Source of the DNA: a bacterium
Lineage (GTDB): Bacteria > Electryoneota > RPQS01
Direction of reading: 5' to 3'
NCBI GenBank assembly: GCA_036504735.1
Contig: DASXUQ010000010.1
Coordinates: 372,001 to 436,000 of the forward strand
DNA length: 64,000 nucleotides
Shown here in pieces: positions 1 to 64,000 of this stretch. The notes beneath the pieces were generated by a model, which saw nothing but the letters and a program-made list of their open reading frames with translations, made no database searches and had not been told where the DNA came from. Every line of letters starts with the position of its first letter. The first letter of the stretch is position 1. A program made the translations under genes and the position numbers.

Positions 1-1169
1 AGTTGCTGATGGTTGCCGGCATGGACCGCTATTTCCAGATCGTAAAATGCTTCCGCGATGAGGATCTGCGCTCCGACCGCCAGCCTGAATTCACTCAAGT
101 CGACGTCGAAATCAGCTTCCCCGACCGGGATATGATCTTCGAAACCGCCGAACGGCTCTTCGAGAAGATTCTCAAGGAAGGGTGGGGATTAGCCCTTCCT
201 ACGCCGTTCCCGCGACTCTCCTACAAGTATGTGGTCGAAACCTATGGCAGTGATAAGCCGGACCTTCGCTTCGGCCTGCCCTTCTTCAATGTCACTGAGG
301 ACTTGCGGCTCACTGACTTCCGCGTCATCGCCGAGTCCGTCCAAAACGGTGGTGTAGTTATTGGGCTATGTGTCGATGGCAAGGCGTCTGTGTCCCGTAA
401 AGATATTGCTGAACTTGAAGAAATTGCCCGTAACTCGGGGTTGCAAGGGGTCTTATCTCTTAAATACACCGAAGAAGGCTTCTCCGGAGTCCTTGCCGGA
501 AAGGTCGATGAAGAGAGTCTCAAGGCCGTCGTCGAACAGATGAATGCCAAGCGCGGCGATCTCATCCTGCTGGCAGTTGGCAAGAAGAGCCAGATCCTGA
601 AGGGCCTCGGCGTCCTCCGCCGCAAGCTCGCCGACCGCTTCAAGCTGTTTGATCCCACTGCCCGCACCAATCCGTCCATCTTCTGGGTGACTGATTTTCC
701 GCTGTTCGAGCGCGATGAAGACACCGGGGAGGTCAATGCATCTCACCATCCCTTCACCGGTTACTTGGCCGAAGATGCCCATATGCTCGAAACAGAACCG
801 TGGAATGTCCGCTCCACCTCTTATGACTTGGTCATGAACGGCAGTGAACTCATTTCCGGCTCCATCCGTATCCATGATCCCATCCAGCAGGCCAGCATTT
901 TCCGCCTGCTCGGCATTTCCGATGAGGAAGCTGAACTGCGCTTCGGTTTCCTGCTCGAGGCACTCAAATTCGGTGCACCCCCCATGGGCGGTCTGGCCAT
1001 TGGCCTCGACCGCACCATCATGGCCCTCACCGGGGGCTCCATCCGTGACGTCATTGCGTTCCCCAAGACAAATCTGGCCCAGTCCCTCATGGATGGCTGC
1101 CCATCACCGGTCAACCCGAAACTGCTTGATGATCTGCATCTCAATCTGACGGAACCTCGGAACTCATAA
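1..1169 (+). CDS. aspS: Aspartyl-tRNA synthetase, C-terminal part (5' end outside window)
   Basis: This enzyme charges tRNA-Asp with aspartate in the cytoplasm. The reading frame is open to the left edge, and the first residues already belong to class II motif 2 (MDRYFQIVKCFRDEDLRSD, then QPEFTQVD), so roughly the first 200 residues lie outside the window. A GAD-type insertion follows (about residues 90-240 of the visible part), which is typical of bacterial AspRS. Motif 3 (GGLAIGLDRTIMAL) lies near the end. The stop is TAA at 1167-1169. Whether it is discriminating or non-discriminating (Asp/Asn) cannot be judged because the anticodon-binding domain is missing. Confidence 0.97.
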   Translation, partial: LLMVAGMDRYFQIVKCFRDEDLRSDRQPEFTQVDVEISFPDRDMIFETAERLFEKILKEGWGLALPTPFPRLSYKYVVETYGSDKPDLRFGLPFFNVTEDLRLTDFRVIAESVQNGGVVIGLCVDGKASVSRKDIAELEEIARNSGLQGVLSLKYTEEGFSGVLAGKVDEESLKAVVEQMNAKRGDLILLAVGKKSQILKGLGVLRRKLADRFKLFDPTARTNPSIFWVTDFPLFERDEDTGEVNASHHPFTGYLAEDAHMLETEPWNVRSTSYDLVMNGSELISGSIRIHDPIQQASIFRLLGISDEEAELRFGFLLEALKFGAPPMGGLAIGLDRTIMALTGGSIRDVIAFPKTNLAQSLMDGCPSPVNPKLLDDLHLNLTEPRNS

Positions 1170-1327
1170 CCTGTAACTGGCCGTGTTACGGCCTCGAGAG
1201 GGGTGAAGTACATGGCGTGTTCGACTTAGTCGGCTCGCATCCGGCAAAGCTCATTCTGATAAGTGACGCCGTCCCGATAGCCCCCAACAGGGGGATCTAA
1301 TCGCGCTGTCATCGCGTTTTCAAAAAC

Positions 1328-1353
1328 GAACCCGGCCTATTGGCCGGCAGTTC
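1328..1353. repeat. Long hairpin downstream of aspS
   Basis: GAAC-CCGGCC, loop TATT, GGCCGG, a two-base bulge (CA), then GTTC: a ten-pair stem. No oligo-T tract follows, so it is at best an atypical terminator. Confidence 0.6.
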
Positions 1354-1455
1354 GCTGTCTATGATTTTGTAACCTTCATCTTTTAAATCGCTTGCAATCG
1401 AGCACGCCGCCGCTGACCTTCAGCGGAGCCGGATCGGTCAGAGGCATCCCTTGGC

Positions 1456-1484
1456 TTGACTATCGTCTTGCTAAATGTTATCTT
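1456..1484 (+). promoter_or_regulatory. Promoter of the phoH operon
   Basis: TTGACT (1456-1461), 17 bases, TATCTT (1479-1484) is a close match to a housekeeping sigma-70 type promoter. Transcription would start near 1491 and read phoH after a leader of about 160 bases. Confidence 0.7.
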
Positions 1485-1654
1485 AATAGGACGGTTTTGA
1501 GGCCATTTCACATGGCTTTGTCCCGGGAGAAACTGGAAACACCTCGAGTGTTATTTCGTATAATAGCTTGTGAATGTGACGATTAGCCTCTGTTTCTTAG
1601 GGATGTCTCTGAGAGTGCAGAGGCGTTTCTTGTTTAATGATAACGGAGTGCCGC

Positions 1655-2746
1655 TTGACAACACCCAATCGTAATCATACTATGCCACAAACCACTGAAG
1701 AATCGTCAGAGATCGTTGAAATACCTGTGGAAGAAGGAGTGCTCCGGCCACTTTTGGGTCCCGGAGATTCCAATTTGCATTATGTTCAGCGCTTCCTCGG
1801 CTCTCGCGTCACAGCGCGCCGGGAGAAGATCCTGATTCGCGGATCCCAGCCGGACAACACGCAGGCGGTGGATGTTCTGATGGAGATGATTGGCCGCACC
1901 CGTCGCAAAGGCACGCTCTCGCCGATGGATATCGATATTATTCTCCGTCTGTCCGGCAGCGAGGTCAAGCCCAGCGTCGCCGAAGAGGTCCGCATCGATA
2001 ACGGCACCTGTAGCTTCCGCGCCGGCGAACGCACCTTCGGTCCCCGCACCCGCGGCCAGGAAGCCTACTGCAAGGCCATTCAGGCTCATGATATCACCTT
2101 CGGCATTGGTCCCGCCGGAACCGGTAAGACCTTCCTTGCGGTGCTTGTCGGTGTGTCGCAGTTTCTTGCGGGCAAGTATGACCGCATCATTCTCACCCGT
2201 CCCGTCGTCGAAGCAGGTGAGAACCTCGGCTTCCTTCCCGGTGATGTTCAGGAGAAGGTGGATCCCTACTTCCGCCCGCTCTACGATGCCCTGATGAAGC
2301 TCCTGCCTGCCGAACGCCTGCGCAAATTCTTCGACCGCAACGCGTTCGAAATTGCGCCGCTGGCCTTCATGCGTGGCCGCACCTTGGATAACGCCTTTGT
2401 GATTCTCGATGAAGCCCAGAACACAACCACCGGCCAGCTTAAGATGTTCCTCACCCGGCTCGGTGAGAATGCCAAAGCCGTGGTCACAGGAGATCTGACT
2501 CAAATCGACCTGCATCCCCGCTCAACCAGCGGACTGCTGTCCATCCATGATATTCTGCGCGACATTGAAGGCGTGCAGTTCGTTTACTTCGACCAGGTGG
2601 ACGTCGTACGGCATCCCCTTGTAGCCCGGATTATCGGCGCGTACGAGGAATTCCAGCACCGCCAGACGCCCGAGGAGACCGTACCTGAGACCCCGACTAC
2701 CGCTAAAGGAGGCGACGAAAGCGTTGAGCGACCAGCCTCCCAGTAA
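1655..2746 (+). CDS. phoH: PhoH-like ATPase
   Basis: This is a PhoH-family ATPase of the cytoplasm, a family linked to RNA metabolism and usually found next to ybeY. An N-terminal KH-like part is followed by the P-loop (GIGPAGTGKT) and a Walker B motif (VILDEAQN). The chosen start is TTG at 1655, six bases after GGAG (1645-1648). An upstream in-frame ATG at 1637 has no ribosome site, and ATG 1682 is the alternative. The C-terminal tail is Thr/Glu-rich and probably disordered. The end overlaps ybeY by 23 bases, consistent with translational coupling. The precise substrate of bacterial PhoH proteins is not settled. Confidence 0.93.
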   Translation: MTTPNRNHTMPQTTEESSEIVEIPVEEGVLRPLLGPGDSNLHYVQRFLGSRVTARREKILIRGSQPDNTQAVDVLMEMIGRTRRKGTLSPMDIDIILRLSGSEVKPSVAEEVRIDNGTCSFRAGERTFGPRTRGQEAYCKAIQAHDITFGIGPAGTGKTFLAVLVGVSQFLAGKYDRIILTRPVVEAGENLGFLPGDVQEKVDPYFRPLYDALMKLLPAERLRKFFDRNAFEIAPLAFMRGRTLDNAFVILDEAQNTTTGQLKMFLTRLGENAKAVVTGDLTQIDLHPRSTSGLLSIHDILRDIEGVQFVYFDQVDVVRHPLVARIIGAYEEFQHRQTPEETVPETPTTAKGGDESVERPASQ

Positions 2747-3188
2747 CAGGCGCGCCGCCGGAACCTTGGAATTCCATTCGCTGGTTCCGCGGGCGCGCGT
2801 GCGCCGAAACTTTCTTCTTGCCTGCGCGCGGCTCGGTGCCCGGCACATCCGCGGTAGAATCGGTCAGGTCAATTTCGTGCTGGTGGATGACCGGGAAATG
2901 GCGCGGCTCCACCGCACCTACTCTGCCATTCGCGGCACCACCGATGTGCTGACCTTTGACCTTTCCGACCCCCGCAAACGCATGACCGAGGGCGACATCT
3001 ATATCTGCCTTGATCAAGCTCGACGTCAGGCCCGCGAATACGGTGTCCCCCTTTATCAGGAAACCGCGCGGCTTGCTGTCCACGGCGTGTTGCACCTTGC
3101 CGGATATGATGATGCCACCGATGAGCAGCGCCTCATCATGCGGCGGCTGGAAGACCGCGCCTTGGCAGCAGGGGAGAGCAGCATATGA
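2724..3188 (+). CDS. ybeY: Endoribonuclease YbeY (rRNA maturation factor)
   Basis: YbeY is a metal-dependent endoribonuclease acting in 16S rRNA 3' maturation and ribosome quality control. The signature is HGVLHLAGYDD. Two His ligands are present, while the third position, His in E. coli (GYDH), is Asp here. From memory, many Bacteroidota-type YbeYs also lack this His, so it is not read as a loss of function. At 154 residues it has the usual length. The start is TTG 2724, eleven bases after AAAGGAGG (2705-2712), inside the end of phoH. The stop overlaps the next gene by ATGA. The phoH-ybeY-corC order is the classic bacterial arrangement. Confidence 0.93.
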   Translation: MSDQPPSNRRAAGTLEFHSLVPRARVRRNFLLACARLGARHIRGRIGQVNFVLVDDREMARLHRTYSAIRGTTDVLTFDLSDPRKRMTEGDIYICLDQARRQAREYGVPLYQETARLAVHGVLHLAGYDDATDEQRLIMRRLEDRALAAGESSI

Positions 3189-4480
3189 TGATCTCCCCCA
3201 CAATGATCTGGGGCACCGCCGTCTTCCTGGTGATGATCGGCATCTCCGCCTTCTTTTCTGCCGCCGAGACCGCCCTGTTTTCCTTGACGCGGGCTCAAAT
3301 CGACGAGCTTTCCGAGCGGAAAGACCATAAGTCCCAGCGTCTCAGCCATCTGCTGGCCGACCCACGCCGTCTGCTGGTGATTCTGCTCTCCGGCTCCACC
3401 ATCGCCAACATCGTCGGTGCCACTATTGCCGCGATCCTGACATCCCAAATTACACAGGAAGCCGGACACGTCGCCTGGCTGGCGTTCCTGATTCAGGTGG
3501 TGGTGGTCTCGCTGATCATCGTCATGGGCGGCGAGATTCTCCCCAAGCTCACAGCCATCCGCGATCCGCTCAAGTGGGCGCTGAACTGGGCCGGTGCGGT
3601 TAATGGAGCCAACTGGATTCTGCGTCCGGTGGTCGCCATTCTGCTGCCCTTTACCGATGCCGTCTCCCGCGCTCTTGGCGTGGAGAAACGCCGGCTCTGG
3701 GTTTCCGAAGAAGAAATCAAGACTCTTGTCGAAGTCGGCGAGGAGCACGGCGCGCTCGAAAAGCAGGAACGGGAACTGATCCACTCTATTTTCGAGTTCG
3801 GCGATACCACCGTGCGCGAGATCATGGTGCCTCGCACCGACATGATCTGCCTCGATGTAACCACACCCACAGCCAAGCTGCTCGAGACCGTTCATTCTTC
3901 CCAGCATACTCGTATTCCCATCTACGAACGCGGCATCGACAACATCATCGGCATCCTTCACACCAAGGATCTCCTGCTGCATTATCCGCTTGATGACACC
4001 TTCAATCTGCGCCGCATGTTGCGCCGCCCGAGCTTTGTGCCGGAATTGAAGATGATCCATGAGCTGCTGAAGCAATTTCAGGATGAACGCCTGCATATGG
4101 CCATCGTCGTCGATGAATACGGCGGCACCGCAGGCCTTGTGACCCTCGAAGATGTCATCGAAGAGATCGTCGGCGAAATTCAGGATGAACACGACGCAGA
4201 GCGTCCGCTCTGGACTCGGGTGGATGACCAGACCGTCGTCGCCGATGCCCGCCTCGATGTCGAAACCGTCAATCAGGTTCTCGATGACGATGTGATCCCC
4301 ACGGACCAGGATTTCGAGACTCTGGGCGGCTTTCTGCTCGATGAATTAGGTAACTTCCCCGAAGCCAAGACGTCCGTCGAGTACCATAACTACACCTTCA
4401 TCGTCGAAGAGGTGAAGGCGCACCGCCTGGGTAAAGTGCGCATCGTCAAGCGTGAGCCCATTACCGAGTCCGCCGAATGA
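3185..4480 (+). CDS. CNNM/CorC-type membrane protein (DUF21, CBS pair, CorC_HlyC domain)
   Basis: This is a hemolysin-C-like / magnesium-cobalt efflux family protein of the inner membrane. Four hydrophobic segments occupy about residues 1-150 (DUF21/CNNM domain). A CBS-domain pair follows (about 205-330), containing VPRTDM and a VVDEYGGTAGLVT motif. A C-terminal CorC_HlyC domain (about 345-425) ends the protein. It often follows ybeY in bacteria, as here, with an ATGA overlap. Two adjacent ATGs (3185, 3188) are both possible starts. Magnesium export is the best-supported role of the family, but specificity cannot be read from the sequence. Confidence 0.92.
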   Translation: MMISPTMIWGTAVFLVMIGISAFFSAAETALFSLTRAQIDELSERKDHKSQRLSHLLADPRRLLVILLSGSTIANIVGATIAAILTSQITQEAGHVAWLAFLIQVVVVSLIIVMGGEILPKLTAIRDPLKWALNWAGAVNGANWILRPVVAILLPFTDAVSRALGVEKRRLWVSEEEIKTLVEVGEEHGALEKQERELIHSIFEFGDTTVREIMVPRTDMICLDVTTPTAKLLETVHSSQHTRIPIYERGIDNIIGILHTKDLLLHYPLDDTFNLRRMLRRPSFVPELKMIHELLKQFQDERLHMAIVVDEYGGTAGLVTLEDVIEEIVGEIQDEHDAERPLWTRVDDQTVVADARLDVETVNQVLDDDVIPTDQDFETLGGFLLDELGNFPEAKTSVEYHNYTFIVEEVKAHRLGKVRIVKREPITESAE

Positions 4481-5010
4481 CCCTTAAAGAACGTCTGCGC
4501 CGCCGCCTTTGCGGCCTCTGGTGGCGCGTCAGGGGCGAACCCCTTTCCAGCAAGTTCACCATCCCCGCTTCCGGTTTGAAGCCCGAGCATCTGGCCGTCG
4601 TTTTGCCGCCCGAATTTCACGATTTCGACGTCGCCCAGCATGTCCTCGAACCGCTGATGGAGCACCTGAACCCATACCAGACCACCGTGCTCGTCCGCGA
4701 AAACTTTCGCACATGGCTGTCCCCGGATCTCGGCGCGCGGATTGTCACGTTCGATGTTGCTCAGAAACAATGGCTCGGTTTTCCCAAAGAGCCGGTCTAC
4801 CGTAAGGCCCGCAACATCGAAGCCGATGTGGTTGTGGACCTGACTCCGGCCTTCGACCCCTTCACCGCCGCCTTGGCCGCCGCCACCCGTGCTCCGCTGC
4901 GAATTTCGCTGGACACCGAGCAGTCGAACGATTTCTACAACTTCTTCATCACCCACGACGAAGGCAAAAGCCTCGCCGAGCGCTACGAAATCCTCTTGCG
5001 CTACGTGTAA
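4477..5010 (+). CDS. DUF6913-like conserved protein
   Basis: This 177-residue soluble protein has no signal peptide. The body alternates hydrophobic strands and polar stretches, and the C-terminal half (DVVVDLTPAFDPFTAALAAA, then a DTEQSNDFYNFFI segment) resembles the small DUF6913 family I associate with Bacteroidota. A distant likeness to the N-terminal half of GT-B glycosyltransferases is also possible. No catalytic motif is visible. Start ATG 4477 overlaps the previous stop (ATGA), so it is translated with the corC-like gene. Function unknown. Confidence 0.75.
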   Translation: MTLKERLRRRLCGLWWRVRGEPLSSKFTIPASGLKPEHLAVVLPPEFHDFDVAQHVLEPLMEHLNPYQTTVLVRENFRTWLSPDLGARIVTFDVAQKQWLGFPKEPVYRKARNIEADVVVDLTPAFDPFTAALAAATRAPLRISLDTEQSNDFYNFFITHDEGKSLAERYEILLRYV

Positions 5011-5027
5011 CCGATCCGAATATCGCA

Positions 5028-5121
5028 GGGACGCGGCCTGCCGTGTCCCCCGGAGGGGCGGGTCATAGACCCGCCCGCTTAACATCCACCACCGCCGCGC
5101 GGGGTGTCCTTACCCCGCGCG
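5028..5121. repeat. Three consecutive palindromes between genes
   Basis: Three hairpins stand in a row. 5028-5049 is a ten-pair arm with one G-T. 5056-5076 is GGGCGGGTC-ATA-GACCCGCCC, nine perfect pairs. 5096-5121 is CGCGCGGGG, an eight-base loop, then CCCCGCGCG, nine perfect pairs. The third contains a potential GTG start of mazG (5104), which argues that the real start is further downstream. They belong to a wider family of intergenic palindromes in this window. Confidence 0.8.
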
Positions 5122-5139
5122 CTCACCGCGAGATTTCCC

Positions 5140-5942
<803 letters not shown>

Positions 5943-5946
<4 letters not shown>

Positions 5947-5966
5947 GGGCACACAGCAGTGTGCCC
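5943..5966. repeat. GTAGGGG palindrome, copy 1
   Basis: GTAGGGGCACACAGCA then GTGTGCCC: an eight-pair stem with loop AGCA (5947-5966). The mazG stop codon lies within it. Near-identical elements occur at 6753, 7073 and, inverted, at 19871. Confidence 0.75.
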
Positions 5967-6042
5967 GCCGTCTGTAAAGACATTACTTGCCCGGAATACT
6001 GTCCTCGCTGTCTCTTCATTCCAGTCTCCAGTCTCAAGTCTT

Positions 6043-6732
6043 ATGAACGCCCTAACTCCTTTCCGCCTTCTCTATCTCTGTTTCAATGCCATCTTCTTTC
6101 CCGGTCTGATCCTCGGTCTGGGCGGTGATCTGCATTGGACCGAAGGCTGGATCTTCACCGCCTGGTTCGTCTGTACGGTCTTCGGTTCTGCCTTCTATCT
6201 GAACCGCCGGGATCCCGCGCTGCTCGCCGAGCGTTTCAAGCGCCCCGGCTCCGGTGGACAGAAGGGATGGGATAAGGTCTTCATGGCCCTGCTGATGAGC
6301 ATGGTTGTGTTCTGGTTCATCGTCATGCCCCTTGATGCCCGCCGCTTTCACTGGACTGCAAGCTTTCCGCTGGCATGGAAAGTGACAGGCCTGCTTCTCC
6401 TGCTCTGTGCCGTATACATTATCATGCGCACGATGTTCGACAACTCCTTTGCTTCGCCCCTCGTCCGCATCCAGCGTGAACGCGATCACCACATCATCAC
6501 CACTGGCATTTACGGTGTCGTCCGCCATCCTATGTACCTTGGCGGCCTCATGTACTTCTTCGGCGCCCCTCTGCTGCTCGGTTCGAAATACGGCCTGCTC
6601 ATCGGCCTGCTGCTGTCCCTGATGTTCGTCGCTCGCATCTTCGGCGAAGAAAAAACCCTCCTCACCCAATTCCCCGACTATGCCGATTACAGGCAGAAAG
6701 TCCGCCACCGCTTAATTCCCTTTGTGTGGTAA
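6043..6732 (+). CDS. Isoprenylcysteine/phospholipid methyltransferase-family membrane protein
   Basis: This inner-membrane protein of 229 residues has about five hydrophobic segments. The C-terminal core GIYGVVRHPMYLGGLMYF, followed by an EEKTLLTQFPDYADY motif, is the conserved SAM-binding and catalytic part of the ICMT/PEMT-like superfamily. The substrate in bacteria is generally unknown; lipids or isoprenoid-linked groups are candidates. The start is ATG 6043. The frame stays open upstream to 5959, but that stretch runs through the GTAGGGG repeat and is pyrimidine-rich. No good ribosome site is seen. A second member of the superfamily lies at 57520-58161. Confidence 0.82.
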   Translation: MNALTPFRLLYLCFNAIFFPGLILGLGGDLHWTEGWIFTAWFVCTVFGSAFYLNRRDPALLAERFKRPGSGGQKGWDKVFMALLMSMVVFWFIVMPLDARRFHWTASFPLAWKVTGLLLLLCAVYIIMRTMFDNSFASPLVRIQRERDHHIITTGIYGVVRHPMYLGGLMYFFGAPLLLGSKYGLLIGLLLSLMFVARIFGEEKTLLTQFPDYADYRQKVRHRLIPFVW

Positions 6733-6752
6733 ACACCCCGCGCCTGCCAACC

Positions 6753-6776
6753 GTAGGGGCTCACAGCAGTGCGCCC
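6753..6776. repeat. GTAGGGG palindrome, copy 2
   Basis: GTAGGGGCTCACAGCA then GTGCGCCC: the same loop and frame as the copy at 5943, with one mismatch in the stem. Confidence 0.7.
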
Positions 6777-7072
6777 GCGCCAGCCTACCCTTGCCGAGTC
6801 GGGTTGAGCCGAATCACAAACAAACCCGAACCGAGCCCACAACCCGACCGAAACCCCGCCCCCATCGGCCCTCTTCCTTTCATCCTTCCGCCTCCCTTTC
6901 GCTTCCCTATTTCCCTAATCCCTTATTCTGCAATCAGGCCAGCCCTTGCCTTTCTGCCCATTTGTTCATATATTACCTTCGCCTATCCTTTGATCAAAAC
7001 AGTCCCATGAAACGTGTAATGAGCACACCCCGATTCAGCTATTTGCATCGGCCCTTTGCAACGGATTCTGCC

Positions 7073-7096
7073 GTAGGGTCACGACATGTCGTGCCC
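7073..7096. repeat. GTAGGG palindrome, copy 3
   Basis: GTAGGGT followed by the 14-base perfect palindrome CACGACATGTCGTG and CCC. It has the same outline as copies 1 and 2 but a different inner arm. Confidence 0.65.
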
Positions 7097-7188
7097 GAAG
7101 CAAAGCATTTTCTTGAGGTTAGGGGGTTCGTTTGGTCAGAATAAATTTCCGCGTTAAGATTTATCCTAAGTGAGGTCAAGTACAGAGT

Positions 7189-8559
7189 TTGAAGCAAAAA
7201 GATTCGAAGTCTCCCCTTGCTAAAGTGGGCGCTTCCGGCATTGATCACCGTGACCTGAAGCGTAGCCGTGAACTGGCAATGGCAGACGGCACCGCCGATG
7301 GCCGGGAACGTGCGTTGCTTGTCGGTGTCAACTGGGCAAGCACCCCCCGAGAACTGTCGGTTGAATACCTCGAAGAGCTGGACATGCTGGCTCAGACGGC
7401 GGGTGCCTTTGTCGTGGCAAAAGAACTCGCCCGCAAGTCCAAGCCGGACCCCGGCACCTTGTTGGGCAAAGGCAAGGTTGCCGAACTGGCCACCATCGCC
7501 AGCGAGTCGGACGCCGATCTTGTCGTTTTCGATGATGACCTGACTCCGGCTCAGGCGCGCAACCTCGAAAAGGAACTCGAAGTCCGCGTGATCGACCGCA
7601 CCGGTCTGATCCTTGACATCTTTGCCCGCCGTGCCCGCACCCGGGAAGCCAAGACGCAGGTAGAACTCGCCCAGCTTCGCTACATTCTGCCGCGCCTGAC
7701 GCGCGCCTGGACTCACTTGGAAAGACAGCAGGGCGGTATCGGCATGCGCGGCCCCGGCGAGACTCAGATCGAAACCGACCGCCGCCTGATCCGCGACCGC
7801 ATCCGTGTGCTCGAAGCCGAGTTGAAGCACATCGAGCGCATCCATGAAACTCAGCGCTCAGGCCGCACCAACATCTTCCGCTTTGCCCTCGCCGGTTACA
7901 CCAATGTCGGCAAGTCCACCTTGATGAATGCGCTCACCGGAGCCGGTGTCTATGAGGAAAACCTCCTGTTCGCCACGCTGGACTCCACCACTCGCGCTTT
8001 GCAACTCGCTCCCAAATACCGCGCCTTGTTGACCGATACCGTGGGCTTCATCCGCAAACTGCCGCACGGTCTTGTTGCCAGTTTCCGTTCGACGCTTGCC
8101 GAGATCCGCGAGGCCGATTGCATTTTGCACGTCGTCGATCTGTCCTCGCCTTCCTTTCAAGACCAGATGGCCGAAGTCGACAAGATCCTCGCCGAAATGG
8201 GCCTCGCCAAGACGCCGCATATCTATGTCTTCAATAAAGTGGACGCCCTCGAAGATGATCTGCCCTTGCGCTGGGTCGAAAAGGAGCATCCGGACGGTGT
8301 GTTCGTCAGCGCCCGCGATAAGCGGAACCTCACCGTTTTGCAGGAAAAAATGCGTGCCGTCATGGCCGCCGACATGGTGGAACTCTCGGTGGACATCCCC
8401 GCCGGAGACGGCCTGCTGCTTTCCGAACTGCACCGTCTATCCGAGGTCCTCGAGGAGAGGCATGATGAACACGGCTCCAATTTGCGCGTGAGAATGCCTC
8501 TGGTCGAGGCCCGCCGCTTAAAATTGGTAGAGGCCAATGTGGATAACTCGGCTGGGTAA
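7189..8559 (+). CDS. hflX: GTPase HflX
   Basis: HflX is a ribosome-associated GTPase that splits stalled or stressed 70S ribosomes. The N-terminal HflX domain contains DPGTLLGKGKVAEL and a DDDLTPAQARNLEK motif. The middle has GGIGMRGPGETQIETDRR. The G domain shows AGYTNVGKST (G1), DTVGFIRKLPH (G3) and NKVD (G4). At 456 residues the length is typical. The start TTG 7189 is poorly supported by a ribosome site (GAGG about 15 bases upstream), but the N-terminus fits the family. A strong terminator follows at 8588, so the unit probably ends here. Confidence 0.95.
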   Translation: MKQKDSKSPLAKVGASGIDHRDLKRSRELAMADGTADGRERALLVGVNWASTPRELSVEYLEELDMLAQTAGAFVVAKELARKSKPDPGTLLGKGKVAELATIASESDADLVVFDDDLTPAQARNLEKELEVRVIDRTGLILDIFARRARTREAKTQVELAQLRYILPRLTRAWTHLERQQGGIGMRGPGETQIETDRRLIRDRIRVLEAELKHIERIHETQRSGRTNIFRFALAGYTNVGKSTLMNALTGAGVYEENLLFATLDSTTRALQLAPKYRALLTDTVGFIRKLPHGLVASFRSTLAEIREADCILHVVDLSSPSFQDQMAEVDKILAEMGLAKTPHIYVFNKVDALEDDLPLRWVEKEHPDGVFVSARDKRNLTVLQEKMRAVMAADMVELSVDIPAGDGLLLSELHRLSEVLEERHDEHGSNLRVRMPLVEARRLKLVEANVDNSAG

Positions 8560-8587
8560 GCTGGACCCAGCTTAAAGTTGCTGTTTT

Positions 8588-8626
8588 GCATGGAGTGACC
8601 CTAAAAGGTCACTCTGTGCATTTTTA
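8588..8626 (+). terminator. Intrinsic terminator after hflX
   Basis: GAGTGACC (8593-8600), loop CTAAAA, GGTCACTC (8607-8614), extended by GCA/TGC, then ATTTTTATC. Confidence 0.85.
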
Positions 8627-8720
8627 TCACACACTTTCCGCATTTGTCTGCCTATTCCTCTCGCCCTTAACCGCCCCGCTAACCGAAAACCGACTGGCAC
8701 AGAGGGTCAGACCACCTACT

Positions 8721-8733
8721 GGTTTAGCAAACC
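8721..8733. promoter_or_regulatory. Operator-like palindrome upstream of the polyamine operon, site 1
   Basis: GGTTTAGCAAACC shares the GTTTA...AAAC form of the two further sites at 8742 and 8862. It lies about 80 bases upstream of the -35 hexamer. Confidence 0.45.
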
Positions 8734-8741
8734 TGTCTCAC

Positions 8742-8754
8742 AAGTTTAATAAAC
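8742..8754. promoter_or_regulatory. Operator-like palindrome, site 2
   Basis: AAGTTTAATAAAC contains the same 11-base core, GTTTA-A-TAAAC, as the perfect site at 8862-8878. Confidence 0.5.
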
Positions 8755-8810
8755 GATAGCAACCAAAAACTTTTAAAACATACACTTAAGTCAATTGGCA
8801 AAAAAAGTAC

Positions 8811-8839
8811 TTGACAAATGGGGAACTTTTTCTTAAATT
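8811..8839 (+). promoter_or_regulatory. Promoter of the XRE-cupin/polyamine operon
   Basis: TTGACA (8811-8816), 17 bases, TAAATT (8834-8839). The -35 is consensus. Transcription would start near 8846. The region is markedly AT-rich compared with its surroundings. Confidence 0.75.
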
Positions 8840-8861
8840 TGCCGCTCAATAAACTATACGG

Positions 8862-8878
8862 AAAGTTTAATAAACTTT
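8862..8878. promoter_or_regulatory. Operator-like palindrome, site 3, just after the transcription start
   Basis: AAAGTTTA-A-TAAACTTT: eight-base arms round a single central base, placed about 16 bases downstream of the predicted start and immediately before the ribosome site of the regulator gene. A half-site AATAAACT lies at 8848-8855. The position suits autorepression by the XRE-cupin protein. Confidence 0.6.
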
Positions 8879-8890
8879 GATCGGAGCCTT

Positions 8891-9427
8891 TTGAAGATTG
8901 GCGAACGCATACGAAATCTCCGTCTCGCCAGTGACCTTACCCAGGAAGAGCTTGCGGATCGCGCTGACCTGACCAAGGGGTTCATATCACAACTGGAGCG
9001 GGACCAGACCAGCATCTCGGTCGACAGCCTGCTGCAGATATTGAAGGTTTTAAATGTCAAGGTCACAGATTTTTTCCGCGAGACGACACCGGAAAAAGTG
9101 GTCTACGACGCGAAGGAGCGCACCGGCCTTTTAGAGACCGGCGCGGATAAATTTGAGCTGCTGATTCCGGGCGGCACGAATCGGGAAATGGAAGCGGCCT
9201 TTGTCAGGCTGCTTCCCGGGCAGCAGACGGATCCGATCAAGCCCTTCCAGGGGGAAGCGTTCGGGTACATTCTGCGAGGGACGTTGGCGCTCCGCTTCGG
9301 CGGGGAAAAGTACATTGCCCATGTGGGCGACAGCTTCTATTATTCCGGCGAACGGGAGCACGTGTTGGAAAACACGGGCCGCAGGCCGGTGGAATTTATC
9401 TGGGTTACGACGCCGCCCGTATTTTAG
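8891..9427 (+). CDS. XRE-cupin transcriptional regulator of the polyamine operon
   Basis: A helix-turn-helix of the XRE/Cro type (residues 1-65, with LTQEELADRADLTKGFISQL) is followed by a cupin_2 sensor domain (about 105-175; GEAFGYILRGTLALRFGGEK then HVGDSFYYSGEREHVLEN). At 178 residues this is the layout of E. coli PuuR, a regulator responding to putrescine. Start TTG 8891 follows GGAG at 8883-8886. It is the first gene before speD, pdaD, speE and speB, which supports a role in sensing a polyamine or precursor. The repeated GTTTA-A-TAAAC palindromes round its promoter are the likely binding sites. Confidence 0.9.
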   Translation: MKIGERIRNLRLASDLTQEELADRADLTKGFISQLERDQTSISVDSLLQILKVLNVKVTDFFRETTPEKVVYDAKERTGLLETGADKFELLIPGGTNREMEAAFVRLLPGQQTDPIKPFQGEAFGYILRGTLALRFGGEKYIAHVGDSFYYSGEREHVLENTGRRPVEFIWVTTPPVF

Positions 9428-9476
9428 GGCTGTGCGTACGGCCTTCACCTTCACGCTGTTATAAGGAGATGGGAAC

Positions 9477-9887
9477 ATGAAGGCTCTGGGTCGTCAGATC
9501 GTAGTCGAATACTACGGCTGCAATCACGACGTTCTGAACGACGTGGCATTCATCAAGCGCTCGATGCGCGATGCCGCGATTGTCAGTGGAGCGACGATTG
9601 TTCAGGAGGCTTTTCACCTGTTCAACCCGCACGGAGTCTCGGGTGTGGTGGTGATCGCGGAATCTCATCTTGCCATTCACACGTGGCCCGAATACGGCTA
9701 CGCGGCGGTGGACCTGTTCACCTGTGGCGAAGATGTGGATCCTGACGCGGCGTTCGAGTATTTGAAGGAGCACCTCGGTGCCGACCATTTCACCGCTTTC
9801 GAAATGAAGCGGGGAATTCTGGACGTGGCCGGTGGCATGAAGCTCCGCTTCAAGCCGGAAGAAGTTCTGACCGGCGCGGAGGTTTGA
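9477..9887 (+). CDS. speD: S-adenosylmethionine decarboxylase proenzyme
   Basis: SpeD makes decarboxylated SAM, the aminopropyl donor for spermidine. It is a short bacterial/archaeal class 1b type. The proenzyme is cut between Glu62 and Ser63 ([12 protein letters not shown]) so that Ser63 becomes the pyruvoyl group. His68 and Cys83 (DLFTCGE), expected for processing and catalysis, are present at the standard positions. The start ATG 9477 has a good site, AAGGAG (9463-9468). It precedes pdaD with a one-base overlap (TGATG). Confidence 0.96.
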
Positions 9888-10354
9888 TGGTATTTGCGCG
9901 ACCCGACAAGTATTTTCTTGTCGCCGGTTATGCGGAAGGTCAGACTCCGCTGAATGCTTTTGACAATGCTCTGATGAAAGCGGGAATCGGCAACACCAAC
10001 CTGATGCGTATCAGTTCGATTCTGCCGCCGGCCTGCACCGAGATCCCCGCTATGAAATTGCCGTACGGAGCCCTGATTCCGACGGCCTATGCCGAAGAAG
10101 GCTCGGATATTCCCGGAACCGTCGTGTCCGCCGCGGTCGCGTGCGGAGTGCCGGATGATCCGGAACTGCCCGGTGTGATTATGGAACATCACATTCAGGG
10201 CGATGAAGAAACCTGCCGCCGTGAGGTGGTTGCCAAAGTCAAAGAGGCCTTTGCCATGCGTGGCTACACGCTGGCAGCGGTGAAGGTGGCCTCGGCCTCC
10301 GGAACCGTGAAGACTATCGGGGCGGCCATGGCCGCCGTGGTGCTCTGGCTCTGA
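9887..10354 (+). CDS. pdaD: Pyruvoyl-dependent arginine decarboxylase
   Basis: PdaD converts arginine to agmatine, the first step to putrescine here. The self-cleavage site is the Ser43-Ser44 pair in MRISSILPP, and the catalytic Glu falls in VIMEHH. At 155 residues it matches archaeal and chlamydial PdaD. Start ATG 9887 overlaps the speD stop, with GCGGAGG just upstream. SpeD and PdaD both use a pyruvoyl cofactor made from an internal serine, so neither decarboxylation in this operon needs PLP. A stretch with two strong hairpins separates it from speE. Confidence 0.94.
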   Translation: MVFARPDKYFLVAGYAEGQTPLNAFDNALMKAGIGNTNLMRISSILPPACTEIPAMKLPYGALIPTAYAEEGSDIPGTVVSAAVACGVPDDPELPGVIMEHHIQGDEETCRREVVAKVKEAFAMRGYTLAAVKVASASGTVKTIGAAMAAVVLWL

Positions 10355-10573
10355 ACGGGTAATTCCGCCGCGCGCGAAAATGCGCGGCGTGGGAACATGC
10401 GGCAGCCCGCCGCATGTTCCGGTATACCTGCCTTTCTCTTAATCTTCCTCTTACGTCTATTCACAACACGTTCGGCTGGCGACAAAATCCGCGGGATGAT
10501 TCTTAGGTTTCCGGCGGGTTTTCTGTCTCCAAGCGGGATGTTCAACACGACACGACACAATAAAAAGGGTGCT
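10355..10573. other. Intergenic region pdaD-speE with two strong hairpins
   Basis: CGCCGCGC (10366-10373), loop GCGAAAAT, GCGCGGCG (10382-10389): eight perfect pairs. GGAACATGCGGC (10392-10403), loop AGCCC, GCCGCATGTTCC (10409-10420): twelve perfect pairs. No T-run follows either, so they look like processing or mRNA-stability elements between operon genes, or members of the intergenic palindrome family. A frame from 10397 to speE is open but crosses the second hairpin and is not accepted as the speE N-terminus. Confidence 0.7.
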
Positions 10574-11401
10574 ATGGATCTCTGGTTCTCCGAAACCTTT
10601 GGCGACATCCAGGCCGGATGGCGGGTAAAAGATGTTCTTTACCACAAACGCTCGCAGTATCAGGATGTGGTGATTGTAGACACGCTGCAGTTTGGCCGGA
10701 TGCTGGTGCTGGATGGCGCGGTGATGACGACGGAAGTGGACGAGTGCGCCTACCACGAAATGCTGGTGCATCCTTCGCTGCTGGCGCATCCGAATCCGAA
10801 GAGCGTCTGCGTGGTGGGCGGCGGAGACGGCGGCACCGTGCGGGAAGTGCTCAAGCACAGCAGCGTGGAGCGTGTGGTGCTGGCGGAGATCGACGAGGAC
10901 GTCATCACGGTTTGCAAAGAGTTCATGCCGACGCTGGCCGGCACGCTGAAGGATCCCCGCGTGGAGATCAGGATCGGCGACGGTGCGGCGTACCTGGCCG
11001 GGCATGCCGGCGAATTCGACGTGGTGCTCTCCGATTCCACCGACCCGGTAGGCCCCGGTGTGGTGCTGTTCGAAGACCCGTATTTCAAGGCGGCAAAAGA
11101 GGCGCTGATTCCCGGCGGTCTGTTTGTCACGCAGTGCAAGAGTCTGTGGGTGGATGCGGATACTGCGCGGGATACGCAAGCGCGTCTGAAGAAGTTCTTC
11201 AAGATGGTGCTGCCGTACATCTCGACCATTCCGACGTACCCCACGGGATCGTGGAGCTTCCTCGTGGCCACAGACGTGCATGATCCGCGACTGGACGTGG
11301 ATAAAGTGAGGCAGATGGAGATCGCCAAAACGGCGCGTTACTATACGCCTGCTCATCAGGCGGGTGCGTTTGCGGTGCCGGCGTTTTATTTCCGCCCGTA
11401 G
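10574..11401 (+). CDS. speE: Spermidine synthase
   Basis: SpeE transfers an aminopropyl group from decarboxylated SAM to putrescine in the cytoplasm. Motifs are VVGGGDGGTVREV (nucleotide binding), LAEIDEDV, and the catalytic-aspartate loop SDSTDPVGPG. At 275 residues the length is standard. I chose ATG 10574 (MDLWFSE) because homology starts there; the open frame reaches back to 10397, but that sequence is not protein-like. A weak site, AAAAAGGG, lies just upstream. Confidence 0.95.
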   Translation: MDLWFSETFGDIQAGWRVKDVLYHKRSQYQDVVIVDTLQFGRMLVLDGAVMTTEVDECAYHEMLVHPSLLAHPNPKSVCVVGGGDGGTVREVLKHSSVERVVLAEIDEDVITVCKEFMPTLAGTLKDPRVEIRIGDGAAYLAGHAGEFDVVLSDSTDPVGPGVVLFEDPYFKAAKEALIPGGLFVTQCKSLWVDADTARDTQARLKKFFKMVLPYISTIPTYPTGSWSFLVATDVHDPRLDVDKVRQMEIAKTARYYTPAHQAGAFAVPAFYFRP

Positions 11402-11469
11402 ACCGCGCGTTGTTGCTGAAAAGTTGAACCGACTGTGCACTTGACATAAGCAAGTTGCAGGAGACGAAA

Positions 11470-11679
11470 ATGGCCGATGATGTGAACTGTTGTCAGTCGA
11501 ACTGGAAAAGACAATCGCACGGTGTTTCGAGCGGTGTCTATGGCATGGCGTTCATCGGAGCCGCGATCTATTACATCGAGCACGCTTCCACCTTTTGGGA
11601 AGGCGTGCTCGGTTTGCTTAAGGCCATGATCTGGCCGGCAATGCTGATCTACAAATTGCTCGAGTACTTGAAAATGTAG
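11470..11679 (+). CDS. Small membrane protein in the polyamine operon
   Basis: This 69-residue protein has a short Cys-containing polar N-terminus (MADDVNCCQSNWKRQ), then two hydrophobic segments (VYGMAFIGAAIYYIE; VLGLLKAMIWPAMLIYKLLE). Start ATG 11470 follows AGGAG (11459-11463). I recall similar short proteins of the form YGxxFIGAxxYYIxxAxxFWxGVLGxLKAxxWPAxLxYxLL scattered through bacteria, without a known role. Its position between speE and speB suggests co-expression with polyamine synthesis, but no function can be assigned. Confidence 0.75.
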   Translation: MADDVNCCQSNWKRQSHGVSSGVYGMAFIGAAIYYIEHASTFWEGVLGLLKAMIWPAMLIYKLLEYLKM

Positions 11680-11739
11680 CCGCGCGCCTGTGCTCTTGCC
11701 GCTCAGGCCTTCACGTCAACCATCCTATCCGATTCTTTT

Positions 11740-12597
11740 ATGAGCACGTTTCAACTCCTGCAAGGGACGCCATTTCTCGGCGCCAACCCCGATGCGAGCG
11801 CCGCGAAGTTGGTCCTGTTCGGCTGCCCTTACGACAGCACCATCTCGTTCCGTCCCGGTTCGCGGTTCGGCCCGCAGGCCATACGCACCGTTTCGGATGT
11901 GCTGGAGACCTATTGTCCGGTGATGGATATGGATCTCGAAGATGTGGCATTTGCCGACGCGGGAGATTTGCTTCTGCCGCCGGGGGACACGCGGGGCGCA
12001 CTGGATGCGATTCGGGATATGGCGTCATCAGTCTATGCCCGCAAGCAGGTGCCTGCGGGGCTCGGCGGCGAACACTTGCTTAGTCTGCCTCTGGTGGAAG
12101 CGGCGCTCCGTGCCTGTCCGGATCTGGTGGTGGTGCAGTTTGATGCGCATATGGACATGCGATCCGACTATCTGGGGGTGGAACTCAGCCACGCAACCGT
12201 GATGAAGAAAGTCTCCGACCAGATCGGCTCGTCACGGGTTTTGCACATAGGCTGCAGGTCGGGTACGCGCGAAGAATTCCACGCGGCGAAGACCCTTGGA
12301 AATCTTAAGCCTGCGAGTATCACGGGGCCGGAGATTGCGGAGTGGGTAGGCGATAGACCGCTCTATGTCACAGTAGACCTGGACATTCTGGATCCGTCCA
12401 TTTTGCCGGGCACAGGTACCCCGGAGCCGGGAGGTGTTCAATTCGCAACATTGCAGAACTGGCTCATCGCCCTCGCGGGCAAGAGGTGGGTCGGCTGGGA
12501 TGTGATGGAGTTGTCCCCGATGTATGACTCGACTCAGGTATCGTCGATTGTGGCGGCAAAGGTGGTGCGGACCATGATTCTGGCCAGCACTGTCTGA
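11740..12597 (+). CDS. speB: Agmatinase (ureohydrolase family)
   Basis: SpeB hydrolyses agmatine to putrescine and urea, closing the route from PdaD to SpeE. Dinuclear manganese ligands are visible: GGEH, DAHMD and DLDILDPS. At 285 residues it is slightly shorter than E. coli SpeB. The start ATG 11740 has no clear ribosome site. Related formiminoglutamase or guanidinobutyrase activity cannot be excluded from motifs alone, but the operon with pdaD, speD and speE makes agmatinase by far the likeliest. Confidence 0.93.
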   Translation: MSTFQLLQGTPFLGANPDASAAKLVLFGCPYDSTISFRPGSRFGPQAIRTVSDVLETYCPVMDMDLEDVAFADAGDLLLPPGDTRGALDAIRDMASSVYARKQVPAGLGGEHLLSLPLVEAALRACPDLVVVQFDAHMDMRSDYLGVELSHATVMKKVSDQIGSSRVLHIGCRSGTREEFHAAKTLGNLKPASITGPEIAEWVGDRPLYVTVDLDILDPSILPGTGTPEPGGVQFATLQNWLIALAGKRWVGWDVMELSPMYDSTQVSSIVAAKVVRTMILASTV

Positions 12598-12726
12598 GCA
12601 CCCTCACAAAAGTTTGGTAGATAATTTCAGCAACTCCTCTCCCTGTGTTCTATACCGAATGGACCTTTCTGCTGATCAAGGCATCAGACGTGCTCTTCAC
12701 GATGATGATTTTGTTCACTGAACCAT

Positions 12727-12755
12727 TTGAAAGAGCGCGTTACTGATGATATATT
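12727..12755 (+). promoter_or_regulatory. Promoter of the giant surface-protein gene
   Basis: TTGAAA (12727-12732), 17 bases, TATATT (12750-12755). Transcription would start near 12762, about 56 bases before the ATG at 12818. The rest of 12598-12817 shows nothing else. Confidence 0.7.
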
Positions 12756-12817
12756 GAACACACCGGTAATGCTAAGGCACAAGGAGCGGAGCACCTCCAC
12801 TCGAGGAGAGTCTCAGG

Positions 12818-15800
12818 ATGAAGTCAACTGCTACGTTTTTTCGCTTGTCCGTCACCATCCTGTTTCTAATTTCATTCGTTGCGCGGGTTCACTCTGCGCA
12901 ACCGGGGGAGGTGTGGTCTAAGCGCGCGGATGCTCCTGAACGTTCCAGTGGGATGATGGTGTCCGACATAGCGCGGTCTACCGAAGTTCTCGCCCCGGCC
13001 AATGTCTTTATTTGGCCGGGCGATGTTTTTTTGGACAGTCTGACCGCATGCGAAGACTGGAGCCAGCCACAGCTTCCCGACTCGATCGAACACTACTCGA
13101 TTCTGTCCGTGGGAGCATGTCCGGACACTTCGAACCACGAGATTCACGGGATCATTCTTGAGATCAAGCGCGCATCGGCCTCGCCGCTGGATTCCACACA
13201 GTGGGAAGTCATCGGCGACGATTCCACGCAACCCTTCAATTTAAGCCATGTGGATCTGTGGGCAGGCAGCTTCGCCGCGCTGATCAACAATCCGCGGCCC
13301 GGAGTGCGCTACGACATTGTGGCGCGAACGACGGATAATGACGGCCGCACATTGACTTGGCAGGAGTGTGTCGATCATGGCATTGGGAGCACTACTCAGG
13401 AGAAGTGGCTCTCCCTGATCGCCGACGGTCATGTGAAGCGCTTCCTTGTCGTAGACCACACAGCGCCCATCGCACACAGCCTGGTGGCGACGCCGGATCA
13501 GACTCCCGATTCTTCAGCGATTTTCCTGACCGGAAACGTGAGACTGAGCGCCGTGGCGAGTGAGCCGGATGTGGCTTCGGTGACGTTTGCCGTGCGGCCA
13601 CAGGGAGCGACCGGACCGTGGACGTCTATCGAGCGGATTACTTCTGCGGGTGGTGACACCTTCCGGCTGGCGGACAATGCTCTCTGGAGCACGGCGCTGC
13701 TGAATGGCGCGTACGAGCTGGGAGCCTTTGCCGAGGACAGTACGACGAACGTGGATGGCGACCTCAGCGGAGCGGGAGCCGGCCCAACGCATCCGTTAAC
13801 GGTGTTTGTGGACAATGAGAAGCCACGGGCGCACATCGTGTCGGTGCATCGTGTTGACCATGCCACCGCCGATCTGGACAGCCTCGAACGCGGCGGCCAA
13901 TATCTGTTTGACCTGGCGGGCTCGGACAATTATGGTGTGCGGCAGATTGCACTGTATTACCGCAGCGCGCACGGCGCGCCGTCCGAGTGGATTCCGATTG
14001 ACTCTTCACGTGTTTGGCCGTACTCGGTGCAGTGGAGAGCCTTGCCGGATCTGGTGGTGGGGTGGACCTACGACTTCGCGGCGGTGGCGACCGATCTTGT
14101 CCATTTGAAGGATTCGACAGACGCGCTTGGCCGGATTGTGGCGGACACAAGTTTCATTGTGGTGGACCACGAAGCGGACGTGCGTTTGATTACAGTGGGC
14201 GGGCAGCCGGTGCAGGCCCGGCCACATGTTCGCGGCGATGGTGTGGAACTGGTCGCGCACAGCGACTCGAGCCTTGATCACGTGCGCTTCGAATTCGTAC
14301 GTGGCGGCACGGTGTCGGTTATCGGAACCGTGCCGAATCCGCTGGGGACAACGGTGTGGACGCTGAACAGTTGGAACACTGACGCCCTGGCGGAGGGACC
14401 GGCGCAACTGATCGCGGTGGGCTCGGCGGACATGGGCGGGAACCTGGTGACGCTCGCGACCGACACCGCCAATATCATTATTGATCGAACGCTCTCGGTG
14501 GTGGTGACGGATGTCAGTCCGGTTTCCGGAGGGCTGCTGGGCGGATTCTGCGTGTTCACCAACAATCCGGTTGTAACGCGCACACTATGGATTCGCTTCG
14601 ACTCCACCTCTTCGGACAGCGTGACGGCGGTGGCCTTCGATTGGAAGGCGACTACCGATCCGAACGCGCCGGGCTTCTGGCATCCGATTGGGCAGGCGGT
14701 CTTCGATGACTCCAGCAACCGCTGGGCCTATGCGTGGACTGACACGGCGATCACCTGCGGGCTGATTACGCTGCGGGCGCGGGCGACGGACAACGCGGTT
14801 CCGGTGCCGAATGATACCACAATTATCTTTGCCGATTCGGTGCGGATGGACAACTGCCCGCCGATTGTGGAGATCACCAACATCAACGGCAACCCCGCTC
14901 CGGCGAACATGATTATCGGGCGCGGGCAGGTGGAGATCATTACGGTGACGGTGGTGGATTCCTTCGGCAACGGCGGCAACAGTTCGATTGACAGCGTGGC
15001 GTTTTATTACTCGCGCGTCAGTCTGAATTCGAACGTGCCCAGCGACTGGGTCTACATCGGCAGCGATACGAACGGCGTTCCGTGGCAAACGATCTGGGAC
15101 ACGGCGGCGCTGCTTCCCGGAGTCCTGCTGCTGCATGCGGTGGCCTGGGATCATGCGGGCAACTGCGGCGAGACGCGAATCTTCGTGAATCTTGTGGATC
15201 AATACCCGCAGCGAGCGTGGATTGTGGGATTCTTCTCCGACAGTTTGCCCGGATGCCCCGACCGTTTGTGGGCGGTGACGCAGGACGCGGCGACGAATCG
15301 CACGACGCGGGTAGAATTCGAATACTCGGTGGACGGCGCGCACACGTGGATTCATCTTGGAGAAACCGGAGCGAATGTTCCGTTCTGCGACGCCAATCAG
15401 GTCATCAATATCTGGTCATGGCCGCTGGCGCTGGACAGCATTGCGCCGAATGCGATTTTCCGTGCGGTGGCAACGGACAATAATAACAATTTCGATCCGA
15501 ATCCGCCGCGATTCAGCTTTGCCGATACCACGCACTCCACGCAGCCCGCGGTATTCGATGAAGACTGGGCGCGGGTGCGTGTGCTGGCAGGACAGGGGCC
15601 TTGGCTATTCAGCACTCTGAGGCGACCGGACCCGGCCTGTTTTGTGAACGGCGCACTCGTGTGCGCATCGCCGGGGCAGTCGGACTCGACGGTTTTTGCG
15701 GGGCATCTCGACGCGTTGACACAGCCGTGCGTTCTGAATAACAGCACCGGCACGTTGACGATCTTCCACGCGCAGCCCGTGGCACGAGACAGCGCGCTAT

Positions 15801-18800
15801 ATGTGATCATGACGACCTATGATCTGGCGATTCGACTATTGACCGCCAATGGCGGTTCCAACGGCGCGCAGACGTCCGAGGACCGGCAGGTAACGGTGAC
15901 CGTTCCGCACAATGGCGTGACGGGAGACGGCACGCTGTGGTTTGAACCGGCGCAGGATACGGCGCATGCGGTGCCACCAACGCAGCCGCATCTGCAATTG
16001 CTTTCCACGGTGGAAACGGTGATGTCCAAGACCGTCACCGCAGGCACGCAGGCGAGCGGTTTCCGCGTCTATTTCAATGGGACGACGCTGCCGGCGAATG
16101 ACACAATGGTGGTAGCGGCGTTTTGGGACCAGACGTCGTTGCTTTGGCGGCAGCTTGGAGTGAATGTAACGCAGCGGCACATCGACCGCGTGCATGCCGA
16201 CAGCAGCTTTGTGGATTTCAGCATGACGCCGACGTGGCGGGAGTCGAGTGATCACGCGGGATGTCCCAACAAGTTGCGGCTGGCAGTGTTCCATTCCAGT
16301 CTCAGACCGATTTCGGCATTTGTGCATTTTGCTTCGGCGACTTGCCCGGGCGTACCGGACAGCACGTATTTCGGATTGGACTCCAATGGTGTGCGAACGG
16401 ATTGCCGGCCGACCTTCTGGATCACTCTGAATGAAGGCGGGGTGCGGGACTCGAGTTCGGTTACGGTGTTTCTTGACACCGTTCGCATTGTGCATAATGG
16501 CGTGACGGAGAGCAACGCGTTTCGCACGCGGACGGACACGGTGAGCAATGCGTTCCTTGTGTCCTTTGCGCCGCGGGCAGATACGGTGGCGCCGTGGTTC
16601 GGGTGTTTGCGGCAGGGGCGGCATACCGTGCAGTTCCTTGCGGATGGCCAGCAGACGGCGGTGACGCCGTTCCTGGTGGATGTGTCGGGGCCGGACGCGC
16701 ACAGCATTCCGGGGTACATCAGCCATACGGCGGTGATTACGACGGATCTTTCCGATCTGGAATCGGGAGTGGATACGGCGACGGTGGAAGCGCGGCTAAG
16801 GAATTGCGGGAATCCGGCGGATCCGCGTTCGGTGCGGATTGGCGCGGAAGCGATGACATTTACGCCGCTGTCAAATGGGCGCGGCTATCGCGCGACGTTT
16901 ACCGTGCAGTGGGAACAGGTGCAGTTCCTGTTTCCGGACACGCTGCCCCGGCCTGCAGACCAGCTTTGCGTGACGTGGCACGTGGCGAACCGGGTGTGCG
17001 CGCGCAATGACAGCTCGAATTATCTGTATACGGTGGATGTGTCGCCGCCTATAGTGATGGCGGTCTCGCCAGTGGGGCCGGGCGGACGGCAGGATACGCT
17101 GACCTTTGGCCAGCGGGCGACGATTGAGGGGCTGGTGGTGGACTCGGCGCGCAACGGAAGCGGGGCGTCGGGACTTAACCTCGGGCAGCTTCAGCTTATT
17201 ATTGATAACCATGCATACACGGCGGCAGACACGAGCAACGCGGCGCTGAATTTCCATATTATCTCACCACCCAACCATTACAATGCGGACATTCGGTTTG
17301 GTGGAATCGGTGCGGGGCCGGAGGTCAATCCGTATTATGCTCCGGGGCTGCATCATGTGACGCTGATTGCGCCGGACAGCCTGGGAAATCTGGAGGCGGT
17401 GCCGTTTGGGTGGTCCTACTTTGTGCGGGCCAGCGGACCCGTGGTGACGTTTGATACGACGACGCATACGTGTGGCACGTGGTTTAATCCGGCGCGCTCG
17501 GACACCTTCGGCTTCTGTGTCGACAGTCTGGCCGGAGTGCCGATTGCCGCGAACGGAATTCAATACAGCGTGTACACAGTGCGCGATCATGTGCGGATCT
17601 CGGGACCGACGGTGGTGAATCCGGTGGATCCGGCACACAACTGCGTGACGGTAACGCTGGCGGGGCCATTCCCCAGCGGAGAGACCGGAGTGGAGATCGC
17701 GGTGGATGCATGGACGGCGCTTTACAATCCGGCGGTGGATTCGGTGAGTGGGATCACGCATAGCCGTCTGACCTACTGGGCGGACAATTTCCCGCCGCAT
17801 GTGACGGGCCGTGCGCCGGCGGACACTCTGCTGTCGCGCAATGAAGCGATAGATATTTCTGTGACATATTCTGATTTCAGCCCGGATAGTGGTGGGGCGG
17901 CGCGAGGGTTGAAAGGGATTGCGAAGGCTTCCGCGATGAAGAGAACGGGGCGGGGGAGTCTGGATGACAATGGCTCGGGTGTGGTGGCGCAGCGGACACG
18001 GATGACGATTATTCCTCCGAGCGGCATTCCGATTTATGTGGCGCCGGACTCTGCGAACCGCTTTGTGGAATTGGATGCGACTCACGCAAGGTACATCCTT
18101 CCGCAGGGGCAGTTGCCGGGACTCTATACCGTGAGCGTTCATATCGAGGACTGCGTGGGGAACGGGGGCGACTCGACGTGGACCTTCCGCGTGCGGGGTT
18201 TGGCGCCGGAGATCACGTTCCAAGCACTGCCTGCGGGTTTGCCGTGCCAGTTTGACAGTTATTGGAGTCCGAACACGCCGCTCTATTTACGGGCAACCGT
18301 GCGGGAGCGGGATAGCGCCAATGTAGATGTGACGGGAATCCGGGTGGATATTCTGCGGGAGTATGCGTGCGATGCGGGCATCTGTCAGGACACGCTGCTG
18401 CGGAACGCACCGTTCCAGATTGTCGGCGAACAGCCGGATCCGCTGAATCTGAATCAGACGTTCACGCTGGAAGACAGCTTCCATCTTGAACCGGGGCCGA
18501 CGGCAACGGAAGTACGAATTCTGATAACCGCGACGAACACGGTGGGAGTGAGCGGAGCCCAGCTTCAGACGTGGATTATCGACACGACGCCGCCGGTAAT
18601 CACGCCGGTGTCTCCCGCACCCAATGGCGTGGTGCCGCTGGGACAGCCGGTGACGATCAGCGCGAATTACACGGATAATACCACGGCTGCTCAGACGGCG
18701 CCACTTGTCCGGCGGAATATTCCCAAGACGAAGAACGTCGAGAAACTCGAATCATCGCGCATGGCTAAGGGAAGCCTGACGCTGGACGCGGCGACGGTAG

Positions 18801-19750
18801 AGAAGCCGCCACGTCGCGGCACGGTGAAGAAGGGTCGGTTGGATGATGATCAGGGAAACAGCGGCGTGGATACGGCGTGTGTGACGCTGCATCTGCGCGC
18901 TCACAGCGACGGCAGCGAGCGGGATTTGACCGGGCAGGCGGTGAAGACATCTACCACCATTACGTGGACGGACACATTGGCGCCCGGGGTGTATACGGCG
19001 ATTGTCTCCGCCTGTGACTGGGTGTGCAACACAGGAACCGCCAATTGGGACTTCACCGTGGGACGTCAGATTTCGACCAATGATACCATTGCCCCGGTGA
19101 TCACTCTGGTATCGCCGCCGGACGGAAGCAGCCTGCCGCTGCATGCCAGCCCGACGTTTGTGGTTCAGATTGAGGATGCTCCGGGCGGAGAATTGGATTC
19201 GACATCGATTAATGTGCATCTGGAGACGATCAACAGCCAGCCGATACCGGGGACTTTGACCATTGCAATTGCCGAGAACCGCCGCACAGCGACGGCGAAT
19301 CTTGCTGTGAGCGGGCTGGAGCGCGGTGAATACACGCTGTTTGCGCAGGCAAGTGATTTGTCCGGCAACCGCACGACGGCGGCCTTCCAGTTCTTTGTGC
19401 GTGATACCGTTACCCCTCCGGGTGAACCGCAGCTTGGCGACAGCATCGTGTACAACTATCCGAATCCGTTCTCCCTGCTGCCGAATGAGGGCGGAGGAAT
19501 GACCCGGTTCTCACTGCCGGCCACGGGCGGAGCCTTTGTACAGATTAAGATCTACGACTTCTCCGGCCAGTTCGTCAGTACGGTGTTTGAAGGTAATCTG
19601 CCGAGCACCGGGTTTGAGCCGGTGTGGAGAGCGCAGAATGACCGTGGCGAGCAGGTGGCGAGTGGGGTCTACCTTGCTCATGTTCGGCTGAAGGCCGGAG
19701 GCCAGACGAAAGACCAGATTGTCAAGGTGGCGTTCAGGAATAAGAGGTAA
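12818..19750 (+). CDS. Giant secreted Ig-repeat protein with FlgD-like C-terminal sorting domain
   Basis: A 2310-residue extracellular protein. A signal peptide occupies residues 1-27 (hydrophobic core VTILFLISFVA, cleavage near VHSAQ). The body is a long series of bacterial Ig-like/fibronectin-like beta domains with recurrent phrases such as VDNEKPRAHI, IDTTPPVITPVSP and DVSPPIVMAVSP, each opening a new domain. The last 105 residues (from about 2206; YNYPNPF, IYDFSGQFV, GEQVASGVYLAHVRL, IVKVAF) form the FlgD-like/type-A sorting domain used by type IX secretion. Two Lys/Arg-rich inserts (about residues 1690-1723 and 1957-2015) interrupt equivalent places of two Ig domains. No catalytic domain is recognised. 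Probable role: cell-surface or adhesin-like scaffold. Confidence 0.9.
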   Translation: MKSTATFFRLSVTILFLISFVARVHSAQPGEVWSKRADAPERSSGMMVSDIARSTEVLAPANVFIWPGDVFLDSLTACEDWSQPQLPDSIEHYSILSVGACPDTSNHEIHGIILEIKRASASPLDSTQWEVIGDDSTQPFNLSHVDLWAGSFAALINNPRPGVRYDIVARTTDNDGRTLTWQECVDHGIGSTTQEKWLSLIADGHVKRFLVVDHTAPIAHSLVATPDQTPDSSAIFLTGNVRLSAVASEPDVASVTFAVRPQGATGPWTSIERITSAGGDTFRLADNALWSTALLNGAYELGAFAEDSTTNVDGDLSGAGAGPTHPLTVFVDNEKPRAHIVSVHRVDHATADLDSLERGGQYLFDLAGSDNYGVRQIALYYRSAHGAPSEWIPIDSSRVWPYSVQWRALPDLVVGWTYDFAAVATDLVHLKDSTDALGRIVADTSFIVVDHEADVRLITVGGQPVQARPHVRGDGVELVAHSDSSLDHVRFEFVRGGTVSVIGTVPNPLGTTVWTLNSWNTDALAEGPAQLIAVGSADMGGNLVTLATDTANIIIDRTLSVVVTDVSPVSGGLLGGFCVFTNNPVVTRTLWIRFDSTSSDSVTAVAFDWKATTDPNAPGFWHPIGQAVFDDSSNRWAYAWTDTAITCGLITLRARATDNAVPVPNDTTIIFADSVRMDNCPPIVEITNINGNPAPANMIIGRGQVEIITVTVVDSFGNGGNSSIDSVAFYYSRVSLNSNVPSDWVYIGSDTNGVPWQTIWDTAALLPGVLLLHAVAWDHAGNCGETRIFVNLVDQYPQRAWIVGFFSDSLPGCPDRLWAVTQDAATNRTTRVEFEYSVDGAHTWIHLGETGANVPFCDANQVINIWSWPLALDSIAPNAIFRAVATDNNNNFDPNPPRFSFADTTHSTQPAVFDEDWARVRVLAGQGPWLFSTLRRPDPACFVNGALVCASPGQSDSTVFAGHLDALTQPCVLNNSTGTLTIFHAQPVARDSALYVIMTTYDLAIRLLTANGGSNGAQTSEDRQVTVTVPHNGVTGDGTLWFEPAQDTAHAVPPTQPHLQLLSTVETVMSKTVTAGTQASGFRVYFNGTTLPANDTMVVAAFWDQTSLLWRQLGVNVTQRHIDRVHADSSFVDFSMTPTWRESSDHAGCPNKLRLAVFHSSLRPISAFVHFASATCPGVPDSTYFGLDSNGVRTDCRPTFWITLNEGGVRDSSSVTVFLDTVRIVHNGVTESNAFRTRTDTVSNAFLVSFAPRADTVAPWFGCLRQGRHTVQFLADGQQTAVTPFLVDVSGPDAHSIPGYISHTAVITTDLSDLESGVDTATVEARLRNCGNPADPRSVRIGAEAMTFTPLSNGRGYRATFTVQWEQVQFLFPDTLPRPADQLCVTWHVANRVCARNDSSNYLYTVDVSPPIVMAVSPVGPGGRQDTLTFGQRATIEGLVVDSARNGSGASGLNLGQLQLIIDNHAYTAADTSNAALNFHIISPPNHYNADIRFGGIGAGPEVNPYYAPGLHHVTLIAPDSLGNLEAVPFGWSYFVRASGPVVTFDTTTHTCGTWFNPARSDTFGFCVDSLAGVPIAANGIQYSVYTVRDHVRISGPTVVNPVDPAHNCVTVTLAGPFPSGETGVEIAVDAWTALYNPAVDSVSGITHSRLTYWADNFPPHVTGRAPADTLLSRNEAIDISVTYSDFSPDSGGAARGLKGIAKASAMKRTGRGSLDDNGSGVVAQRTRMTIIPPSGIPIYVAPDSANRFVELDATHARYILPQGQLPGLYTVSVHIEDCVGNGGDSTWTFRVRGLAPEITFQALPAGLPCQFDSYWSPNTPLYLRATVRERDSANVDVTGIRVDILREYACDAGICQDTLLRNAPFQIVGEQPDPLNLNQTFTLEDSFHLEPGPTATEVRILITATNTVGVSGAQLQTWIIDTTPPVITPVSPAPNGVVPLGQPVTISANYTDNTTAAQTAPLVRRNIPKTKNVEKLESSRMAKGSLTLDAATVEKPPRRGTVKKGRLDDDQGNSGVDTACVTLHLRAHSDGSERDLTGQAVKTSTTITWTDTLAPGVYTAIVSACDWVCNTGTANWDFTVGRQISTNDTIAPVITLVSPPDGSSLPLHASPTFVVQIEDAPGGELDSTSINVHLETINSQPIPGTLTIAIAENRRTATANLAVSGLERGEYTLFAQASDLSGNRTTAAFQFFVRDTVTPPGEPQLGDSIVYNYPNPFSLLPNEGGGMTRFSLPATGGAFVQIKIYDFSGQFVSTVFEGNLPSTGFEPVWRAQNDRGEQVASGVYLAHVRLKAGGQTKDQIVKVAFRNKR

Positions 19751-19790
19751 AGGGTCTTGAACGAGGGACGATCAAAGGGGAAAGGCGGAG

Positions 19791-19870
19791 GGGCACGGAT
19801 GGCCCTTCGGTCACCCTCTGATCGAAGACGGGCACGACATGGCCCTTCGGCCACCCCCCTGATAGAAGAC
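19791..19870. repeat. Two imperfect tandem repeats of about 40 bases
   Basis: Units 19791-19829 and 19830-19870 both read GGGCACG, AT, GGCCCTTCGG, a CAC-CCT segment, then TGAT and GAAGAC. A third unit starts at 19871 but turns into the palindrome GGGCACGGCATGCCGTGCCC. Confidence 0.75.
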
Positions 19871-19894
19871 GGGCACGGCATGCCGTGCCCCTAC
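19871..19894. repeat. GTAGGGG palindrome, inverted copy
   Basis: GGGCACGGCATGCCGTGCCC is a perfect 20-base palindrome followed by CTAC, i.e. the complement of GTAGGGGCACGG. Its opposite orientation relative to copies 1-3 shows that the element is not tied to the strand of the neighbouring genes. Confidence 0.8.
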
Positions 19895-19924
19895 GGCGGA
19901 TGCCATACCCTTGATGTGATCGGT

Positions 19925-19958
19925 GTAGGGGAGGGTTAAGGTCTTCCGCAACCCTCCC
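19925..19958. repeat. GTAGGGG hairpin with AACCCTCCC arm
   Basis: After GTAG, GGGAGGGTT (19929-19937), a 12-base loop and AACCCTCCC (19950-19958) form nine perfect pairs. Confidence 0.7.
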
Positions 19959-20278
19959 GTCTTGCCTATTGCCGGGATCACAGCGGGCGGGTTGCGCGTG
20001 GTGCATCCTCTGATGAGTTGCTTCCTTCTGCTTAACCCGCCCCTACACGGGAATAGGTTTGTGGGCGGGCAGACCTCTATCCCCCGGCCCCCGTCTTCGT
20101 CGAGGTCTAAGGACTTTCCCCATGAAATAGGGAAAGGGGGGCCGAAGCGCCGGGCACATTCCTTCCATGGCCGGGCATGCGAAATCCTAAGACGCATGCC
20201 GCGGCGACGGCTTGGGCGCGGCGAGGGCTTGGGCTATCGAAAAGCGTGGGGCTGCGAAGACAGGGTTGGGTGCGGTGT

Positions 20279-20308
20279 TTGGATCGCGAGAAAAGTGCGT
20301 TGTAATAT
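20279..20308 (+). promoter_or_regulatory. Promoter of the PorV-OmpA gene
   Basis: TTGGAT (20279-20284), 18 bases, TAATAT (20303-20308), about 48 bases before the ATG. AGGAGG lies at 20346-20351. Confidence 0.6.
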
Positions 20309-20356
20309 TCATTCCGCGTGACGGGATGGAATTGAGATAGGATCAGGAGGGATAGC

Positions 20357-21772
20357 ATGTCCCGCATCAGATTGGCAAGCATCATCACGGTGTGTCTATT
20401 GCTTGTGGCGACGAGGGCGTCTGCGCAGAATTTTGGCGCGCCCTGGCTGCGCATGGGCGTGGGTGCGCGGGGCATGGCAATGGGCACGGCGCAGACAGCG
20501 GTCGCAATGGATGCCACGGCGGCATACTGGAATCCGGCGCTGCTGGTGTCCCTGCGGGAGTACGAGGCATCTTTAATGTATACGGCGGGGATGAAGGCCG
20601 AGCGTCAGTACAATTACCTGAGCGGAACGTGGAACGCGCAGAAGATCGGCGCCTTCAGCCTGTCTTGGATGAATGCAGGCATTACCGACATCATGGGCCG
20701 CGACATCAATAGAGTGCCGACTGGGAATTTCGATGTTTCACAGAACGCCTTTCAACTGAGTTACGGCCACTGGTTCGGCAAGGGTGTGGGCGCGGGAATC
20801 AGTGGCAAATATGTGCAGGAGAATCTGGCGGACAACAACGGCTACGGCGTGGATGCCGGGTTGATTGTCAAGCCCTACGATGAATTGCAGTTCGGCGCGA
20901 TGGTCAGGGATGTCACCGGAAAGATCGGCAAGGACCAGACGCCCTATGAAGGCCGGCTGGGAATCGGCGTGTTCCCCTGGCAGAATGTGACGATTGATCT
21001 GGACCTGATCAAGGTAAAGGATATGGACGCCACGGCGGCCATCGGTGCGGCCTACCATGTTCAGGCGACGGAGCAGGCTGATTTCTACGTGGCGGCAGGA
21101 CTGAATGATCTGGCGCGGGACACCCGGGGGTTCACGGCGGGCTTTGGGGTCGGGTACCGCTACTTCAATGTGCAGTATGCCTTTGTAACCGAGCCTCAGA
21201 AGTGGCTGCAGGAGAATCATCGTCTGTCGGTCAACTTCTTCTTTGGCAAGCCCAATCCTCTACCCAGCATGCTGGGCTCTTTGCGGCGGCACCGGGATGC
21301 GTATGGGGAGTTCCCACGGGAGATTACTCACCGCTACATTTTCGAGGGCAACCCGACTATCCGGGTGCAGCTCGAACTACTGCGCCCGGCGCAGAGGGAT
21401 TCCATCAGTCAGAGTTGGAAGAGTACAGGCGGGGTGGTGACCTTCCCCGGAATCAATTTTGCCATAGGTTCAGCGCAGATTACGCCGGAGTTTTCGCGGG
21501 TGTTGCAAGGGGTGGCTCAGCTTATCTACGAGCACCCTGAAATCCAGCTTCTCGAAATCCAAGGACATACGGACATCACCGGCTCCGACGCGGTGAATAT
21601 TCCGCTGTCGAAGAAGCGTGCGAACGCCGTGCGGCAGTTCCTGATTGCCCAGGGCATAGACGGCGGAAAGCTCGTTGCGCGGGGGTATGGCTCCAAATAT
21701 CCGATCGCGTCGAATTCCACAGAAAATGGACGATATCAGAACCGGCGTATTGACATTGTGCGCCTAAAATAA
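20357..21772 (+). CDS. PorV/PorQ-like outer-membrane barrel fused to OmpA peptidoglycan-binding domain
   Basis: A 471-residue outer-membrane protein. The signal peptide is residues 1-23 (VCLLLVATRASA-Q). The PorV/UPF0164 barrel (about 24-315) opens with the hallmark MGVGARGMAMGTAQTAV and AAYWNPALL. The C-terminal OmpA domain (about 355-471) has INFAIGSAQITPEF, IQGHTDITGS and LSKKRANAVRQFLI. PorV shuttles type IX cargo to the surface sortase in Bacteroidota, so this neighbour of a sorting-domain protein could be part of export or anchoring. The fusion would tie a PorV-type barrel to peptidoglycan. A strong AGGAGG precedes the ATG. Confidence 0.88.
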   Translation: MSRIRLASIITVCLLLVATRASAQNFGAPWLRMGVGARGMAMGTAQTAVAMDATAAYWNPALLVSLREYEASLMYTAGMKAERQYNYLSGTWNAQKIGAFSLSWMNAGITDIMGRDINRVPTGNFDVSQNAFQLSYGHWFGKGVGAGISGKYVQENLADNNGYGVDAGLIVKPYDELQFGAMVRDVTGKIGKDQTPYEGRLGIGVFPWQNVTIDLDLIKVKDMDATAAIGAAYHVQATEQADFYVAAGLNDLARDTRGFTAGFGVGYRYFNVQYAFVTEPQKWLQENHRLSVNFFFGKPNPLPSMLGSLRRHRDAYGEFPREITHRYIFEGNPTIRVQLELLRPAQRDSISQSWKSTGGVVTFPGINFAIGSAQITPEFSRVLQGVAQLIYEHPEIQLLEIQGHTDITGSDAVNIPLSKKRANAVRQFLIAQGIDGGKLVARGYGSKYPIASNSTENGRYQNRRIDIVRLK

Positions 21773-21804
21773 TACCTTTCTCTTAATCCTTCCGGATCTT
21801 CGAG

Positions 21805-21835
21805 CGAGGAGGGTTGGCTTGAACCACCCTCCTCG
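21805..21835 (+). terminator. Hairpin after the PorV-OmpA gene
   Basis: CGAGGAGGGT (21805-21814) pairs perfectly with ACCCTCCTCG (21826-21835). No T-run follows, so it may be a stabilising 3' hairpin rather than a true intrinsic terminator. Confidence 0.5.
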
Positions 21836-21886
21836 TGTTACTCCGCTCCCACCCCCGCCATGTCATCTCGTATAGGATCATCCTCC

Positions 21887-22024
21887 ATGAAAAGAGTTGG
21901 TATCATTTTGGTTTTGGCAGTCGTGCTTCTGGCTCTTTACACCTTGGCGCTTGCTCAGTTTGAAACTCAAAATTCGGGATACTTCCAACATCTTACTTCG
22001 GAGCAGGAGGCAGGCGGGCTGTAA
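21887..22024 (+). CDS. Vestigial or very short secreted ORF
   Basis: This 45-codon frame begins with a textbook signal peptide (MKRVGIILVLAVVLLALYTL, then ALAQ). The mature part has only about 21 residues (FETQNSGYF, then HLTSEQEAGGL) before TAA. The region after the stop gives no continuation in the three forward frames. It is either a leftover of a longer secreted protein or a genuine secreted peptide. The ribosome site is weak (TCATCCTCC just upstream is not a Shine-Dalgarno). Confidence 0.4.
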   Translation: MKRVGIILVLAVVLLALYTLALAQFETQNSGYFQHLTSEQEAGGL

Positions 22025-22324
22025 CCGTTTGCCGGCATTTGCCGGGATTAATGTTGGCAAAGGTTGCCTGCCGCGGCAATGGATTTCCGGCACTGGACGG
22101 CCAGAGAAAAGGCTGTTCAGGTGGCATGGGAACACGGGGGTTGCGTATCTTCCGCACTTTGAGTAATTTATCACATGTTTCCGGTGCGGAACCCCATTTG
22201 ATTAGCGGTTTGTAAGTTTCGGTATAACAATTGCAAAAAGCAGTCAAGCAGGGTGCAAGAAGGCTCTCTCTGATTGCTTTTTTTGTGCCGGGTAGTTATA
22301 TTGTAAGTCTGAAGAAACCTTGGT
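22025..22324. other. Intergenic region before the glycan cluster
   Basis: No gene is supported. TGCCGG-type short repeats occur between 22030 and 22100. An AT-rich stretch from 22150 to 22310 carries the cluster promoter. Confidence 0.5.
22274..22302 (+). promoter_or_regulatory. Promoter of the polysaccharide cluster
   Basis: TTGCTT (22274-22279), 17 bases, TATATT (22297-22302). Transcription would start near 22309, some 16 bases before the first ATG of the dehydrogenase gene. No further promoter or terminator is obvious for many kilobases downstream. Confidence 0.65.
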
Positions 22325-23647
22325 ATGAACATTAGGCCTATGCAGATCAACAACTTGCTTCAGAAGGTCGCCGACCGATCACTCCGCGTGGGCGTGATTG
22401 GAATGGGATACGTTGGGCTCCCCTTGGCGGTCGAATTTGCCCGTAAGGGCATTCATGTGACCGGAATCGAAGTTATCCCCGAGAAGGTTGAACGGCTGTT
22501 GAAGGGGGATTCTTACGTTCTGGATGTTGACTCGAAGCTCCTGAAGGATTGCGTGGACAAGGGTTTCCTGACCGCGACTACCGATTATTCGGTGATCAAG
22601 GATCTCGATGCCGTGTCGATTTGCGTCCCGACCCCGCTGTCCAAAACGGGCGATCCGGACATCTCCTTCATTGTCAATGCGCGGGACGCCATGCTGGAAT
22701 ACGCGCATCCGGGTTTGCTGGTGGTGCTGGAAAGCACGACCTATCCGGGGACGACCGAGGAGCTGATGGTTCCTGCCTTTGAATCGCGCGGGTTGAAGGT
22801 GGGCGAGGACGTGTTTATCGTTTTCTCGCCGGAACGCGTGGATCCGGGCAATCCGGTGTATCACACGCATAACACTCCGAAAGTGGTCGGCGGTCACACG
22901 CCGAATTGCGTGAAGGCGGCCATGGCGGTGTACGGCATGGTGATCGAGAAACCGGTGCCGGTGTCTTCGACGCAGGCGGCGGAACTTGCCAAGTTGCTGG
23001 AGAACACGTTCCGCCTGATCAACATCGGCCTCGTGAACGAGCTGGCCATTATGTGCAAGCTGCTCAACGCGGACGTATGGGAAGTGATCAAGGCAGCGGC
23101 GACCAAGCCGTTCGGATTCATGCCTTTCTATCCCGGTCCGGGTCTGGGCGGGCATTGCATTCCGATTGACCCGATTTACCTGTCGTGGAAGCTGAAGACT
23201 CTGAAATATCGCGCGCGCTTCATCGAAGTGGCGGACGATATCAACCGGGGCATGCCGGAATACGTGGTGAATCGCGCGGCGATGGCCCTGAACGAGCACG
23301 AGAAGGCGATGAAGGGCTCGAAGGTGCTGGTGCTGGGCGTGGCCTATAAGAAAGACATTGATGATCCGCGCGAGTCGCCGTCGCTGGACGTGATCGAGGA
23401 ACTGGAAAAGCGCGGCGCGAAGGTCATGTACCACGACCCGTTTATTGCATCGATCGCCATCAACGGGCACATGCACACGTCGGTGCCGCTCACGGAAGAC
23501 CTGGTGAAATCGTGCGACCTCGTGGTGATCAGCACGGACCACACCGATACCGATTACGAAATGGTTATCCGCCGGGCGAAGTTGGTGTTTGACGCCCGCA
23601 ACGCTACTCAAAAGTTCGGGGCCTTCCCGAACGTCGTGAAGTTGTAA
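22325..23647 (+). CDS. wbpA: UDP-N-acetylglucosamine 6-dehydrogenase (WbpA-type nucleotide-sugar dehydrogenase)
   Basis: This enzyme oxidises a UDP-sugar at C6 with two NAD+, giving UDP-GlcNAc uronate for surface glycan synthesis. The N-terminal Rossmann motif is GVIGMGYVGLPLAVEFARKG. The catalytic Cys lies in GPGLGGHCIPIDP. The C-terminal domain has GVAYKKDIDDPRESPS. The phrases PTPLSKTGDPDISFI and VLESTTYPGTTEE place it in the WbpA/WecC-type UDP-HexNAc group rather than with Ugd, which is separate at 35474. Start ATG 22325 or 22340; neither ribosome site is strong. It is the first gene of the cluster. Confidence 0.9.
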   Translation: MNIRPMQINNLLQKVADRSLRVGVIGMGYVGLPLAVEFARKGIHVTGIEVIPEKVERLLKGDSYVLDVDSKLLKDCVDKGFLTATTDYSVIKDLDAVSICVPTPLSKTGDPDISFIVNARDAMLEYAHPGLLVVLESTTYPGTTEELMVPAFESRGLKVGEDVFIVFSPERVDPGNPVYHTHNTPKVVGGHTPNCVKAAMAVYGMVIEKPVPVSSTQAAELAKLLENTFRLINIGLVNELAIMCKLLNADVWEVIKAAATKPFGFMPFYPGPGLGGHCIPIDPIYLSWKLKTLKYRARFIEVADDINRGMPEYVVNRAAMALNEHEKAMKGSKVLVLGVAYKKDIDDPRESPSLDVIEELEKRGAKVMYHDPFIASIAINGHMHTSVPLTEDLVKSCDLVVISTDHTDTDYEMVIRRAKLVFDARNATQKFGAFPNVVKL

Positions 23648-23653
23648 TCCTGC

Positions 23654-24556
23654 ATGAGATTGCTCGTCGGCGTCGTACAATTGATCAGGCCCGCCCACTG
23701 GACGAAAAACCTCGTTCTGTTCGCGGCGATCCTGTTCTCACCGGCCAAGATCGTTCTTGAGAACCCCGATGTGCTGCTGGCGGCGGCTCAGGGGTTCTTT
23801 GCCTTTTGCCTTCTGTCGGCGGGCGTTTATGCGTTCAATGATCTGGTAGATTTGTCTGCGGATCGTCAGCATCCGCGGAAGAAGAGCCGGCCGCTGCCGT
23901 CCGGGAAAGTTCCGGTGTGGGTGGCTGTGATGGTGGCGATTGTGGCGGCGGGCGGCGGAGTCGGGTGGGCGTTTTTCGTCAGTCCGAATTTCGGCTGGAT
24001 TGCCGCCGCGTATCTGGCAACCAATATCGTCTATACGCTGGGCGCCAAGCGCCTGGTGATTGTGGACGTGATGCTGCTCTCGGCGGGGTTTGTGTACCGC
24101 GCGGCGGGCGGCGTGGCGATTGTCGGACGGTTTGTCGATAAGATCTACCTTTCGTACTGGCTGATTCTGTGCGCTTTTCTGCTGTCGCTGTTTCTGGCAT
24201 TGGCCAAGCGGCGGCACGAACTGGCGATGCTGGGAGACAACGCGGCCTCCCACCGTGCGAGCCTGGCGGACTACAGCTTGAAGATGATTGACCAGATGCT
24301 GGCGGCGCTGACGGCCGCTACTCTGGTTTCCTACAGTTTGTACACCATTTCCGACGATACCCTTCTTCACTACGGCACACGCAACCTCTTCTGGACTATA
24401 CCCTTTGTTGTCTATGGTCTCTTTCGCTATTTGTATTTGATCTACACCCGCAGCGAGGGCGGCGACCCGACCAGCCTGTTGACGCACGATAAGGCGACGC
24501 TGGCGAATGTTATGCTGTGGGCACTTACGGCTGCAGGCATCGTATACCTGAGATGA
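23654..24556 (+). CDS. UbiA-family prenyltransferase, DPPR-synthase type
   Basis: An integral membrane protein of 300 residues with eight or nine hydrophobic segments. The start RPAHWTKNLVLFA and the aspartate motif NDLVDLSADRQHPRKKSRPL with PSG match the decaprenyl-phosphate phosphoribosyltransferase branch, which attaches phosphoribose from PRPP to a polyprenyl phosphate. A second Asp-rich region follows near residue 205 (SLADYSLKMIDQ). In mycobacteria the product feeds arabinose synthesis through DprE1/E2, but no DprE pair is visible here. Placement in a glycan cluster fits a lipid-linked pentose donor. Start ATG 23654, six bases after the previous stop. Confidence 0.85.
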   Translation: MRLLVGVVQLIRPAHWTKNLVLFAAILFSPAKIVLENPDVLLAAAQGFFAFCLLSAGVYAFNDLVDLSADRQHPRKKSRPLPSGKVPVWVAVMVAIVAAGGGVGWAFFVSPNFGWIAAAYLATNIVYTLGAKRLVIVDVMLLSAGFVYRAAGGVAIVGRFVDKIYLSYWLILCAFLLSLFLALAKRRHELAMLGDNAASHRASLADYSLKMIDQMLAALTAATLVSYSLYTISDDTLLHYGTRNLFWTIPFVVYGLFRYLYLIYTRSEGGDPTSLLTHDKATLANVMLWALTAAGIVYLR

Positions 24557-24569
24557 AAGGGACAGCGCC

Positions 24570-26081
24570 ATGGGAATCATCCGGCGACTGACATGGGGTG
24601 TGGGCGTACTTGCGGTGGCGATAGCGGCCATTCTGTTGTTGAGCACGTGCAAGAAACAGGATGAGCGCAACGGGATTGTGGGCAAGGTTTCGGTATCGGG
24701 TGGCGGGGGCAACGGGGGCATTGCGGTGAGTCTGTACGACGCGCCGGCGCAGGATGCGGCGAGTGTCTGGACGACCACGCAGAATAATGCCAACGTGGGA
24801 TTCCGCTATCCGCAGCAAGGCGTGTTCGAGTGGAGAATTCCGGGGCAGACGCTGGTGGCGTCCGGGACAACGTCCGGTGACGGGAGTTTCAACTTTCCCA
24901 ATCTGGAGAACGGACCGTATGTCGTCGTGGCGCAGAAGGACTCCTTCGGCTGGAGCGAACCGATGAGTGCGCATTTGAGCGGCTCGAAGCTGGATGTGGG
25001 CACGATTCCGCTGAAGCGGGAAAATTATTTGCAGCCGAATTCGATCATGTCGGCGGACACACGCTGGCTGGCCGGCGAGCATTATGTGCTGCCGGGGAAT
25101 TTGACGATAGCGGCGGGGGCGACGCTGACGATTGAGCCGGGAGCCGTGGTGCGGATCGGCGAAGCGGGGGGACGGATTAACGTATTCGGCACGCTGATCG
25201 CGGTGGGGACGCCGGAGCAATACATCATCTTTACATCGAACGAGCCGCAGCCGGCGGCCGGCGACTGGCGGGCGATCAACTTCAATCCGGGCGCGGCGGC
25301 GCCGCTTTTTCAGTATTGCGCGTTTCGATTCGGGGATCAGGGAATCATTTCGCAGGTGCCGGGCGGGCGGATCGAGAACTGCTGTTTTACGGACATCGGC
25401 GCGCAGTCGGTGGACTTGACAGGCGGGCTGGCGAGTCAGGACTCGATTGTGTTGCGGCACAACGTGGTGAATCACTTGCCGCTGGGATTCCGTGTGCACG
25501 TGCTGCCCGGGGTGCCGAGCGCACCGAACATCACGATTGACCACAACGCGATTTTCGGATGCTCGAAGTTCGGCGTGGAGCTGGAAGGTTTCCGGGGCGG
25601 ATCTCTCTCCTGCAACTATTTTTATAATTGCGGACGCGATACGTCGGCGGGACAGTCGGGGGAGACAGGGGCAATACACGTCAGCGACGCACGGAACATG
25701 GATATCAGCCACAACGAGATCAACAATTCGTGGTGGGGCATAGATATCAGTTCGCACGTGGACTCGTCGGTGTATATCCATCACAATCACTTTTTCCGTC
25801 TGGCACAATGTTTTTACGTCGGTGTAACCTTGACCGCGGCGGGACCGTCTTATCCGACGATCCATATGAACTGCATTCAATCGTCCTCGGGGTTCGTGTT
25901 CATGGAAACCTGCCAGTACAATACTCACACGGTGGACGTGGACAGCAATTCGTGGAACGGACAGCAGGGATCGGCGGTGGGGGGCCGCATGCATGATTGT
26001 TCCGACAGCCGCGGACCTCGCTTGCTGTATCCGACGACGTTTCCGACGTGCCCCAGTGGCGCATCTCTCTGCAACAACTAA
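24570..26081 (+). CDS. Lipoprotein with carboxypeptidase-like N-domain and right-handed beta-helix
   Basis: A 503-residue exported protein. A signal peptide ends in a lipobox (AILLLSTC, Cys near residue 27), so it is lipid-anchored. Residues about 35-130 look like a carboxypeptidase regulatory-like beta domain (GVFEWRIPGQTLVAS, GDGSFNFPNLENGPYVV). From about 165 a parallel beta-helix begins (LTIAAGATLTIEPGAVVRIG, then repeated NxIxHN-type turns such as ITIDHNAIFGCS and MDISHNEINNS). Such helices bind or cleave polysaccharides, but no lyase residues can be pointed out. It sits inside the glycan cluster, which suggests a surface role with its product. Confidence 0.8.
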   Translation: MGIIRRLTWGVGVLAVAIAAILLLSTCKKQDERNGIVGKVSVSGGGGNGGIAVSLYDAPAQDAASVWTTTQNNANVGFRYPQQGVFEWRIPGQTLVASGTTSGDGSFNFPNLENGPYVVVAQKDSFGWSEPMSAHLSGSKLDVGTIPLKRENYLQPNSIMSADTRWLAGEHYVLPGNLTIAAGATLTIEPGAVVRIGEAGGRINVFGTLIAVGTPEQYIIFTSNEPQPAAGDWRAINFNPGAAAPLFQYCAFRFGDQGIISQVPGGRIENCCFTDIGAQSVDLTGGLASQDSIVLRHNVVNHLPLGFRVHVLPGVPSAPNITIDHNAIFGCSKFGVELEGFRGGSLSCNYFYNCGRDTSAGQSGETGAIHVSDARNMDISHNEINNSWWGIDISSHVDSSVYIHHNHFFRLAQCFYVGVTLTAAGPSYPTIHMNCIQSSSGFVFMETCQYNTHTVDVDSNSWNGQQGSAVGGRMHDCSDSRGPRLLYPTTFPTCPSGASLCNN

Positions 26082-26090
26082 GGCCGGTTT

Positions 26091-27497
26091 GTGCAATATA
26101 TTGGCAAAGACGTTCTGACTCAAGGCTCGCTGCTGCACCTCGATCCAAAGAAGGCCTGGCAGCTTTTGCGTTCGCGCGCCAAACAGGGAATTCGCAAGGC
26201 GAAGCGTGCGGGCATCCGAATGGAAGAGAGCCGTGACCTTTCCCTGATGGCCCGGGTGTGGTACAACCCGGACACGCTGACCAAAACCCTCGAACCGGAA
26301 CAGAAGCTCTATCTGGCGTATCTGGGCGAGGAACTGGTGGGCGGGATCATTGTGACTCCGGTGACGCCCAATACTCTGTTCTACCATTACGGCGGGACGA
26401 ACGAACTGGGACGCTCGATTGAAGCCAACGCGTATTTGCTGTGGCACATCGTCGAGGAGTTCAAGGGTAGCGAGTTCACCTACTTGGACGTGGGGGTGAG
26501 TTTCCGTCCGGAATTGCAGCACTATTTTCAGAAATACTGCACGCAGCCGTATCCGATTCTGTTCCGGGCGCCGTCCGACGAGGTGAAGCCGCATATGGCG
26601 CTGAACCCGTTTGCGACGGATCATCTGGATTGGGTAGAGCAGCAGGCGGTGGCGATCAATACGCAGCTCTCCGAGTATTTCGAGGCGGAGTTCACCTATC
26701 TGCCATCGTGGCCCTACGCATTGCAGTCGGCGCTGCGAGCTTTGGAACTGCCGAATCCGGCGACGGTGGGCGTGTGGGCATCGGCGGGCGAAACGTCGTA
26801 CATTGAATCGCTGCGGGAGATGTTCGGCGACCGGTTCGGCTTTGAAGCGCGTAAGCGCGAAGCGGACGCGTACCTGGTATGCCACCGCTGGGGGATTCCC
26901 TGTGCGGAAGTCGAAGAGCTTTCCACGGAGCGGGTGCCGCTGGTGGAAGACTGCCGCGACTATTTCTATTTTCCGCAGGGCGAGCAGCGGTCGGGAAGCT
27001 ATGGGCGGTTTGCGGTGTTCGATTTTGCGCGCTGGTTCCCGCTGCAGTTCGGCGCGGCGCTGGTGGGCGAATTCTATCCCGACAAGCACGTGTGGGACCA
27101 CTTCCACTGTCTGGACGTGACCAAGCGCAACACGGTGCGGGAACTGTTGCAGATTCACTGGCCGCAGCGCGAGGCTTACGCGGCGGCGCGGGCGGAGAAC
27201 TGGAACCGCTATTCCGAACTGTTCACCATGCTGGGCTTCCCGCCCCCAAACGGTCAGCAGCCGCCACTGGCCTTTCTGCTGAAGGCGGAGGAACCGTATC
27301 CCGCGCGGGCGATTCATGAGCGGCTGCGGGAATTCGGCATCGGGTCGGAGATGGACGAGCGCGACGGCATCGTGGCGCTGCCCTGTCATGCAGGTTTGAA
27401 AAAGAGTCACGTGGATTACATTTTCGGCGCGTTCCGCGGAATGGTAAACCCGTGCTACACATTTGTCAGAAGCGATCCAGCGGAAAAGAAGTCATGA
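26091..27497 (+). CDS. FemAB/GNAT-like acyltransferase fused to a degenerate DegT-type aminotransferase fold
   Basis: This 468-residue protein has two parts. Residues 1 to about 190 look like a FemAB/GNAT N-acyltransferase: a basic helix (RSRAKQGIRKAKRAGIRM), the strand LYLAYLGEELVGGIIV, and FYHYGGTNELGRSIEANAYL. Residues about 205-455 follow the order of DegT/DnrJ/EryC1 aminotransferases (VPLVEDCRDYF, GSYGRFAVFDFARWFPLQFG, EAYAAARAENWNRYSEL, LREFGIGSE, VALPCHAG), but the segment that should hold the PLP lysine has none. It is likely a non-catalytic sugar-binding half. GTG 26091 is the only start after the previous stop. It overlaps the epimerase gene by ATGA, beside a true DegT enzyme. Probable role: N-acylation of an amino sugar. 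Confidence 0.75.
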   Translation: MQYIGKDVLTQGSLLHLDPKKAWQLLRSRAKQGIRKAKRAGIRMEESRDLSLMARVWYNPDTLTKTLEPEQKLYLAYLGEELVGGIIVTPVTPNTLFYHYGGTNELGRSIEANAYLLWHIVEEFKGSEFTYLDVGVSFRPELQHYFQKYCTQPYPILFRAPSDEVKPHMALNPFATDHLDWVEQQAVAINTQLSEYFEAEFTYLPSWPYALQSALRALELPNPATVGVWASAGETSYIESLREMFGDRFGFEARKREADAYLVCHRWGIPCAEVEELSTERVPLVEDCRDYFYFPQGEQRSGSYGRFAVFDFARWFPLQFGAALVGEFYPDKHVWDHFHCLDVTKRNTVRELLQIHWPQREAYAAARAENWNRYSELFTMLGFPPPNGQQPPLAFLLKAEEPYPARAIHERLREFGIGSEMDERDGIVALPCHAGLKKSHVDYIFGAFRGMVNPCYTFVRSDPAEKKS

Positions 27498-28438
27498 GTA
27501 AAGACCGTTTTCTCGTTACCGGCGGCGCCGGGTTTATCGGATCGAATCTTGTCGAAGAACTGCTGAAACGCGGCCACGACGTGGCGGTGTTCGACAATTT
27601 CGCCACGGGGCGAAAGGTAAATCTCCAGCCGTTTATGAAGGACATCGAACTGATCGAGGCCGATCTGCGCGATGCGGCGGCGGTGCGCGCGGCCATGCGC
27701 GGGCGACACTATGTGCTGCACCAGGGGGCGCTGCCCAGCGTCTCGCGTTCGGTGCAGGACCCGGTGGCGTCCAACGACGTCAACGTGTGCGGCACGCTGA
27801 ATGTGCTGCTGGCGGCGCGCGATGAAGGCGTGCGGCGCGTCGTGGCGGCGTCGTCGTCATCCGTTTACGGCGACACTCCCACGTTGCCGAAGATCGAGCA
27901 GATGCCCGTGCTGCCGATGTCGCCCTATGCGGTGTCCAAGCTGGCGACGGAAAAATATTGCGCGGCATTCTACAAGGTGTACGGATTCGAGGCGGTGGCG
28001 CTGAGATACTTTAATGTGTTCGGGCCGCGGCAGGATCCGACGTCGCAATATTCGGCGGTGATTCCGCTGTTTATTACGGCGGTGCTGAAGGGGAAGAAGC
28101 CGACCATTCACGGTGACGGATTGCAGTCGCGCGATTTCACCTTCGTCGCCAACGTGATCGACGCCAATTTGCGCGCCTGCTACACGGACGGCGTGGGCGG
28201 AGAGTTTTTTAATGTGGCCTGCGGCGAGCGGTACACGCTGCTCGATCTGCTCCACACCATCGGAGAAATCACCGGAATGCCGGCGGAAGCCAATCACGAG
28301 CAGGGTCGCGCCGGAGACGTGCGCCACTCCCTTGCCGACATTTCTAAAATAAAAACGGCCATGGGTTTTGAGCCGCTGGTAAAATTCCGCCAGGGACTGG
28401 AAGCGACGGTGGCCTTCTTCTCACAGGAGTTATCATGA
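27494..28438 (+). CDS. UDP-GlcNAc/GalNAc C4-epimerase-like SDR (WbpP type)
   Basis: An extended short-chain dehydrogenase of 314 residues interconverting hexose C4 epimers. The NAD motif is GGAGFIGSNLVEEL, and the catalytic parts are SSSSVYG and YAVSK. HQGALPSVSRSVQDP closely resembles the substrate-loop phrase of WbpP, which prefers N-acetylated UDP-sugars. Start ATG 27494 overlaps the FemAB-like gene, and the stop overlaps the aminotransferase gene (ATGA both times), so the three are coupled. UDP-glucose epimerase activity is the main alternative. Confidence 0.85.
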   Translation: MSKDRFLVTGGAGFIGSNLVEELLKRGHDVAVFDNFATGRKVNLQPFMKDIELIEADLRDAAAVRAAMRGRHYVLHQGALPSVSRSVQDPVASNDVNVCGTLNVLLAARDEGVRRVVAASSSSVYGDTPTLPKIEQMPVLPMSPYAVSKLATEKYCAAFYKVYGFEAVALRYFNVFGPRQDPTSQYSAVIPLFITAVLKGKKPTIHGDGLQSRDFTFVANVIDANLRACYTDGVGGEFFNVACGERYTLLDLLHTIGEITGMPAEANHEQGRAGDVRHSLADISKIKTAMGFEPLVKFRQGLEATVAFFSQELS

Positions 28439-29547
28439 ACGTGCCGATGCTGGATTTGCCGGCGCAGTTCCGCAAAATCCAGGGTGAGGTTATGCCTGAA
28501 ATCACCCGCATCTTCGAAACCCAGTATTTCATACTTGGGCCGAATGTCAAGAAGATTGAAGAACAGATGGCCGGTTTGGCCGGGATGAAGTGCGGTATCG
28601 GAGCGTCCTCCGGCACCGACGCCCTGCTGTTGTCGCTGATGGCGATCAACATCAGGCCCGGCGATGAAGTGATTACCACACCGTATACATTTGTCGCCAC
28701 GACCGAAGCAATCGTGCGTACGGGCGGCACTCCGGTGTTTGTGGATATCGAAAAGGACAGTTTCAATCTGGACGTCAAGCAGGCCGAGGCGGCCATCACG
28801 CCGCGCACCCGCGCACTGCTGCCGGTGCATCTGTTCGGGCTGGTGATCGATCCGGATGCGTGGCGCGCCGTGGCGCAGAAGCACAAGGTGACGCTGATTG
28901 AAGACGCGGCGCAGGCTGTCGGCGCGAAGCGCAAGACCTGGGTGGCGGGCGGCATCGGCGACATTTCGGCGTTCTCGTTCTACCCGACGAAGAATCTGGG
29001 CGGCGCGGGCGACGGCGGCATGGTGCTGACGCGGACGGACGAACTGGCGGCAACGGTGCGCAGCGACCGCATGCACGGCGGCCATGACCGCTACTACTAC
29101 GACCGCCTGGGCATCTGCGCGCGTCTGGACGAAATCCAGGCGGCGGTGCTGGCGATCAAGTTCAAGTATCTGGGCGAATGGAATGAACGCCGCCGCGCAT
29201 TGGCGACACTCTATAATCATCTGCTGGAAGGCGCACCGGTGACGATGCAGGCCGTTCCGGCGGATGCCTATCACACGTATCATCAGTATGTGATCCGTGC
29301 ACCGCGCCGGGACGATCTGAAGGAGTATCTGAAGACTCGCGGCATTGCCAGCGACATCTATTATCCCGTGCCGCTGCATCTGCAGGAGTGCTACGGTTAC
29401 CTCGGCTACAAGCAGGGGCAGTTCCCCAATGCCGAAAGTCTGGCACTGGATTCCTTGGCCCTGCCGATCAACGCCGAGCTGTCCGACGCTCAGGTGGAGT
29501 TCGTGGCCAAGTCGATTCAGGATTTCTACCGTGGCGTGGCGGCTTAG
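28435..29547 (+). CDS. DegT/DnrJ/EryC1/StrS sugar aminotransferase
   Basis: A PLP-dependent aminotransferase making an amino sugar on a nucleotide carrier. The fold begins MLDLPAQFRKI. The PLP-binding Lys is in SFYPTKNLGGAGDGG, and IEDAAQAVGA holds the cofactor Asp. At 370 residues it is standard. Closest types by feel are WbpE/WlbC enzymes (3-amino UDP-GlcNAc uronate) or QdtB/FdtB; the WbpA-like dehydrogenase in the cluster favours the former, but no matching WbpB oxidase is obvious. It is preceded by the epimerase with an ATGA overlap. Confidence 0.9.
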   Translation: MNVPMLDLPAQFRKIQGEVMPEITRIFETQYFILGPNVKKIEEQMAGLAGMKCGIGASSGTDALLLSLMAINIRPGDEVITTPYTFVATTEAIVRTGGTPVFVDIEKDSFNLDVKQAEAAITPRTRALLPVHLFGLVIDPDAWRAVAQKHKVTLIEDAAQAVGAKRKTWVAGGIGDISAFSFYPTKNLGGAGDGGMVLTRTDELAATVRSDRMHGGHDRYYYDRLGICARLDEIQAAVLAIKFKYLGEWNERRRALATLYNHLLEGAPVTMQAVPADAYHTYHQYVIRAPRRDDLKEYLKTRGIASDIYYPVPLHLQECYGYLGYKQGQFPNAESLALDSLALPINAELSDAQVEFVAKSIQDFYRGVAA

Positions 29548-29634
29548 GCTGTATACGGTCCGGTGGTCGATAGTGTGGAGTAGCTTGGCAGCGTGATGTT
29601 ATGTCCGGCGAACGCCGGCAATTGATGAGCGATT

Positions 29635-31065
29635 ATGCCTCAGACGAATGAACAGTCCATTTGGGTGCGGCTGTTTGCCCAGATCGCGGATATCGTAATG
29701 ACCGTGGTGGCGTTTGTCACGGCTTTTGCGTTACGTACTCAGCTTCGGGCGGCATTCTTCTTTGGCACTGCGCAGACTCTCGACAGTTACTACAACAGTC
29801 TGGTGGTCCTGGCGCTCATCTGGTGGTTCCTGCTGGATATTCAGAAGGCTTATACCGACACTCAGCGCATGCGCAGCATGCACGAGTTCAAGGTGGTCTT
29901 CCGTACGGCGACGGTAGGGACGCTGCTGTTTCTCGCGGTGACGTACGCGCTGCGGATCGAAACTCCGCCGCGCGGCGCGATGCTGTTGTTCGTCATCATC
30001 GGCATGGCGCTGCTGAGCCTGAACCGCATTTTCTTCCGCTTTTTGCGGGAGTACCTGCGGACGGAGGGCGCACTGACCAAGACGATTCTGATTGTCGGCT
30101 CGGGTGAAAAGGCGCAGAGATTTCTGGCGTCGCTGAACGAGCATTCCGAGTGGGTCGTCAATCTGGTGGGTTTTGTCGAACTGGACAAGGAGCGCGTGGG
30201 CAAGGAGATCATGGGGGCGCGGGTGCTGGGAACGGCGGACGATCTGCCGCGTATCCTGCACGAGCATCCGATCCATGAAGTGGTGTTTGCCGTGTCCACG
30301 CGGCAGCTTGAACGGTGCACGGATATGCTGGCACTGTGCGAGCAGGAAGGAGTGAACGCGGTGATTCTCTCCAACTTCTTCTCCAGCCTCGTCGCGCAGG
30401 TGGAAACGGAAATTCTGTACGATCAGCCGGTGCTGATCTACCGCACGACGCGGCACAAGGAATGGCAGCTTATGGTGAAGCGGGCGTTCGACATCGGCTT
30501 CTCCGGAACCATGCTGCTGATTCTGTTCCCGATTCTGGCGGCGATTGCGATTCTGATTAAACTGGATGACCGCGGCCCGATTTTCTACCGCTGGAAGGTC
30601 GCGGGAGAGGCCAAGAAGAAATTCACCGGCTACAAGTTCCGCACGATGGTGGTGAACGCGGACTCCATCAAGGAAAAACTGATGGAGAAGAACGAGATGA
30701 AGGGCGTCGTCTTCAAAATGACGGACGATCCGCGCATCACCCGCATCGGAAAGTTTTTGCGGAAGTACAGCCTGGACGAGCTGCCGCAGTTCTGGAGCGT
30801 GCTGAAGGGCGACATGGCGATTGTGGGGCCGCGTCCGCCGCTGGAAGGCGAATTGCAAAGATTCGAAAGCTGGCAGCGGCGCAAGCTCTCGGTAAAACCG
30901 GGGCTGACGTGTTTGTGGCAGGTATCGGGACGGAGTACGATTACGGATTTCGACGAGTGGGTGCGACTGGATCTGGCGTACATCGACAACTGGTCGCTCT
31001 GGCTGGATTTCAAAATTCTCGCGAAGACCATTCCCGTCGTGCTGTCCGGCAGAGGGGCGCATTGA
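29635..31065 (+). CDS. Initiating polyprenyl-phosphate glycosylphosphotransferase (WbaP/WcaJ family)
   Basis: This enzyme transfers a sugar-1-phosphate from a UDP-sugar to undecaprenyl phosphate, the first membrane step of repeat-unit assembly. About four N-terminal membrane segments (residues 10-140) are followed by a CoA-binding-like Rossmann domain (TILIVGSGEKAQRFL). A fifth hydrophobic segment and the catalytic bacterial sugar transferase domain come next (about 280-476; FDIGFSGTMLLI, KFRTM, LRKYSLDELPQFW, MAIVGPRPPLEGE, KPGLTCLWQVSGR). At 476 residues it is a full-length polyisoprenylphosphate hexose-1-P transferase. The sugar cannot be told. Confidence 0.93.
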   Translation: MPQTNEQSIWVRLFAQIADIVMTVVAFVTAFALRTQLRAAFFFGTAQTLDSYYNSLVVLALIWWFLLDIQKAYTDTQRMRSMHEFKVVFRTATVGTLLFLAVTYALRIETPPRGAMLLFVIIGMALLSLNRIFFRFLREYLRTEGALTKTILIVGSGEKAQRFLASLNEHSEWVVNLVGFVELDKERVGKEIMGARVLGTADDLPRILHEHPIHEVVFAVSTRQLERCTDMLALCEQEGVNAVILSNFFSSLVAQVETEILYDQPVLIYRTTRHKEWQLMVKRAFDIGFSGTMLLILFPILAAIAILIKLDDRGPIFYRWKVAGEAKKKFTGYKFRTMVVNADSIKEKLMEKNEMKGVVFKMTDDPRITRIGKFLRKYSLDELPQFWSVLKGDMAIVGPRPPLEGELQRFESWQRRKLSVKPGLTCLWQVSGRSTITDFDEWVRLDLAYIDNWSLWLDFKILAKTIPVVLSGRGAH

Positions 31066-31087
31066 AACATTACAGTGAGACTCGTTC

Positions 31088-32215
31088 ATGAGAGTTCTGG
31101 TTACAGGCGGCGCGGGCTTTATCGGCTCGCATACCGTGGACGCGTTGCTGGCGAAGGGCTACGAGGTAACGATTCTCGACAGCCTCGAAAAGCCGGTGCA
31201 TATGAAGGGCAAGCCGGATTACATTCCGTGCGCGGTGCGATTCATCGAGGGCGACGTGCGGAAGCGCGAGGATATGCTCAAGGCGCTGGAAGGCGTGGAG
31301 GCGGTCTACCATTTTGCCGCTTATCAGGATTACCTGCCGGATTTCAGCAAGTTCTTCCATGTGAATTCGGTGGGAACGGCGTTGATCTACGAGCTGATCG
31401 TGGAGCACAAGCTGCCGGTGAAGAAAGTTATCGTGGCGTCGTCGCAGGCGGTGGCGGGCGAAGGGATCTATCAGTCGCAGCGCGGAACGGTGTTCCGTCC
31501 GGATCTGCGGCCCACGGCGATGCTGGAACGGGGCGAGTGGGATTTTTCCGATCCGGACACGAGCGACCTGCTGCAATGGCAGCCCACGCCGGAGAGCCAC
31601 GCCAACCCGCAGAATCAGTATGCGCTGTCCAAGTACTCGCAGGAACTGATGACCATTGCCTTCGGTAAGCGCTACGGGATTCCGTCGGTGGCGATGCGCT
31701 TTTCCATCGTGCAGGGACCGCGGCAGAGTTTCTACAACAACTATTCCGGCGCCTGCCGGATTTTCTCCTTGAGTTACTTTTTCGACCGCGCGCCGCTGGT
31801 CTATGAAGACGGCATGCAGGTGCGCGACTATGTCAACATTCACGACGTGGTGGAGGCGCTGCTGCTGGTGCTGCAGGACAGCCGCGCGGATTACCGCGCC
31901 TTTAACGTGGGCGGCGGCGTGCCGTACACCGTGCGGGAATTCTGTTCGATTGTGGCCAAGGAATTCGGCAAGGAAGAGTTGCAACCGCGAGTACCGGGGC
32001 TGTTCCGCTTCGGAGACACGCGCCACATTCTCTCGGACATCGGCGGGCTGAAGTCGCTGGGCTGGACGCCGCGCTTTACTCCGGCGGACTCGGTGAAGCT
32101 GTACCGGGAGTACCTGAATGAGCAGACGGACATTGAGGACATCATGGACTTTGCGGAAAGAAATATGCAGTCGCTGAACGTGGTTCGTGCAGCGCGGGGA
32201 GCGGTTCAGCAATGA
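31088..32215 (+). CDS. NAD-dependent epimerase/dehydratase (extended SDR)
   Basis: 375 residues. The cofactor motif is VTGGAGFIGSHTVDALLAKG, with SSQAV and the catalytic YALSK. It is longer than the next gene and contains a PESHANPQNQYALSKYSQEL phrase and an insert after SSQAV. The specific reaction is unknown; a C4 or C5 epimerase or dehydratase acting on a nucleotide sugar is expected from the cluster. The stop overlaps the next epimerase (ATGA), implying coupled translation. Confidence 0.85.
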   Translation: MRVLVTGGAGFIGSHTVDALLAKGYEVTILDSLEKPVHMKGKPDYIPCAVRFIEGDVRKREDMLKALEGVEAVYHFAAYQDYLPDFSKFFHVNSVGTALIYELIVEHKLPVKKVIVASSQAVAGEGIYQSQRGTVFRPDLRPTAMLERGEWDFSDPDTSDLLQWQPTPESHANPQNQYALSKYSQELMTIAFGKRYGIPSVAMRFSIVQGPRQSFYNNYSGACRIFSLSYFFDRAPLVYEDGMQVRDYVNIHDVVEALLLVLQDSRADYRAFNVGGGVPYTVREFCSIVAKEFGKEELQPRVPGLFRFGDTRHILSDIGGLKSLGWTPRFTPADSVKLYREYLNEQTDIEDIMDFAERNMQSLNVVRAARGAVQQ

Positions 32216-33147
32216 GAATTCTTGTGACGGGCGGCGCGGGGTTTATCGGCTCGAATGTGGCGGATGGATTCATTGCCCAGGGCCATGATGTGGCAATTCT
32301 GGATAATCTGATTACCGGTTTGCGGGAGAACATTCCCACGGCGGCGCGTTTCTATGAAGTGGATATTCGCGACGCGGAGGGGCTGCGGCGGGTGTTCGAC
32401 GAGTTTCATCCCGAAGTGATCGTGCACCATGCGGCGCAGATGGACGTGCGGCGCTCGCTGATCGATCCGGTGTTCGACGGCGATACGAATATTCTGGGGT
32501 CGCTGAAGCTGATTCTGGAAGCGGTGCGGACGGGAGTCAAGCGTTTTGTGTATGTCTCCACGGGCGGCGCGGTGTATGGCGAGCCGAAGGAATTGCCGGT
32601 GCCGGAAACGCACTCGATCAATCCGGAATGCGCATACGGAATTTCCAAGCACACGGTAGAGCATTATCTGGAACTATACCGCATTCTGAGCGGTCTGACC
32701 TACGTGGTGCTGCGCTATCCGAACGTGTACGGGCCGCGGCAGAATCCGCACGGAGAAGCGGGAGTGAACGCGATCTTCATCGGGCTGATGCTGGAAGGCA
32801 AGACGCCGATGATTTTCGGCGACGGCGACGCGGTGCGGGATTATGTGTTCGTGTCCGACGTGGTGGATGCGAATATCCGCGCCCTGTCCAAGGGTGACAA
32901 TCAAATTTTTAATATCGGCTCGGGGATCGGAACCTCGGTGAACCAGATTTACGAGAAGTTGCAGGAGATTCTGGACTTCGACAAACCCGCGATTCATGCG
33001 CCGGCGCGCCCGGGCGAGATTCAGAAGGTTTATCTGGATGCGCGCAAGGCCGAAAAGGTCCTCGGATGGAAGCCGACGGTTTCCTTCGATGAAGGCTTGC
33101 GGCGCACCGTGGAATGGTCACGCAAACGGGCGATGGTCCGCGCGTGA
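32212..33147 (+). CDS. GalE-like NAD-dependent epimerase
   Basis: A 311-residue extended SDR. Motifs are VTGGAGFIGSNVADGF, HHAAQMDVRRSLIDP, STGGAVYGEP and YGISKHTVEHY. The HAAQxxVRxSxxDP phrase and length fit short bacterial UDP-glucose 4-epimerases. The end overlaps the following gene by GTGA. Its product could supply UDP-galactose for the glycan. Confidence 0.87.
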   Translation: MRILVTGGAGFIGSNVADGFIAQGHDVAILDNLITGLRENIPTAARFYEVDIRDAEGLRRVFDEFHPEVIVHHAAQMDVRRSLIDPVFDGDTNILGSLKLILEAVRTGVKRFVYVSTGGAVYGEPKELPVPETHSINPECAYGISKHTVEHYLELYRILSGLTYVVLRYPNVYGPRQNPHGEAGVNAIFIGLMLEGKTPMIFGDGDAVRDYVFVSDVVDANIRALSKGDNQIFNIGSGIGTSVNQIYEKLQEILDFDKPAIHAPARPGEIQKVYLDARKAEKVLGWKPTVSFDEGLRRTVEWSRKRAMVRA

Positions 33148-33845
33148 AAGCGATTGTTCTGGCGGCGGGAGTGGGCAGCCGGTTGGGCGTGCTTACGCAA
33201 AAGACTCCCAAGTGTCTGTTGCCGGTGGGCTGCAAACCGCTGCTCGATTATTGGTTTGACTCGCTGTCTCGCGCGGGCGTGGATGACGTGCTGATTAATC
33301 TGCATCATCACGCGGACCAGGTGCGGGAGCATCTGGCGGCGCGGGACCTTACGCTGCACGTGGAGACGCTGTTCGAGCCGGTGCTGCTGGGCAGCGCGGG
33401 GACGATCCGGCGAGCGTGGGATTTTGTGGCGGGAGAAGAGTCCTTCTTCATCGTCTATGCGGACAATTTCTCGCGCGTGGATTTGAGCAGGCTGCTGGCC
33501 TTTCACCGCGCGAAGCAGAATCCGCTGTTGACGCTGGTGGCCTATCCGACGGACGAGCCGCGGCGCTGCGGGATTCTGGAATTGGACGGGGACGGCCGGG
33601 TGCTCTCCTTTGAGGAGAAACCCACCGAGCCACGAAGCAACTTTGCCAACTCGGGCATTCATGTGGCAAGCGCGGGACTTCTCGAGTATTTGCCGGAGAC
33701 GACGCCGGCAGACTTGGGGTTCCACGTGTTGCCACGGCTTGTGGGCCGGATGTTCGGGTATGTCACGGACGAGTATATTCAGGATATCGGTACCATGGAA
33801 ACGTATGAACGTGTTCAACGGCTTTTGGCCGATGGGACAAGGTAA
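33144..33845 (+). CDS. hddC: Sugar-phosphate nucleotidyltransferase, probably D,D-heptose-1-phosphate guanylyltransferase
   Basis: This enzyme activates a sugar-1-phosphate with a nucleotide. The N-terminal LAAGVGSRLGVLTQKTPKCL is the nucleotidyltransferase motif. YADNFSRVD carries the metal-binding Asp, and FEEKP contacts the sugar. At 233 residues it is a short form, as in HddC. I use GTG 33144, overlapping the previous stop (GTGA); the in-frame ATG 33114 would add ten residues within the epimerase gene. The two genes downstream are hddA-like and gmhA-like, which is the basis for choosing GDP-heptose over GDP-mannose. Confidence 0.8.
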   Translation: MKAIVLAAGVGSRLGVLTQKTPKCLLPVGCKPLLDYWFDSLSRAGVDDVLINLHHHADQVREHLAARDLTLHVETLFEPVLLGSAGTIRRAWDFVAGEESFFIVYADNFSRVDLSRLLAFHRAKQNPLLTLVAYPTDEPRRCGILELDGDGRVLSFEEKPTEPRSNFANSGIHVASAGLLEYLPETTPADLGFHVLPRLVGRMFGYVTDEYIQDIGTMETYERVQRLLADGTR

Positions 33846-34835
33846 ATGGTAATTACGCAAACTCCGCTGCGTCTCAGTCTCGCCGGCGGCGGGTCTGATC
33901 TTGCCGAGTTCTACAAGGGCGGTTCGGGCAAGGTTATTTCGACAGCGATTGACAAGTACATTTATGTGATCGTCAAGGAACGTTTCGACGACAAGATCGT
34001 GCTCAATTACTCCCGCAGGGAGATCGTGGACGAGGTGTCGGAAATCGAGCACGACCTGATTCGCGAAGCCATGCTGCGCACAGGAGTCCGGCGGGGCGTG
34101 GAGATCACGACGCTGGCGGATATTCCTTCGGAAGGCAGCGGCCTCGGTTCATCCTCTTCGGTGGTGGTAGGGCTGTTGAACGCGATGTACATGTATCGCA
34201 GCGAGCAGGTGACCGCGGAGCGGCTGGCGCGCGAAGCATGCGAGATCGAAATCGAGCGGTGCAGCAAGCCCATCGGCAAGCAGGATCAGTATGCGGCGGC
34301 GTATGGCGGCCTGCGCGTCTACACCTTTCATCCGGATGAGTCCGTGGACGTGGAACCGGTGGAACTCTCGGCGCGCTCCCTCTGGCAATTCGGGTCGAGC
34401 CTGATGCTGTTCTACACCGGGCGCACGCGCAAATCGGCGGAGATCCTCACCGAGCAGAAGGCGCAAACCTGCAACCGGCGCGGAAATCTTGAGGCGATGC
34501 TGCCCTTAGTCGGAACGATCCGCGCGTCGCTGTGCGGCGGCCGGTTTGATGACGTGGGACGCGCGCTGCATGACGGGTGGACTCTCAAAAAGAAAATGGC
34601 GTCGCGCGTGAGCGACGGCGAGATCGATTCGGTTTATGAGCAGGCGCGCGAAGCGGGCGCCATCGGCGGCAAGATCGCGGGAGCCGGCGGCGGCGGATTT
34701 TTGCTGTTGTACGTGCCGGTGCAGCACCAGGAAAAGGTGCGCACGGCTCTTTCCGGCATGTTCGAACTGACATTTCTTCCCGAACGCGACGGGAGCAAGG
34801 TGATCTTCAATCTTCGGCGTTACCCCTTTAAATGA
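33846..34835 (+). CDS. hddA: D-glycero-alpha-D-manno-heptose-7-phosphate kinase-like GHMP kinase
   Basis: A GHMP-superfamily kinase of 329 residues, expected to phosphorylate heptose-7-phosphate at C1. The N-terminus is TPLRLSLAGGGSDL. The ATP motif is EGSGLGSSSSVVVGLLNA. GKQDQYAAAYGGL and the C-terminal GKIAGAGGGGFLLL are characteristic of the HddA group. The start ATG 33846 abuts the previous stop. Together with the neighbouring nucleotidyltransferase and isomerase it forms three of the four steps to GDP-D-glycero-alpha-D-manno-heptose. Confidence 0.9.
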   Translation: MVITQTPLRLSLAGGGSDLAEFYKGGSGKVISTAIDKYIYVIVKERFDDKIVLNYSRREIVDEVSEIEHDLIREAMLRTGVRRGVEITTLADIPSEGSGLGSSSSVVVGLLNAMYMYRSEQVTAERLAREACEIEIERCSKPIGKQDQYAAAYGGLRVYTFHPDESVDVEPVELSARSLWQFGSSLMLFYTGRTRKSAEILTEQKAQTCNRRGNLEAMLPLVGTIRASLCGGRFDDVGRALHDGWTLKKKMASRVSDGEIDSVYEQAREAGAIGGKIAGAGGGGFLLLYVPVQHQEKVRTALSGMFELTFLPERDGSKVIFNLRRYPFK

Positions 34836-34836
34836 T

Positions 34837-35418
34837 ATGAATAACAGACGCGACCATATTGTCGGATATCTGGACATGCTTCGCCGCATGTTCGATGAAC
34901 TGCCGCTCGACGCCGTCGAGCGCGTGTTGCAACTTTTCGAAACCGCCTACCGGGAAGACCGCACCGTATTTATCTGCGGCAACGGCGGCTCCTTTTCCAC
35001 GGCCAGCCACTGGGTTTGCGATTTCTCCAAGGGCACGAATGCCCCGGGTGTGAAACGCATGCGTATGATCGGCCTGGGAGACAACATTCCCATGCTGACC
35101 GCCTACGCCAACGACGTGCATTACGACGAAGTGTTTGCCGAGCCGCTCCGCACCTATGCGCGCGCAGGCGACGTGGTGGTGCTGCTGACCGCCTCGGGCA
35201 ACTCCCCCAACATCCTCTCCGCGGCCAAGGCGGCCAAAGAGGTGGGTGCGGTGACGGTGGGCCTGATCGGCTTCGGCGGCGGCAAACTGGCTCCCCTGGT
35301 GGACTATCCCATCGTGGTGGCGTGCCGGGAGTACGGCCCGGTGGAAGACCTGCATCTCGTTCTCGATCACATCATCAGCCTTCACATGCGCAGCGTTATT
35401 GCCCAGAACGCCTCTTAA
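34837..35418 (+). CDS. gmhA: Phosphoheptose isomerase (SIS domain)
   Basis: This protein converts sedoheptulose-7-phosphate to heptose-7-phosphate. It is 193 residues with one SIS domain: ICGNGGSFSTASHWVCDF, VVLLTASGNSPNIL, GLIGFGGGKL and the C-terminal VEDLHLVLDHII, where Glu and His line the active site. Context (hddA and hddC just upstream) supports GmhA rather than another SIS isomerase. The phosphatase GmhB of the pathway is not in the window. Confidence 0.9.
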   Translation: MNNRRDHIVGYLDMLRRMFDELPLDAVERVLQLFETAYREDRTVFICGNGGSFSTASHWVCDFSKGTNAPGVKRMRMIGLGDNIPMLTAYANDVHYDEVFAEPLRTYARAGDVVVLLTASGNSPNILSAAKAAKEVGAVTVGLIGFGGGKLAPLVDYPIVVACREYGPVEDLHLVLDHIISLHMRSVIAQNAS

Positions 35419-35473
35419 TGGTTTGGTCCGGGCGCGTGGCCGCATCCTCTGTACATCTTAGCGAGTCCCTACA

Positions 35474-36775
35474 ATGAAACTTGTCGTGATCGGCACCGGC
35501 TACGTCGGATTAGTCACCGGTGCTTGTCTTGCTGAAACCGGCCACCACGTCGTGTGCGTGGACATTGACCGGGAGAAGATCGAAGCCCTCAAGAAGGGCG
35601 CAATTCCGATTTATGAGCCGGGGCTGGAAGAAATCATCGTGCGCAACATCGCCAAGGAGCGACTGAAGTTCACGACGGACCTTGCGTCCGTGATTCCCGC
35701 CGCGGAGATTCTGATGATTGCCGTGGGTACGCCGCCGAACGAAGACGGCTCCGCGGACCTGTCCCATGTGCTGACGGTTGCCGAGTCCATCGGCAAGCAT
35801 CTGAACGGCTACAAGATCGTGGTCAATAAGTCGACCGTTCCTATCGGCACGGGTGATCTGGTGCGGGAGAAGATCGCATCGCTGACGAAACACGATTTCG
35901 ACGTGGTATCGAATCCCGAGTTTCTGAAGGAAGGTGACGCGGTCAACGACTTCATGAAACCGGACAGGATTGTGGTGGGCGTGAGCGGCGACCGCGCCGA
36001 AGCGATGATGCGGCACTTGTATGCGCCGTTTCAGAGAACGGGCCACCGCCTGATCGTGATGGACGTGCGTTCCGCCGAAATGACGAAGTACGCCGCCAAC
36101 GCGATGCTGGCCACGAAGATTTCGTTTATGAACGAGCTGGCCAACCTGTGCGAGACGGTGGGAGCGGACATCACGAATGTGCGTTACGGCATCGGATCGG
36201 ACACGCGCATCGGTTCGCAGTTTCTGTTTCCCGGTGTGGGCTACGGCGGTTCCTGTTTTCCGAAGGACGTGTCCGCGCTGAACAAGATCGCGAATGCGGC
36301 GAAGAAGCCACTGCGGATTTTGAACGCGGTCGAAGAGGTCAACAGCCTGCAACGGCTGCGGCTGGTCGAGAAACTGGTCGGCCATTTCGGCGAGAATCTG
36401 CAAGGCAAGACGTTTGCCCTGTGGGGGCTGGCGTTCAAGCCGCGTACGGACGATATGCGCGAGGCGCCCTCGATCTACACGACCGCCGAACTGACAAAAC
36501 GTGGCGCGAAGGTGCGCGGCTATGATCCGGCGGCCATGAAAGAGGCTCGCCGGGTGATGGGCGACCGCATTGAGCTGTTCGAAGACAGTTACAGCCTGCT
36601 GAACGGCGCGGACGCGCTGCTGATCATGACGGAGTGGCAGGAATTCCGCGATCCGGATTTTGCGCGGATCAAGGAGTTGCTGAAGGCACCGGTGATCTTC
36701 GACGGCCGCAATCTGTTCGAGCCCGCCGAAATACGGCAGATGGGTTTCGAGTATTACTGTATCGGACGAAAGTAG
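35474..36775 (+). CDS. ugd: UDP-glucose 6-dehydrogenase
   Basis: Ugd oxidises UDP-glucose to UDP-glucuronate. Motifs are [20 protein letters not shown] (NAD), [23 protein letters not shown], the catalytic Cys in [16 protein letters not shown], and [18 protein letters not shown]. At 433 residues it is the standard bacterial single-chain form. It is preceded by a 55-base gap and followed after 15 bases by a lipoprotein gene. Confidence 0.95.
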
Positions 36776-36790
36776 CCCGGTGACCGGCGC

Positions 36791-38452
36791 GTGAAATCAC
36801 TTTCCATCATCCTTCCGGCGGTGTTGCTGACGATGCTGCTGGCATTGTCCTGCGCGCGTATCGGCGCGCCGCCGGGTGGACCGGAAGACAAGACCGGTCC
36901 ACGCGTCGTCAGTTCCTTTCCGGTGCCCGACACCACCAATGTTCCGCGCAAGCTGGTTGCGCGGCTTGTGTTTTCCAAGCCCGTTAACCACAAGTCCGTG
37001 GAGGCGGCGCTGTATATGTCGCCGGATCCGCGTCAACGTCTGCGTTACCATTGGCACGGCAACACGCTGGATCTCATTTATCTCGATTCGCTGCTGGAGA
37101 ACCGCACGTATGTAATCAGCATGGGCAGCCAGGCCAAGGATACGCGCGGCAATCCGGCGGGCACAACCACCACGGTGGCCTTTTCCACGGGATCGCGGAT
37201 CGATCGCGGCTCGGTTGACGGCTGGGTGTCGGACGTGGCCGCTCCGCAGGCGGTGTCGGTGTGGGCGTATCACCTGCGCGGCGATACGGTGCCGAACCCG
37301 ATCAGCGATGAGGCCGATTACCGGCTGCAGGTGGGCAGCGATTCCAGATTTCATTTCGGATATTTGCGCGAAGGACGCTACCGGGTATTCGCGGTGAATG
37401 ACCGGAACTTCGATGGGCTGTGGAATCCTTCGGCGGAGCCGATAGGTATTCCGCCGTGGGATGTTACGGTGGGTGATTCCCTCACTCCGTGGCTGTCTTT
37501 CCGGCTGATGATGCAGGACAGCGCGGCGCCGACGCTGCGCGCTCTGCGCGAGTTCAACGAACACGAAATGGACGTCCGCACCAGCCGCGCGGTGCCGGTA
37601 TTGCAAGGGCACTTTGTGAGCGGAACGGGAGATTCGATCCGGCAACTGGATGCCTTTCCCGATTCGGCGGGTTCGGAAATCTGGCGGGTTTTCCCCGAGC
37701 GCCCATTGACGGCGGGATTGTGGACCGTCACCGTTTCGGGTATGGACAATCTTGGACTGCGATTTACGGCGACGGACACAGTGAGCGCACGGGCGCTTCC
37801 CGACACTGCGCGACCGCACATGACGACCGATCCTGCCGCGCGCATGATGACGCGCATTCCCCCCTCCGCGATGCACCTGATGTTCGATAAGCCGGTGACG
37901 CTCGATAGCCTTGCACCGATTAATTTCCGAATGACGGCAGGCACCGACACCGACACGGTGGTGGTTCGGCTGCAAATTCGCAATCCGCATATGTGGGACG
38001 TTGTTCCGGCGACGCCGTTGCTTGCGGGAAAGCCCGTGAAACTTCGGTTTGACGGAAGGGCCGTGCGAGATCTTGCCGGTCATACCTTGCTGGACACGAC
38101 GGTAAATGTGCAGTTCGGCGTGCTTTCTCCCGACAGCATGGGCGGCATAAAAGGGGAACTGGCGACCAAGGTGAGCGCGCCGTACCTTTACCGGATGTTG
38201 AGCTTTAAAGGCCGCACAACAGAGGTGGCAAAGACGGTTGCTCCGGGGCCGGGAGCGTTCTCGCTGGAGTTGCTGCCTGTCGGCAAGTACCTGATCGAAG
38301 TGACGCGCGACGCGAATCGCGACAGCACGTATTCCTATGGCCGCATGTGGCCTTTCAATTTCTCCGAGCCGTTTCTGACATCCCCGGACACGGTGACGAT
38401 CCGCGCCCGCTGGGAATATGAAACGCAAATTAATTGGCAAGATAACCGTTAG
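36791..38452 (+). CDS. Big_5/Ig-like lipoprotein
   Basis: A 553-residue exported lipoprotein. The signal peptide ends LLALSC (lipobox), followed by ARIGAPPGGPEDKTGPRVVS. The C-x-x-x-G-x-P-x-G-G-P-x-D opening is typical of Bacteroidota Ig-like lipoproteins with an SbsA-type Big_5 domain (about residues 40-135; VPRKLVARLVFSKPVN, GNTLDLIYLDSLLENRTYVI). A middle beta-sandwich and a second Big_5-like part (MHLMFDKPVTLDSL, near residue 360) follow. Start GTG 36791. Function unknown; a periplasmic or surface scaffold is likely. Confidence 0.82.
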   Translation: MKSLSIILPAVLLTMLLALSCARIGAPPGGPEDKTGPRVVSSFPVPDTTNVPRKLVARLVFSKPVNHKSVEAALYMSPDPRQRLRYHWHGNTLDLIYLDSLLENRTYVISMGSQAKDTRGNPAGTTTTVAFSTGSRIDRGSVDGWVSDVAAPQAVSVWAYHLRGDTVPNPISDEADYRLQVGSDSRFHFGYLREGRYRVFAVNDRNFDGLWNPSAEPIGIPPWDVTVGDSLTPWLSFRLMMQDSAAPTLRALREFNEHEMDVRTSRAVPVLQGHFVSGTGDSIRQLDAFPDSAGSEIWRVFPERPLTAGLWTVTVSGMDNLGLRFTATDTVSARALPDTARPHMTTDPAARMMTRIPPSAMHLMFDKPVTLDSLAPINFRMTAGTDTDTVVVRLQIRNPHMWDVVPATPLLAGKPVKLRFDGRAVRDLAGHTLLDTTVNVQFGVLSPDSMGGIKGELATKVSAPYLYRMLSFKGRTTEVAKTVAPGPGAFSLELLPVGKYLIEVTRDANRDSTYSYGRMWPFNFSEPFLTSPDTVTIRARWEYETQINWQDNR

Positions 38453-38464
38453 GAGCGAGTGTTC

Positions 38465-39535
38465 ATGCTCCACTCCGTCATTATGGCGGGCGGAATCGGC
38501 GCGCGGTTCTGGCCGCTGAGCCGCCGTCAGAAGCCCAAGCAACTTCTCGATTTGCTGGGTGAAGGCACTTTGATCGAGCAGACCATTGCCCGCGTGGAGC
38601 CGATGGTTCCGCCGTCGCAGCGCTGGATCGTGACCAATCACGAGCAGATGGCGATGATCCGCGAGACGGTGCCGTCCATTGCCGAGGCGCAGTTCATCAT
38701 CGAGCCGATGGGCCGCAACACCGCGCCGGCCATTGGCCTGTCCGCCGTGAGATTGCTGCGGGAAGATCCCGATGCGGTGATGATCGTGCTGCCTGCGGAT
38801 CACCGGATCGACCACGTCGAAGATTTTCGCCAGTGCCTGCGCACAGCAGTGGATCTGGTGAAAGACTCGGACGTGCTGGCCACCATCGGCATCAAGCCTA
38901 CGCGGCCCGAAACGGGCTACGGATATATCCAGATGGATACCGCGGGTGTGGAATTGGCCCCGCTGACGTACCGCGTGAAGACGTTTGCCGAAAAGCCCAA
39001 TGCGGCGACGGCGAAACTGTTTCTGGAGAGCGGCGAGTTCCTGTGGAACAGCGGCATTTTCATCTGGCGCGCGGACGTGATCATGCAGCAGATTTCCGAG
39101 TATCTGCCCCAATGGTACAGCGGCTTGCAGGAAATCGCGGCGGCGATGGGAAGCGATCAGGAAAATGCCGTAGCCAAGCAGGTGTTCGGCGCGCTGAAAG
39201 GGATTTCCATCGACTACGGCGTGATGGAACGCGCTCCCAGCGTGGCGGTGATCAAAGGCACGTTCGGGTGGAGTGACGTCGGCAGTTGGGATGAAGTGTG
39301 GCGGCTGCTCTCCAAAGACGAGGGCGGAAACGCGTGCCGGGGAAATGTTCAATCGGTGGATTCGAAGGATAATCTGGTGCTCTCGCAGAAGAAATTGATT
39401 GCGCTGGTGGGCGTGCATGATCTGGTGGTTGTGGACGCGGGAGACGCGCTGCTGATCTGTCCGCGAGAGAGTTCGCAGCAGGTGCGGGCAATTGTGGAGA
39501 AGCTGGAAAAACAGGGACTCGAGCGGTATCTGTAG
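38465..39535 (+). CDS. manC: Mannose-1-phosphate guanylyltransferase
   Basis: This enzyme makes GDP-mannose from GTP and mannose-1-phosphate. Motifs are VIMAGGIGARFWPLSRRQKP (GTP/metal), EPMGRNTAPAIGL, LPADHRI, FAEKPNAATA (substrate) and WNSGIFIW. At about 356 residues it is the single-domain form, without an isomerase domain. I chose ATG 38465, nine bases after AGGAG (38451-38455); GTG 38459 is too close to that site. It is the last recognisable sugar gene of the cluster. Confidence 0.93.
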   Translation: MLHSVIMAGGIGARFWPLSRRQKPKQLLDLLGEGTLIEQTIARVEPMVPPSQRWIVTNHEQMAMIRETVPSIAEAQFIIEPMGRNTAPAIGLSAVRLLREDPDAVMIVLPADHRIDHVEDFRQCLRTAVDLVKDSDVLATIGIKPTRPETGYGYIQMDTAGVELAPLTYRVKTFAEKPNAATAKLFLESGEFLWNSGIFIWRADVIMQQISEYLPQWYSGLQEIAAAMGSDQENAVAKQVFGALKGISIDYGVMERAPSVAVIKGTFGWSDVGSWDEVWRLLSKDEGGNACRGNVQSVDSKDNLVLSQKKLIALVGVHDLVVVDAGDALLICPRESSQQVRAIVEKLEKQGLERYL

Positions 39536-39537
39536 AC

Positions 39538-39915
39538 ATGAAACCTGAAAAACTTGTCCAGCATTTGGCGGACGCCGTACGCAAAACCGGCTACCGCGTA
39601 CGCACCGAGGAAGGCAACTTTCGCGGGGGCTCGTGTGTCTTTGCCGAAGAGCGGCTGGTGATTTTGAACCGGCGCATGAGTCAGGAAGAGCGCGCGGACG
39701 TTCTGGGGCGCGTGCTGGCGACCGAAAGCCTCGACACCATTTTTCTGCTGCCTGAGGTTCGAGCGTTCATCGAGAAGTTTCTACCGCCGCAGGAGCCTGT
39801 GGCAAGTGATGAAGAGGTGAAGGCCGATACCGAGCCTGCCGAATCGCCACCGGATGCGCCGAGCGATGCGCCCGCAGCCCCTCCGGAAACGGATCGCGGA
39901 GATGCGGCGCCGTGA
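39538..39915 (+). CDS. Small conserved protein with acidic/proline-rich tail
   Basis: 125 residues. The first 80 form a compact alpha/beta domain (FRGGSCVFAEERLVILNRRM, EERADVLGRVLATE, FLLPEVRAFIEKFLPP). The remainder is Glu/Pro/Ala-rich and disordered. I recall similar short proteins of unknown function in several bacterial phyla. The stop overlaps meaB by GTGA, so the two are translated together, and the ATG lies two bases after the manC stop. No function can be given. Confidence 0.75.
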   Translation: MKPEKLVQHLADAVRKTGYRVRTEEGNFRGGSCVFAEERLVILNRRMSQEERADVLGRVLATESLDTIFLLPEVRAFIEKFLPPQEPVASDEEVKADTEPAESPPDAPSDAPAAPPETDRGDAAP

Positions 39916-40835
39916 AGGATCAGCGCGTAGAGGAGATGCTGGGCGGATCGCGAGTGGCGCTTTCGCGCGTGCTGACGCGTGTGGAGAATCGCCGCGACGA
40001 AGCCAGCGAGATACTGCGGCGGCTGTCCGACAAAATCGGGCGCGCGGTGAGGATTGGATTGACCGGACCTCCGGGAGCGGGAAAGAGCACGCTGGTGGCC
40101 GCGTACACACGGGCGCTGCGGAAGCTCGATATGAAGGTGGGCATTCTGGCGGTGGATCCGACGAGTCCGTTTTCTGGCGGCGCGCTCTTGGGCGACCGTG
40201 TGCGGATGGGATCGGTGGCGATGGACCCGGGAGTGTTTGTGCGCTCGCTGGCGACGCGGGGAGATTTGGGCGGGCTTGCCGAAGCGGCGGGGGACATGGC
40301 CGACGTGATGGACGCGGCAGGGTTCGATGTTATTCTTTTTGAGACCGTGGGCGTGGGGCAGTCGGAGTTGGAAGTGGTGCAGTATGCCGACTGCACGGTG
40401 GTGGTGCTGGTGCCGGAGTCGGGCGACGCGATTCAGGGGATGAAGGCGGGGCTGATGGAGATCGCGGACGTGTTTGCGATCAACAAGTCGGACCGCGAGG
40501 GCTCAGACCGCTTTGCGGCGGATCTGCGCGCGGCGATTCATCTCAAACACTGGGGCGAGTGGACGCCACCAATTGTGCCTGTGGTGGCGCTGCATGACAA
40601 GGGCATGGATGAGTTTCACGCGGCGATCACGCAACATTTGGAATTCTTGAAATCATCGGGGTTGTTCGATAAGCGGCGCACGGACCGCGTACGGCTGCGG
40701 ATTGAGCGGTTTGTCGAGCAGAAGCTGGTTCAGGAATTCTGGACGGAAGCACGGCTGGAGAAATTAGAAACGGCGATCCGTTTGGACAGATCGCCGTATG
40801 AAATCAGCTTGGAGTTGCTCAAGGGAGCGCGTTGA
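39912..40835 (+). CDS. meaB: Methylmalonyl-CoA mutase-associated GTPase MeaB
   Basis: MeaB is a G-protein chaperone protecting and reloading B12-dependent acyl-CoA mutases. Motifs are LTGPPGAGKSTL (G1), VDPTSPFSGGALLGDR, ETVGVGQSE (G3) and INKSD (G4). At 307 residues the C-terminal dimerisation helix region is intact. GTG 39912 overlaps the previous gene (GTGA). No mutase gene is in the window, so the client enzyme is encoded elsewhere. Confidence 0.94.
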   Translation: MKDQRVEEMLGGSRVALSRVLTRVENRRDEASEILRRLSDKIGRAVRIGLTGPPGAGKSTLVAAYTRALRKLDMKVGILAVDPTSPFSGGALLGDRVRMGSVAMDPGVFVRSLATRGDLGGLAEAAGDMADVMDAAGFDVILFETVGVGQSELEVVQYADCTVVVLVPESGDAIQGMKAGLMEIADVFAINKSDREGSDRFAADLRAAIHLKHWGEWTPPIVPVVALHDKGMDEFHAAITQHLEFLKSSGLFDKRRTDRVRLRIERFVEQKLVQEFWTEARLEKLETAIRLDRSPYEISLELLKGAR

Positions 40836-40907
40836 ATCGGCGGTGGCGGCCACTCTGGGTTCTTACCTCGCAACGACAGCACGCCGAAGGCGACCCGGGT
40901 GCAGGTG

Positions 40908-41978
40908 TCACGCCTGCTGCTCCCAGGCCCGTGCTTTGGTGGGGTGGAAGGGTTCTTCGGTATAGAGCATACCGCAGGCGGCGCTCTTTTCGACACCGCG
41001 ACTCTCGCGCAGCGTGCAGTGGATGCCTTCTTCAACCAGCCAGCCCATGAAGCGGTCGATGGCCTGATCGGAACTGGGCGGCAGATCTCCGCCGGTGGGG
41101 TGGAGACGAATCAGATTGACCTTAGCGGGAATGTTGCGCAGCAGGTAGTGAAGATTTTCGGCATCTTCGCGACGGTCATTGTAGCCCGCGATCATGATGT
41201 ATTCGAAGGTCAGCCGGTGCTGCGTGACGTGCGCAAAGCGGCGCAGAGTTTTGAAGAGCATATCCAGCGGAAAAGCGCGATTGACCGGCATAATGGCGCT
41301 GCGGCGCTCGTCGGTGGTGGCATGCAGCGAGATGGCAAGTTTGGCCGGCGGCAGGTCTTTCATCCAGCGTTCGATCATCGGTACGATGCCGACGGTCGAG
41401 ACGGTGATCTTCGATGGAGTAATGCCTACGCCTTCCGGATCGGTGAGAATGGCCAGCGCGGTCTTCACATTCTCATAGTTGTTGAGCGGCTCGCCCATGC
41501 CCATGAAGACGATGTTGGTGACGCGGGTGCCGATCAGCCGTTCGATTTCCAGCACCTGCAGCACAATTTCTCCGGGCGTCAGATTCCGGAAGAAACCCAT
41601 CTTGCCCGTGGCGCAGAAGGTGCAGCCAAGGGCACAGCCGACCTGCGTGGAGATGCAGACCGTTTCGCCGGGGCTTTCGGGCAGGTAGACGGACTCGACG
41701 CGCAGACTGTCGCTCAGGCCGAAGAGAAATTTGACGGCTTTGTCTGCGGAAGGCAGAGTGCGGAGGACTTCGGTCAGTTCGCCTGCCTCGGCAGATTCGG
41801 CCAGTTTTTGGCGAAACATAGCAGGCAGATCGCTCATGTCCTCGAACGAGCGGGCGCGGCGGTGGTACAGCCAGCGATAGAGCTGCTTTCCCCGGTAGGA
41901 CGGTTCGCCCAGCTCTGCCGCGAAACTTTCCAGTTCGCTACGAGTTAAACCGATAAGTGATATTTTAGTGCGGGTCAT
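40908..41978 (-). CDS. rlmN: Dual-specificity RNA methyltransferase RlmN
   Basis: A radical-SAM enzyme methylating A2503 of 23S rRNA (and A37 of some tRNAs). It carries the cluster motif GCALGCTFCATG (CxxxCxxC), GMGEPLNNYENV, SLHATTDERRS, and the second catalytic Cys in KSAACGML. I start it at ATG 41978 (MTRTKISLIGL). The frame is open to 42041, but that would run over the moxR promoter at 41992-42020. It is divergent from moxR and convergent with meaB, with 72 bases between and no clear terminator. Confidence 0.95.
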   Translation of the reverse strand: MTRTKISLIGLTRSELESFAAELGEPSYRGKQLYRWLYHRRARSFEDMSDLPAMFRQKLAESAEAGELTEVLRTLPSADKAVKFLFGLSDSLRVESVYLPESPGETVCISTQVGCALGCTFCATGKMGFFRNLTPGEIVLQVLEIERLIGTRVTNIVFMGMGEPLNNYENVKTALAILTDPEGVGITPSKITVSTVGIVPMIERWMKDLPPAKLAISLHATTDERRSAIMPVNRAFPLDMLFKTLRRFAHVTQHRLTFEYIMIAGYNDRREDAENLHYLLRNIPAKVNLIRLHPTGGDLPPSSDQAIDRFMGWLVEEGIHCTLRESRGVEKSAACGMLYTEEPFHPTKARAWEQQA

Positions 41979-41991
41979 GGTGAGTGTTTGC

Positions 41992-42020
41992 TTGCCACGA
42001 AAGGCGTCTGGGAATATACT
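41992..42020 (+). promoter_or_regulatory. moxR promoter
   Basis: TTGCCA (41992-41997), 17 bases, TATACT (42015-42020), with AAGGAG just before the moxR ATG. Its position limits the upstream extension of the divergent rlmN gene. Confidence 0.7.
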
Positions 42021-42063
42021 AAAGACCCTTCTATTCCGCAAACCGCTTGTCTAAGGAGATATT

Positions 42064-43050
42064 ATGGCGCCAGTCAGTGATCTGGATGCATTGAAATCAC
42101 TACGTGACTCCCGCGATGCCCTGAAGCGCGAAATCGGCAAAGTGATCGTCGGTCAGGATCAGGTGATCGCGGAACTGCTGATCTCTCTTTTGGCGCGCGG
42201 CCACTGTCTGCTGGTCGGCGTGCCCGGCCTGGCCAAGACGCTGTTGATCTCTACACTGGCGCAGGTGCTGGATCTGAAGTTCAGCCGCATTCAATTTACG
42301 CCGGATCTGATGCCGTCGGATATTACGGGCATGGAGATCGCGGAAGAAGATCGCAGTACGGGCCATCGCACGTTCAAGTTCATCAAGGGGCCGGTGTTCG
42401 CGAATATCGTGCTGGCGGATGAAGTGAACCGTACACCGCCGAAGACGCAAGCCGCGCTGCTGCAGGCGATGCAGGAGCATGAAGTGACGGCCGCTGGCGA
42501 AACCTACCGCCTCGAAGAGCCGTTCTTTGTGCTGGCGACGCAGAATCCGATTGAGCAGGAAGGCACCTATCCGCTGCCGGAAGCGCAGCTCGACCGCTTT
42601 ATGTTCAACCTGTGGGTGGACTATCCGACAATGGCGGAGGAAGTGGCGATAGTGAAGACTACGACCTCGGCGGCGTTGTCGGATGTGAAGCGCGTGCTGA
42701 ATGGCCAGCAGATTCAGGATTTGCAGTCATTGGTGCGCCGCGTGCCGGTGTCGGATAATGTGGTGGAATACGCGGTGAAGCTGGTGCAGCGCACCCGTCC
42801 TGCCGCGACCGATGCTCCGCAGTTTATTAAGGATTATGTGAGCTGGGGCTGTGGCCCGCGCGCTTCGCAATACCTGATCTTAGGCGCCAAGACCCGCGCC
42901 GCGCTGGATGGCCGCCCCACACCGGAAATCGATGATGTACGCGCGGTGGCTCTGCCCGTGCTGCGCCATCGCCTGGTCATGAGCTTCAATGCCGAAGCCG
43001 ACGGAGTAAAGGTGCAGGAACTGGTGACAAGATTGCTGGATGGCAAGTAG
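42064..43050 (+). CDS. moxR: MoxR-family AAA ATPase
   Basis: An AAA+ chaperone-like ATPase of the MoxR group, usually paired with a DUF58 protein. Walker A is LVGVPGLAKT, Walker B is VLADEVNRTPPKTQAALLQA, and FVLATQNPIEQEGTYPLPEA is sensor 1 and the region after it. At 328 residues it is full length with the C-terminal lid. RBS AAGGAG sits six bases before the ATG. Normally the DUF58 gene follows directly; here two foreign-looking genes intervene before it (43058-44219). Confidence 0.95.
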   Translation: MAPVSDLDALKSLRDSRDALKREIGKVIVGQDQVIAELLISLLARGHCLLVGVPGLAKTLLISTLAQVLDLKFSRIQFTPDLMPSDITGMEIAEEDRSTGHRTFKFIKGPVFANIVLADEVNRTPPKTQAALLQAMQEHEVTAAGETYRLEEPFFVLATQNPIEQEGTYPLPEAQLDRFMFNLWVDYPTMAEEVAIVKTTTSAALSDVKRVLNGQQIQDLQSLVRRVPVSDNVVEYAVKLVQRTRPAATDAPQFIKDYVSWGCGPRASQYLILGAKTRAALDGRPTPEIDDVRAVALPVLRHRLVMSFNAEADGVKVQELVTRLLDGK

Positions 43051-43057
43051 AGGCTGA

Positions 43058-43903
43058 GTGTTGGAAAAGCACACACTCACACTTGAATCGATCATTGACC
43101 ATCATTCGCTTCTGAGGACTGCGGCCCGTATCGGATCGCTTGGCAGCGCAGTTGATACAGGGTGTCGTTCAGTGCATGTGGATGCCCAAGGTGTTGATGG
43201 CGTCAACCCGGTGTTCGTCGCCGTGATCAACTGCATCGCCGACTTTTTGCGTTCGCGTAATGTGGCTGTTGTCGGATTCACGGCCCCCAAGTCGCTTGTG
43301 GGACGTGAACAAGTGTTCGAGGCCGGTTTGTACGTGTGGCCCATGCACGTGAAGCAGGTGTTGCCGCAATCTTCGGATGAGTCCCCACAACTGAAAGCGC
43401 ACTTCGGGGGCGCGAACCCAGAAGTGATCACCAGATTTGTCGAGACGTTTGCACGGTTCTTTCAGGGCGTGCCAAATCTGATTGAGAACTTGGAATCGAC
43501 ATTGGCCGAACTGATGGATAACGTATCTGCACACAGCGGTTCGAACGAGGGTGGCTGGATCGCAGCCAAATATGATGGTGAGGAGCGTGTGCTTCGTTTC
43601 AGCATATGTGACTTGGGCGTTTCAATTCCTGTTCACCTGCGCAATTCGGACGATGCCTACCGTGCAATGAACGATGTCGAATTGCTGGACGCTGCGTTCA
43701 TTGAAGGTGTCAGCGGGGACAAGAAGACCCATTTCGGGTCAGGTTTGCCATATGTTCGAGATGCGACTGTGCGCGTGAACGGCGCCTTGCAGGTTTATTC
43801 GGGACACGCGATTCACGCCGACCTTTCGCCACGTGGCGAATCAGTCTCAGTCAACACTAGGTTTCCAGGAACGTTGATCATGGCCGGTTGGCCTTCTCTT
43901 TAG
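43058..43903 (+). CDS. STAS-like + GHKL ATPase protein inserted in the moxR operon
   Basis: 281 residues, cytoplasmic, no signal peptide. Residues about 25-95 (VHVDAQGVDGVNPVFVAVIN, FLRSRNVAVVGF) have the strand-helix outline of a STAS-like domain. Residues about 130-275 form a GHKL/HATPase_c fold: N-box LAELMDNVSAHSG (from residue 149), a DLGVSI G1-type motif and FGSGLPYVRD as G2. It lacks the His-containing DHp helices of histidine kinases and so resembles SpoIIAB/RsbW-style or similar regulatory ATPases. Start GTG 43058 (TTG 43061 possible) after AGAGG. Next is a STAS-like (DUF4325) gene, a likely partner. Codon choice looks less GC-biased than the neighbours. Confidence 0.78.
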   Translation: MLEKHTLTLESIIDHHSLLRTAARIGSLGSAVDTGCRSVHVDAQGVDGVNPVFVAVINCIADFLRSRNVAVVGFTAPKSLVGREQVFEAGLYVWPMHVKQVLPQSSDESPQLKAHFGGANPEVITRFVETFARFFQGVPNLIENLESTLAELMDNVSAHSGSNEGGWIAAKYDGEERVLRFSICDLGVSIPVHLRNSDDAYRAMNDVELLDAAFIEGVSGDKKTHFGSGLPYVRDATVRVNGALQVYSGHAIHADLSPRGESVSVNTRFPGTLIMAGWPSL

Positions 43904-43910
43904 GACAGCG

Positions 43911-44219
43911 ATGAAGGTGAATATTCGAGATATTATCGGGAGTGACGCTGCGGTCACCTACGACTTGGGCGTCAAGGTGCGCGAGTCCTACGGCGATAAA
44001 TGGCGATTCGAGCTCATAAGCTTGGATTTTGACGGGATTAGAAGCATCTCGCCATCATTTCTTTCGCAGTCAGTTTCGCCGATAATACGCGAATATCCTC
44101 TTGAGGAGGTACCGTCTCATTTGCATTTCTCTAACGTCCCACCTTCGTTTGATCTGAGTTGGCAGAAGGTTCGTGAAGCGGTTTCTCGACAGAACGCTGA
44201 TGGAGTCAATCGCTCGTGA
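43911..44219 (+). CDS. STAS-like protein (DUF4325 type)
   Basis: 102 residues. The middle segment WRFELISLDFDGIRSISPSF with LSQSVSPIIREY matches my recollection of the DUF4325 STAS-like fold, in which a strand ending FxGIxSISxSFL precedes a helix. It sits seven bases after the GHKL ATPase gene and overlaps the DUF58 gene (GTGA). By analogy with anti-anti-sigma/anti-sigma pairs, it is plausibly the binding partner of the ATPase, but no serine phosphorylation site can be claimed. Confidence 0.7.
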   Translation: MKVNIRDIIGSDAAVTYDLGVKVRESYGDKWRFELISLDFDGIRSISPSFLSQSVSPIIREYPLEEVPSHLHFSNVPPSFDLSWQKVREAVSRQNADGVNRS

Positions 44220-45109
44220 GCACTACCACCGACTTACTAAAACCCGAATTCGTTTCCCGCCTGAAGAATATGCAGCTTCGGGCGAGACTGGTTGTGGAAG
44301 GGTTTATGGTCGGGCTTCACAAGTCGCCGTATCACGGCTTCTCGGTGGAGTTTGCCGAGCATCGTCCCTACATGCCCGGGGATTCGCTGCGCAATCTTGA
44401 CTGGAAAGTGTTTGCCAAGACGGACCGCTATTATGTCAAGCAGTATGAGGAAGAGACCAATCTCAAATCGTATCTGCTGCTCGACGTCTCCAACTCGATG
44501 AACTTCGGCACGACGGGGGTCACGAAGTTTCAGTATGCATCCTATCTGGCGGCGGCGCTATCCTATCTGATGATTCAGCAGCGCGACGCGGTGGGACTGG
44601 CGACGTATGACACGGAGCTGCGTTCCTATCATCCGCCGCGCTCGGTGCACACCTATTTGAATGTGCTACTGACACAATTGGAGAAGACGCAGCCTTCCGC
44701 CAAGACGGATATCGGCAAGAACCTGCACTCGGTGGCGGACCGCATTTCCCGGCGCGGCCTGGTAATTGTACTCTCCGATCTGCTGGACGATCCCGCCCGT
44801 ATGTTGTCCGGACTGAAGCATTTCCGCCATGAGGGCCATGAAGTGCTGGTGTTCCACATTCTGGACCCGCGGGAAATTGACTTCGCCTATTCGGGCGATG
44901 TGCGGTTCCGCGATCTGGAAACGGAAGAGGAGATGCCCACCCAGCCGTGGCATTTGCGGAAAGCGTACCGCGAGCAGATTCAGGAATTCATTGAGAGTCT
45001 GCGCCGGGGCTGCCGGGAAGACAGCATCGACTACGTGCTGCTGAACACCGAAACGTCGTACGCAGAAGCCTTGATTCAATACCTGACCAAGCGCAAGCGG
45101 TTGCGCTGA
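44216..45109 (+). CDS. DUF58 domain protein (MoxR partner)
   Basis: 297 residues, soluble. A conserved HRPYMPGDSLRNLDWKVFAK block is followed by a von Willebrand A-like domain with a metal site (LLLDVSNSMNFG, a DxSxS motif). These proteins pair with MoxR ATPases, probably in cofactor insertion or envelope-related complex assembly. The GTG start overlaps the STAS-like stop (GTGA), so translation is coupled to the intruding pair. A strong terminator follows at 45140. Confidence 0.9.
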   Translation: MSTTTDLLKPEFVSRLKNMQLRARLVVEGFMVGLHKSPYHGFSVEFAEHRPYMPGDSLRNLDWKVFAKTDRYYVKQYEEETNLKSYLLLDVSNSMNFGTTGVTKFQYASYLAAALSYLMIQQRDAVGLATYDTELRSYHPPRSVHTYLNVLLTQLEKTQPSAKTDIGKNLHSVADRISRRGLVIVLSDLLDDPARMLSGLKHFRHEGHEVLVFHILDPREIDFAYSGDVRFRDLETEEEMPTQPWHLRKAYREQIQEFIESLRRGCREDSIDYVLLNTETSYAEALIQYLTKRKRLR

Positions 45110-45139
45110 AAGTTGACCCCCCATTGAATTTTGCGGAAT

Positions 45140-45168
45140 CCCCTGCCTATCGGCAGGGAATTTTTTTT
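45140..45168 (+). terminator. Intrinsic terminator of the moxR operon
   Basis: CCCTGCC (45141-45147), loop TATC, GGCAGGG (45152-45158), AA, then eight T residues. Confidence 0.92.
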
Positions 45169-45299
45169 CTCTGAAGGTGAACGTTCACAAGCCGGAAGGG
45201 ATGAGGTCAATTTGGCAAACATTTCTATTACAATTATTTAGGGTGGCTGTCGAGGGTCGTTTCGGATAGGTGCATTCGGTGATTATTGTGGCATGTCGC

Positions 45300-45328
45300 T
45301 TGCTTAAGGCTATAACACGCAATATAAC
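45300..45328 (+). promoter_or_regulatory. Promoter of the XRE gene
   Basis: TTGCTT (45300-45305), 17 bases, TATAAC (45323-45328), with start of transcription near 45335, 26 bases before the ATG. Confidence 0.7.
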
Positions 45329-45360
45329 GGTCGACAAACCTCAACCGACAGGAATATCCG

Positions 45361-45648
45361 ATGGCTTCCTCGTTAACTCGAACGTACGTTCGCCGCACGC
45401 AACTGGGCCGCGCCGAATTTGACAATGAGCGCATTCGCCGCTTGCGTCAGGAGCTGAACATGACTCAAGAGAGCTTTGCTCACGAAATCGGCGTCACCTT
45501 CGCCACCGTGAACCGGTGGGAGAATGGCCGCACCACGCCGAACAAGGTTGCGCAGAAGGTTCTGGGACTGCTCGAGAAGAAACTGCGCAAGCTGAAAAGT
45601 CCGTCTGAGACAGACAGTCTGCTGCAGCAGGTCGCGAGTCAGCAATAG
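45361..45648 (+). CDS. XRE-family helix-turn-helix regulator
   Basis: 95 residues. A basic N-terminal arm (RTYVRRTQLGR) leads into an XRE/Cro helix-turn-helix (IRRLRQELNMTQESFAHEIG, then VTFATVNRWENGRTTPNKVA). This is followed by a Lys-rich helix and a polar tail. There is no toxin or antitoxin partner beside it: the next gene is a convergent one beyond a palindrome. The target is unknown. Confidence 0.85.
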   Translation: MASSLTRTYVRRTQLGRAEFDNERIRRLRQELNMTQESFAHEIGVTFATVNRWENGRTTPNKVAQKVLGLLEKKLRKLKSPSETDSLLQQVASQQ

Positions 45649-45652
45649 AAAA

Positions 45653-45674
45653 CCGGAGCCGCATGCGGCTCCGG
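45653..45674. terminator. Bidirectional palindrome between convergent genes
   Basis: An 11-base arm starting CCGGAGCCGCA and its exact complement make a perfect 22-base palindrome between the XRE gene and the convergent small gene. No T-run is present. It probably folds in both transcripts. Confidence 0.6.
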
Positions 45675-45726
45675 CACTAAGAACAAAGCTATGTCAAGAT
45701 TTTGAAGACGTATCTCGTGTGTTTAA

Positions 45727-45984
45727 TTAGTCGGCACGCTTGATATCGAATTGCTTGCAGAGCTTCTCGAGTTCATGCTCGGCGCCCTCTTCCATATCCT
45801 TGGAATCGGCGTAATCACGGAGTTGCTTGGCCAGCAGTTCAATGCCGGTGGTAATGAAACTCATGGCTTTGGCGTCTGCCCCACGCTCGGCCAGAATCTG
45901 CGCGGATTTTCCCAGCATGGTCATGGCCAGGCTATAGGTCAAGAAGATCCGGCTGTTTTCCATAGTCTCTTCAAAACTGGACAT
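45727..45984 (-). CDS. Small helical conserved protein
   Basis: 85 residues, all-helical in appearance: SRIFLTYSLAMTMLGKSAQI, then FITTGIELLAKQLRDYADSK and an acidic end EEGAEHELEKLCKQFDIK. A good ribosome site (AGGAG) precedes the ATG, and a promoter lies at 46081-46109 on the same strand, so it is expressed as a single gene. I cannot place it in a family; a remote likeness to DUF1844-type small proteins is only an impression. Confidence 0.7.
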   Translation of the reverse strand: MSSFEETMENSRIFLTYSLAMTMLGKSAQILAERGADAKAMSFITTGIELLAKQLRDYADSKDMEEGAEHELEKLCKQFDIKRAD

Positions 45985-46080
45985 GCTGTACTCCTTATGT
46001 TCTCAACTTGCTGTTGGTGTATTTGAACCAGCAGTTTGCGGCTCTTTCGAACCACAGGGTGCGTCACAAGAACCGTAGTA

Positions 46081-46109
46081 AATATACTCATCATAGATCG
46101 GCTGCGCAA
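46081..46109 (-). promoter_or_regulatory. Promoter of the small helical protein gene
   Basis: On the minus strand: TTGCGC (complement of 46104-46109), 17 bases, TATATT (complement of 46081-46086). Confidence 0.65.
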
Positions 46110-46320
46110 GCGAAATGTTTTGGAATCTACACCTCACCGGCGGCAGGGTTATGAAGCATTACGAACCCGATTTTGCTCAATGGACAGATCAAAATCACAT
46201 GCCTTTTCTTAATCAGGTTTTGGCGCAAAGCCAAAATAATTCAAATAATCAGCCCGCCGCTCACGGCTTCAACATGTTATGGCGTAACGTTTTGAAGTTC
46301 TTCAATCACTCTCGGACGGG
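46110..46320. other. Intergenic, left of the candidate RNA
   Basis: It contains a perfect seven-pair hairpin TTTTGGC-GCAAA-GCCAAAA (46218-46236) and TTGAAGTTCTTCAA. An open frame from ATG 46151 (70 codons) has an unconvincing Asn/Gln-rich translation and runs into the structured element; it is not accepted as a gene. Confidence 0.5.
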
Positions 46321-46478
46321 AGGGTCAGCGAGGAAAAGCGGCACGCCTCCTTACCTCTCATAAGCCTCTCTTAAATGAAGGTGACCCAGCATTCCTTACG
46401 AGTCACTCAAGGCGTGCTTCCTGCCTTGCTCCGCGCGGTCAATTAGCGTTTGATCGCGCTTCATGCGCTCCTGACCCT
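46321..46478 (+). ncRNA. Candidate structured RNA upstream of folC
   Basis: Nested complementary segments span 158 bases. AGGGTCAG plus GAG (46321-46332, one bulged C) pairs with CTCCTGACCCT (46468-46478), eleven pairs. Inside, GCACGCCT (46341-46348) pairs with AGGCGTGC (46410-46417), eight pairs. Innermost, GTGAC (46381-46385) pairs with GTCAC (46402-46406). A side hairpin GCGCGGTC/GATCGCGC (46433-46459) lies in the 3' half. The outline, a long rod with a wide asymmetric bubble bearing a small 3'-side hairpin, recalls 6S RNA, but I see no diagnostic sequence. Strand is not certain, and a regulatory leader is the alternative. Confidence 0.4.
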
Positions 46479-46508
46479 GCCTGCTATTACTTGAACACTG
46501 CATACCGC

Positions 46509-46537
46509 TTGCTGGTTTCGCAGAGTAAGCTTATCTT
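46509..46537 (+). promoter_or_regulatory. folC promoter
   Basis: TTGCTG (46509-46514), 17 bases, TATCTT (46532-46537), giving a leader of about 30 bases before the GTG start of folC. Confidence 0.65.
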
Positions 46538-46572
46538 TAGCCAAGCATCTGTATCCAAAACCCGCAACGCCT

Positions 46573-47874
46573 GTGCACTTCCCAGACTTTTCTTCCGTTG
46601 AACACTATCTTGACTCGCTGGTCAACTATGAGCAGGCTTTTCCGCTGGGCGGGGCACGCGATCGCCCCAAGCTCGCTCCGACTCTTGCGGCCATAGAGCG
46701 GCTGAAACTGCCCCTCAGGCTGCCGCAGTGCATCCACATTGCCGGAACCAAGGGGAAGGGGTCGACGGTATCCTTTCTCGAATGTTTACTGTCTGAGGGG
46801 CACCGTGTGCTGTCTTTTACCAGCCCGCACCTGATGTCCGTCAAAGAGCGGGTGCGGCTCAATGGGAAACTGCTTGATGACGCCGTCTGGCAAAAAGGAT
46901 TCGCAGAGATCCATGACCGGTTGGGTGAGGAACCTGCGATCAAGCTGACCTACTTCGAGAGCGTGCTGATCTTCTATTTATGGGCGGCAAGAGAATTGAA
47001 AAGTGATGTGCACGTGGTAGAAGCCGGTCTGGGCGGAAAGTGGGATGCGACCAACGTGCTGGAGAATACTCTGGCGGTGCTGACACTGGTGGACTACGAC
47101 CACACGGAGATTCTGGGGAACACGCTGACGGAGATCGCCACGGACAAGAGCGGGATCATCAAGCATGCGGTGCGGGTTGTCGTGGGCCGGCAGCCGGAAG
47201 AAGCGCTGCAGGTCTACCGGCGGCGGATTGTCGAGGAGCAGGCCAAAGCACACTATTTCGGCGCGGATTATGGCTGGGAGGCGGTGGAGGATGAGCAGTT
47301 CCGCTATTGGGACAACCATGAGATTATCGGCACTCTAAGGCTATCCATGCCGGGAGTGCATCAGCGCGACAACGCGGCGATTGCGCTGCGCGCAGCGCGG
47401 CTGCTGGTGCCGGATCTTGATCCACAAGTCGCGCGTGTACAGCTGAGGCAGTGTAAGATTCCCGGGCGGCAGCAATTGCTGGCCGGATCGCCGGATGTAA
47501 TGGTGGACGTGGCGCACAATCCTGTGTCCTTTGCGGCACTGGCGGCCACACTGCGTGAAAGGTACGCCGGGCGGCGGATTCTGGCGGTTGTGGGCATGAT
47601 GAAGGACAAGGACGCAAAGACGTCGCTGGCGTGCTTAAAAGGCCTTGTGGACGAACTGCTGGTGGTGGCGCTGCCGAATCCACGTTCGGCCAAGCTGGAG
47701 ACGTTGCGGGAGATTGCCAATTCGCTGGGCTTTAACGTGCGGTGCCCCGAATCGCTGGATAGGGCCTTTGAAGAGCTGCACGGCAAAGGCGGCCATGATC
47801 TTGGGCTGGTGGCGGGTTCCTTTTATTTGGCGGGAGACTATTTGCGCTGGAGACAACGTGCCGGAATTGCCTGA
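46573..47874 (+). CDS. folC: Folylpolyglutamate synthase/dihydrofolate synthase
   Basis: FolC adds glutamates to folates (and may join dihydropteroate to glutamate). The P-loop is HIAGTKGKGSTVSFLE, followed by SPHLMSVKERVRLNG. The middle has LGGKWDATNV and DYDHTEILGNTLTEIATDKS, and the C-terminal Mur-ligase domain has VDVAHNP. At 433 residues it is a normal length. The start is GTG 46573 (MHFPDFSSVEHYL) with a poor ribosome site. The stop overlaps mutM by 17 bases. Confidence 0.94.
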   Translation: MHFPDFSSVEHYLDSLVNYEQAFPLGGARDRPKLAPTLAAIERLKLPLRLPQCIHIAGTKGKGSTVSFLECLLSEGHRVLSFTSPHLMSVKERVRLNGKLLDDAVWQKGFAEIHDRLGEEPAIKLTYFESVLIFYLWAARELKSDVHVVEAGLGGKWDATNVLENTLAVLTLVDYDHTEILGNTLTEIATDKSGIIKHAVRVVVGRQPEEALQVYRRRIVEEQAKAHYFGADYGWEAVEDEQFRYWDNHEIIGTLRLSMPGVHQRDNAAIALRAARLLVPDLDPQVARVQLRQCKIPGRQQLLAGSPDVMVDVAHNPVSFAALAATLRERYAGRRILAVVGMMKDKDAKTSLACLKGLVDELLVVALPNPRSAKLETLREIANSLGFNVRCPESLDRAFEELHGKGGHDLGLVAGSFYLAGDYLRWRQRAGIA

Positions 47875-48676
47875 AGTTGAAACCGTGGTGCGGCTCATCC
47901 GGCCGCGGCTGGTGGGGAGGACGATTCGGGATGCGACCTTTACGATTCCGCGCCAACTGCAACCGCAAACGGCACGGGAGATTCTGCGGGCGGTGAAGGG
48001 GCACTCCGTTAAGGATGTTCGCCGCCGGGGCAAGTACATCCTGATTGAACTGGACAACGGGACTCTGCTGGTGCATCTGCGGATGACGGGCAAGCTGTAC
48101 GTGCGGTCAGCCACGCTTGACGGCGGGCAGCATGAGCGCGCGCTGTTTGTGCTTGATGACGGACGTGAGAAGCTGGTACTGCATGATCCGCGGACCCTGG
48201 GAACGATCCGCTTCTATCCTGCGGGAACGGCCATTCCTGCGCTGGAAGGATTGGGCAAGGAGCCGCTCGAAGAGCAGGAAGACATTGGCGTGATGCTGGA
48301 GAAGCTGCAGCGCCGCAGCATGGCCATCAAACCATTGTTGTTGAATCAATCCCTGTTTGCGGGAGTCGGCAACATCTATGCGTCGGAGGCACTGTGGGTC
48401 GCGAAGATCGATCCCCGCAGGCCGGCCAACGAACTGACCCGCGCGGAACTGAAGCGTCTGACGGCGGCGGTGCGAAAGGTGCTGCTGCGGGCTATCGAGA
48501 AGGGGGGAAGCACGCTCAGGAATTTTGCCGACCCGGAAGGCCGTGCGGGATCCTATCAGAAGGAATTCAGCGTCTATGGGCGGGAAGGTGAGCCGTGTTT
48601 GCATTGCGGTAAGCCTGTCGAGCGGATGGTGCAGGCGCAGCGGGCCACGTACTTCTGCAAGGGGTGCCAGAAGTAG
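47858..48676 (+). CDS. mutM: Formamidopyrimidine-DNA glycosylase
   Basis: MutM removes 8-oxoguanine and ring-opened purines from DNA. After start removal the catalytic N-terminus is PELPEVETVVRLIRP. The conserved Lys is in LLVHLRMTGKLYV, the helix-two-turn-helix is LLLNQSLFAGVGNIYASEAL, and the zinc finger is CLHCGKPVERMVQAQRATYF followed by CKGC. GTG 47858 with GGAG just upstream is the only start that gives the needed PELPE terminus, inside the end of folC. Confidence 0.96.
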   Translation: MPELPEVETVVRLIRPRLVGRTIRDATFTIPRQLQPQTAREILRAVKGHSVKDVRRRGKYILIELDNGTLLVHLRMTGKLYVRSATLDGGQHERALFVLDDGREKLVLHDPRTLGTIRFYPAGTAIPALEGLGKEPLEEQEDIGVMLEKLQRRSMAIKPLLLNQSLFAGVGNIYASEALWVAKIDPRRPANELTRAELKRLTAAVRKVLLRAIEKGGSTLRNFADPEGRAGSYQKEFSVYGREGEPCLHCGKPVERMVQAQRATYFCKGCQK

Positions 48677-48705
48677 AGTGGTGCGTGATAGAAAAAGGAT
48701 ATGAG

Positions 48706-48735
48706 AAAAGGCGGGACCAGATGGCCCCGCCTTTT
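48706..48735. terminator. Bidirectional terminator between mutM and the protease gene
   Basis: AAAAGGCGGG (48706-48715) pairs with CCCGCCTTTT (48726-48735). A-tract and T-tract on opposite sides let it serve both convergent genes. Confidence 0.85.
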
Positions 48736-48758
48736 GATTTTCGATCGTGTACTGCCGG

Positions 48759-51722
48759 CTACTTGAGGTACATCAGCTTGACCGGTTTGGTTTGGCCACC
48801 ACTCCAGGCTACTTGGGCAAAGTAAATGCCTGTGGCCGTGTGCGGCTGCCACGCAACGGTGCCTGTGCCGACCCCAAGGTGGCGGTGCTCCACTTCGCGG
48901 CCCATCAGATCGAAGATCCGCAGATCGCCGCCCATAGGGGACGGGATGGAATAGGAGATGTTTGCCGTTCCGTTGAAGGGATTGGGGTAGGCCGGGCCGA
49001 TGGACCAGACCGTGGGCAGGGCCATGCGATGAACCGCCGGTTCTGCGGGCAGAACATCAACTGCCCAGGCCTGCAGATTGTCCAGCAACCCCGGCAGATC
49101 TGTGGATCCTGCGGCCATACCGGAAACGGCTTCGATTCCAAAGCCGAACAACAGGCCTTTGCCCTCTGCAAAGGACACACCGGCGGTCTGGCCGCCCGCC
49201 GTCCGACCGTAACTGGTGACGATGCGAGCGCTGTCGGGCACTGTGAAGGACGTCTGCTCAGTCTGGTTGTTTGCGCCGTAACCGCCGCTCAGCAGGAACC
49301 ACTCGCCATGGGAAAACGGTGCCTGTGTGCCCGTGGCCGCCAGCGTACGCATGCTGGGGTCATTGATCTGCACGTGAAGCACATTTTCCATGAAGTCCGT
49401 TGCGCCCAGAGAATCCACGATGTTCTGGCCGGAGAGCACTACGCGGTTTCCGGCGGCCAGATACGATTGCAGGATTGTCTGATCCGTGGGGGTCAGAATG
49501 TTGCCGCTGGCATTGCCCGAAAGCCAGATCACCATTCCGGGCTGGGGCAGAATACTTGCCTGAATGGACTGGCCCGCGGCGACCGACACGGAATCATAGA
49601 TGTTCTGGTGATCCCGCATGGCGGCGCGAACAAAACTTTCCACGTCGGAAGACTGATCATTCTGCACGATCAACACGCGGGGCGTTCCTACCTGAAATTC
49701 GAATTCCTGATGCAGGGTGGCGGTGCCGCCGTTGGCGCTCACGTCGATCTGTATCACCACCCAGCGGTTTGGGCCGTCGGCGGTGAGGGCCAGGTGAATG
49801 GGCGCTACGGCATGTCCATGGCTGGCGGCCAGCGTGTCAATCGTCTGCGTGGCGTTGTCCATCGACAGGGATTGATCGGTGGTGTGGACGACGATCTGGA
49901 CTCCCGTCGCCGGCGGCGGATACAGGATGGCGTCATTGGAAACATTGAACACCAACTCAATGGTTTCACCCTGCTCGAAGAAACGGTCTCCATCGCCATG
50001 GCTACCGCCCTGACCGTTGGCGTAATAGGCGAGATCATGGATGGCCAGAACGGGATCATCTCCTGAACCGATACCGTGGGCGTTGAAGGCGTCGTAAATC
50101 ACCCGGCTGTGCGGCGTCCCGTTGGACAGATCGCCGTCGTTGTCGTCCGTCTCCAGCACGGCAATCATGTAGTCCACAAACGTCGTCGCCAAACCGTAGC
50201 GGGCAAAGTGAGCGAGACTGTCGCCGATTTGTGTCCCCAGTTGCTCGCGGATACTCCAGAGTGATGCTGAAATGAACGGGCTGTCGGCGTGCACTTCGCC
50301 CTGCCAGTCACGCGGGAAAACCATGGTGCTGAGCAGATTGCGGAAGTAGCTGGCAAAGGATCCGCCGATCCAGTCGCCCATATAGGGATCGCCGTTGATG
50401 GTGCAGCCGATGTAGTCGGACCATCCTTCATTCATGGCGCCGGTCTGGCCTGCATAGGGGAAATCCACGCCGTCGTAAATGCTGCCGGTCACACCGTGGG
50501 AGAATTCATGGTAGATGACGTCGCTGAACATGGCGAAGTTCAAGTACATCGAGCCTGTGCCGAAGGCCATGCCATTGCCGCCCCAGAAGGCGTTGTCATA
50601 GTTGATGCCATAATTGGCGATGGTCGGCACGGGATAATCGAGATCCGAAAAGCCGGGATCGAGAACCTTGTACCAGTCATGCACGAAATTGACATGATGA
50701 TAGAGGTTCAATTCGGCATGTGTGGCGTCATTCTCGCCCCACGTCCAGGCAAGGGGAGAATAGGGCGCGGTCAGATTTTGACTCAGATGGCCTGCTTCGC
50801 CCGCGTCATTCATCACATAGACATACCGTCCGTTCAGTCCGGTAGAGAGCTGCGCGGCATTGCCGGCTTCGATACTGAAGGTTCCTGTGGAACTGGAGTA
50901 GACGCTGTCGGCATTGACATAAATGTTTTCGTAGGGAAAGGGGCCGGTCTGGACGTCGCTCTGGATGTAGGGCTGCCAGTACGCGCCGCTCATGGTGCCG
51001 GACAGCACGTCGGTCTGGATTCCCGGCCAGTCCATAATGATCTCACCGGAGGTGGCATCGACGACGCCTTCCCAGCGTTCATCCGGGCGTGCGCCCTGAA
51101 TATGCACCCAGTAAGCCGGGCGCAGAGTATGGGTATCGTAATCGGGGAACCACGCGGCGAAGCTTCGCGATGCATCCAGTTGCCAGTCGGCGGAAGGTCG
51201 CGTGGCGGACAGAGCGGATGCAGCGGTAGGCAGGCTCAGGTCATGGCGTCCCTTGGATGGCCAGCGGTCATGAGCGCGCAAACTCCAGCGCATGAGCTGG
51301 CCGCGCGCGTTGATCACCAGATCCGCGCGACCCGCCAGCACCGGCAAACCGTCCCGCATTTCGCGGAAGTAGTGGCGGGTCAGGCGTCCGGTTGTCTTTG
51401 TGCGAATGAGATCGAAGTGAGCATCTGTTTCGGCGGCAGCGGTAACAAGCCGCAGCACAGACGCAGGATTCTGAGAGGTGAGATTGGCCGGCGGGCCATA
51501 GGCCAGCGCAGGCATATTCAGCCCCGTGCTCCAGAAGACAGACCAGTTAGCAAATGGAGTCTGGTTGAGCTGGCCGGACTGCGGTGTGCGTGTCAGGTCC
51601 TGAACATCGCGCTCCGCCGGCCACTGCACAGCCCACGCCAAAGAGGTGGACAGCAGAAGCATGGCGATAGTGACGAACAACGCTTTGCTGCTGAAATGAC
51701 CCGTCAGGATTCTCCGTTTCAT
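48759..51722 (-). CDS. Secreted zinc metalloprotease (M4/M36-like) with C-terminal sorting domain
   Basis: A 987-residue exported protein. The signal peptide (about 1-31; TIAMLLLSTSLAWA) is followed by an FTP-like propeptide (HYFREMRDGLPVLAGRADLV). The protease has HEFSH at residues 405-409 and the third ligand in NEGWSDYIG. The layout between them (GVDFPYAGQTGAMNEGWSD) is intermediate between thermolysin (M4) and fungalysin (M36) families. After a beta domain, a Rossmann-like segment follows (about 665-770; VLIVQNDQSSDVESFV, LSGNASGN, LSGQNIVDSL). The last 75 residues (AYPNPFNGTANISYSI, IFDLMGREVE, TATGIYFAQV) form a type-A sorting domain. Surface or secreted protein degradation is likely. 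Confidence 0.9.
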   Translation of the reverse strand: MKRRILTGHFSSKALFVTIAMLLLSTSLAWAVQWPAERDVQDLTRTPQSGQLNQTPFANWSVFWSTGLNMPALAYGPPANLTSQNPASVLRLVTAAAETDAHFDLIRTKTTGRLTRHYFREMRDGLPVLAGRADLVINARGQLMRWSLRAHDRWPSKGRHDLSLPTAASALSATRPSADWQLDASRSFAAWFPDYDTHTLRPAYWVHIQGARPDERWEGVVDATSGEIIMDWPGIQTDVLSGTMSGAYWQPYIQSDVQTGPFPYENIYVNADSVYSSSTGTFSIEAGNAAQLSTGLNGRYVYVMNDAGEAGHLSQNLTAPYSPLAWTWGENDATHAELNLYHHVNFVHDWYKVLDPGFSDLDYPVPTIANYGINYDNAFWGGNGMAFGTGSMYLNFAMFSDVIYHEFSHGVTGSIYDGVDFPYAGQTGAMNEGWSDYIGCTINGDPYMGDWIGGSFASYFRNLLSTMVFPRDWQGEVHADSPFISASLWSIREQLGTQIGDSLAHFARYGLATTFVDYMIAVLETDDNDGDLSNGTPHSRVIYDAFNAHGIGSGDDPVLAIHDLAYYANGQGGSHGDGDRFFEQGETIELVFNVSNDAILYPPPATGVQIVVHTTDQSLSMDNATQTIDTLAASHGHAVAPIHLALTADGPNRWVVIQIDVSANGGTATLHQEFEFQVGTPRVLIVQNDQSSDVESFVRAAMRDHQNIYDSVSVAAGQSIQASILPQPGMVIWLSGNASGNILTPTDQTILQSYLAAGNRVVLSGQNIVDSLGATDFMENVLHVQINDPSMRTLAATGTQAPFSHGEWFLLSGGYGANNQTEQTSFTVPDSARIVTSYGRTAGGQTAGVSFAEGKGLLFGFGIEAVSGMAAGSTDLPGLLDNLQAWAVDVLPAEPAVHRMALPTVWSIGPAYPNPFNGTANISYSIPSPMGGDLRIFDLMGREVEHRHLGVGTGTVAWQPHTATGIYFAQVAWSGGQTKPVKLMYLK

Positions 51723-51746
51723 GGTAGTCTGCCCCGGTGTGGTTGA

Positions 51747-52559
51747 TTAACGGTAGAAGAAAAGGGATGCGCGCACCACGGAGGCGTCAGCCTCGTGCGC
51801 TTTGACGCGAATGCCATTGATGACGGCATCGGGAGTCCATGTGTAGAAGTGGTGACGCCATTCGACGGCGTAGCCGAGGCCATTGCTGCCCCATTTGACG
51901 CCGAGCCCGAGATCGACAACGGTGCGAATATCATTGGAAGAGCTTAACAGCACATTCTCGAGCGGCACGCCCAGCGCGGCACCGCCACCGAGTACGGCAA
52001 ACGGCACCATGCCCTTCCAGACTACGGGATGCAACACGCCGTTCATCAGCACCTGATAGCCGGTCTTGTACTGCTTCCACACGGGATCCTTTCGGTCGCC
52101 GAACGGGAGAGTCACATTGCCTTCGACTTCCATGCCGAACATCGGCGTAATCGTGAGACCGCCGAAAAAGGAGACCACACCGAGGTAACGCCGCTGCTGA
52201 TCCGTTTCCGCCCATGTCTGAAAGGAAAGACTGCCGCCGCCTTCGAGCTGCGACGGGCGCGGCACATAGGGCACCCGCGTCAAGGCGACTTTGGGCTCGG
52301 CGAACCAGATGCTCTCGACCTCGTCACGCGTGTAAACCTGAAGCGGTGGCTGGTCCATCGTCCTCAAATCCCAACGGGTGGTGAAAATCGCTATGGTATC
52401 CTGACGGAGGATGGCGCACGTGATGGTCTGTCCGTTCTTCAGACGGATGAAGTCTTCGGCGTGGGACGCGGAGACCAGGGTCAGGAACAGAATCAGGGAA
52501 AATGAGAGGAAAGCGCGGTGTAAGGACACGGCAGAACTCCGGAGCTGAACTTTCCGCAA
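51747..52559 (-). CDS. Exported protein, probably an outer-membrane beta-barrel
   Basis: 270 residues. A signal peptide (about 1-35; FLSFSLILFLTLVSASHA) is followed by a short SH3-like strand block (FIRLKNGQTITCAI, VYTRDEVESIWF), a linker, then alternating strands ending in an aromatic residue (YAVEWRHHFYTWTP, VVRASLFFYR). The terminal Tyr-Arg and alternating pattern fit a small barrel. It lies 24 bases upstream of the protease gene on the same strand, so it may be the first gene of that unit. No enzymatic motif. Confidence 0.75.
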   Translation of the reverse strand: MRKVQLRSSAVSLHRAFLSFSLILFLTLVSASHAEDFIRLKNGQTITCAILRQDTIAIFTTRWDLRTMDQPPLQVYTRDEVESIWFAEPKVALTRVPYVPRPSQLEGGGSLSFQTWAETDQQRRYLGVVSFFGGLTITPMFGMEVEGNVTLPFGDRKDPVWKQYKTGYQVLMNGVLHPVVWKGMVPFAVLGGGAALGVPLENVLLSSSNDIRTVVDLGLGVKWGSNGLGYAVEWRHHFYTWTPDAVINGIRVKAHEADASVVRASLFFYR

Positions 52560-52879
52560 AAAGGGATTTGATTAAGGTAAGAAAATCTACGGTTAAGTGC
52601 GAGTCTAAACGGAGGTGATGGAAGATCGGATTCGACCAAATTCCGGGGAGCATCCTATAGGCGGTTGTTCCTAAAAATCTTGCACAAATCTGGTGACCCG
52701 GGTCAAATACCTGAAGATGGCCTCAGGTATTTTTTTAAACGCTTCGCCGTACTTGAATTCGCCTTGGCTCATTCGTATATTGAATGCCAGCTCATTCCTT
52801 GAAATCCTCAGACACGGTGACCCATTTTGGCCAGATCATTCGGTATTTCCACGTGACGACGCATATATAAGGCAAAGCA
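52560..52879. other. Intergenic region with an orphan terminator
   Basis: The space between divergent genes (minus-strand barrel gene, plus-strand SMC-like gene). It must hold both promoters, but none is a clear match. The chief feature is the plus-strand terminator at 52705-52736. The ORF 52693-53097 overlaps the real gene in another frame and is rejected. Confidence 0.5.
52705..52736 (+). terminator. Intrinsic terminator or attenuator in the leader of the SMC-like gene
   Basis: AAATACCTGA (52705-52714), loop AGATGGCC, TCAGGTATTT (52723-52732), continuing T to 52736. Ten perfect pairs plus seven T residues make it a strong plus-strand terminator, yet no plus-strand gene precedes it within 4 kb. 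Confidence 0.85.
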
Positions 52880-55800
52880 TTGATTATTTCACGAATTGCT
52901 CTGATTGGCGAACCCGGTTACACCGTGCAGATGCCCGAAACCGCTACTCCCGGATCTCCCGGGCTGGTTGTGGTCTCCGGGCCGAATGGTTCGGGGAAGT
53001 CGCTGCTCACTCTGGCACTGGAGGCATGTTTCGCACCGGAAAGCGTTCGGGTGGAACTGGCAGAGGCTATCTCTTCGGCGGGTGTCGAGCGCATTGAATT
53101 GGACTTCGAACATCAGCATTGGCAAGGTCATCTTACGTTCACATTGGCGGACGGCGCGCGTGCTATTGAATGGGGGAGCCACAGTCCGGGGCTGTCGGAT
53201 GGCGAGAACCCACCGGCTGATTTTGAGTGGAACGAATTGTTCACCGCCGTTCACCGGGTCCGCTCGGGGCACGTGATTGTCGAAGGTCCCGGCAGTATTG
53301 AGCGCGCGGCGGTGCAGATGCGGCGTGCTCCTCTGAAGGGGGATTTGGAGCGCTGGCTGGGTATTGAACGGGATCTGGCAGGCGAAGATGGTGAAGGGGG
53401 ACGGTTGGGCCGCGTACGCGAGCAGTGGCAAGCGACTACGGCAGAACGTGAACGGGTCGAACTGTTGGCGCGGGATCTGGAGGCGGCACGGGCGCGGCAC
53501 GAAGATCTGCGGATTCGGATTCACGATGCCGCGTCGCAGCGAGACATTCTGAGCGCCGAGGCGGACGAACTGGCCAAGGCTTGCGGGCTGGCGGAACGCG
53601 CCACGCGACTGGACCTTTGGATCTCGGAAATCCGCCAGGAAAGCAAGACGGTGCAGCGCCTGCGTGAACAACATGCGGAGTTGCAGGAGCGGCTGGATGA
53701 ACTGGAGCTGCGGTTTCGTGGAATGCCCGAAGACTTTCCTTCTTTACTCGAGGATTACGAATCGCTGCTGACGCGCGAAAAGGATTTGCGGGACAGAACG
53801 GCAGATGCACGGAGTAACACGGAGCGGCTGAAGAGCGAGCTTACCGAACTCGAGGGCACGCTGGACCAACTGTCGGCGCCGGAGGTGGAGGACCTGGTGG
53901 TGCGCCGTGACCGGATGGGGCGGGAAATTGAGACGGCCAACTTGCAGATTACGGAACTGCTGCGGGGCCGGATTGATTTGGTCCGGCAGCGGGACGAACT
54001 GGAACAGCACATGCACCGCAAATATCAGCCGTTTCTGGATCTCGAATCTGATGCGCGCAAATCCCTTGAGGAATTTTTCCTGCAGACCGCGGTGGCGCGG
54101 CCGGAAAGTGCTCCCACTGAGCCAGCCTCGGCACGACACCCTGAGCCCTATGAAGCCCGGGCGGCAACAATTCAAACCAAGCTGCGGGAGCGGTTCCAGG
54201 GATTTGAGTTGCTGACTCCGTCCGCTTCGGAAATGCTGCGGGAGTTGTTCGACCAGCGGCACGCCTTCGGGACACTTTCTTCGGATTTGGAAGGATTGAA
54301 ATCCCGCGCGGCTCAGCTTCGCGGCATGAAGCGACAGGCGCGCGGCGTCGGCTGGAGCATCGCGGCGGGGGCTGCGGGATTTGCCTTGGGCACCGCCGCA
54401 CTCTCCTGGGACGTGGGCCTGTTTGCCGGTCTGGCCGCCAGTTTGATTACTCTGCTGGCCTTCCAGTATTCCTATCGCCGCATCGAGTCGGAGATCGAGT
54501 CGGCTATGTCTGCCGAGGCGATGACCCAGCGCCGCTATGACACGGTGCGGGAAAGCATGTCGCGCCTCGAGCGGGCGCTGAAACCGGTGACGCATATTCC
54601 GATTCTCGAAGAGGCCCTGGCCAGGATGGAAGAGTACAAGAGTCTGATCCGGGAATTGAAAGACGTCGAGACGGAGTTAGCTGCCATCCGCACCGCCGAA
54701 CCGGTGCAAGCGGTGCCGGAAGAACCCGATCCGGCGCTGACGGCCCTGCTGCCGGAATCGCTGATTCACATGCCCTTGCCATTGTTGCAGGAACTGCATG
54801 GGGAATTTGTCGCGCTGGAAGCTCAGGCAGCGGATTTGAATTCGGAGTGGAACCGGTTTGCGGAGGGCGGTACTCACGCCGAGCAGATCCGGAATCTCGA
54901 AGACACCATCGCAAGGCTGCATGAGGAGCAGTCGCAGCTTGCCGCCGAGATCGAGCACCGCAATCAGTCCTATCTGCTGCAACACAATGATCTGCTCAGC
55001 CGCCGTGGCGCACTGGAAGATGCTCTGAATGCCGCGGAGCGCGCGCTGGGGCTGGACAGTGAACTGACGGATATCCGCGAGGATCTGATCGGCCTCGACA
55101 AGGAGGTCGGCGGACTGCTGAAGAATGCGGACATCGAAGGCTTGCGCGTCGAGTGGCGCGAGCGGGAAACCTTGCGGGCCCGGTTGCGGGAGACCCGTGA
55201 TGCCCTGTCCGCACGGCAGACTCACGATGAGCTGCGGGCGCGGGAAGCGTTGCTTTCGGAAGAACTGGCGCAGGTCAAGCACCGGCTGCTCGATGTGGAT
55301 CCGCTGTATTTGCTGCAAGGCACGGCATCGGACTATGCGTCCAAGTATGCCGGGCAGTTGCAGCGGTTGCGCAGGGATTCGGTTGCCGCCGAAGAGGAGA
55401 TGCGGCGGCTGCAGTCCGACGCGGCGGAATTGGATCTCGATTCCAAGGCCGCGGCTTTTGCGGCGGCAAGGCCAGCGGACGAACTGCGTGAAGCGGAGGC
55501 GGATGTCAGAGAGCGTTTCGATGCAGTGGAACGCGAATTGGGCGGTGTGCGCGCGCGGATCGGAGATGTGCAGAAGCGGCTGGACGGCATTGCCGAGTCG
55601 GTGGCGCATGACCTTGCCGAGACGATCAATAGGCAGGTGCGGGAGTTTACCGAAGACCGGTTGCAGGGCGTTGCGTTCTCGGATGGGCAATGGTTCGCCA
55701 AGACCGCAGACGGCACACTTCGACCCATGCGTAACCTTTCCGAAGGCACGTGTGATCTGATTTATCTGGCCATTCGCGTGGCAGTGCTGGAGTATCTGCA

Positions 55801-55999
55801 GGATCTGGAGGCCGGTCCGGTGGTGTGGGATGAAGCATTGTCGCGACTGGATGAACGGCACTTGACCCAGGTGCGCATCGCCCTCGTGCGTCTCAGTTCA
55901 CGCCGTCAAGTGATGCTGCTGACCCGTCACACAGCCTTCGAGTGGTGGGGGCCTTCGGTGCGGCTGTCCGCTCCGGCGTCGTCGGTGTTCGCTCTGTAA
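52880..55999 (+). CDS. Membrane-anchored SMC/YhaN-like ATPase
   Basis: 1039 residues. P-loop VVVSGPNGSGKSLLTLALE (about 30-48). Two long coiled coils (about 165-410 and 510-900) enclose a central hydrophobic hairpin, VGWSIAAGAAGFALGTAALS and GLFAGLAASLITLLAF (about 493-535). The C-terminal head has the ABC signature NLSEGTCDLIYLAIRVAVLE and Walker B VVWDEALSRLDERH. Coiled-coil ATPases with a mid-chain membrane hairpin are typical of the YhaN group, which usually pairs with an SbcD-like nuclease; none is nearby. Start TTG 52880 after AAGG. Likely role: DNA-end or chromosome processing at the membrane. Inference only. Confidence 0.82.
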   Translation: MIISRIALIGEPGYTVQMPETATPGSPGLVVVSGPNGSGKSLLTLALEACFAPESVRVELAEAISSAGVERIELDFEHQHWQGHLTFTLADGARAIEWGSHSPGLSDGENPPADFEWNELFTAVHRVRSGHVIVEGPGSIERAAVQMRRAPLKGDLERWLGIERDLAGEDGEGGRLGRVREQWQATTAERERVELLARDLEAARARHEDLRIRIHDAASQRDILSAEADELAKACGLAERATRLDLWISEIRQESKTVQRLREQHAELQERLDELELRFRGMPEDFPSLLEDYESLLTREKDLRDRTADARSNTERLKSELTELEGTLDQLSAPEVEDLVVRRDRMGREIETANLQITELLRGRIDLVRQRDELEQHMHRKYQPFLDLESDARKSLEEFFLQTAVARPESAPTEPASARHPEPYEARAATIQTKLRERFQGFELLTPSASEMLRELFDQRHAFGTLSSDLEGLKSRAAQLRGMKRQARGVGWSIAAGAAGFALGTAALSWDVGLFAGLAASLITLLAFQYSYRRIESEIESAMSAEAMTQRRYDTVRESMSRLERALKPVTHIPILEEALARMEEYKSLIRELKDVETELAAIRTAEPVQAVPEEPDPALTALLPESLIHMPLPLLQELHGEFVALEAQAADLNSEWNRFAEGGTHAEQIRNLEDTIARLHEEQSQLAAEIEHRNQSYLLQHNDLLSRRGALEDALNAAERALGLDSELTDIREDLIGLDKEVGGLLKNADIEGLRVEWRERETLRARLRETRDALSARQTHDELRAREALLSEELAQVKHRLLDVDPLYLLQGTASDYASKYAGQLQRLRRDSVAAEEEMRRLQSDAAELDLDSKAAAFAAARPADELREAEADVRERFDAVERELGGVRARIGDVQKRLDGIAESVAHDLAETINRQVREFTEDRLQGVAFSDGQWFAKTADGTLRPMRNLSEGTCDLIYLAIRVAVLEYLQDLEAGPVVWDEALSRLDERHLTQVRIALVRLSSRRQVMLLTRHTAFEWWGPSVRLSAPASSVFAL

Positions 56000-56047
56000 A
56001 CCTTGAAAAGTTCAGCGGGAGAATCCGTTTTCCCGCGCAGCCAGCAA

Positions 56048-56075
56048 AAGAGCCGCCCCATCGGGAGCGGCTCTT
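56048..56075. terminator. Terminator between convergent genes
   Basis: AAGAGCCGC (56048-56056) and GCGGCTCTT (56067-56075), nine pairs, preceded by another stem GCGGGA/TCCCGC near 56018-56036. Confidence 0.75.
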
Positions 56076-56098
56076 GCGTTTGATCAGATAGCGTCTGC

Positions 56099-57472
56099 CT
56101 ACATGTCGATCCTGGTGGCTTTCATCAGGTCACCGATATTGGGTACGGTTTCCAGATGGAAGATCATTTCGCGCAGTCTGCTTAATGCGCCATCGGAAAG
56201 TTTGCCGGCGGCGAGGCTCTTCACCTTAACATCGAGTTCCTGCTCGCTCATCGGGGAGCGTGGATCCCCCTTAGGCCAGTCCAGATGCTTGGAGAACTTG
56301 CGGCCATCTTTCATAGCGATGCGGACGTTGCACGGCTGAATCTTGGGGAATAGCTTCTCGAAGGCCGGTTCGGCACGGACCTTGATTTTGGGCAGCGTTT
56401 CGCGGATCTGCGGATTGAACAGATACTCTTCCTCAAAGATGTCCGGGGTTACGCGATGCAGCACCATGGCCGCCGCGAGGCAGTAGGGCAGGGAATGGTC
56501 GGCGGTTTCGCGGGTGGTGGGATTGTACTTGGATGGATCGGAGAGAATGTCCGCCGCCTTCGCCAGCGTGTCGATCTCCACCAACTCGATTTCTTCGGCC
56601 TTCAGCTTGTTTTCCAGCACAAGGTCCAGCACGCCGGAGATCGGCGCGTGAGTAAGGGCCTCGGTGGGGAAAGCCTTCATGCCGCACTGGATGACCTGCC
56701 AGCTCTGTCCCAGACCATCGGTCAGCCGGCCCAGATCCCAGTCGGGACCGAGACATTCGGTCAAGCCTTCCTTGCCATCAATCACGTGGGCCGGGCCTTG
56801 GTAGCCCTTTTCCGCCAGCAGCGCCGCGACGACGCCACTCTGGGTGGCCATGGGATCGACGGTATTCTTCATCATGGTAAGCTTGCCTGCGGTCACGCAG
56901 CCCAGTGTCATGGAATGTGAACCGGAGATACCCATAGCGTGGGTCAGCTTAGCCGCATCCAGTCCCAGCATCTTGCCGGCGACCAGCGGTGAGACAAACG
57001 CGGTCAGCGCGGCATGGTGCCACTTGCGCTCGCGGATGCCGGGCAGGCCCGCCTGACAGATGCGCATTTCAAATTCATAGGCCAGAGCGATACCGAGGAT
57101 CAGATCTTTGCCCGATTTACCACGGGCTTCGCCGGTGCTTAGAGCGGCAGGAATGAGATCCGAGGGGTGGCAGGGATCCTGATTCCAATAGATGTCATTG
57201 TAGTCCAGTGCGCGGATGAGCAGCCCGTTGACCAGGCTGGTGTGCACGGCTGGGGCACGTTCGCCCGTGCCGATAATGCTGGAATCGCCGGGGCCGCCGA
57301 GGTCCCGCATGAAGTCCCGCATCATCGAGGCATCGCGGGTATTCAGTCCGCCGTAGGCACATCCCAGCGAGTCCCAGAGGAATCGCTTGACATGGTGTAC
57401 GGCTTCCGTCGAAAGGTCTTCGTAGCGCACCTTCTCCGTGAAGGCGGCCATCTGTTCAGCTACAGTTGCCAA
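56099..57472 (-). CDS. MmgE/PrpD family protein
   Basis: 457 residues, cytoplasmic, 2-methylcitrate dehydratase / aconitate decarboxylase superfamily. Motifs are LWDSLGCAYGG, NGLLIRALDYNDIYW, HPSDLIPAALSTGE, HAAL and AFPTEALTH. The start is TTG 57472, eight bases after AAGGAG; the open frame further upstream is Arg-rich and not accepted. With meaB in the same window one might think of propionate metabolism, but there is no prpB or prpC here, and many PrpD-family members have other substrates. Confidence 0.88.
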   Translation of the reverse strand: MATVAEQMAAFTEKVRYEDLSTEAVHHVKRFLWDSLGCAYGGLNTRDASMMRDFMRDLGGPGDSSIIGTGERAPAVHTSLVNGLLIRALDYNDIYWNQDPCHPSDLIPAALSTGEARGKSGKDLILGIALAYEFEMRICQAGLPGIRERKWHHAALTAFVSPLVAGKMLGLDAAKLTHAMGISGSHSMTLGCVTAGKLTMMKNTVDPMATQSGVVAALLAEKGYQGPAHVIDGKEGLTECLGPDWDLGRLTDGLGQSWQVIQCGMKAFPTEALTHAPISGVLDLVLENKLKAEEIELVEIDTLAKAADILSDPSKYNPTTRETADHSLPYCLAAAMVLHRVTPDIFEEEYLFNPQIRETLPKIKVRAEPAFEKLFPKIQPCNVRIAMKDGRKFSKHLDWPKGDPRSPMSEQELDVKVKSLAAGKLSDGALSRLREMIFHLETVPNIGDLMKATRIDM

Positions 57473-57519
57473 GTTCGTTCTCCTTACGTCCGTCGCAAGC
57501 CACCGGCGGCGCTTGCGGT

Positions 57520-58161
57520 TCAGTATCCTGAATGGAATATTTCGAAATTTGCCTTTGCCAGAAAAGCCAGAATTGCCAAGAGGCCGATGAGCAGCATTGC
57601 GCTTTCGGCACGGATAGCGGCAAGCAGTCTTACCCGTCCACGGGTTTTGGTAAAGCTGTCGGGTTGCACCATCCGTCCGAAGGAAAACCAGCGTGGCACG
57701 GTGCGGCAGTAGTCGGCATACGCCTCGCCATAGCGTTCGTGCAGCGCGAGTTCTTCCCACTCAATGACCAGCGCGGTCACAATCCCCCCACAAACCAGCG
57801 TGACCAGCACAAACCACGGCATGCGCGACATCATGGCAATGCCCAGCGCAATGGCGCCTTCTGCCAGATAGACCGGATTGCGCGTCACGGCGTAAGGGCC
57901 TTCGGTCTTCATGGCGCTGGGATCATAGACATCCAGTGGATTGTGCGATCCCGTGAAGCGGTAGCAGACGATGCGCAGGAGTGTGCCGAAGAGAATGCCC
58001 ATCGCGCCGGCGATCATCATGAAGTTGCCGCTGCGCACAGGCCATTCGTGAATGGGCATGAACAGTCCGATACCGAGCAGTGGCACAAGTCCCCACTTGC
58101 GGTGGCGATGAAGCCAGTAGCCGATAGCCCGACGGTTGCTCGCGTTGAAGAGAGTCTTCAC
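57520..58161 (-). CDS. Isoprenylcysteine methyltransferase-family membrane protein
   Basis: About 213 residues with four or five hydrophobic segments. The conserved part is GPYAVTRNPVYLAEGAIALG followed by EEALHERYGEAYADYCRTV-like residues, the SAM-binding core of the ICMT/PEMT superfamily. The GTG start at 58161 (MKTLFNASNRR) is the most reasonable; an open frame continues to 58227. It is 47 bases upstream of the PrpD-family gene on the same strand. The substrate is unknown. This is a second, different member of the superfamily from 6043-6732. Confidence 0.8.
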   Translation of the reverse strand: MKTLFNASNRRAIGYWLHRHRKWGLVPLLGIGLFMPIHEWPVRSGNFMMIAGAMGILFGTLLRIVCYRFTGSHNPLDVYDPSAMKTEGPYAVTRNPVYLAEGAIALGIAMMSRMPWFVLVTLVCGGIVTALVIEWEELALHERYGEAYADYCRTVPRWFSFGRMVQPDSFTKTRGRVRLLAAIRAESAMLLIGLLAILAFLAKANFEIFHSGY

Positions 58162-58897
58162 GCTATCATCTCTTGGTGAGGTTACTATGGCGGACACGCG
58201 TTGCGGAGCGGTCCGTGACTGTATCACAATGTATCGTCGCCGGCGCTGCTATAGGCAGCGTCGCCCGGATTCCACATGGAGCATGCACAATTCCACGATG
58301 CGTCGCATCAGCACGACATGCGTTACAAAGGGGATATGTGGGAAAGGGAGTTCCTTTCCCCGACGCGCTGCAAAGCGGGACCGGGTGAAAATATTTGCTG
58401 CGTGAAGATCGCGACATCAGGGATAGACGGCGTGGCATTATGCAGAAGCTGCAAACGGTATCCACTATTGCTGACACGCGAACTTCGGTACGATGATCGT
58501 GCGACGGTTGGCGGATGGCCTTTGGTTGTGCTCCCTGCTACAATGGCGGCTGTTTTCACAGCAGGGGCAGGCTCTTCGGTTCGCCGTCTGTGTGCGAAGG
58601 GCTTGGGGCATCCCAAATGCCATGTCCTACCACGTAGTCTGAGGATTCTGACTTAGCAGATGACGCCAGCAGATGTGGCTTGGCGGCAACGGCTCCCAAG
58701 ATGTGGGGTCAGGCGGCGAAACAGGTCTCGATTTTGCTTTAGGTGAGTCGGAAGGCCATCCCAAGGGCTGTAGTGAATACCCTCACGCTGACTTCGCCCC
58801 CGGCATCCGAGAACTTACTCAGAATCTCTTGAAAAATCAAGACCAAGCGTCCAGTTAGTCGAACCCATTTGCCAGTTGATGAGTACAAAGAGTCAGC
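58162..58897. other. Long non-coding or degraded stretch with hairpins
   Basis: About 735 bases without a supportable gene on either strand. Hairpins include CGCTGC-TATAG-GCAGCG (58244-58260) and GGGAAAGG-GAGTT-CCTTTCCC (58340-58360). Short frames here (for example 58276-58656 and 58673-58858) have Cys/Arg/Ser-rich translations without family character. It could be a decayed gene or an untranslated leader of the 58898 gene. Confidence 0.5.
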
Positions 58898-59692
58898 ATG
58901 AGTGAACGTAGCCTTCATAATCCCGGTTCATCTGAACCCACCGCGAGCCCTTCCGAAGGGCGGATGCTTCCACAGGAATTTCAAGCCCTTGATCTTGCCT
59001 TTTTGGGCTCTCTGTTGCCCGGAATCATCCACAACCTGGCCACACCGCTTTCCGGAGTGTTAGGGGCCACACAGCTTCTGGAGAAACGCGCCTCTACCAT
59101 CGAGGAACTGGTGGCGCAGCTTGAGAGCCTGGCCGAAGCGGAACGGGCGGAATTGGCCAAACAGTTCGACCGGAACCGGACCAATGTGGATATTCTGGCC
59201 CGGAATGCCAAGCATCTGGCCGACCTGCTGCAGGTGCTGGTGCAGCGGATCAACCGGGGAAGTTGCACGGCAGCCGAGTATTACTCGGTAAATGACCTGC
59301 TGCAGAATGAATTGCGGTTCCTCGAATCCAATCTGGCCTTCAAGCATAAGGTCAAGAAGCAGGTGTCTCTGGCGCCGGATCTGCCCGTTATCAAGTATGT
59401 GTATGGGCACGTGGCCGCGGCGATGGATGAGTTTGTGATCAGTTCCCTTAGCTTGCACGACTTCAGCAAGGGCATTTCGGAAATGGAGTTTGCCACGTCC
59501 GCCAATGAGGCGGTGGTGATGGTGAACGTGATCGGGCATCTGATCATGCAGCAGAATCCGATGGACGTGGCGGGACCTTTGGAGTCTTACCTTCAGCGGC
59601 TGCGCGAGGAAAACTGGACGGCGCAATGCAGCATGTCCTCGGACCTGCGCAAGCTTCACCTGTCCTGTCCGCGGCCCGCCCCGAGAACTTGA
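58898..59692 (+). CDS. Histidine-kinase-core-like protein without a clear ATPase domain
   Basis: 264 residues, soluble. Residues about 30-115 look like a DHp dimerisation helix pair, with an H-box-like FLGSLLPGIIHNLATPLSGV and then LGATQLLEKR. A second helix (NVDILARNAKHLADLLQVLV) follows, then ELRFLESNLAFKHKVKKQVS, the usual lead-in to an HATPase. After that the N, G1 and G2 boxes are missing: AAAMDEFVISSLSLHDF and VVMVNVIGHLIMQ may be its degenerate remains. It could be a phosphotransfer or pseudo-kinase protein. No response regulator is adjacent. ATG 58898. Confidence 0.65.
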   Translation: MSERSLHNPGSSEPTASPSEGRMLPQEFQALDLAFLGSLLPGIIHNLATPLSGVLGATQLLEKRASTIEELVAQLESLAEAERAELAKQFDRNRTNVDILARNAKHLADLLQVLVQRINRGSCTAAEYYSVNDLLQNELRFLESNLAFKHKVKKQVSLAPDLPVIKYVYGHVAAAMDEFVISSLSLHDFSKGISEMEFATSANEAVVMVNVIGHLIMQQNPMDVAGPLESYLQRLREENWTAQCSMSSDLRKLHLSCPRPAPRT

Positions 59693-59717
59693 TTGGCTTT
59701 GGCATTCTTCGTATCTT
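59689..59717 (+). promoter_or_regulatory. Candidate promoter of suhB
   Basis: TTGATT (59689-59694), 17 bases, TATCTT (59712-59717), overlapping the previous stop codon. It lies upstream of the terminator at 59742, so transcripts from it would meet that hairpin first. Confidence 0.5.
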
Positions 59718-59741
59718 GGCTCACTCTCCCTGAACGGCATT

Positions 59742-59768
59742 CGAGACCTTACGGTCTCGTTTGCTTTT
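59742..59768 (+). terminator. Terminator between the kinase-like gene and suhB
   Basis: CGAGACC (59742-59748), loop TTAC, GGTCTCG (59753-59759), then TTTGCTTTT. Confidence 0.8.
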
Positions 59769-59798
59769 GTGGCCTGTCACCAAACCGGGTTAGACCTT

Positions 59799-60632
59799 AT
59801 GCCGACATCCGATATTTTCTCCCGCGCCAAATCGTTGTCGCCGGAAGTAGACATTGCACTGGAGGCGGCGCGCCTGGGTGGCGATGTATTGCTAAGTTTC
59901 TGGCAGCAGCTTCAGACAAAGCAGATCCATGAGAAGGGCAAGGGGGATCTTGTTACCGCAGCGGACGTGGCATCAGAAGAGGTAATTACGGACTTTCTGA
60001 AGCGGGAGATGCCCGAGGCGGCAATCGTCTCGGAAGAAGGTCACGGACAGGATGGGAATGGGCCGGTCTGGTACGTGGATCCGCTGGATGGGACCACCAA
60101 TTTTGTGCAGCAGTTTCCGGTGTTTGCCGTGAGCATCGGCATGGCACAGACCGCAGACCGCACAGATGCGAAGTTGCGTTGCGGCGTGGTGTACAATCCG
60201 GTCACAGGGGACTTATTCTATGGCTCCAAGGGAAAGGGCAGCTACCACGGTGATTTGCCGCTAAAGGGCTCACCGAAGACGGATTTAGGGGATTTGGTTG
60301 TTGCTACCGGCTTCCCGCGCCGTTATGTGGATGAACTGGCAAGTTATCTGAAGGAGTTTGCGGCGATCTTTCCGGAGGTGCGGGGTATCCGCCGCGCGGG
60401 AAGTGCGGCTCTGGATTTGTGCTGGACCGCGCAGGCGATTTTTGACGGCTTCTGGGAACACCGGCTGTCGCCATGGGACGTGGCTGCTGGGGCTTTGATT
60501 GTCGAAGAGGCCGGCGGGATCTGTTCCGATTTTGAAGGCAAACGCGGTTTCCTGCAAAGCGGGGACATTCTGGGGGCTACACCACAGGTGCATGCGCAGC
60601 TTTTGAGGTTGATTCAGAAGTCGCGGGATTAA
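59799..60632 (+). CDS. suhB: Inositol monophosphatase family protein
   Basis: About 277 residues. A magnesium-dependent phosphatase of the IMPase/SuhB/CysQ superfamily. The metal-binding motifs are GDLVTAADVASEE, VSEEGHG, DPLDGTTNFVQQFP and SPWDVAAGALIVEEAGG. The GTTNF-type core fits inositol monophosphatase best, but histidinol-phosphatase or fructose bisphosphatase activity is possible in this fold. ATG 59799 (MPTSDIFSRAK) is chosen; an upstream start at 59769 would be just after the terminator hairpin. Confidence 0.9.
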   Translation: MPTSDIFSRAKSLSPEVDIALEAARLGGDVLLSFWQQLQTKQIHEKGKGDLVTAADVASEEVITDFLKREMPEAAIVSEEGHGQDGNGPVWYVDPLDGTTNFVQQFPVFAVSIGMAQTADRTDAKLRCGVVYNPVTGDLFYGSKGKGSYHGDLPLKGSPKTDLGDLVVATGFPRRYVDELASYLKEFAAIFPEVRGIRRAGSAALDLCWTAQAIFDGFWEHRLSPWDVAAGALIVEEAGGICSDFEGKRGFLQSGDILGATPQVHAQLLRLIQKSRD

Positions 60633-60652
60633 GCTGAATGTGCAGAAAATAG

Positions 60653-60682
60653 AAAGGGCCGGCTCTGATGAGCCGGCCCTTT
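60653..60682 (+). terminator. Terminator after suhB (twin of 61548-61577)
   Basis: AAAGGGCCGGCTC (60653-60665), loop TGAT, GAGCCGGCCCTTT (60670-60682): thirteen perfect pairs. The same 30 bases recur exactly at 61548-61577. Confidence 0.9.
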
Positions 60683-61047
60683 GATTGTCCGGGCAAATCG
60701 GCCTGCCTGATTAGCTCACCTGTCTCGGCAGAGGCATGATCGGGCGAGACGCATCCGCGCACTCCCCATTTCGACGCAACACATCCCATTTGGTGTCCGG
60801 CGCTTTGCAATTCACCCGTGCGAACGCCATTTGCGACAAGCAGTGCATAAATTGATGTGTCAATTTCTACGTGGCAAATACAGGTGCTCTGTGCCGACAC
60901 CTATTGATTCCTGCTATACTAAGCATTATAATGACGCAGTGACCAACCGATGTTCATTCGCGGACGATTTTGCACAAGGAAAAGACAGCGGCTGGTTCAA
61001 TGTCGGTTTGGATCGAAGATATTCACTGACCAAAGTTGGAGGTGCGG
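60683..61047. other. Intergenic region and leader of the Cys-rich protein gene
   Basis: No gene is supported between the suhB terminator and the promoter at 60904. A leader of about 110 bases follows that promoter. The ORF at 60831-61142 crosses the promoter and the next gene in another frame and is rejected. Confidence 0.55.
60904..60932 (+). promoter_or_regulatory. Promoter of the Cys-rich secreted protein gene
   Basis: TTGATT (60904-60909), 17 bases, TATAAT (60927-60932): a consensus -10, among the strongest-looking promoters in the window. Confidence 0.8.
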
Positions 61048-61512
61048 ATGAAGGTGCTCTTACTTGCGTTAGCATTGGCGGTAATGCTGCCGGGGCTCGG
61101 GTGGGCTTTGCCCGTCGTCATTGTTACCGACACAGGGTGTGATGCAACACAAACGCAATGCCCGCCCGGCAGCGTCATGAATTGCTCGGCCTCGAGGTTT
61201 GTTGTCGAATCGACGGGGATCTACTACTTCGATACGTGGACGGCCTGCACTGCGGGCAACTGTTGGGACTGCGCCGCCTGTGCCGAAGTTTATGAGACCA
61301 ATACGGGGACCCTGATTGGCAGTTGCAAGAGCGGTGATTGTTTAGCGGGGCAATGTCAGAATGAGTGCAAAGTGACCTTGACCGCGGGGGTGAGTTATAC
61401 GCTTGCCGTATGCCTGCGGCCTTGCCAAGTCACTACCGGCTGCAGTCATTGCGGCAATGACTGTCTCGCTAAGGCGTGCATTCACCCCTTGAGTGACCCG
61501 CACTGCTGGTAA
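61048..61512 (+). CDS. Small Cys-rich secreted protein
   Basis: 154 residues. A signal peptide (MKVLLLALALAVMLPGLGWA) is followed by a mature part of about 134 residues holding 18 cysteines, an even number that suggests disulphides formed outside the cytoplasm. The first half (FVVESTGIYYFDTWTACTAG then CAEVYETNTGTLIGSC) has the beta-rich outline of a PPC-type (pre-peptidase C-terminal) domain. The ATG follows GGAGG, with its own strong promoter and its own terminator. I do not recognise the family. It is a single-gene unit bounded by two identical terminators. Confidence 0.8.
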   Translation: MKVLLLALALAVMLPGLGWALPVVIVTDTGCDATQTQCPPGSVMNCSASRFVVESTGIYYFDTWTACTAGNCWDCAACAEVYETNTGTLIGSCKSGDCLAGQCQNECKVTLTAGVSYTLAVCLRPCQVTTGCSHCGNDCLAKACIHPLSDPHCW

Positions 61513-61547
61513 GCTGTGGCTTAGGGATTTTCCCGGTTGCCCTGCAA

Positions 61548-61577
61548 AAAGGGCCGGCTCTGATGAGCCGGCCCTTT
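61548..61577. terminator. Terminator after the Cys-rich gene (twin of 60653-60682)
   Basis: The exact 30-base sequence of 60653-60682: AAAGGGCCGGCTC-TGAT-GAGCCGGCCCTTT. It also serves the convergent gene ending at 61599. Confidence 0.9.
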
Positions 61578-61598
61578 GACGTATCGGATGGTGTGTCG

Positions 61599-62246
61599 TT
61601 ATTTTGTCGGCCAGGTGACGTCGGTCTTGTAACCCTTCTCGTGTTCGAGGTGCAGCTTCAGGCCGGACTTGGCGTTGGCGGGCGGGTCGAATTCGTAAAT
61701 GCCGGGCTTCAGATTGTCATCCACCAGAGTTTTCGCGGGCAACGCAATGGCCAGCTTGACGTGGCCGCCGTCGCGCACGTAGAGAGCGATCTTGTCGCCC
61801 TTGACGATGGCAATGGGCACGAGTTCACGGGAATCGCCCTCGCCGGGCATCGGCGGAGTGGCCGTGATCACCACGGGGAAAACGGATTCACTCTTCTGGC
61901 CGAGCGCGGCCAGCTTATAGAAATAGCTGACACCGGAGCGCACCGTGCTATCGGTGAAACTGTATTCCATGGCGTCCTTGGTGGTATGCACCGGGACCTC
62001 GGCGACGACCGCGAAGTTTCCCAACTCCTCATAGCCCCGGTAAATCCGGAACATGGTAATCGTGGGGGATTGTTTGTCCAGCGTCCAGTTCAAACGCACG
62101 CCATCGGTCGAGCTGGCATGGGCAGAGAACAGCGCGAGCAGCGAACAGAGTTCCGGCATGTCCGTGGAGGATGGCTCCGCCGCGCGGGCAAAGGCCGGTA
62201 CGCCCAGCAGGCCGATCAGGACGAACGCAAGCACGATAGACTTCAT
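61599..62246 (-). CDS. Exported fibronectin type III-like protein
   Basis: About 215 residues. The signal peptide is MKSIVLAFVLIGLLGVPAFA with RA next. Residues about 40-130 form an Fn3-like domain (VRLNWTLDKQSPTITMFRIY, SFTDSTVRSGVSYFYKLAAL). A second beta-rich part ends the protein (HVKLAIALPAKTLVDDNLKP, then GIYEFDP). ATG 62246 has GGAG just upstream; the ORF could begin five codons earlier. It follows the MFS gene by 60 bases on the same strand and may share its transcript. Function unknown. Confidence 0.78.
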   Translation of the reverse strand: MKSIVLAFVLIGLLGVPAFARAAEPSSTDMPELCSLLALFSAHASSTDGVRLNWTLDKQSPTITMFRIYRGYEELGNFAVVAEVPVHTTKDAMEYSFTDSTVRSGVSYFYKLAALGQKSESVFPVVITATPPMPGEGDSRELVPIAIVKGDKIALYVRDGGHVKLAIALPAKTLVDDNLKPGIYEFDPPANAKSGLKLHLEHEKGYKTDVTWPTK

Positions 62247-62306
62247 TGTATCTCCAAACATGAGTGAATGCCTTAGAGAAGCGGGGGAAAGGACGAATTC
62301 GTATTT

Positions 62307-63635
62307 CTATTTGAATTGCTCAGCCTGCAGGCGGCCTTCGGCTTCATTGACACGGAGCAGGAGCAGGAAGCCCGCAAGGAAGAAGATGATCAGCGATAAC
62401 ATGCCGTAGCGCAGACTGCCGGTGAGAAAAACCGCAAAACCGAAAATCAAGGGTCCCACGGCGCTGGCGAATTTCCCGGAGATCCCGAAGAAGCTGAAGA
62501 ACTCCGCCGAACGTCCTTCGGGAATCAGCACGGCTTGCAAGGAACGCGACGCCGCCTGCGAGCCGCCCATGACGAGCGCGGTAATGACGCCGAGAATCCA
62601 GAACTCGCCCACCGCATTGCCGAAGATGCCCAACTGCCAGCCCCAAAGCACAACGAGCAGCCAGCCGAGCAGACTGACAAGAATAGTGGTGCGATTGCCC
62701 AGCAGGTCGGCCAGCCAGCCGAAAATCAGCGATCCGAAGAAGGCGACGAATTGCACCATGAGAAAAAACAGGATCAGATCGGACTGCGAAAGGTGCAATT
62801 CCTGATTACCGAAGATCGAGGCCATTACAATCACGGTTTCGATGCCGTCATTGAAGAGCAAATAGGCAAAGAAGAAGCGCGAGAAGTGCGGCAGTTCCTT
62901 TAGGCGTGGCAACAAGAGCTGCAGCGTGCGAATGGACTGGCGCAGACTCTGGCGGAGGTGAACCGGGCCGGCGACCTTGGCTGTGGGCACGGCTCGCAGA
63001 ATAGGAATAGAAAATATCGCCCACCAGATGGCGACGGAGAGGAAACAGTCCTGTACGCTAAAGTAGCCTGCCGGAAGTCCGAGAAGCTGCGGGAATTGCA
63101 GCATGACAAGATTCAGGGCGAGCAGCAGGCCGCCGCCGATGTAGCCCCACGCCCAGCCAAGGCCGGAGACTTTGCCGAAATCCTGCGCGTCGGCCACGTC
63201 GTAGAGCATGGCATTGTAGAAGACATTGCCGCCGGCAAAGCCGAGCTGACTCAGCAGAAACAGCACGCCGCCCCAGAGCCAGTTTCCCTGACTCACCGTG
63301 TACAGCGCCGCTGTTGATAGCACTCCGACGGCAAGATGCAGCGCGAGCATGCGCTTTTTCAAGCCCGCCAGATCACTCAAGGTGGCCAGCAAGGGAGAGG
63401 TCACGGCGATCAGGATCATCGACGCGGAGACAAAGAACGTGAACAGCGACGCGCCGGGGACTCGGACGCCGAAGATTTCTGTTCCGTTCGGGCCTCCAGC
63501 CACCACACCGGCGTAGTAGGTGTTGAAGATCACGGCCATGATGGTGGTGGCGTAGGCAGAGTTGGCGAAATCGTAGGTCGCCCACGCCCACACCTGACCG
63601 GGATTGCCGCGCCGGAAGGAGAAAAGTCCGCTCAC
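62307..63635 (-). CDS. UMF1/Atg22-like MFS permease
   Basis: 442 residues with about twelve membrane segments. The opening WAWATYDFANSAYATTIMAV and the later GLGWAWGYIGGGLLL are hallmarks of the UMF1 (Atg22-like) branch of the major facilitator superfamily. The substrate in bacteria is unknown; yeast Atg22 exports amino acids from the vacuole. The start is GTG 63635, six bases after the stop of the upstream gene, implying an operon with the partial surface-protein gene. Confidence 0.9.
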   Translation of the reverse strand: MSGLFSFRRGNPGQVWAWATYDFANSAYATTIMAVIFNTYYAGVVAGGPNGTEIFGVRVPGASLFTFFVSASMILIAVTSPLLATLSDLAGLKKRMLALHLAVGVLSTAALYTVSQGNWLWGGVLFLLSQLGFAGGNVFYNAMLYDVADAQDFGKVSGLGWAWGYIGGGLLLALNLVMLQFPQLLGLPAGYFSVQDCFLSVAIWWAIFSIPILRAVPTAKVAGPVHLRQSLRQSIRTLQLLLPRLKELPHFSRFFFAYLLFNDGIETVIVMASIFGNQELHLSQSDLILFFLMVQFVAFFGSLIFGWLADLLGNRTTILVSLLGWLLVVLWGWQLGIFGNAVGEFWILGVITALVMGGSQAASRSLQAVLIPEGRSAEFFSFFGISGKFASAVGPLIFGFAVFLTGSLRYGMLSLIIFFLAGFLLLLRVNEAEGRLQAEQFK

Positions 63636-63641
63636 GAGGGC

Positions 63642-64000
63642 CTAACGCACCAACTGCAGTGGCCGCACCAGCGTGGACGAGCCCGCGCGCAGCCGGTAAA
63701 CATACATGCCGCTGGAGACCGGAACACCGGCGGCGCTCAAGCCATCCCACGTGACGGTTTGCGAAGTGCCCATGCCGAGACCGTCATACAGCGTGCGCAC
63801 TTCCTGACCGAGCAGATTATAGATGGTCAGGCGCACCGGCTTTGCACCGCGCGGCGCAAGGAAGCTGATGGTAGTGGTCGGGTTGAAGGGATTGGGGAAA
63901 TTCTGGCTGAGAGTCAGACTCACGGGAAGCTCAGCGCGCGGCGCCGAGTAGGACGCGCTGTTCAGCCAGGCAAAGCAGCGCGTCAGAAAATCGGTGCGTG
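63642..64000 (-). CDS. C-terminal end of a secreted protein with sorting domain (5' part outside window)
   Basis: The minus-strand frame is open to the right edge, so the gene continues beyond it. The last 90 residues form a type-A/FlgD-like sorting domain: LTLSQNFPNPFNPTTTISFL, LTIYNLLGQEVRTLYDG, SSGMYVYRL and the terminal LVRPLQLVR. The sequence just before it (FLTRCFAWLNSASYSAPRAE) gives no clue to the passenger. This is the third such C-terminus in the window. Confidence 0.85.
   Translation of the reverse strand, partial: RTDFLTRCFAWLNSASYSAPRAELPVSLTLSQNFPNPFNPTTTISFLAPRGAKPVRLTIYNLLGQEVRTLYDGLGMGTSQTVTWDGLSAAGVPVSSGMYVYRLRAGSSTLVRPLQLVR

What the first reader, a model, noticed from the sequence alone, without database searches (positions are those of the whole stretch)
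43051..44219. GHKL ATPase/STAS-like gene pair lodged inside the moxR-DUF58 operon
moxR and its DUF58 partner are normally adjacent. Here two genes separate them: a protein with an N-terminal STAS-like part and a GHKL ATPase domain (LAELMDNVSAHSG, DLGVSI, FGSGLPYVRD), and a 102-residue DUF4325-like STAS protein. The second overlaps the DUF58 gene by GTGA, so the pair is built into the translational relay rather than merely inserted. The layout recalls partner-switching modules (ATPase plus STAS antagonist) without a sigma factor. It could put the MoxR/DUF58 machine under a phospho- or nucleotide-switch.
Basis: partly seen in the sequence, partly recalled or inferred. Interest (0 to 1): 0.75.

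Follow-up and report, generated by a model that had tools for sequence, protein, structure and literature searches.

The report
Toxin-less VapK/VapS-like switch in moxR operon
Between the two genes of a core bacterial operon sits a kinase and its likely substrate, of a kind known from anti-phage systems but without the toxin; related pairs sit, swap and vanish inside a second core operon in related bacteria, so core enzymes may be wired to, or may simply carry, a defence-type switch.

Summary
moxR (42064-43050), K (43058-43903), S (43911-44219) and DUF58 (44216-45109) are packed with 7, 7 and -4 base spacings and end at an intrinsic terminator. K is a STAS-GHKL kinase, S a DUF4325 protein. They are homologues of VapK and VapS from vapKSC (PMC13373217): profile-profile E 1.2e-23 for K, E 6.6e-14 for the S family to VapS (PDB 9Z7O). 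The VapC toxin is absent. The same order occurs in three more genomes of the family. In five families of the phylum S (with K wherever visible, except G011) lies inside a second core operon, sucC|sucD (11 genomes). No S context examined outside the phylum adjoins either operon. Cassettes have lower GC3 than their flanks, come and go (at least 9 changes at sucC|sucD) and were exchanged between families (AU p about 1e-4), yet the kinases of the two junctions form separate clades. Two relatives carry a DndB-like + GIY-YIG pair in the same moxR|DUF58 junction. Most likely a slot-locked, exchangeable kinase-substrate switch; whether its output is the neighbouring core protein is untested. New variant of a known kind.

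The parts
41992..42020 (+). promoter-like hexamers upstream of moxR (TTGCCA-17-TATACT), candidate operon promoter
   Evidence: consensus match only, number found equals shuffles
42064..43050 (+). moxR, AAA+ ATPase (AAA_3), first gene of the host operon
   Evidence: Pfam 1.7e-63
43058..43903 (+). K: 281-aa VapK-like kinase, N-terminal STAS-like domain + GHKL domain
   Evidence: HATPase_c 2.2e-5; phrog_3364 2.6e-23; profile-profile with VapK set E 1.2e-23
43058..43387 (+). N-terminal STAS-like (sensor) part of K, residues 1-110, hypervariable (18-24% identity to relatives in the same junction)
43508..43534 (+). N-box E151-x3-N155-x3-H159 of K (N155 and H159 in 23/23 kinases, E151 in 22/23)
43610..43618 (+). 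G1 box D185-L-G187 of K, D and G invariant
43736..43747 (+). G2 box G227-S-G229-L230 of K, glycines invariant
43911..44219 (+). S: 102-aa DUF4325 STAS-like protein, VapS-like putative kinase substrate
   Evidence: PF14213 39.6 bits; family profile to VapS 9Z7O E 6.6e-14
44055..44057 (+). codon of Ser49 of S, candidate phosphoacceptor, conserved in all 15 S proteins of the two junctions
44216..45109 (+). DUF58 (vWA) protein, second gene of the host operon, overlaps S by GTGA
   Evidence: Pfam 1.6e-53, sequence
45141..45168 (+). intrinsic terminator closing the operon (CCCTGCC-TATC-GGCAGGG + T run)

Best explanation
The pair is a toxin-less VapK/VapS-type module carried as an exchangeable cassette between the stop codon of moxR and the start codon of DUF58. 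K senses a signal through its variable N-terminal STAS-like domain, and its GHKL domain phosphorylates a conserved serine of S (Ser49, less likely Ser47), which makes S let go of a partner. No promoter is evident directly upstream of the cassette, and it is most likely expressed with the operon. By analogy with vapKSC, where S holds the product of the next gene (VapC), the partner of S is most likely the product of the adjoining core gene: DUF58 (or MoxR) here, SucD/SucCD in the sister cassettes. Shown: homology, intact catalytic residues, conserved serine, fixed junctions, patchy presence, exchange, absence of VapC. Inferred: phosphorylation, co-transcription, and the partner of S.
For: K and VapK kinases align over STAS and GHKL parts (hhalign E 1.2e-23) and share phrog_3364; the S-family profile finds VapS 9Z7O at 6.6e-14, phmmer with S alone 0.019. 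N155, H159, D185, G187, G227, G229 in 23/23 kinases; Ser49 in 15/15 S. PMC13373217 reports ssDNA-activated phosphorylation of CapS by CapK in vitro and VapS-VapC binding lost on S48E. Same order in G001, G006, G009. Sister cassettes inside sucC|sucD in 11 genomes of 5 families; none of the S contexts examined outside the phylum touches sucCD or moxR/DUF58. The moxR-junction kinases form one clade (100/99), the sucCD ones another (98/94), although cassettes moved between families (AU p 1e-4 and 2e-4) and presence needs at least 9 changes. No PIN gene in any of these loci. S stays more conserved than K (G000-G009: S 63%, K GHKL 48%, K N-terminus 18%; MoxR 87%).
Against: No experiment and no usable structure model (K pLDDT 37, S 67). 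No MoxR or DUF58 residue change is specific to K-S carriers. A DndB-like + GIY-YIG pair occupies the same junction in two relatives, which fits a generic cargo slot as well. The slot lock could reflect how cassettes enter rather than function. The single sucCD clade was broken in a smaller tree with long branches. VapS Ser/Thr sits one column from Ser49 in the alignment.
Confidence: 0.5

Rival explanations
1. Stowaway defence or anti-addiction cassette: K-S only borrows the transcription of a core operon. S acts in trans (for example on toxins of VapC type brought by invaders, or on DNA or other proteins) and has nothing to do with MoxR/DUF58 or SucCD.
For: Cassettes are patchy, GC3-poor against their flanks in every genome checked, exchanged between families, and the moxR|DUF58 junction also takes a DndB-like + GIY-YIG pair; G007 (empty) and G010 (occupied) are one genus with 95% identical MoxR. 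K belongs to a phage-borne family.
Against: Cassettes that move this freely would be expected in many operons; nearly all S genes of this phylum (15 of 17) sit in only two junctions, each with its own kinase lineage.
Confidence: 0.38
2. Sigma-factor or transcription partner switch: K is an anti-sigma-like kinase and S its antagonist, controlling a sigma factor or a promoter elsewhere, as in SpoIIAB/SpoIIAA or CapK/CapS.
For: K-family profile hits anti-sigma F factor at 8e-5; CapS is a DNA-binding repressor (PMC13373217).
Against: No sigma factor in the operon; S is 102 aa with no winged-helix domain and K has no HTH.
Confidence: 0.08
3. Decayed vapKSC remnant whose toxin was lost; the rest drifts without function.
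For: vapKSC with PIN exists in the phylum (G032:C29, L161) and the toxin gene is missing here.
Against: Open frames, catalytic residues and Ser49 kept over deep divergence in both junction lineages; S 91% identical between G006 and G009.
Confidence: 0.04

Closest known systems
vapKSC toxin-antitoxin/anti-phage operon (PMC13373217)
   Same: STAS-GHKL kinase without HTH followed by a STAS protein of DUF4325 type; gene order K then S; homology over nearly the full length of K and of S
   Different: no VapC (PIN) gene; S tail shorter than the essential VapS tail; candidate ssDNA-contact aromatic of VapK not kept; lies inside a core operon
capK/capS controller of immune operons (PMC13373217)
   Same: GHKL kinase plus STAS substrate with conserved serine
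   Different: no HTH on K, no winged helix on S, no immune operon downstream
SpoIIAB/SpoIIAA and RsbW/RsbV partner switches
   Same: N-box E-x3-N-x3-H, serine in the STAS helix region
   Different: no sigma factor, K carries its own N-terminal STAS-like domain
SypE/SypA of Vibrio fischeri (PMC10120452, abstract only read)
   Same: serine kinase plus single-domain STAS protein acting outside the classic sigma module
   Different: different kinase architecture and neighbourhood as far as known; not compared by sequence here

Membership tests
vapKSC | STAS-GHKL kinase related to VapK | tested here: met
   hhalign E 1.2e-23 over 228 columns; shared phrog_3364
vapKSC | STAS protein related to VapS next to the kinase | tested here: met
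   profile E 6.6e-14 to 9Z7O
vapKSC | conserved Ser/Thr phosphoacceptor in S at the VapS S48 position | tested here: inconclusive
   Ser49 invariant in 15/15, one column away from VapS S/T48 in the alignment; Ser47 on the other side
vapKSC | VapC-like PIN toxin gene directly after S | tested here: not met
   next gene is DUF58; no PIN match in window 38001-50000 or sister loci
vapKSC | aromatic ssDNA contact in the kinase (VapK F54, CapK W68) | tested here: inconclusive
   the one always aromatic column of five VapKs (W/F) is G, D, D, A in the moxR kinases; the mapping to F54 is inferred, Escherichia VapK was not at hand
vapKSC | C-terminal inhibitory tail of VapS (residues 94-116) | tested here: inconclusive
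   S ends at residue 102, relatives at 97
capKS | HTH on K and winged helix on S | tested here: not met
   no such Pfam hits
capKS | immune operon downstream | tested here: not met
   DUF58 then terminator; PADLOC finds no system in the operon
anti-sigma/antagonist partner switch | cognate sigma factor in the operon | tested here: not met
   four genes only, none a sigma factor
anti-sigma/antagonist partner switch | Ser phosphorylation of the STAS protein by the GHKL kinase | not testable with these tools
   needs a kinase assay

The most novel reading that the evidence does not exclude
Defence-type VapK/VapS switches have been captured to control core enzymes directly: S binds and holds succinyl-CoA synthetase (sucC|K-S|sucD) or the MoxR/DUF58 machine (moxR|K-S|DUF58) and releases it when K phosphorylates S, so that a core enzyme takes the place of the toxin. 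The sensor part of K is hypervariable while the output side is more conserved.
Probability: 0.3. Interest if true: 0.82.

Novelty: new variant of a known kind. Interest (0 to 1): 0.6.

Why it matters
The kinase-substrate pair of vapKSC was described in 2026 with a toxin as output. Here the pair occurs without a toxin at two exact junctions inside core operons, exchanged between families but not found at such junctions elsewhere in the sample. Either core enzymes serve as its output, which would link phage or stress sensing directly to central metabolism and to a MoxR/vWA machine, or coupled core gene pairs are a regular hiding place for accessory cassettes. Both are testable, and it gives the unexplained family DUF4325 a concrete biochemical prediction.

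Tried and rejected
AlphaFold2 with three sequences: K useless (pLDDT 37), S weak (67), Foldseek uninformative; no structural claim is made. PADLOC DrmA hit on K is a partial GHKL match and was rejected. Flank-by-flank DNA identity was checked for a homologous-recombination tract next to exchanged cassettes: none visible, divergence too high. MoxR/DUF58 residues tied to K-S: only one MoxR position, shared with outgroups. Escherichia VapK could not be fetched, so F54 was not mapped directly. Paper searches for a K-S pair at sucCD or moxR found nothing; bioRxiv is not covered.

Full report
Observation. The window holds a four-gene operon: moxR 42064-43050, K 43058-43903, S 43911-44219, DUF58 44216-45109, closed by an intrinsic terminator at 45141-45168. 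S is a DUF4325 protein (39.6 bits, cut-off 23), K has a GHKL ATPase domain just under the Pfam cut-off (25.3 against 26.4 bits). The GTGA overlap of S with DUF58 is real. The finding's coordinates are right.

What the genes are. A profile of ten relatives of S finds only one chain in the PDB, Escherichia VapS (9Z7O), at E 6.6e-14. VapS belongs to vapKSC, reported with capK/capS in PMC13373217: in that paper CapK phosphorylates CapS in vitro when activated by single-stranded DNA; VapS binds and inhibits VapC, and a phosphomimic (S48E) releases it; vapKSC protects E. coli against a phage. Loci with the vapKSC order were found in the sample, one in the window's own phylum (G032:C29, K-S-PIN). Kinases of five such operons and the four junction kinases align end to end, STAS-like and GHKL parts (hhalign E 1.2e-23), and K and the G032 VapK both match phrog_3364. 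So K and S are VapK- and VapS-like by sequence. VapC is missing: no PIN gene occurs in the operon, in window 38001-50000, or in any sister locus.

Catalytic state. N155, H159, D185, G187, G227 and G229 are identical in 23 kinases, E151 in 22. S proteins of both junctions keep Ser49 (15 of 15) and mostly Ser47. In VapS the Ser/Thr is one column earlier, so the exact phosphosite is open. A column that is always W or F in the five VapKs, the likely equivalent of CapK W68/VapK F54, is G, D, D, A in the moxR-junction kinases. The signal may therefore not be ssDNA; this mapping is inferred.

Where it occurs. The same order is present in G001, G006 and G009; G009 and G006 correspond to deposited MAGs, one titled candidate division KSB1 bacterium. 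Other family members have an empty junction (G002, G007) or, in G005 and G010, another pair: a DndB-like DGQHR protein and a 112-113 aa GIY-YIG protein. G007 and G010 are one genus with 95% identical MoxR, and the insert lies exactly between stop and start codons. On the G004 contig no moxR is found upstream of DUF58.

A second junction. In other families of the phylum S, usually with K, lies between sucC and sucD, the two subunits of succinyl-CoA synthetase: G006, G011, G017, G018, G022, G024, G026, G030, G032, G033, G036. In G011 a membrane protein takes the place of K; in G036 the contig begins within S, and a K fragment lies at another contig's end. G006 has cassettes in both junctions. 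Of 17 DUF4325 genes detected in 39 genomes, 15 are in these two junctions, one is a vapKSC and one a weak hit in G034 beside an anti-sigma-like gene. Among 386 genomes searched (347 outside the phylum), DUF4325 elsewhere occurs as vapKSC with PIN, as fusions of an N-terminal HTH-like part, GHKL and DUF4325, as K-S beside a membrane gene, or alone; none of the contexts examined adjoins sucCD or moxR/DUF58.

Mobility and lock. Every insert measured has lower GC3 than its flanks, usually by 10-30 points. Presence at sucC|sucD needs 9 changes on the sucC+sucD tree, no more clustered than shuffled labels, and the kinase tree rejects grouping by family f3 (p 1e-4) or genus g28 (p 2e-4). So cassettes have been exchanged. 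For the moxR junction, G009 is equally distant from G000 and from G006 in MoxR (87%) and DUF58 (85-86%), but K is 37% against 72% and S 63% against 91%: exchange or strong diversification, concentrated in the N-terminal part of K (18% against GHKL 48%). In spite of that, moxR-junction kinases form one clade (100/99) and sucCD kinases another (98/94); a smaller tree with long outgroup branches did not keep the latter together.

Mechanism. Best model: K phosphorylates S, and S changes partners. In vapKSC the partner is the product of the next gene. Transferring this, the partner is the adjoining core protein. The slot lock speaks for it; the alternative cargo pair, the absence of matching changes in MoxR and DUF58 and the foreign composition speak for a stowaway. 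I give the first about 0.5 and the second about 0.38. Identity as a toxin-less VapK/VapS-like pair is near certain; membership in vapKSC proper is not claimed because VapC is missing.

Limits. Nearly all genomes are metagenome assemblies; the census depends on the Pfam model; no structure model of K was usable; co-transcription is inferred from spacing, lack of an internal terminator on the + strand, and the terminator after DUF58. One promoter-like site lies within S (44029-44058), not more than chance.

Noticed in passing
L041:2934-4405 (G010), L040:105-1564 (G005): DndB/DpdB-like DGQHR protein plus small GIY-YIG protein in the same moxR|DUF58 junction; found nowhere else in the phylum as a close match.
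   Followed up: partly
L163:1100-2036 (G011): sucC|sucD junction with a membrane protein followed by S and no kinase.
   Followed up: partly
L166:3754-4785, L169:2580-3617: Single-chain fusions of an N-terminal HTH-like part, GHKL kinase and DUF4325 (about 345 aa), common outside the phylum: kinase and substrate in one protein.
   Followed up: partly
L216:3978-4331, L208 (reverse), L168:3977-4327: DUF4325 gene next to a cyclophilin-type peptidyl-prolyl isomerase gene, conserved in three genomes (G330, G191, G043).
   Followed up: no
L153:3303-4043 (G025): A methyltransferase gene sits between sucC and sucD in another genome.
   Followed up: partly
L090:2725-4177 (G014), L086 (G019), L087 (G015), L073 (G021): Unrelated genes (DUF4097-type pair, redoxin-like, others) between moxR and DUF58 in other families.
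   Followed up: partly
L041:4422-5008 (G010): DUF58 reading frame is broken near the contig end; real frameshift or assembly error.
   Followed up: no
window 45361-45648: XRE-type HTH gene (MqsA-antitoxin-like) directly after the operon terminator, with no evident toxin partner.
   Followed up: no
G031:C61:1709-2488 (L230): A K-like reading frame with one in-frame stop and no DUF4325 match in that genome, 15 kb from sucCD.
   Followed up: no
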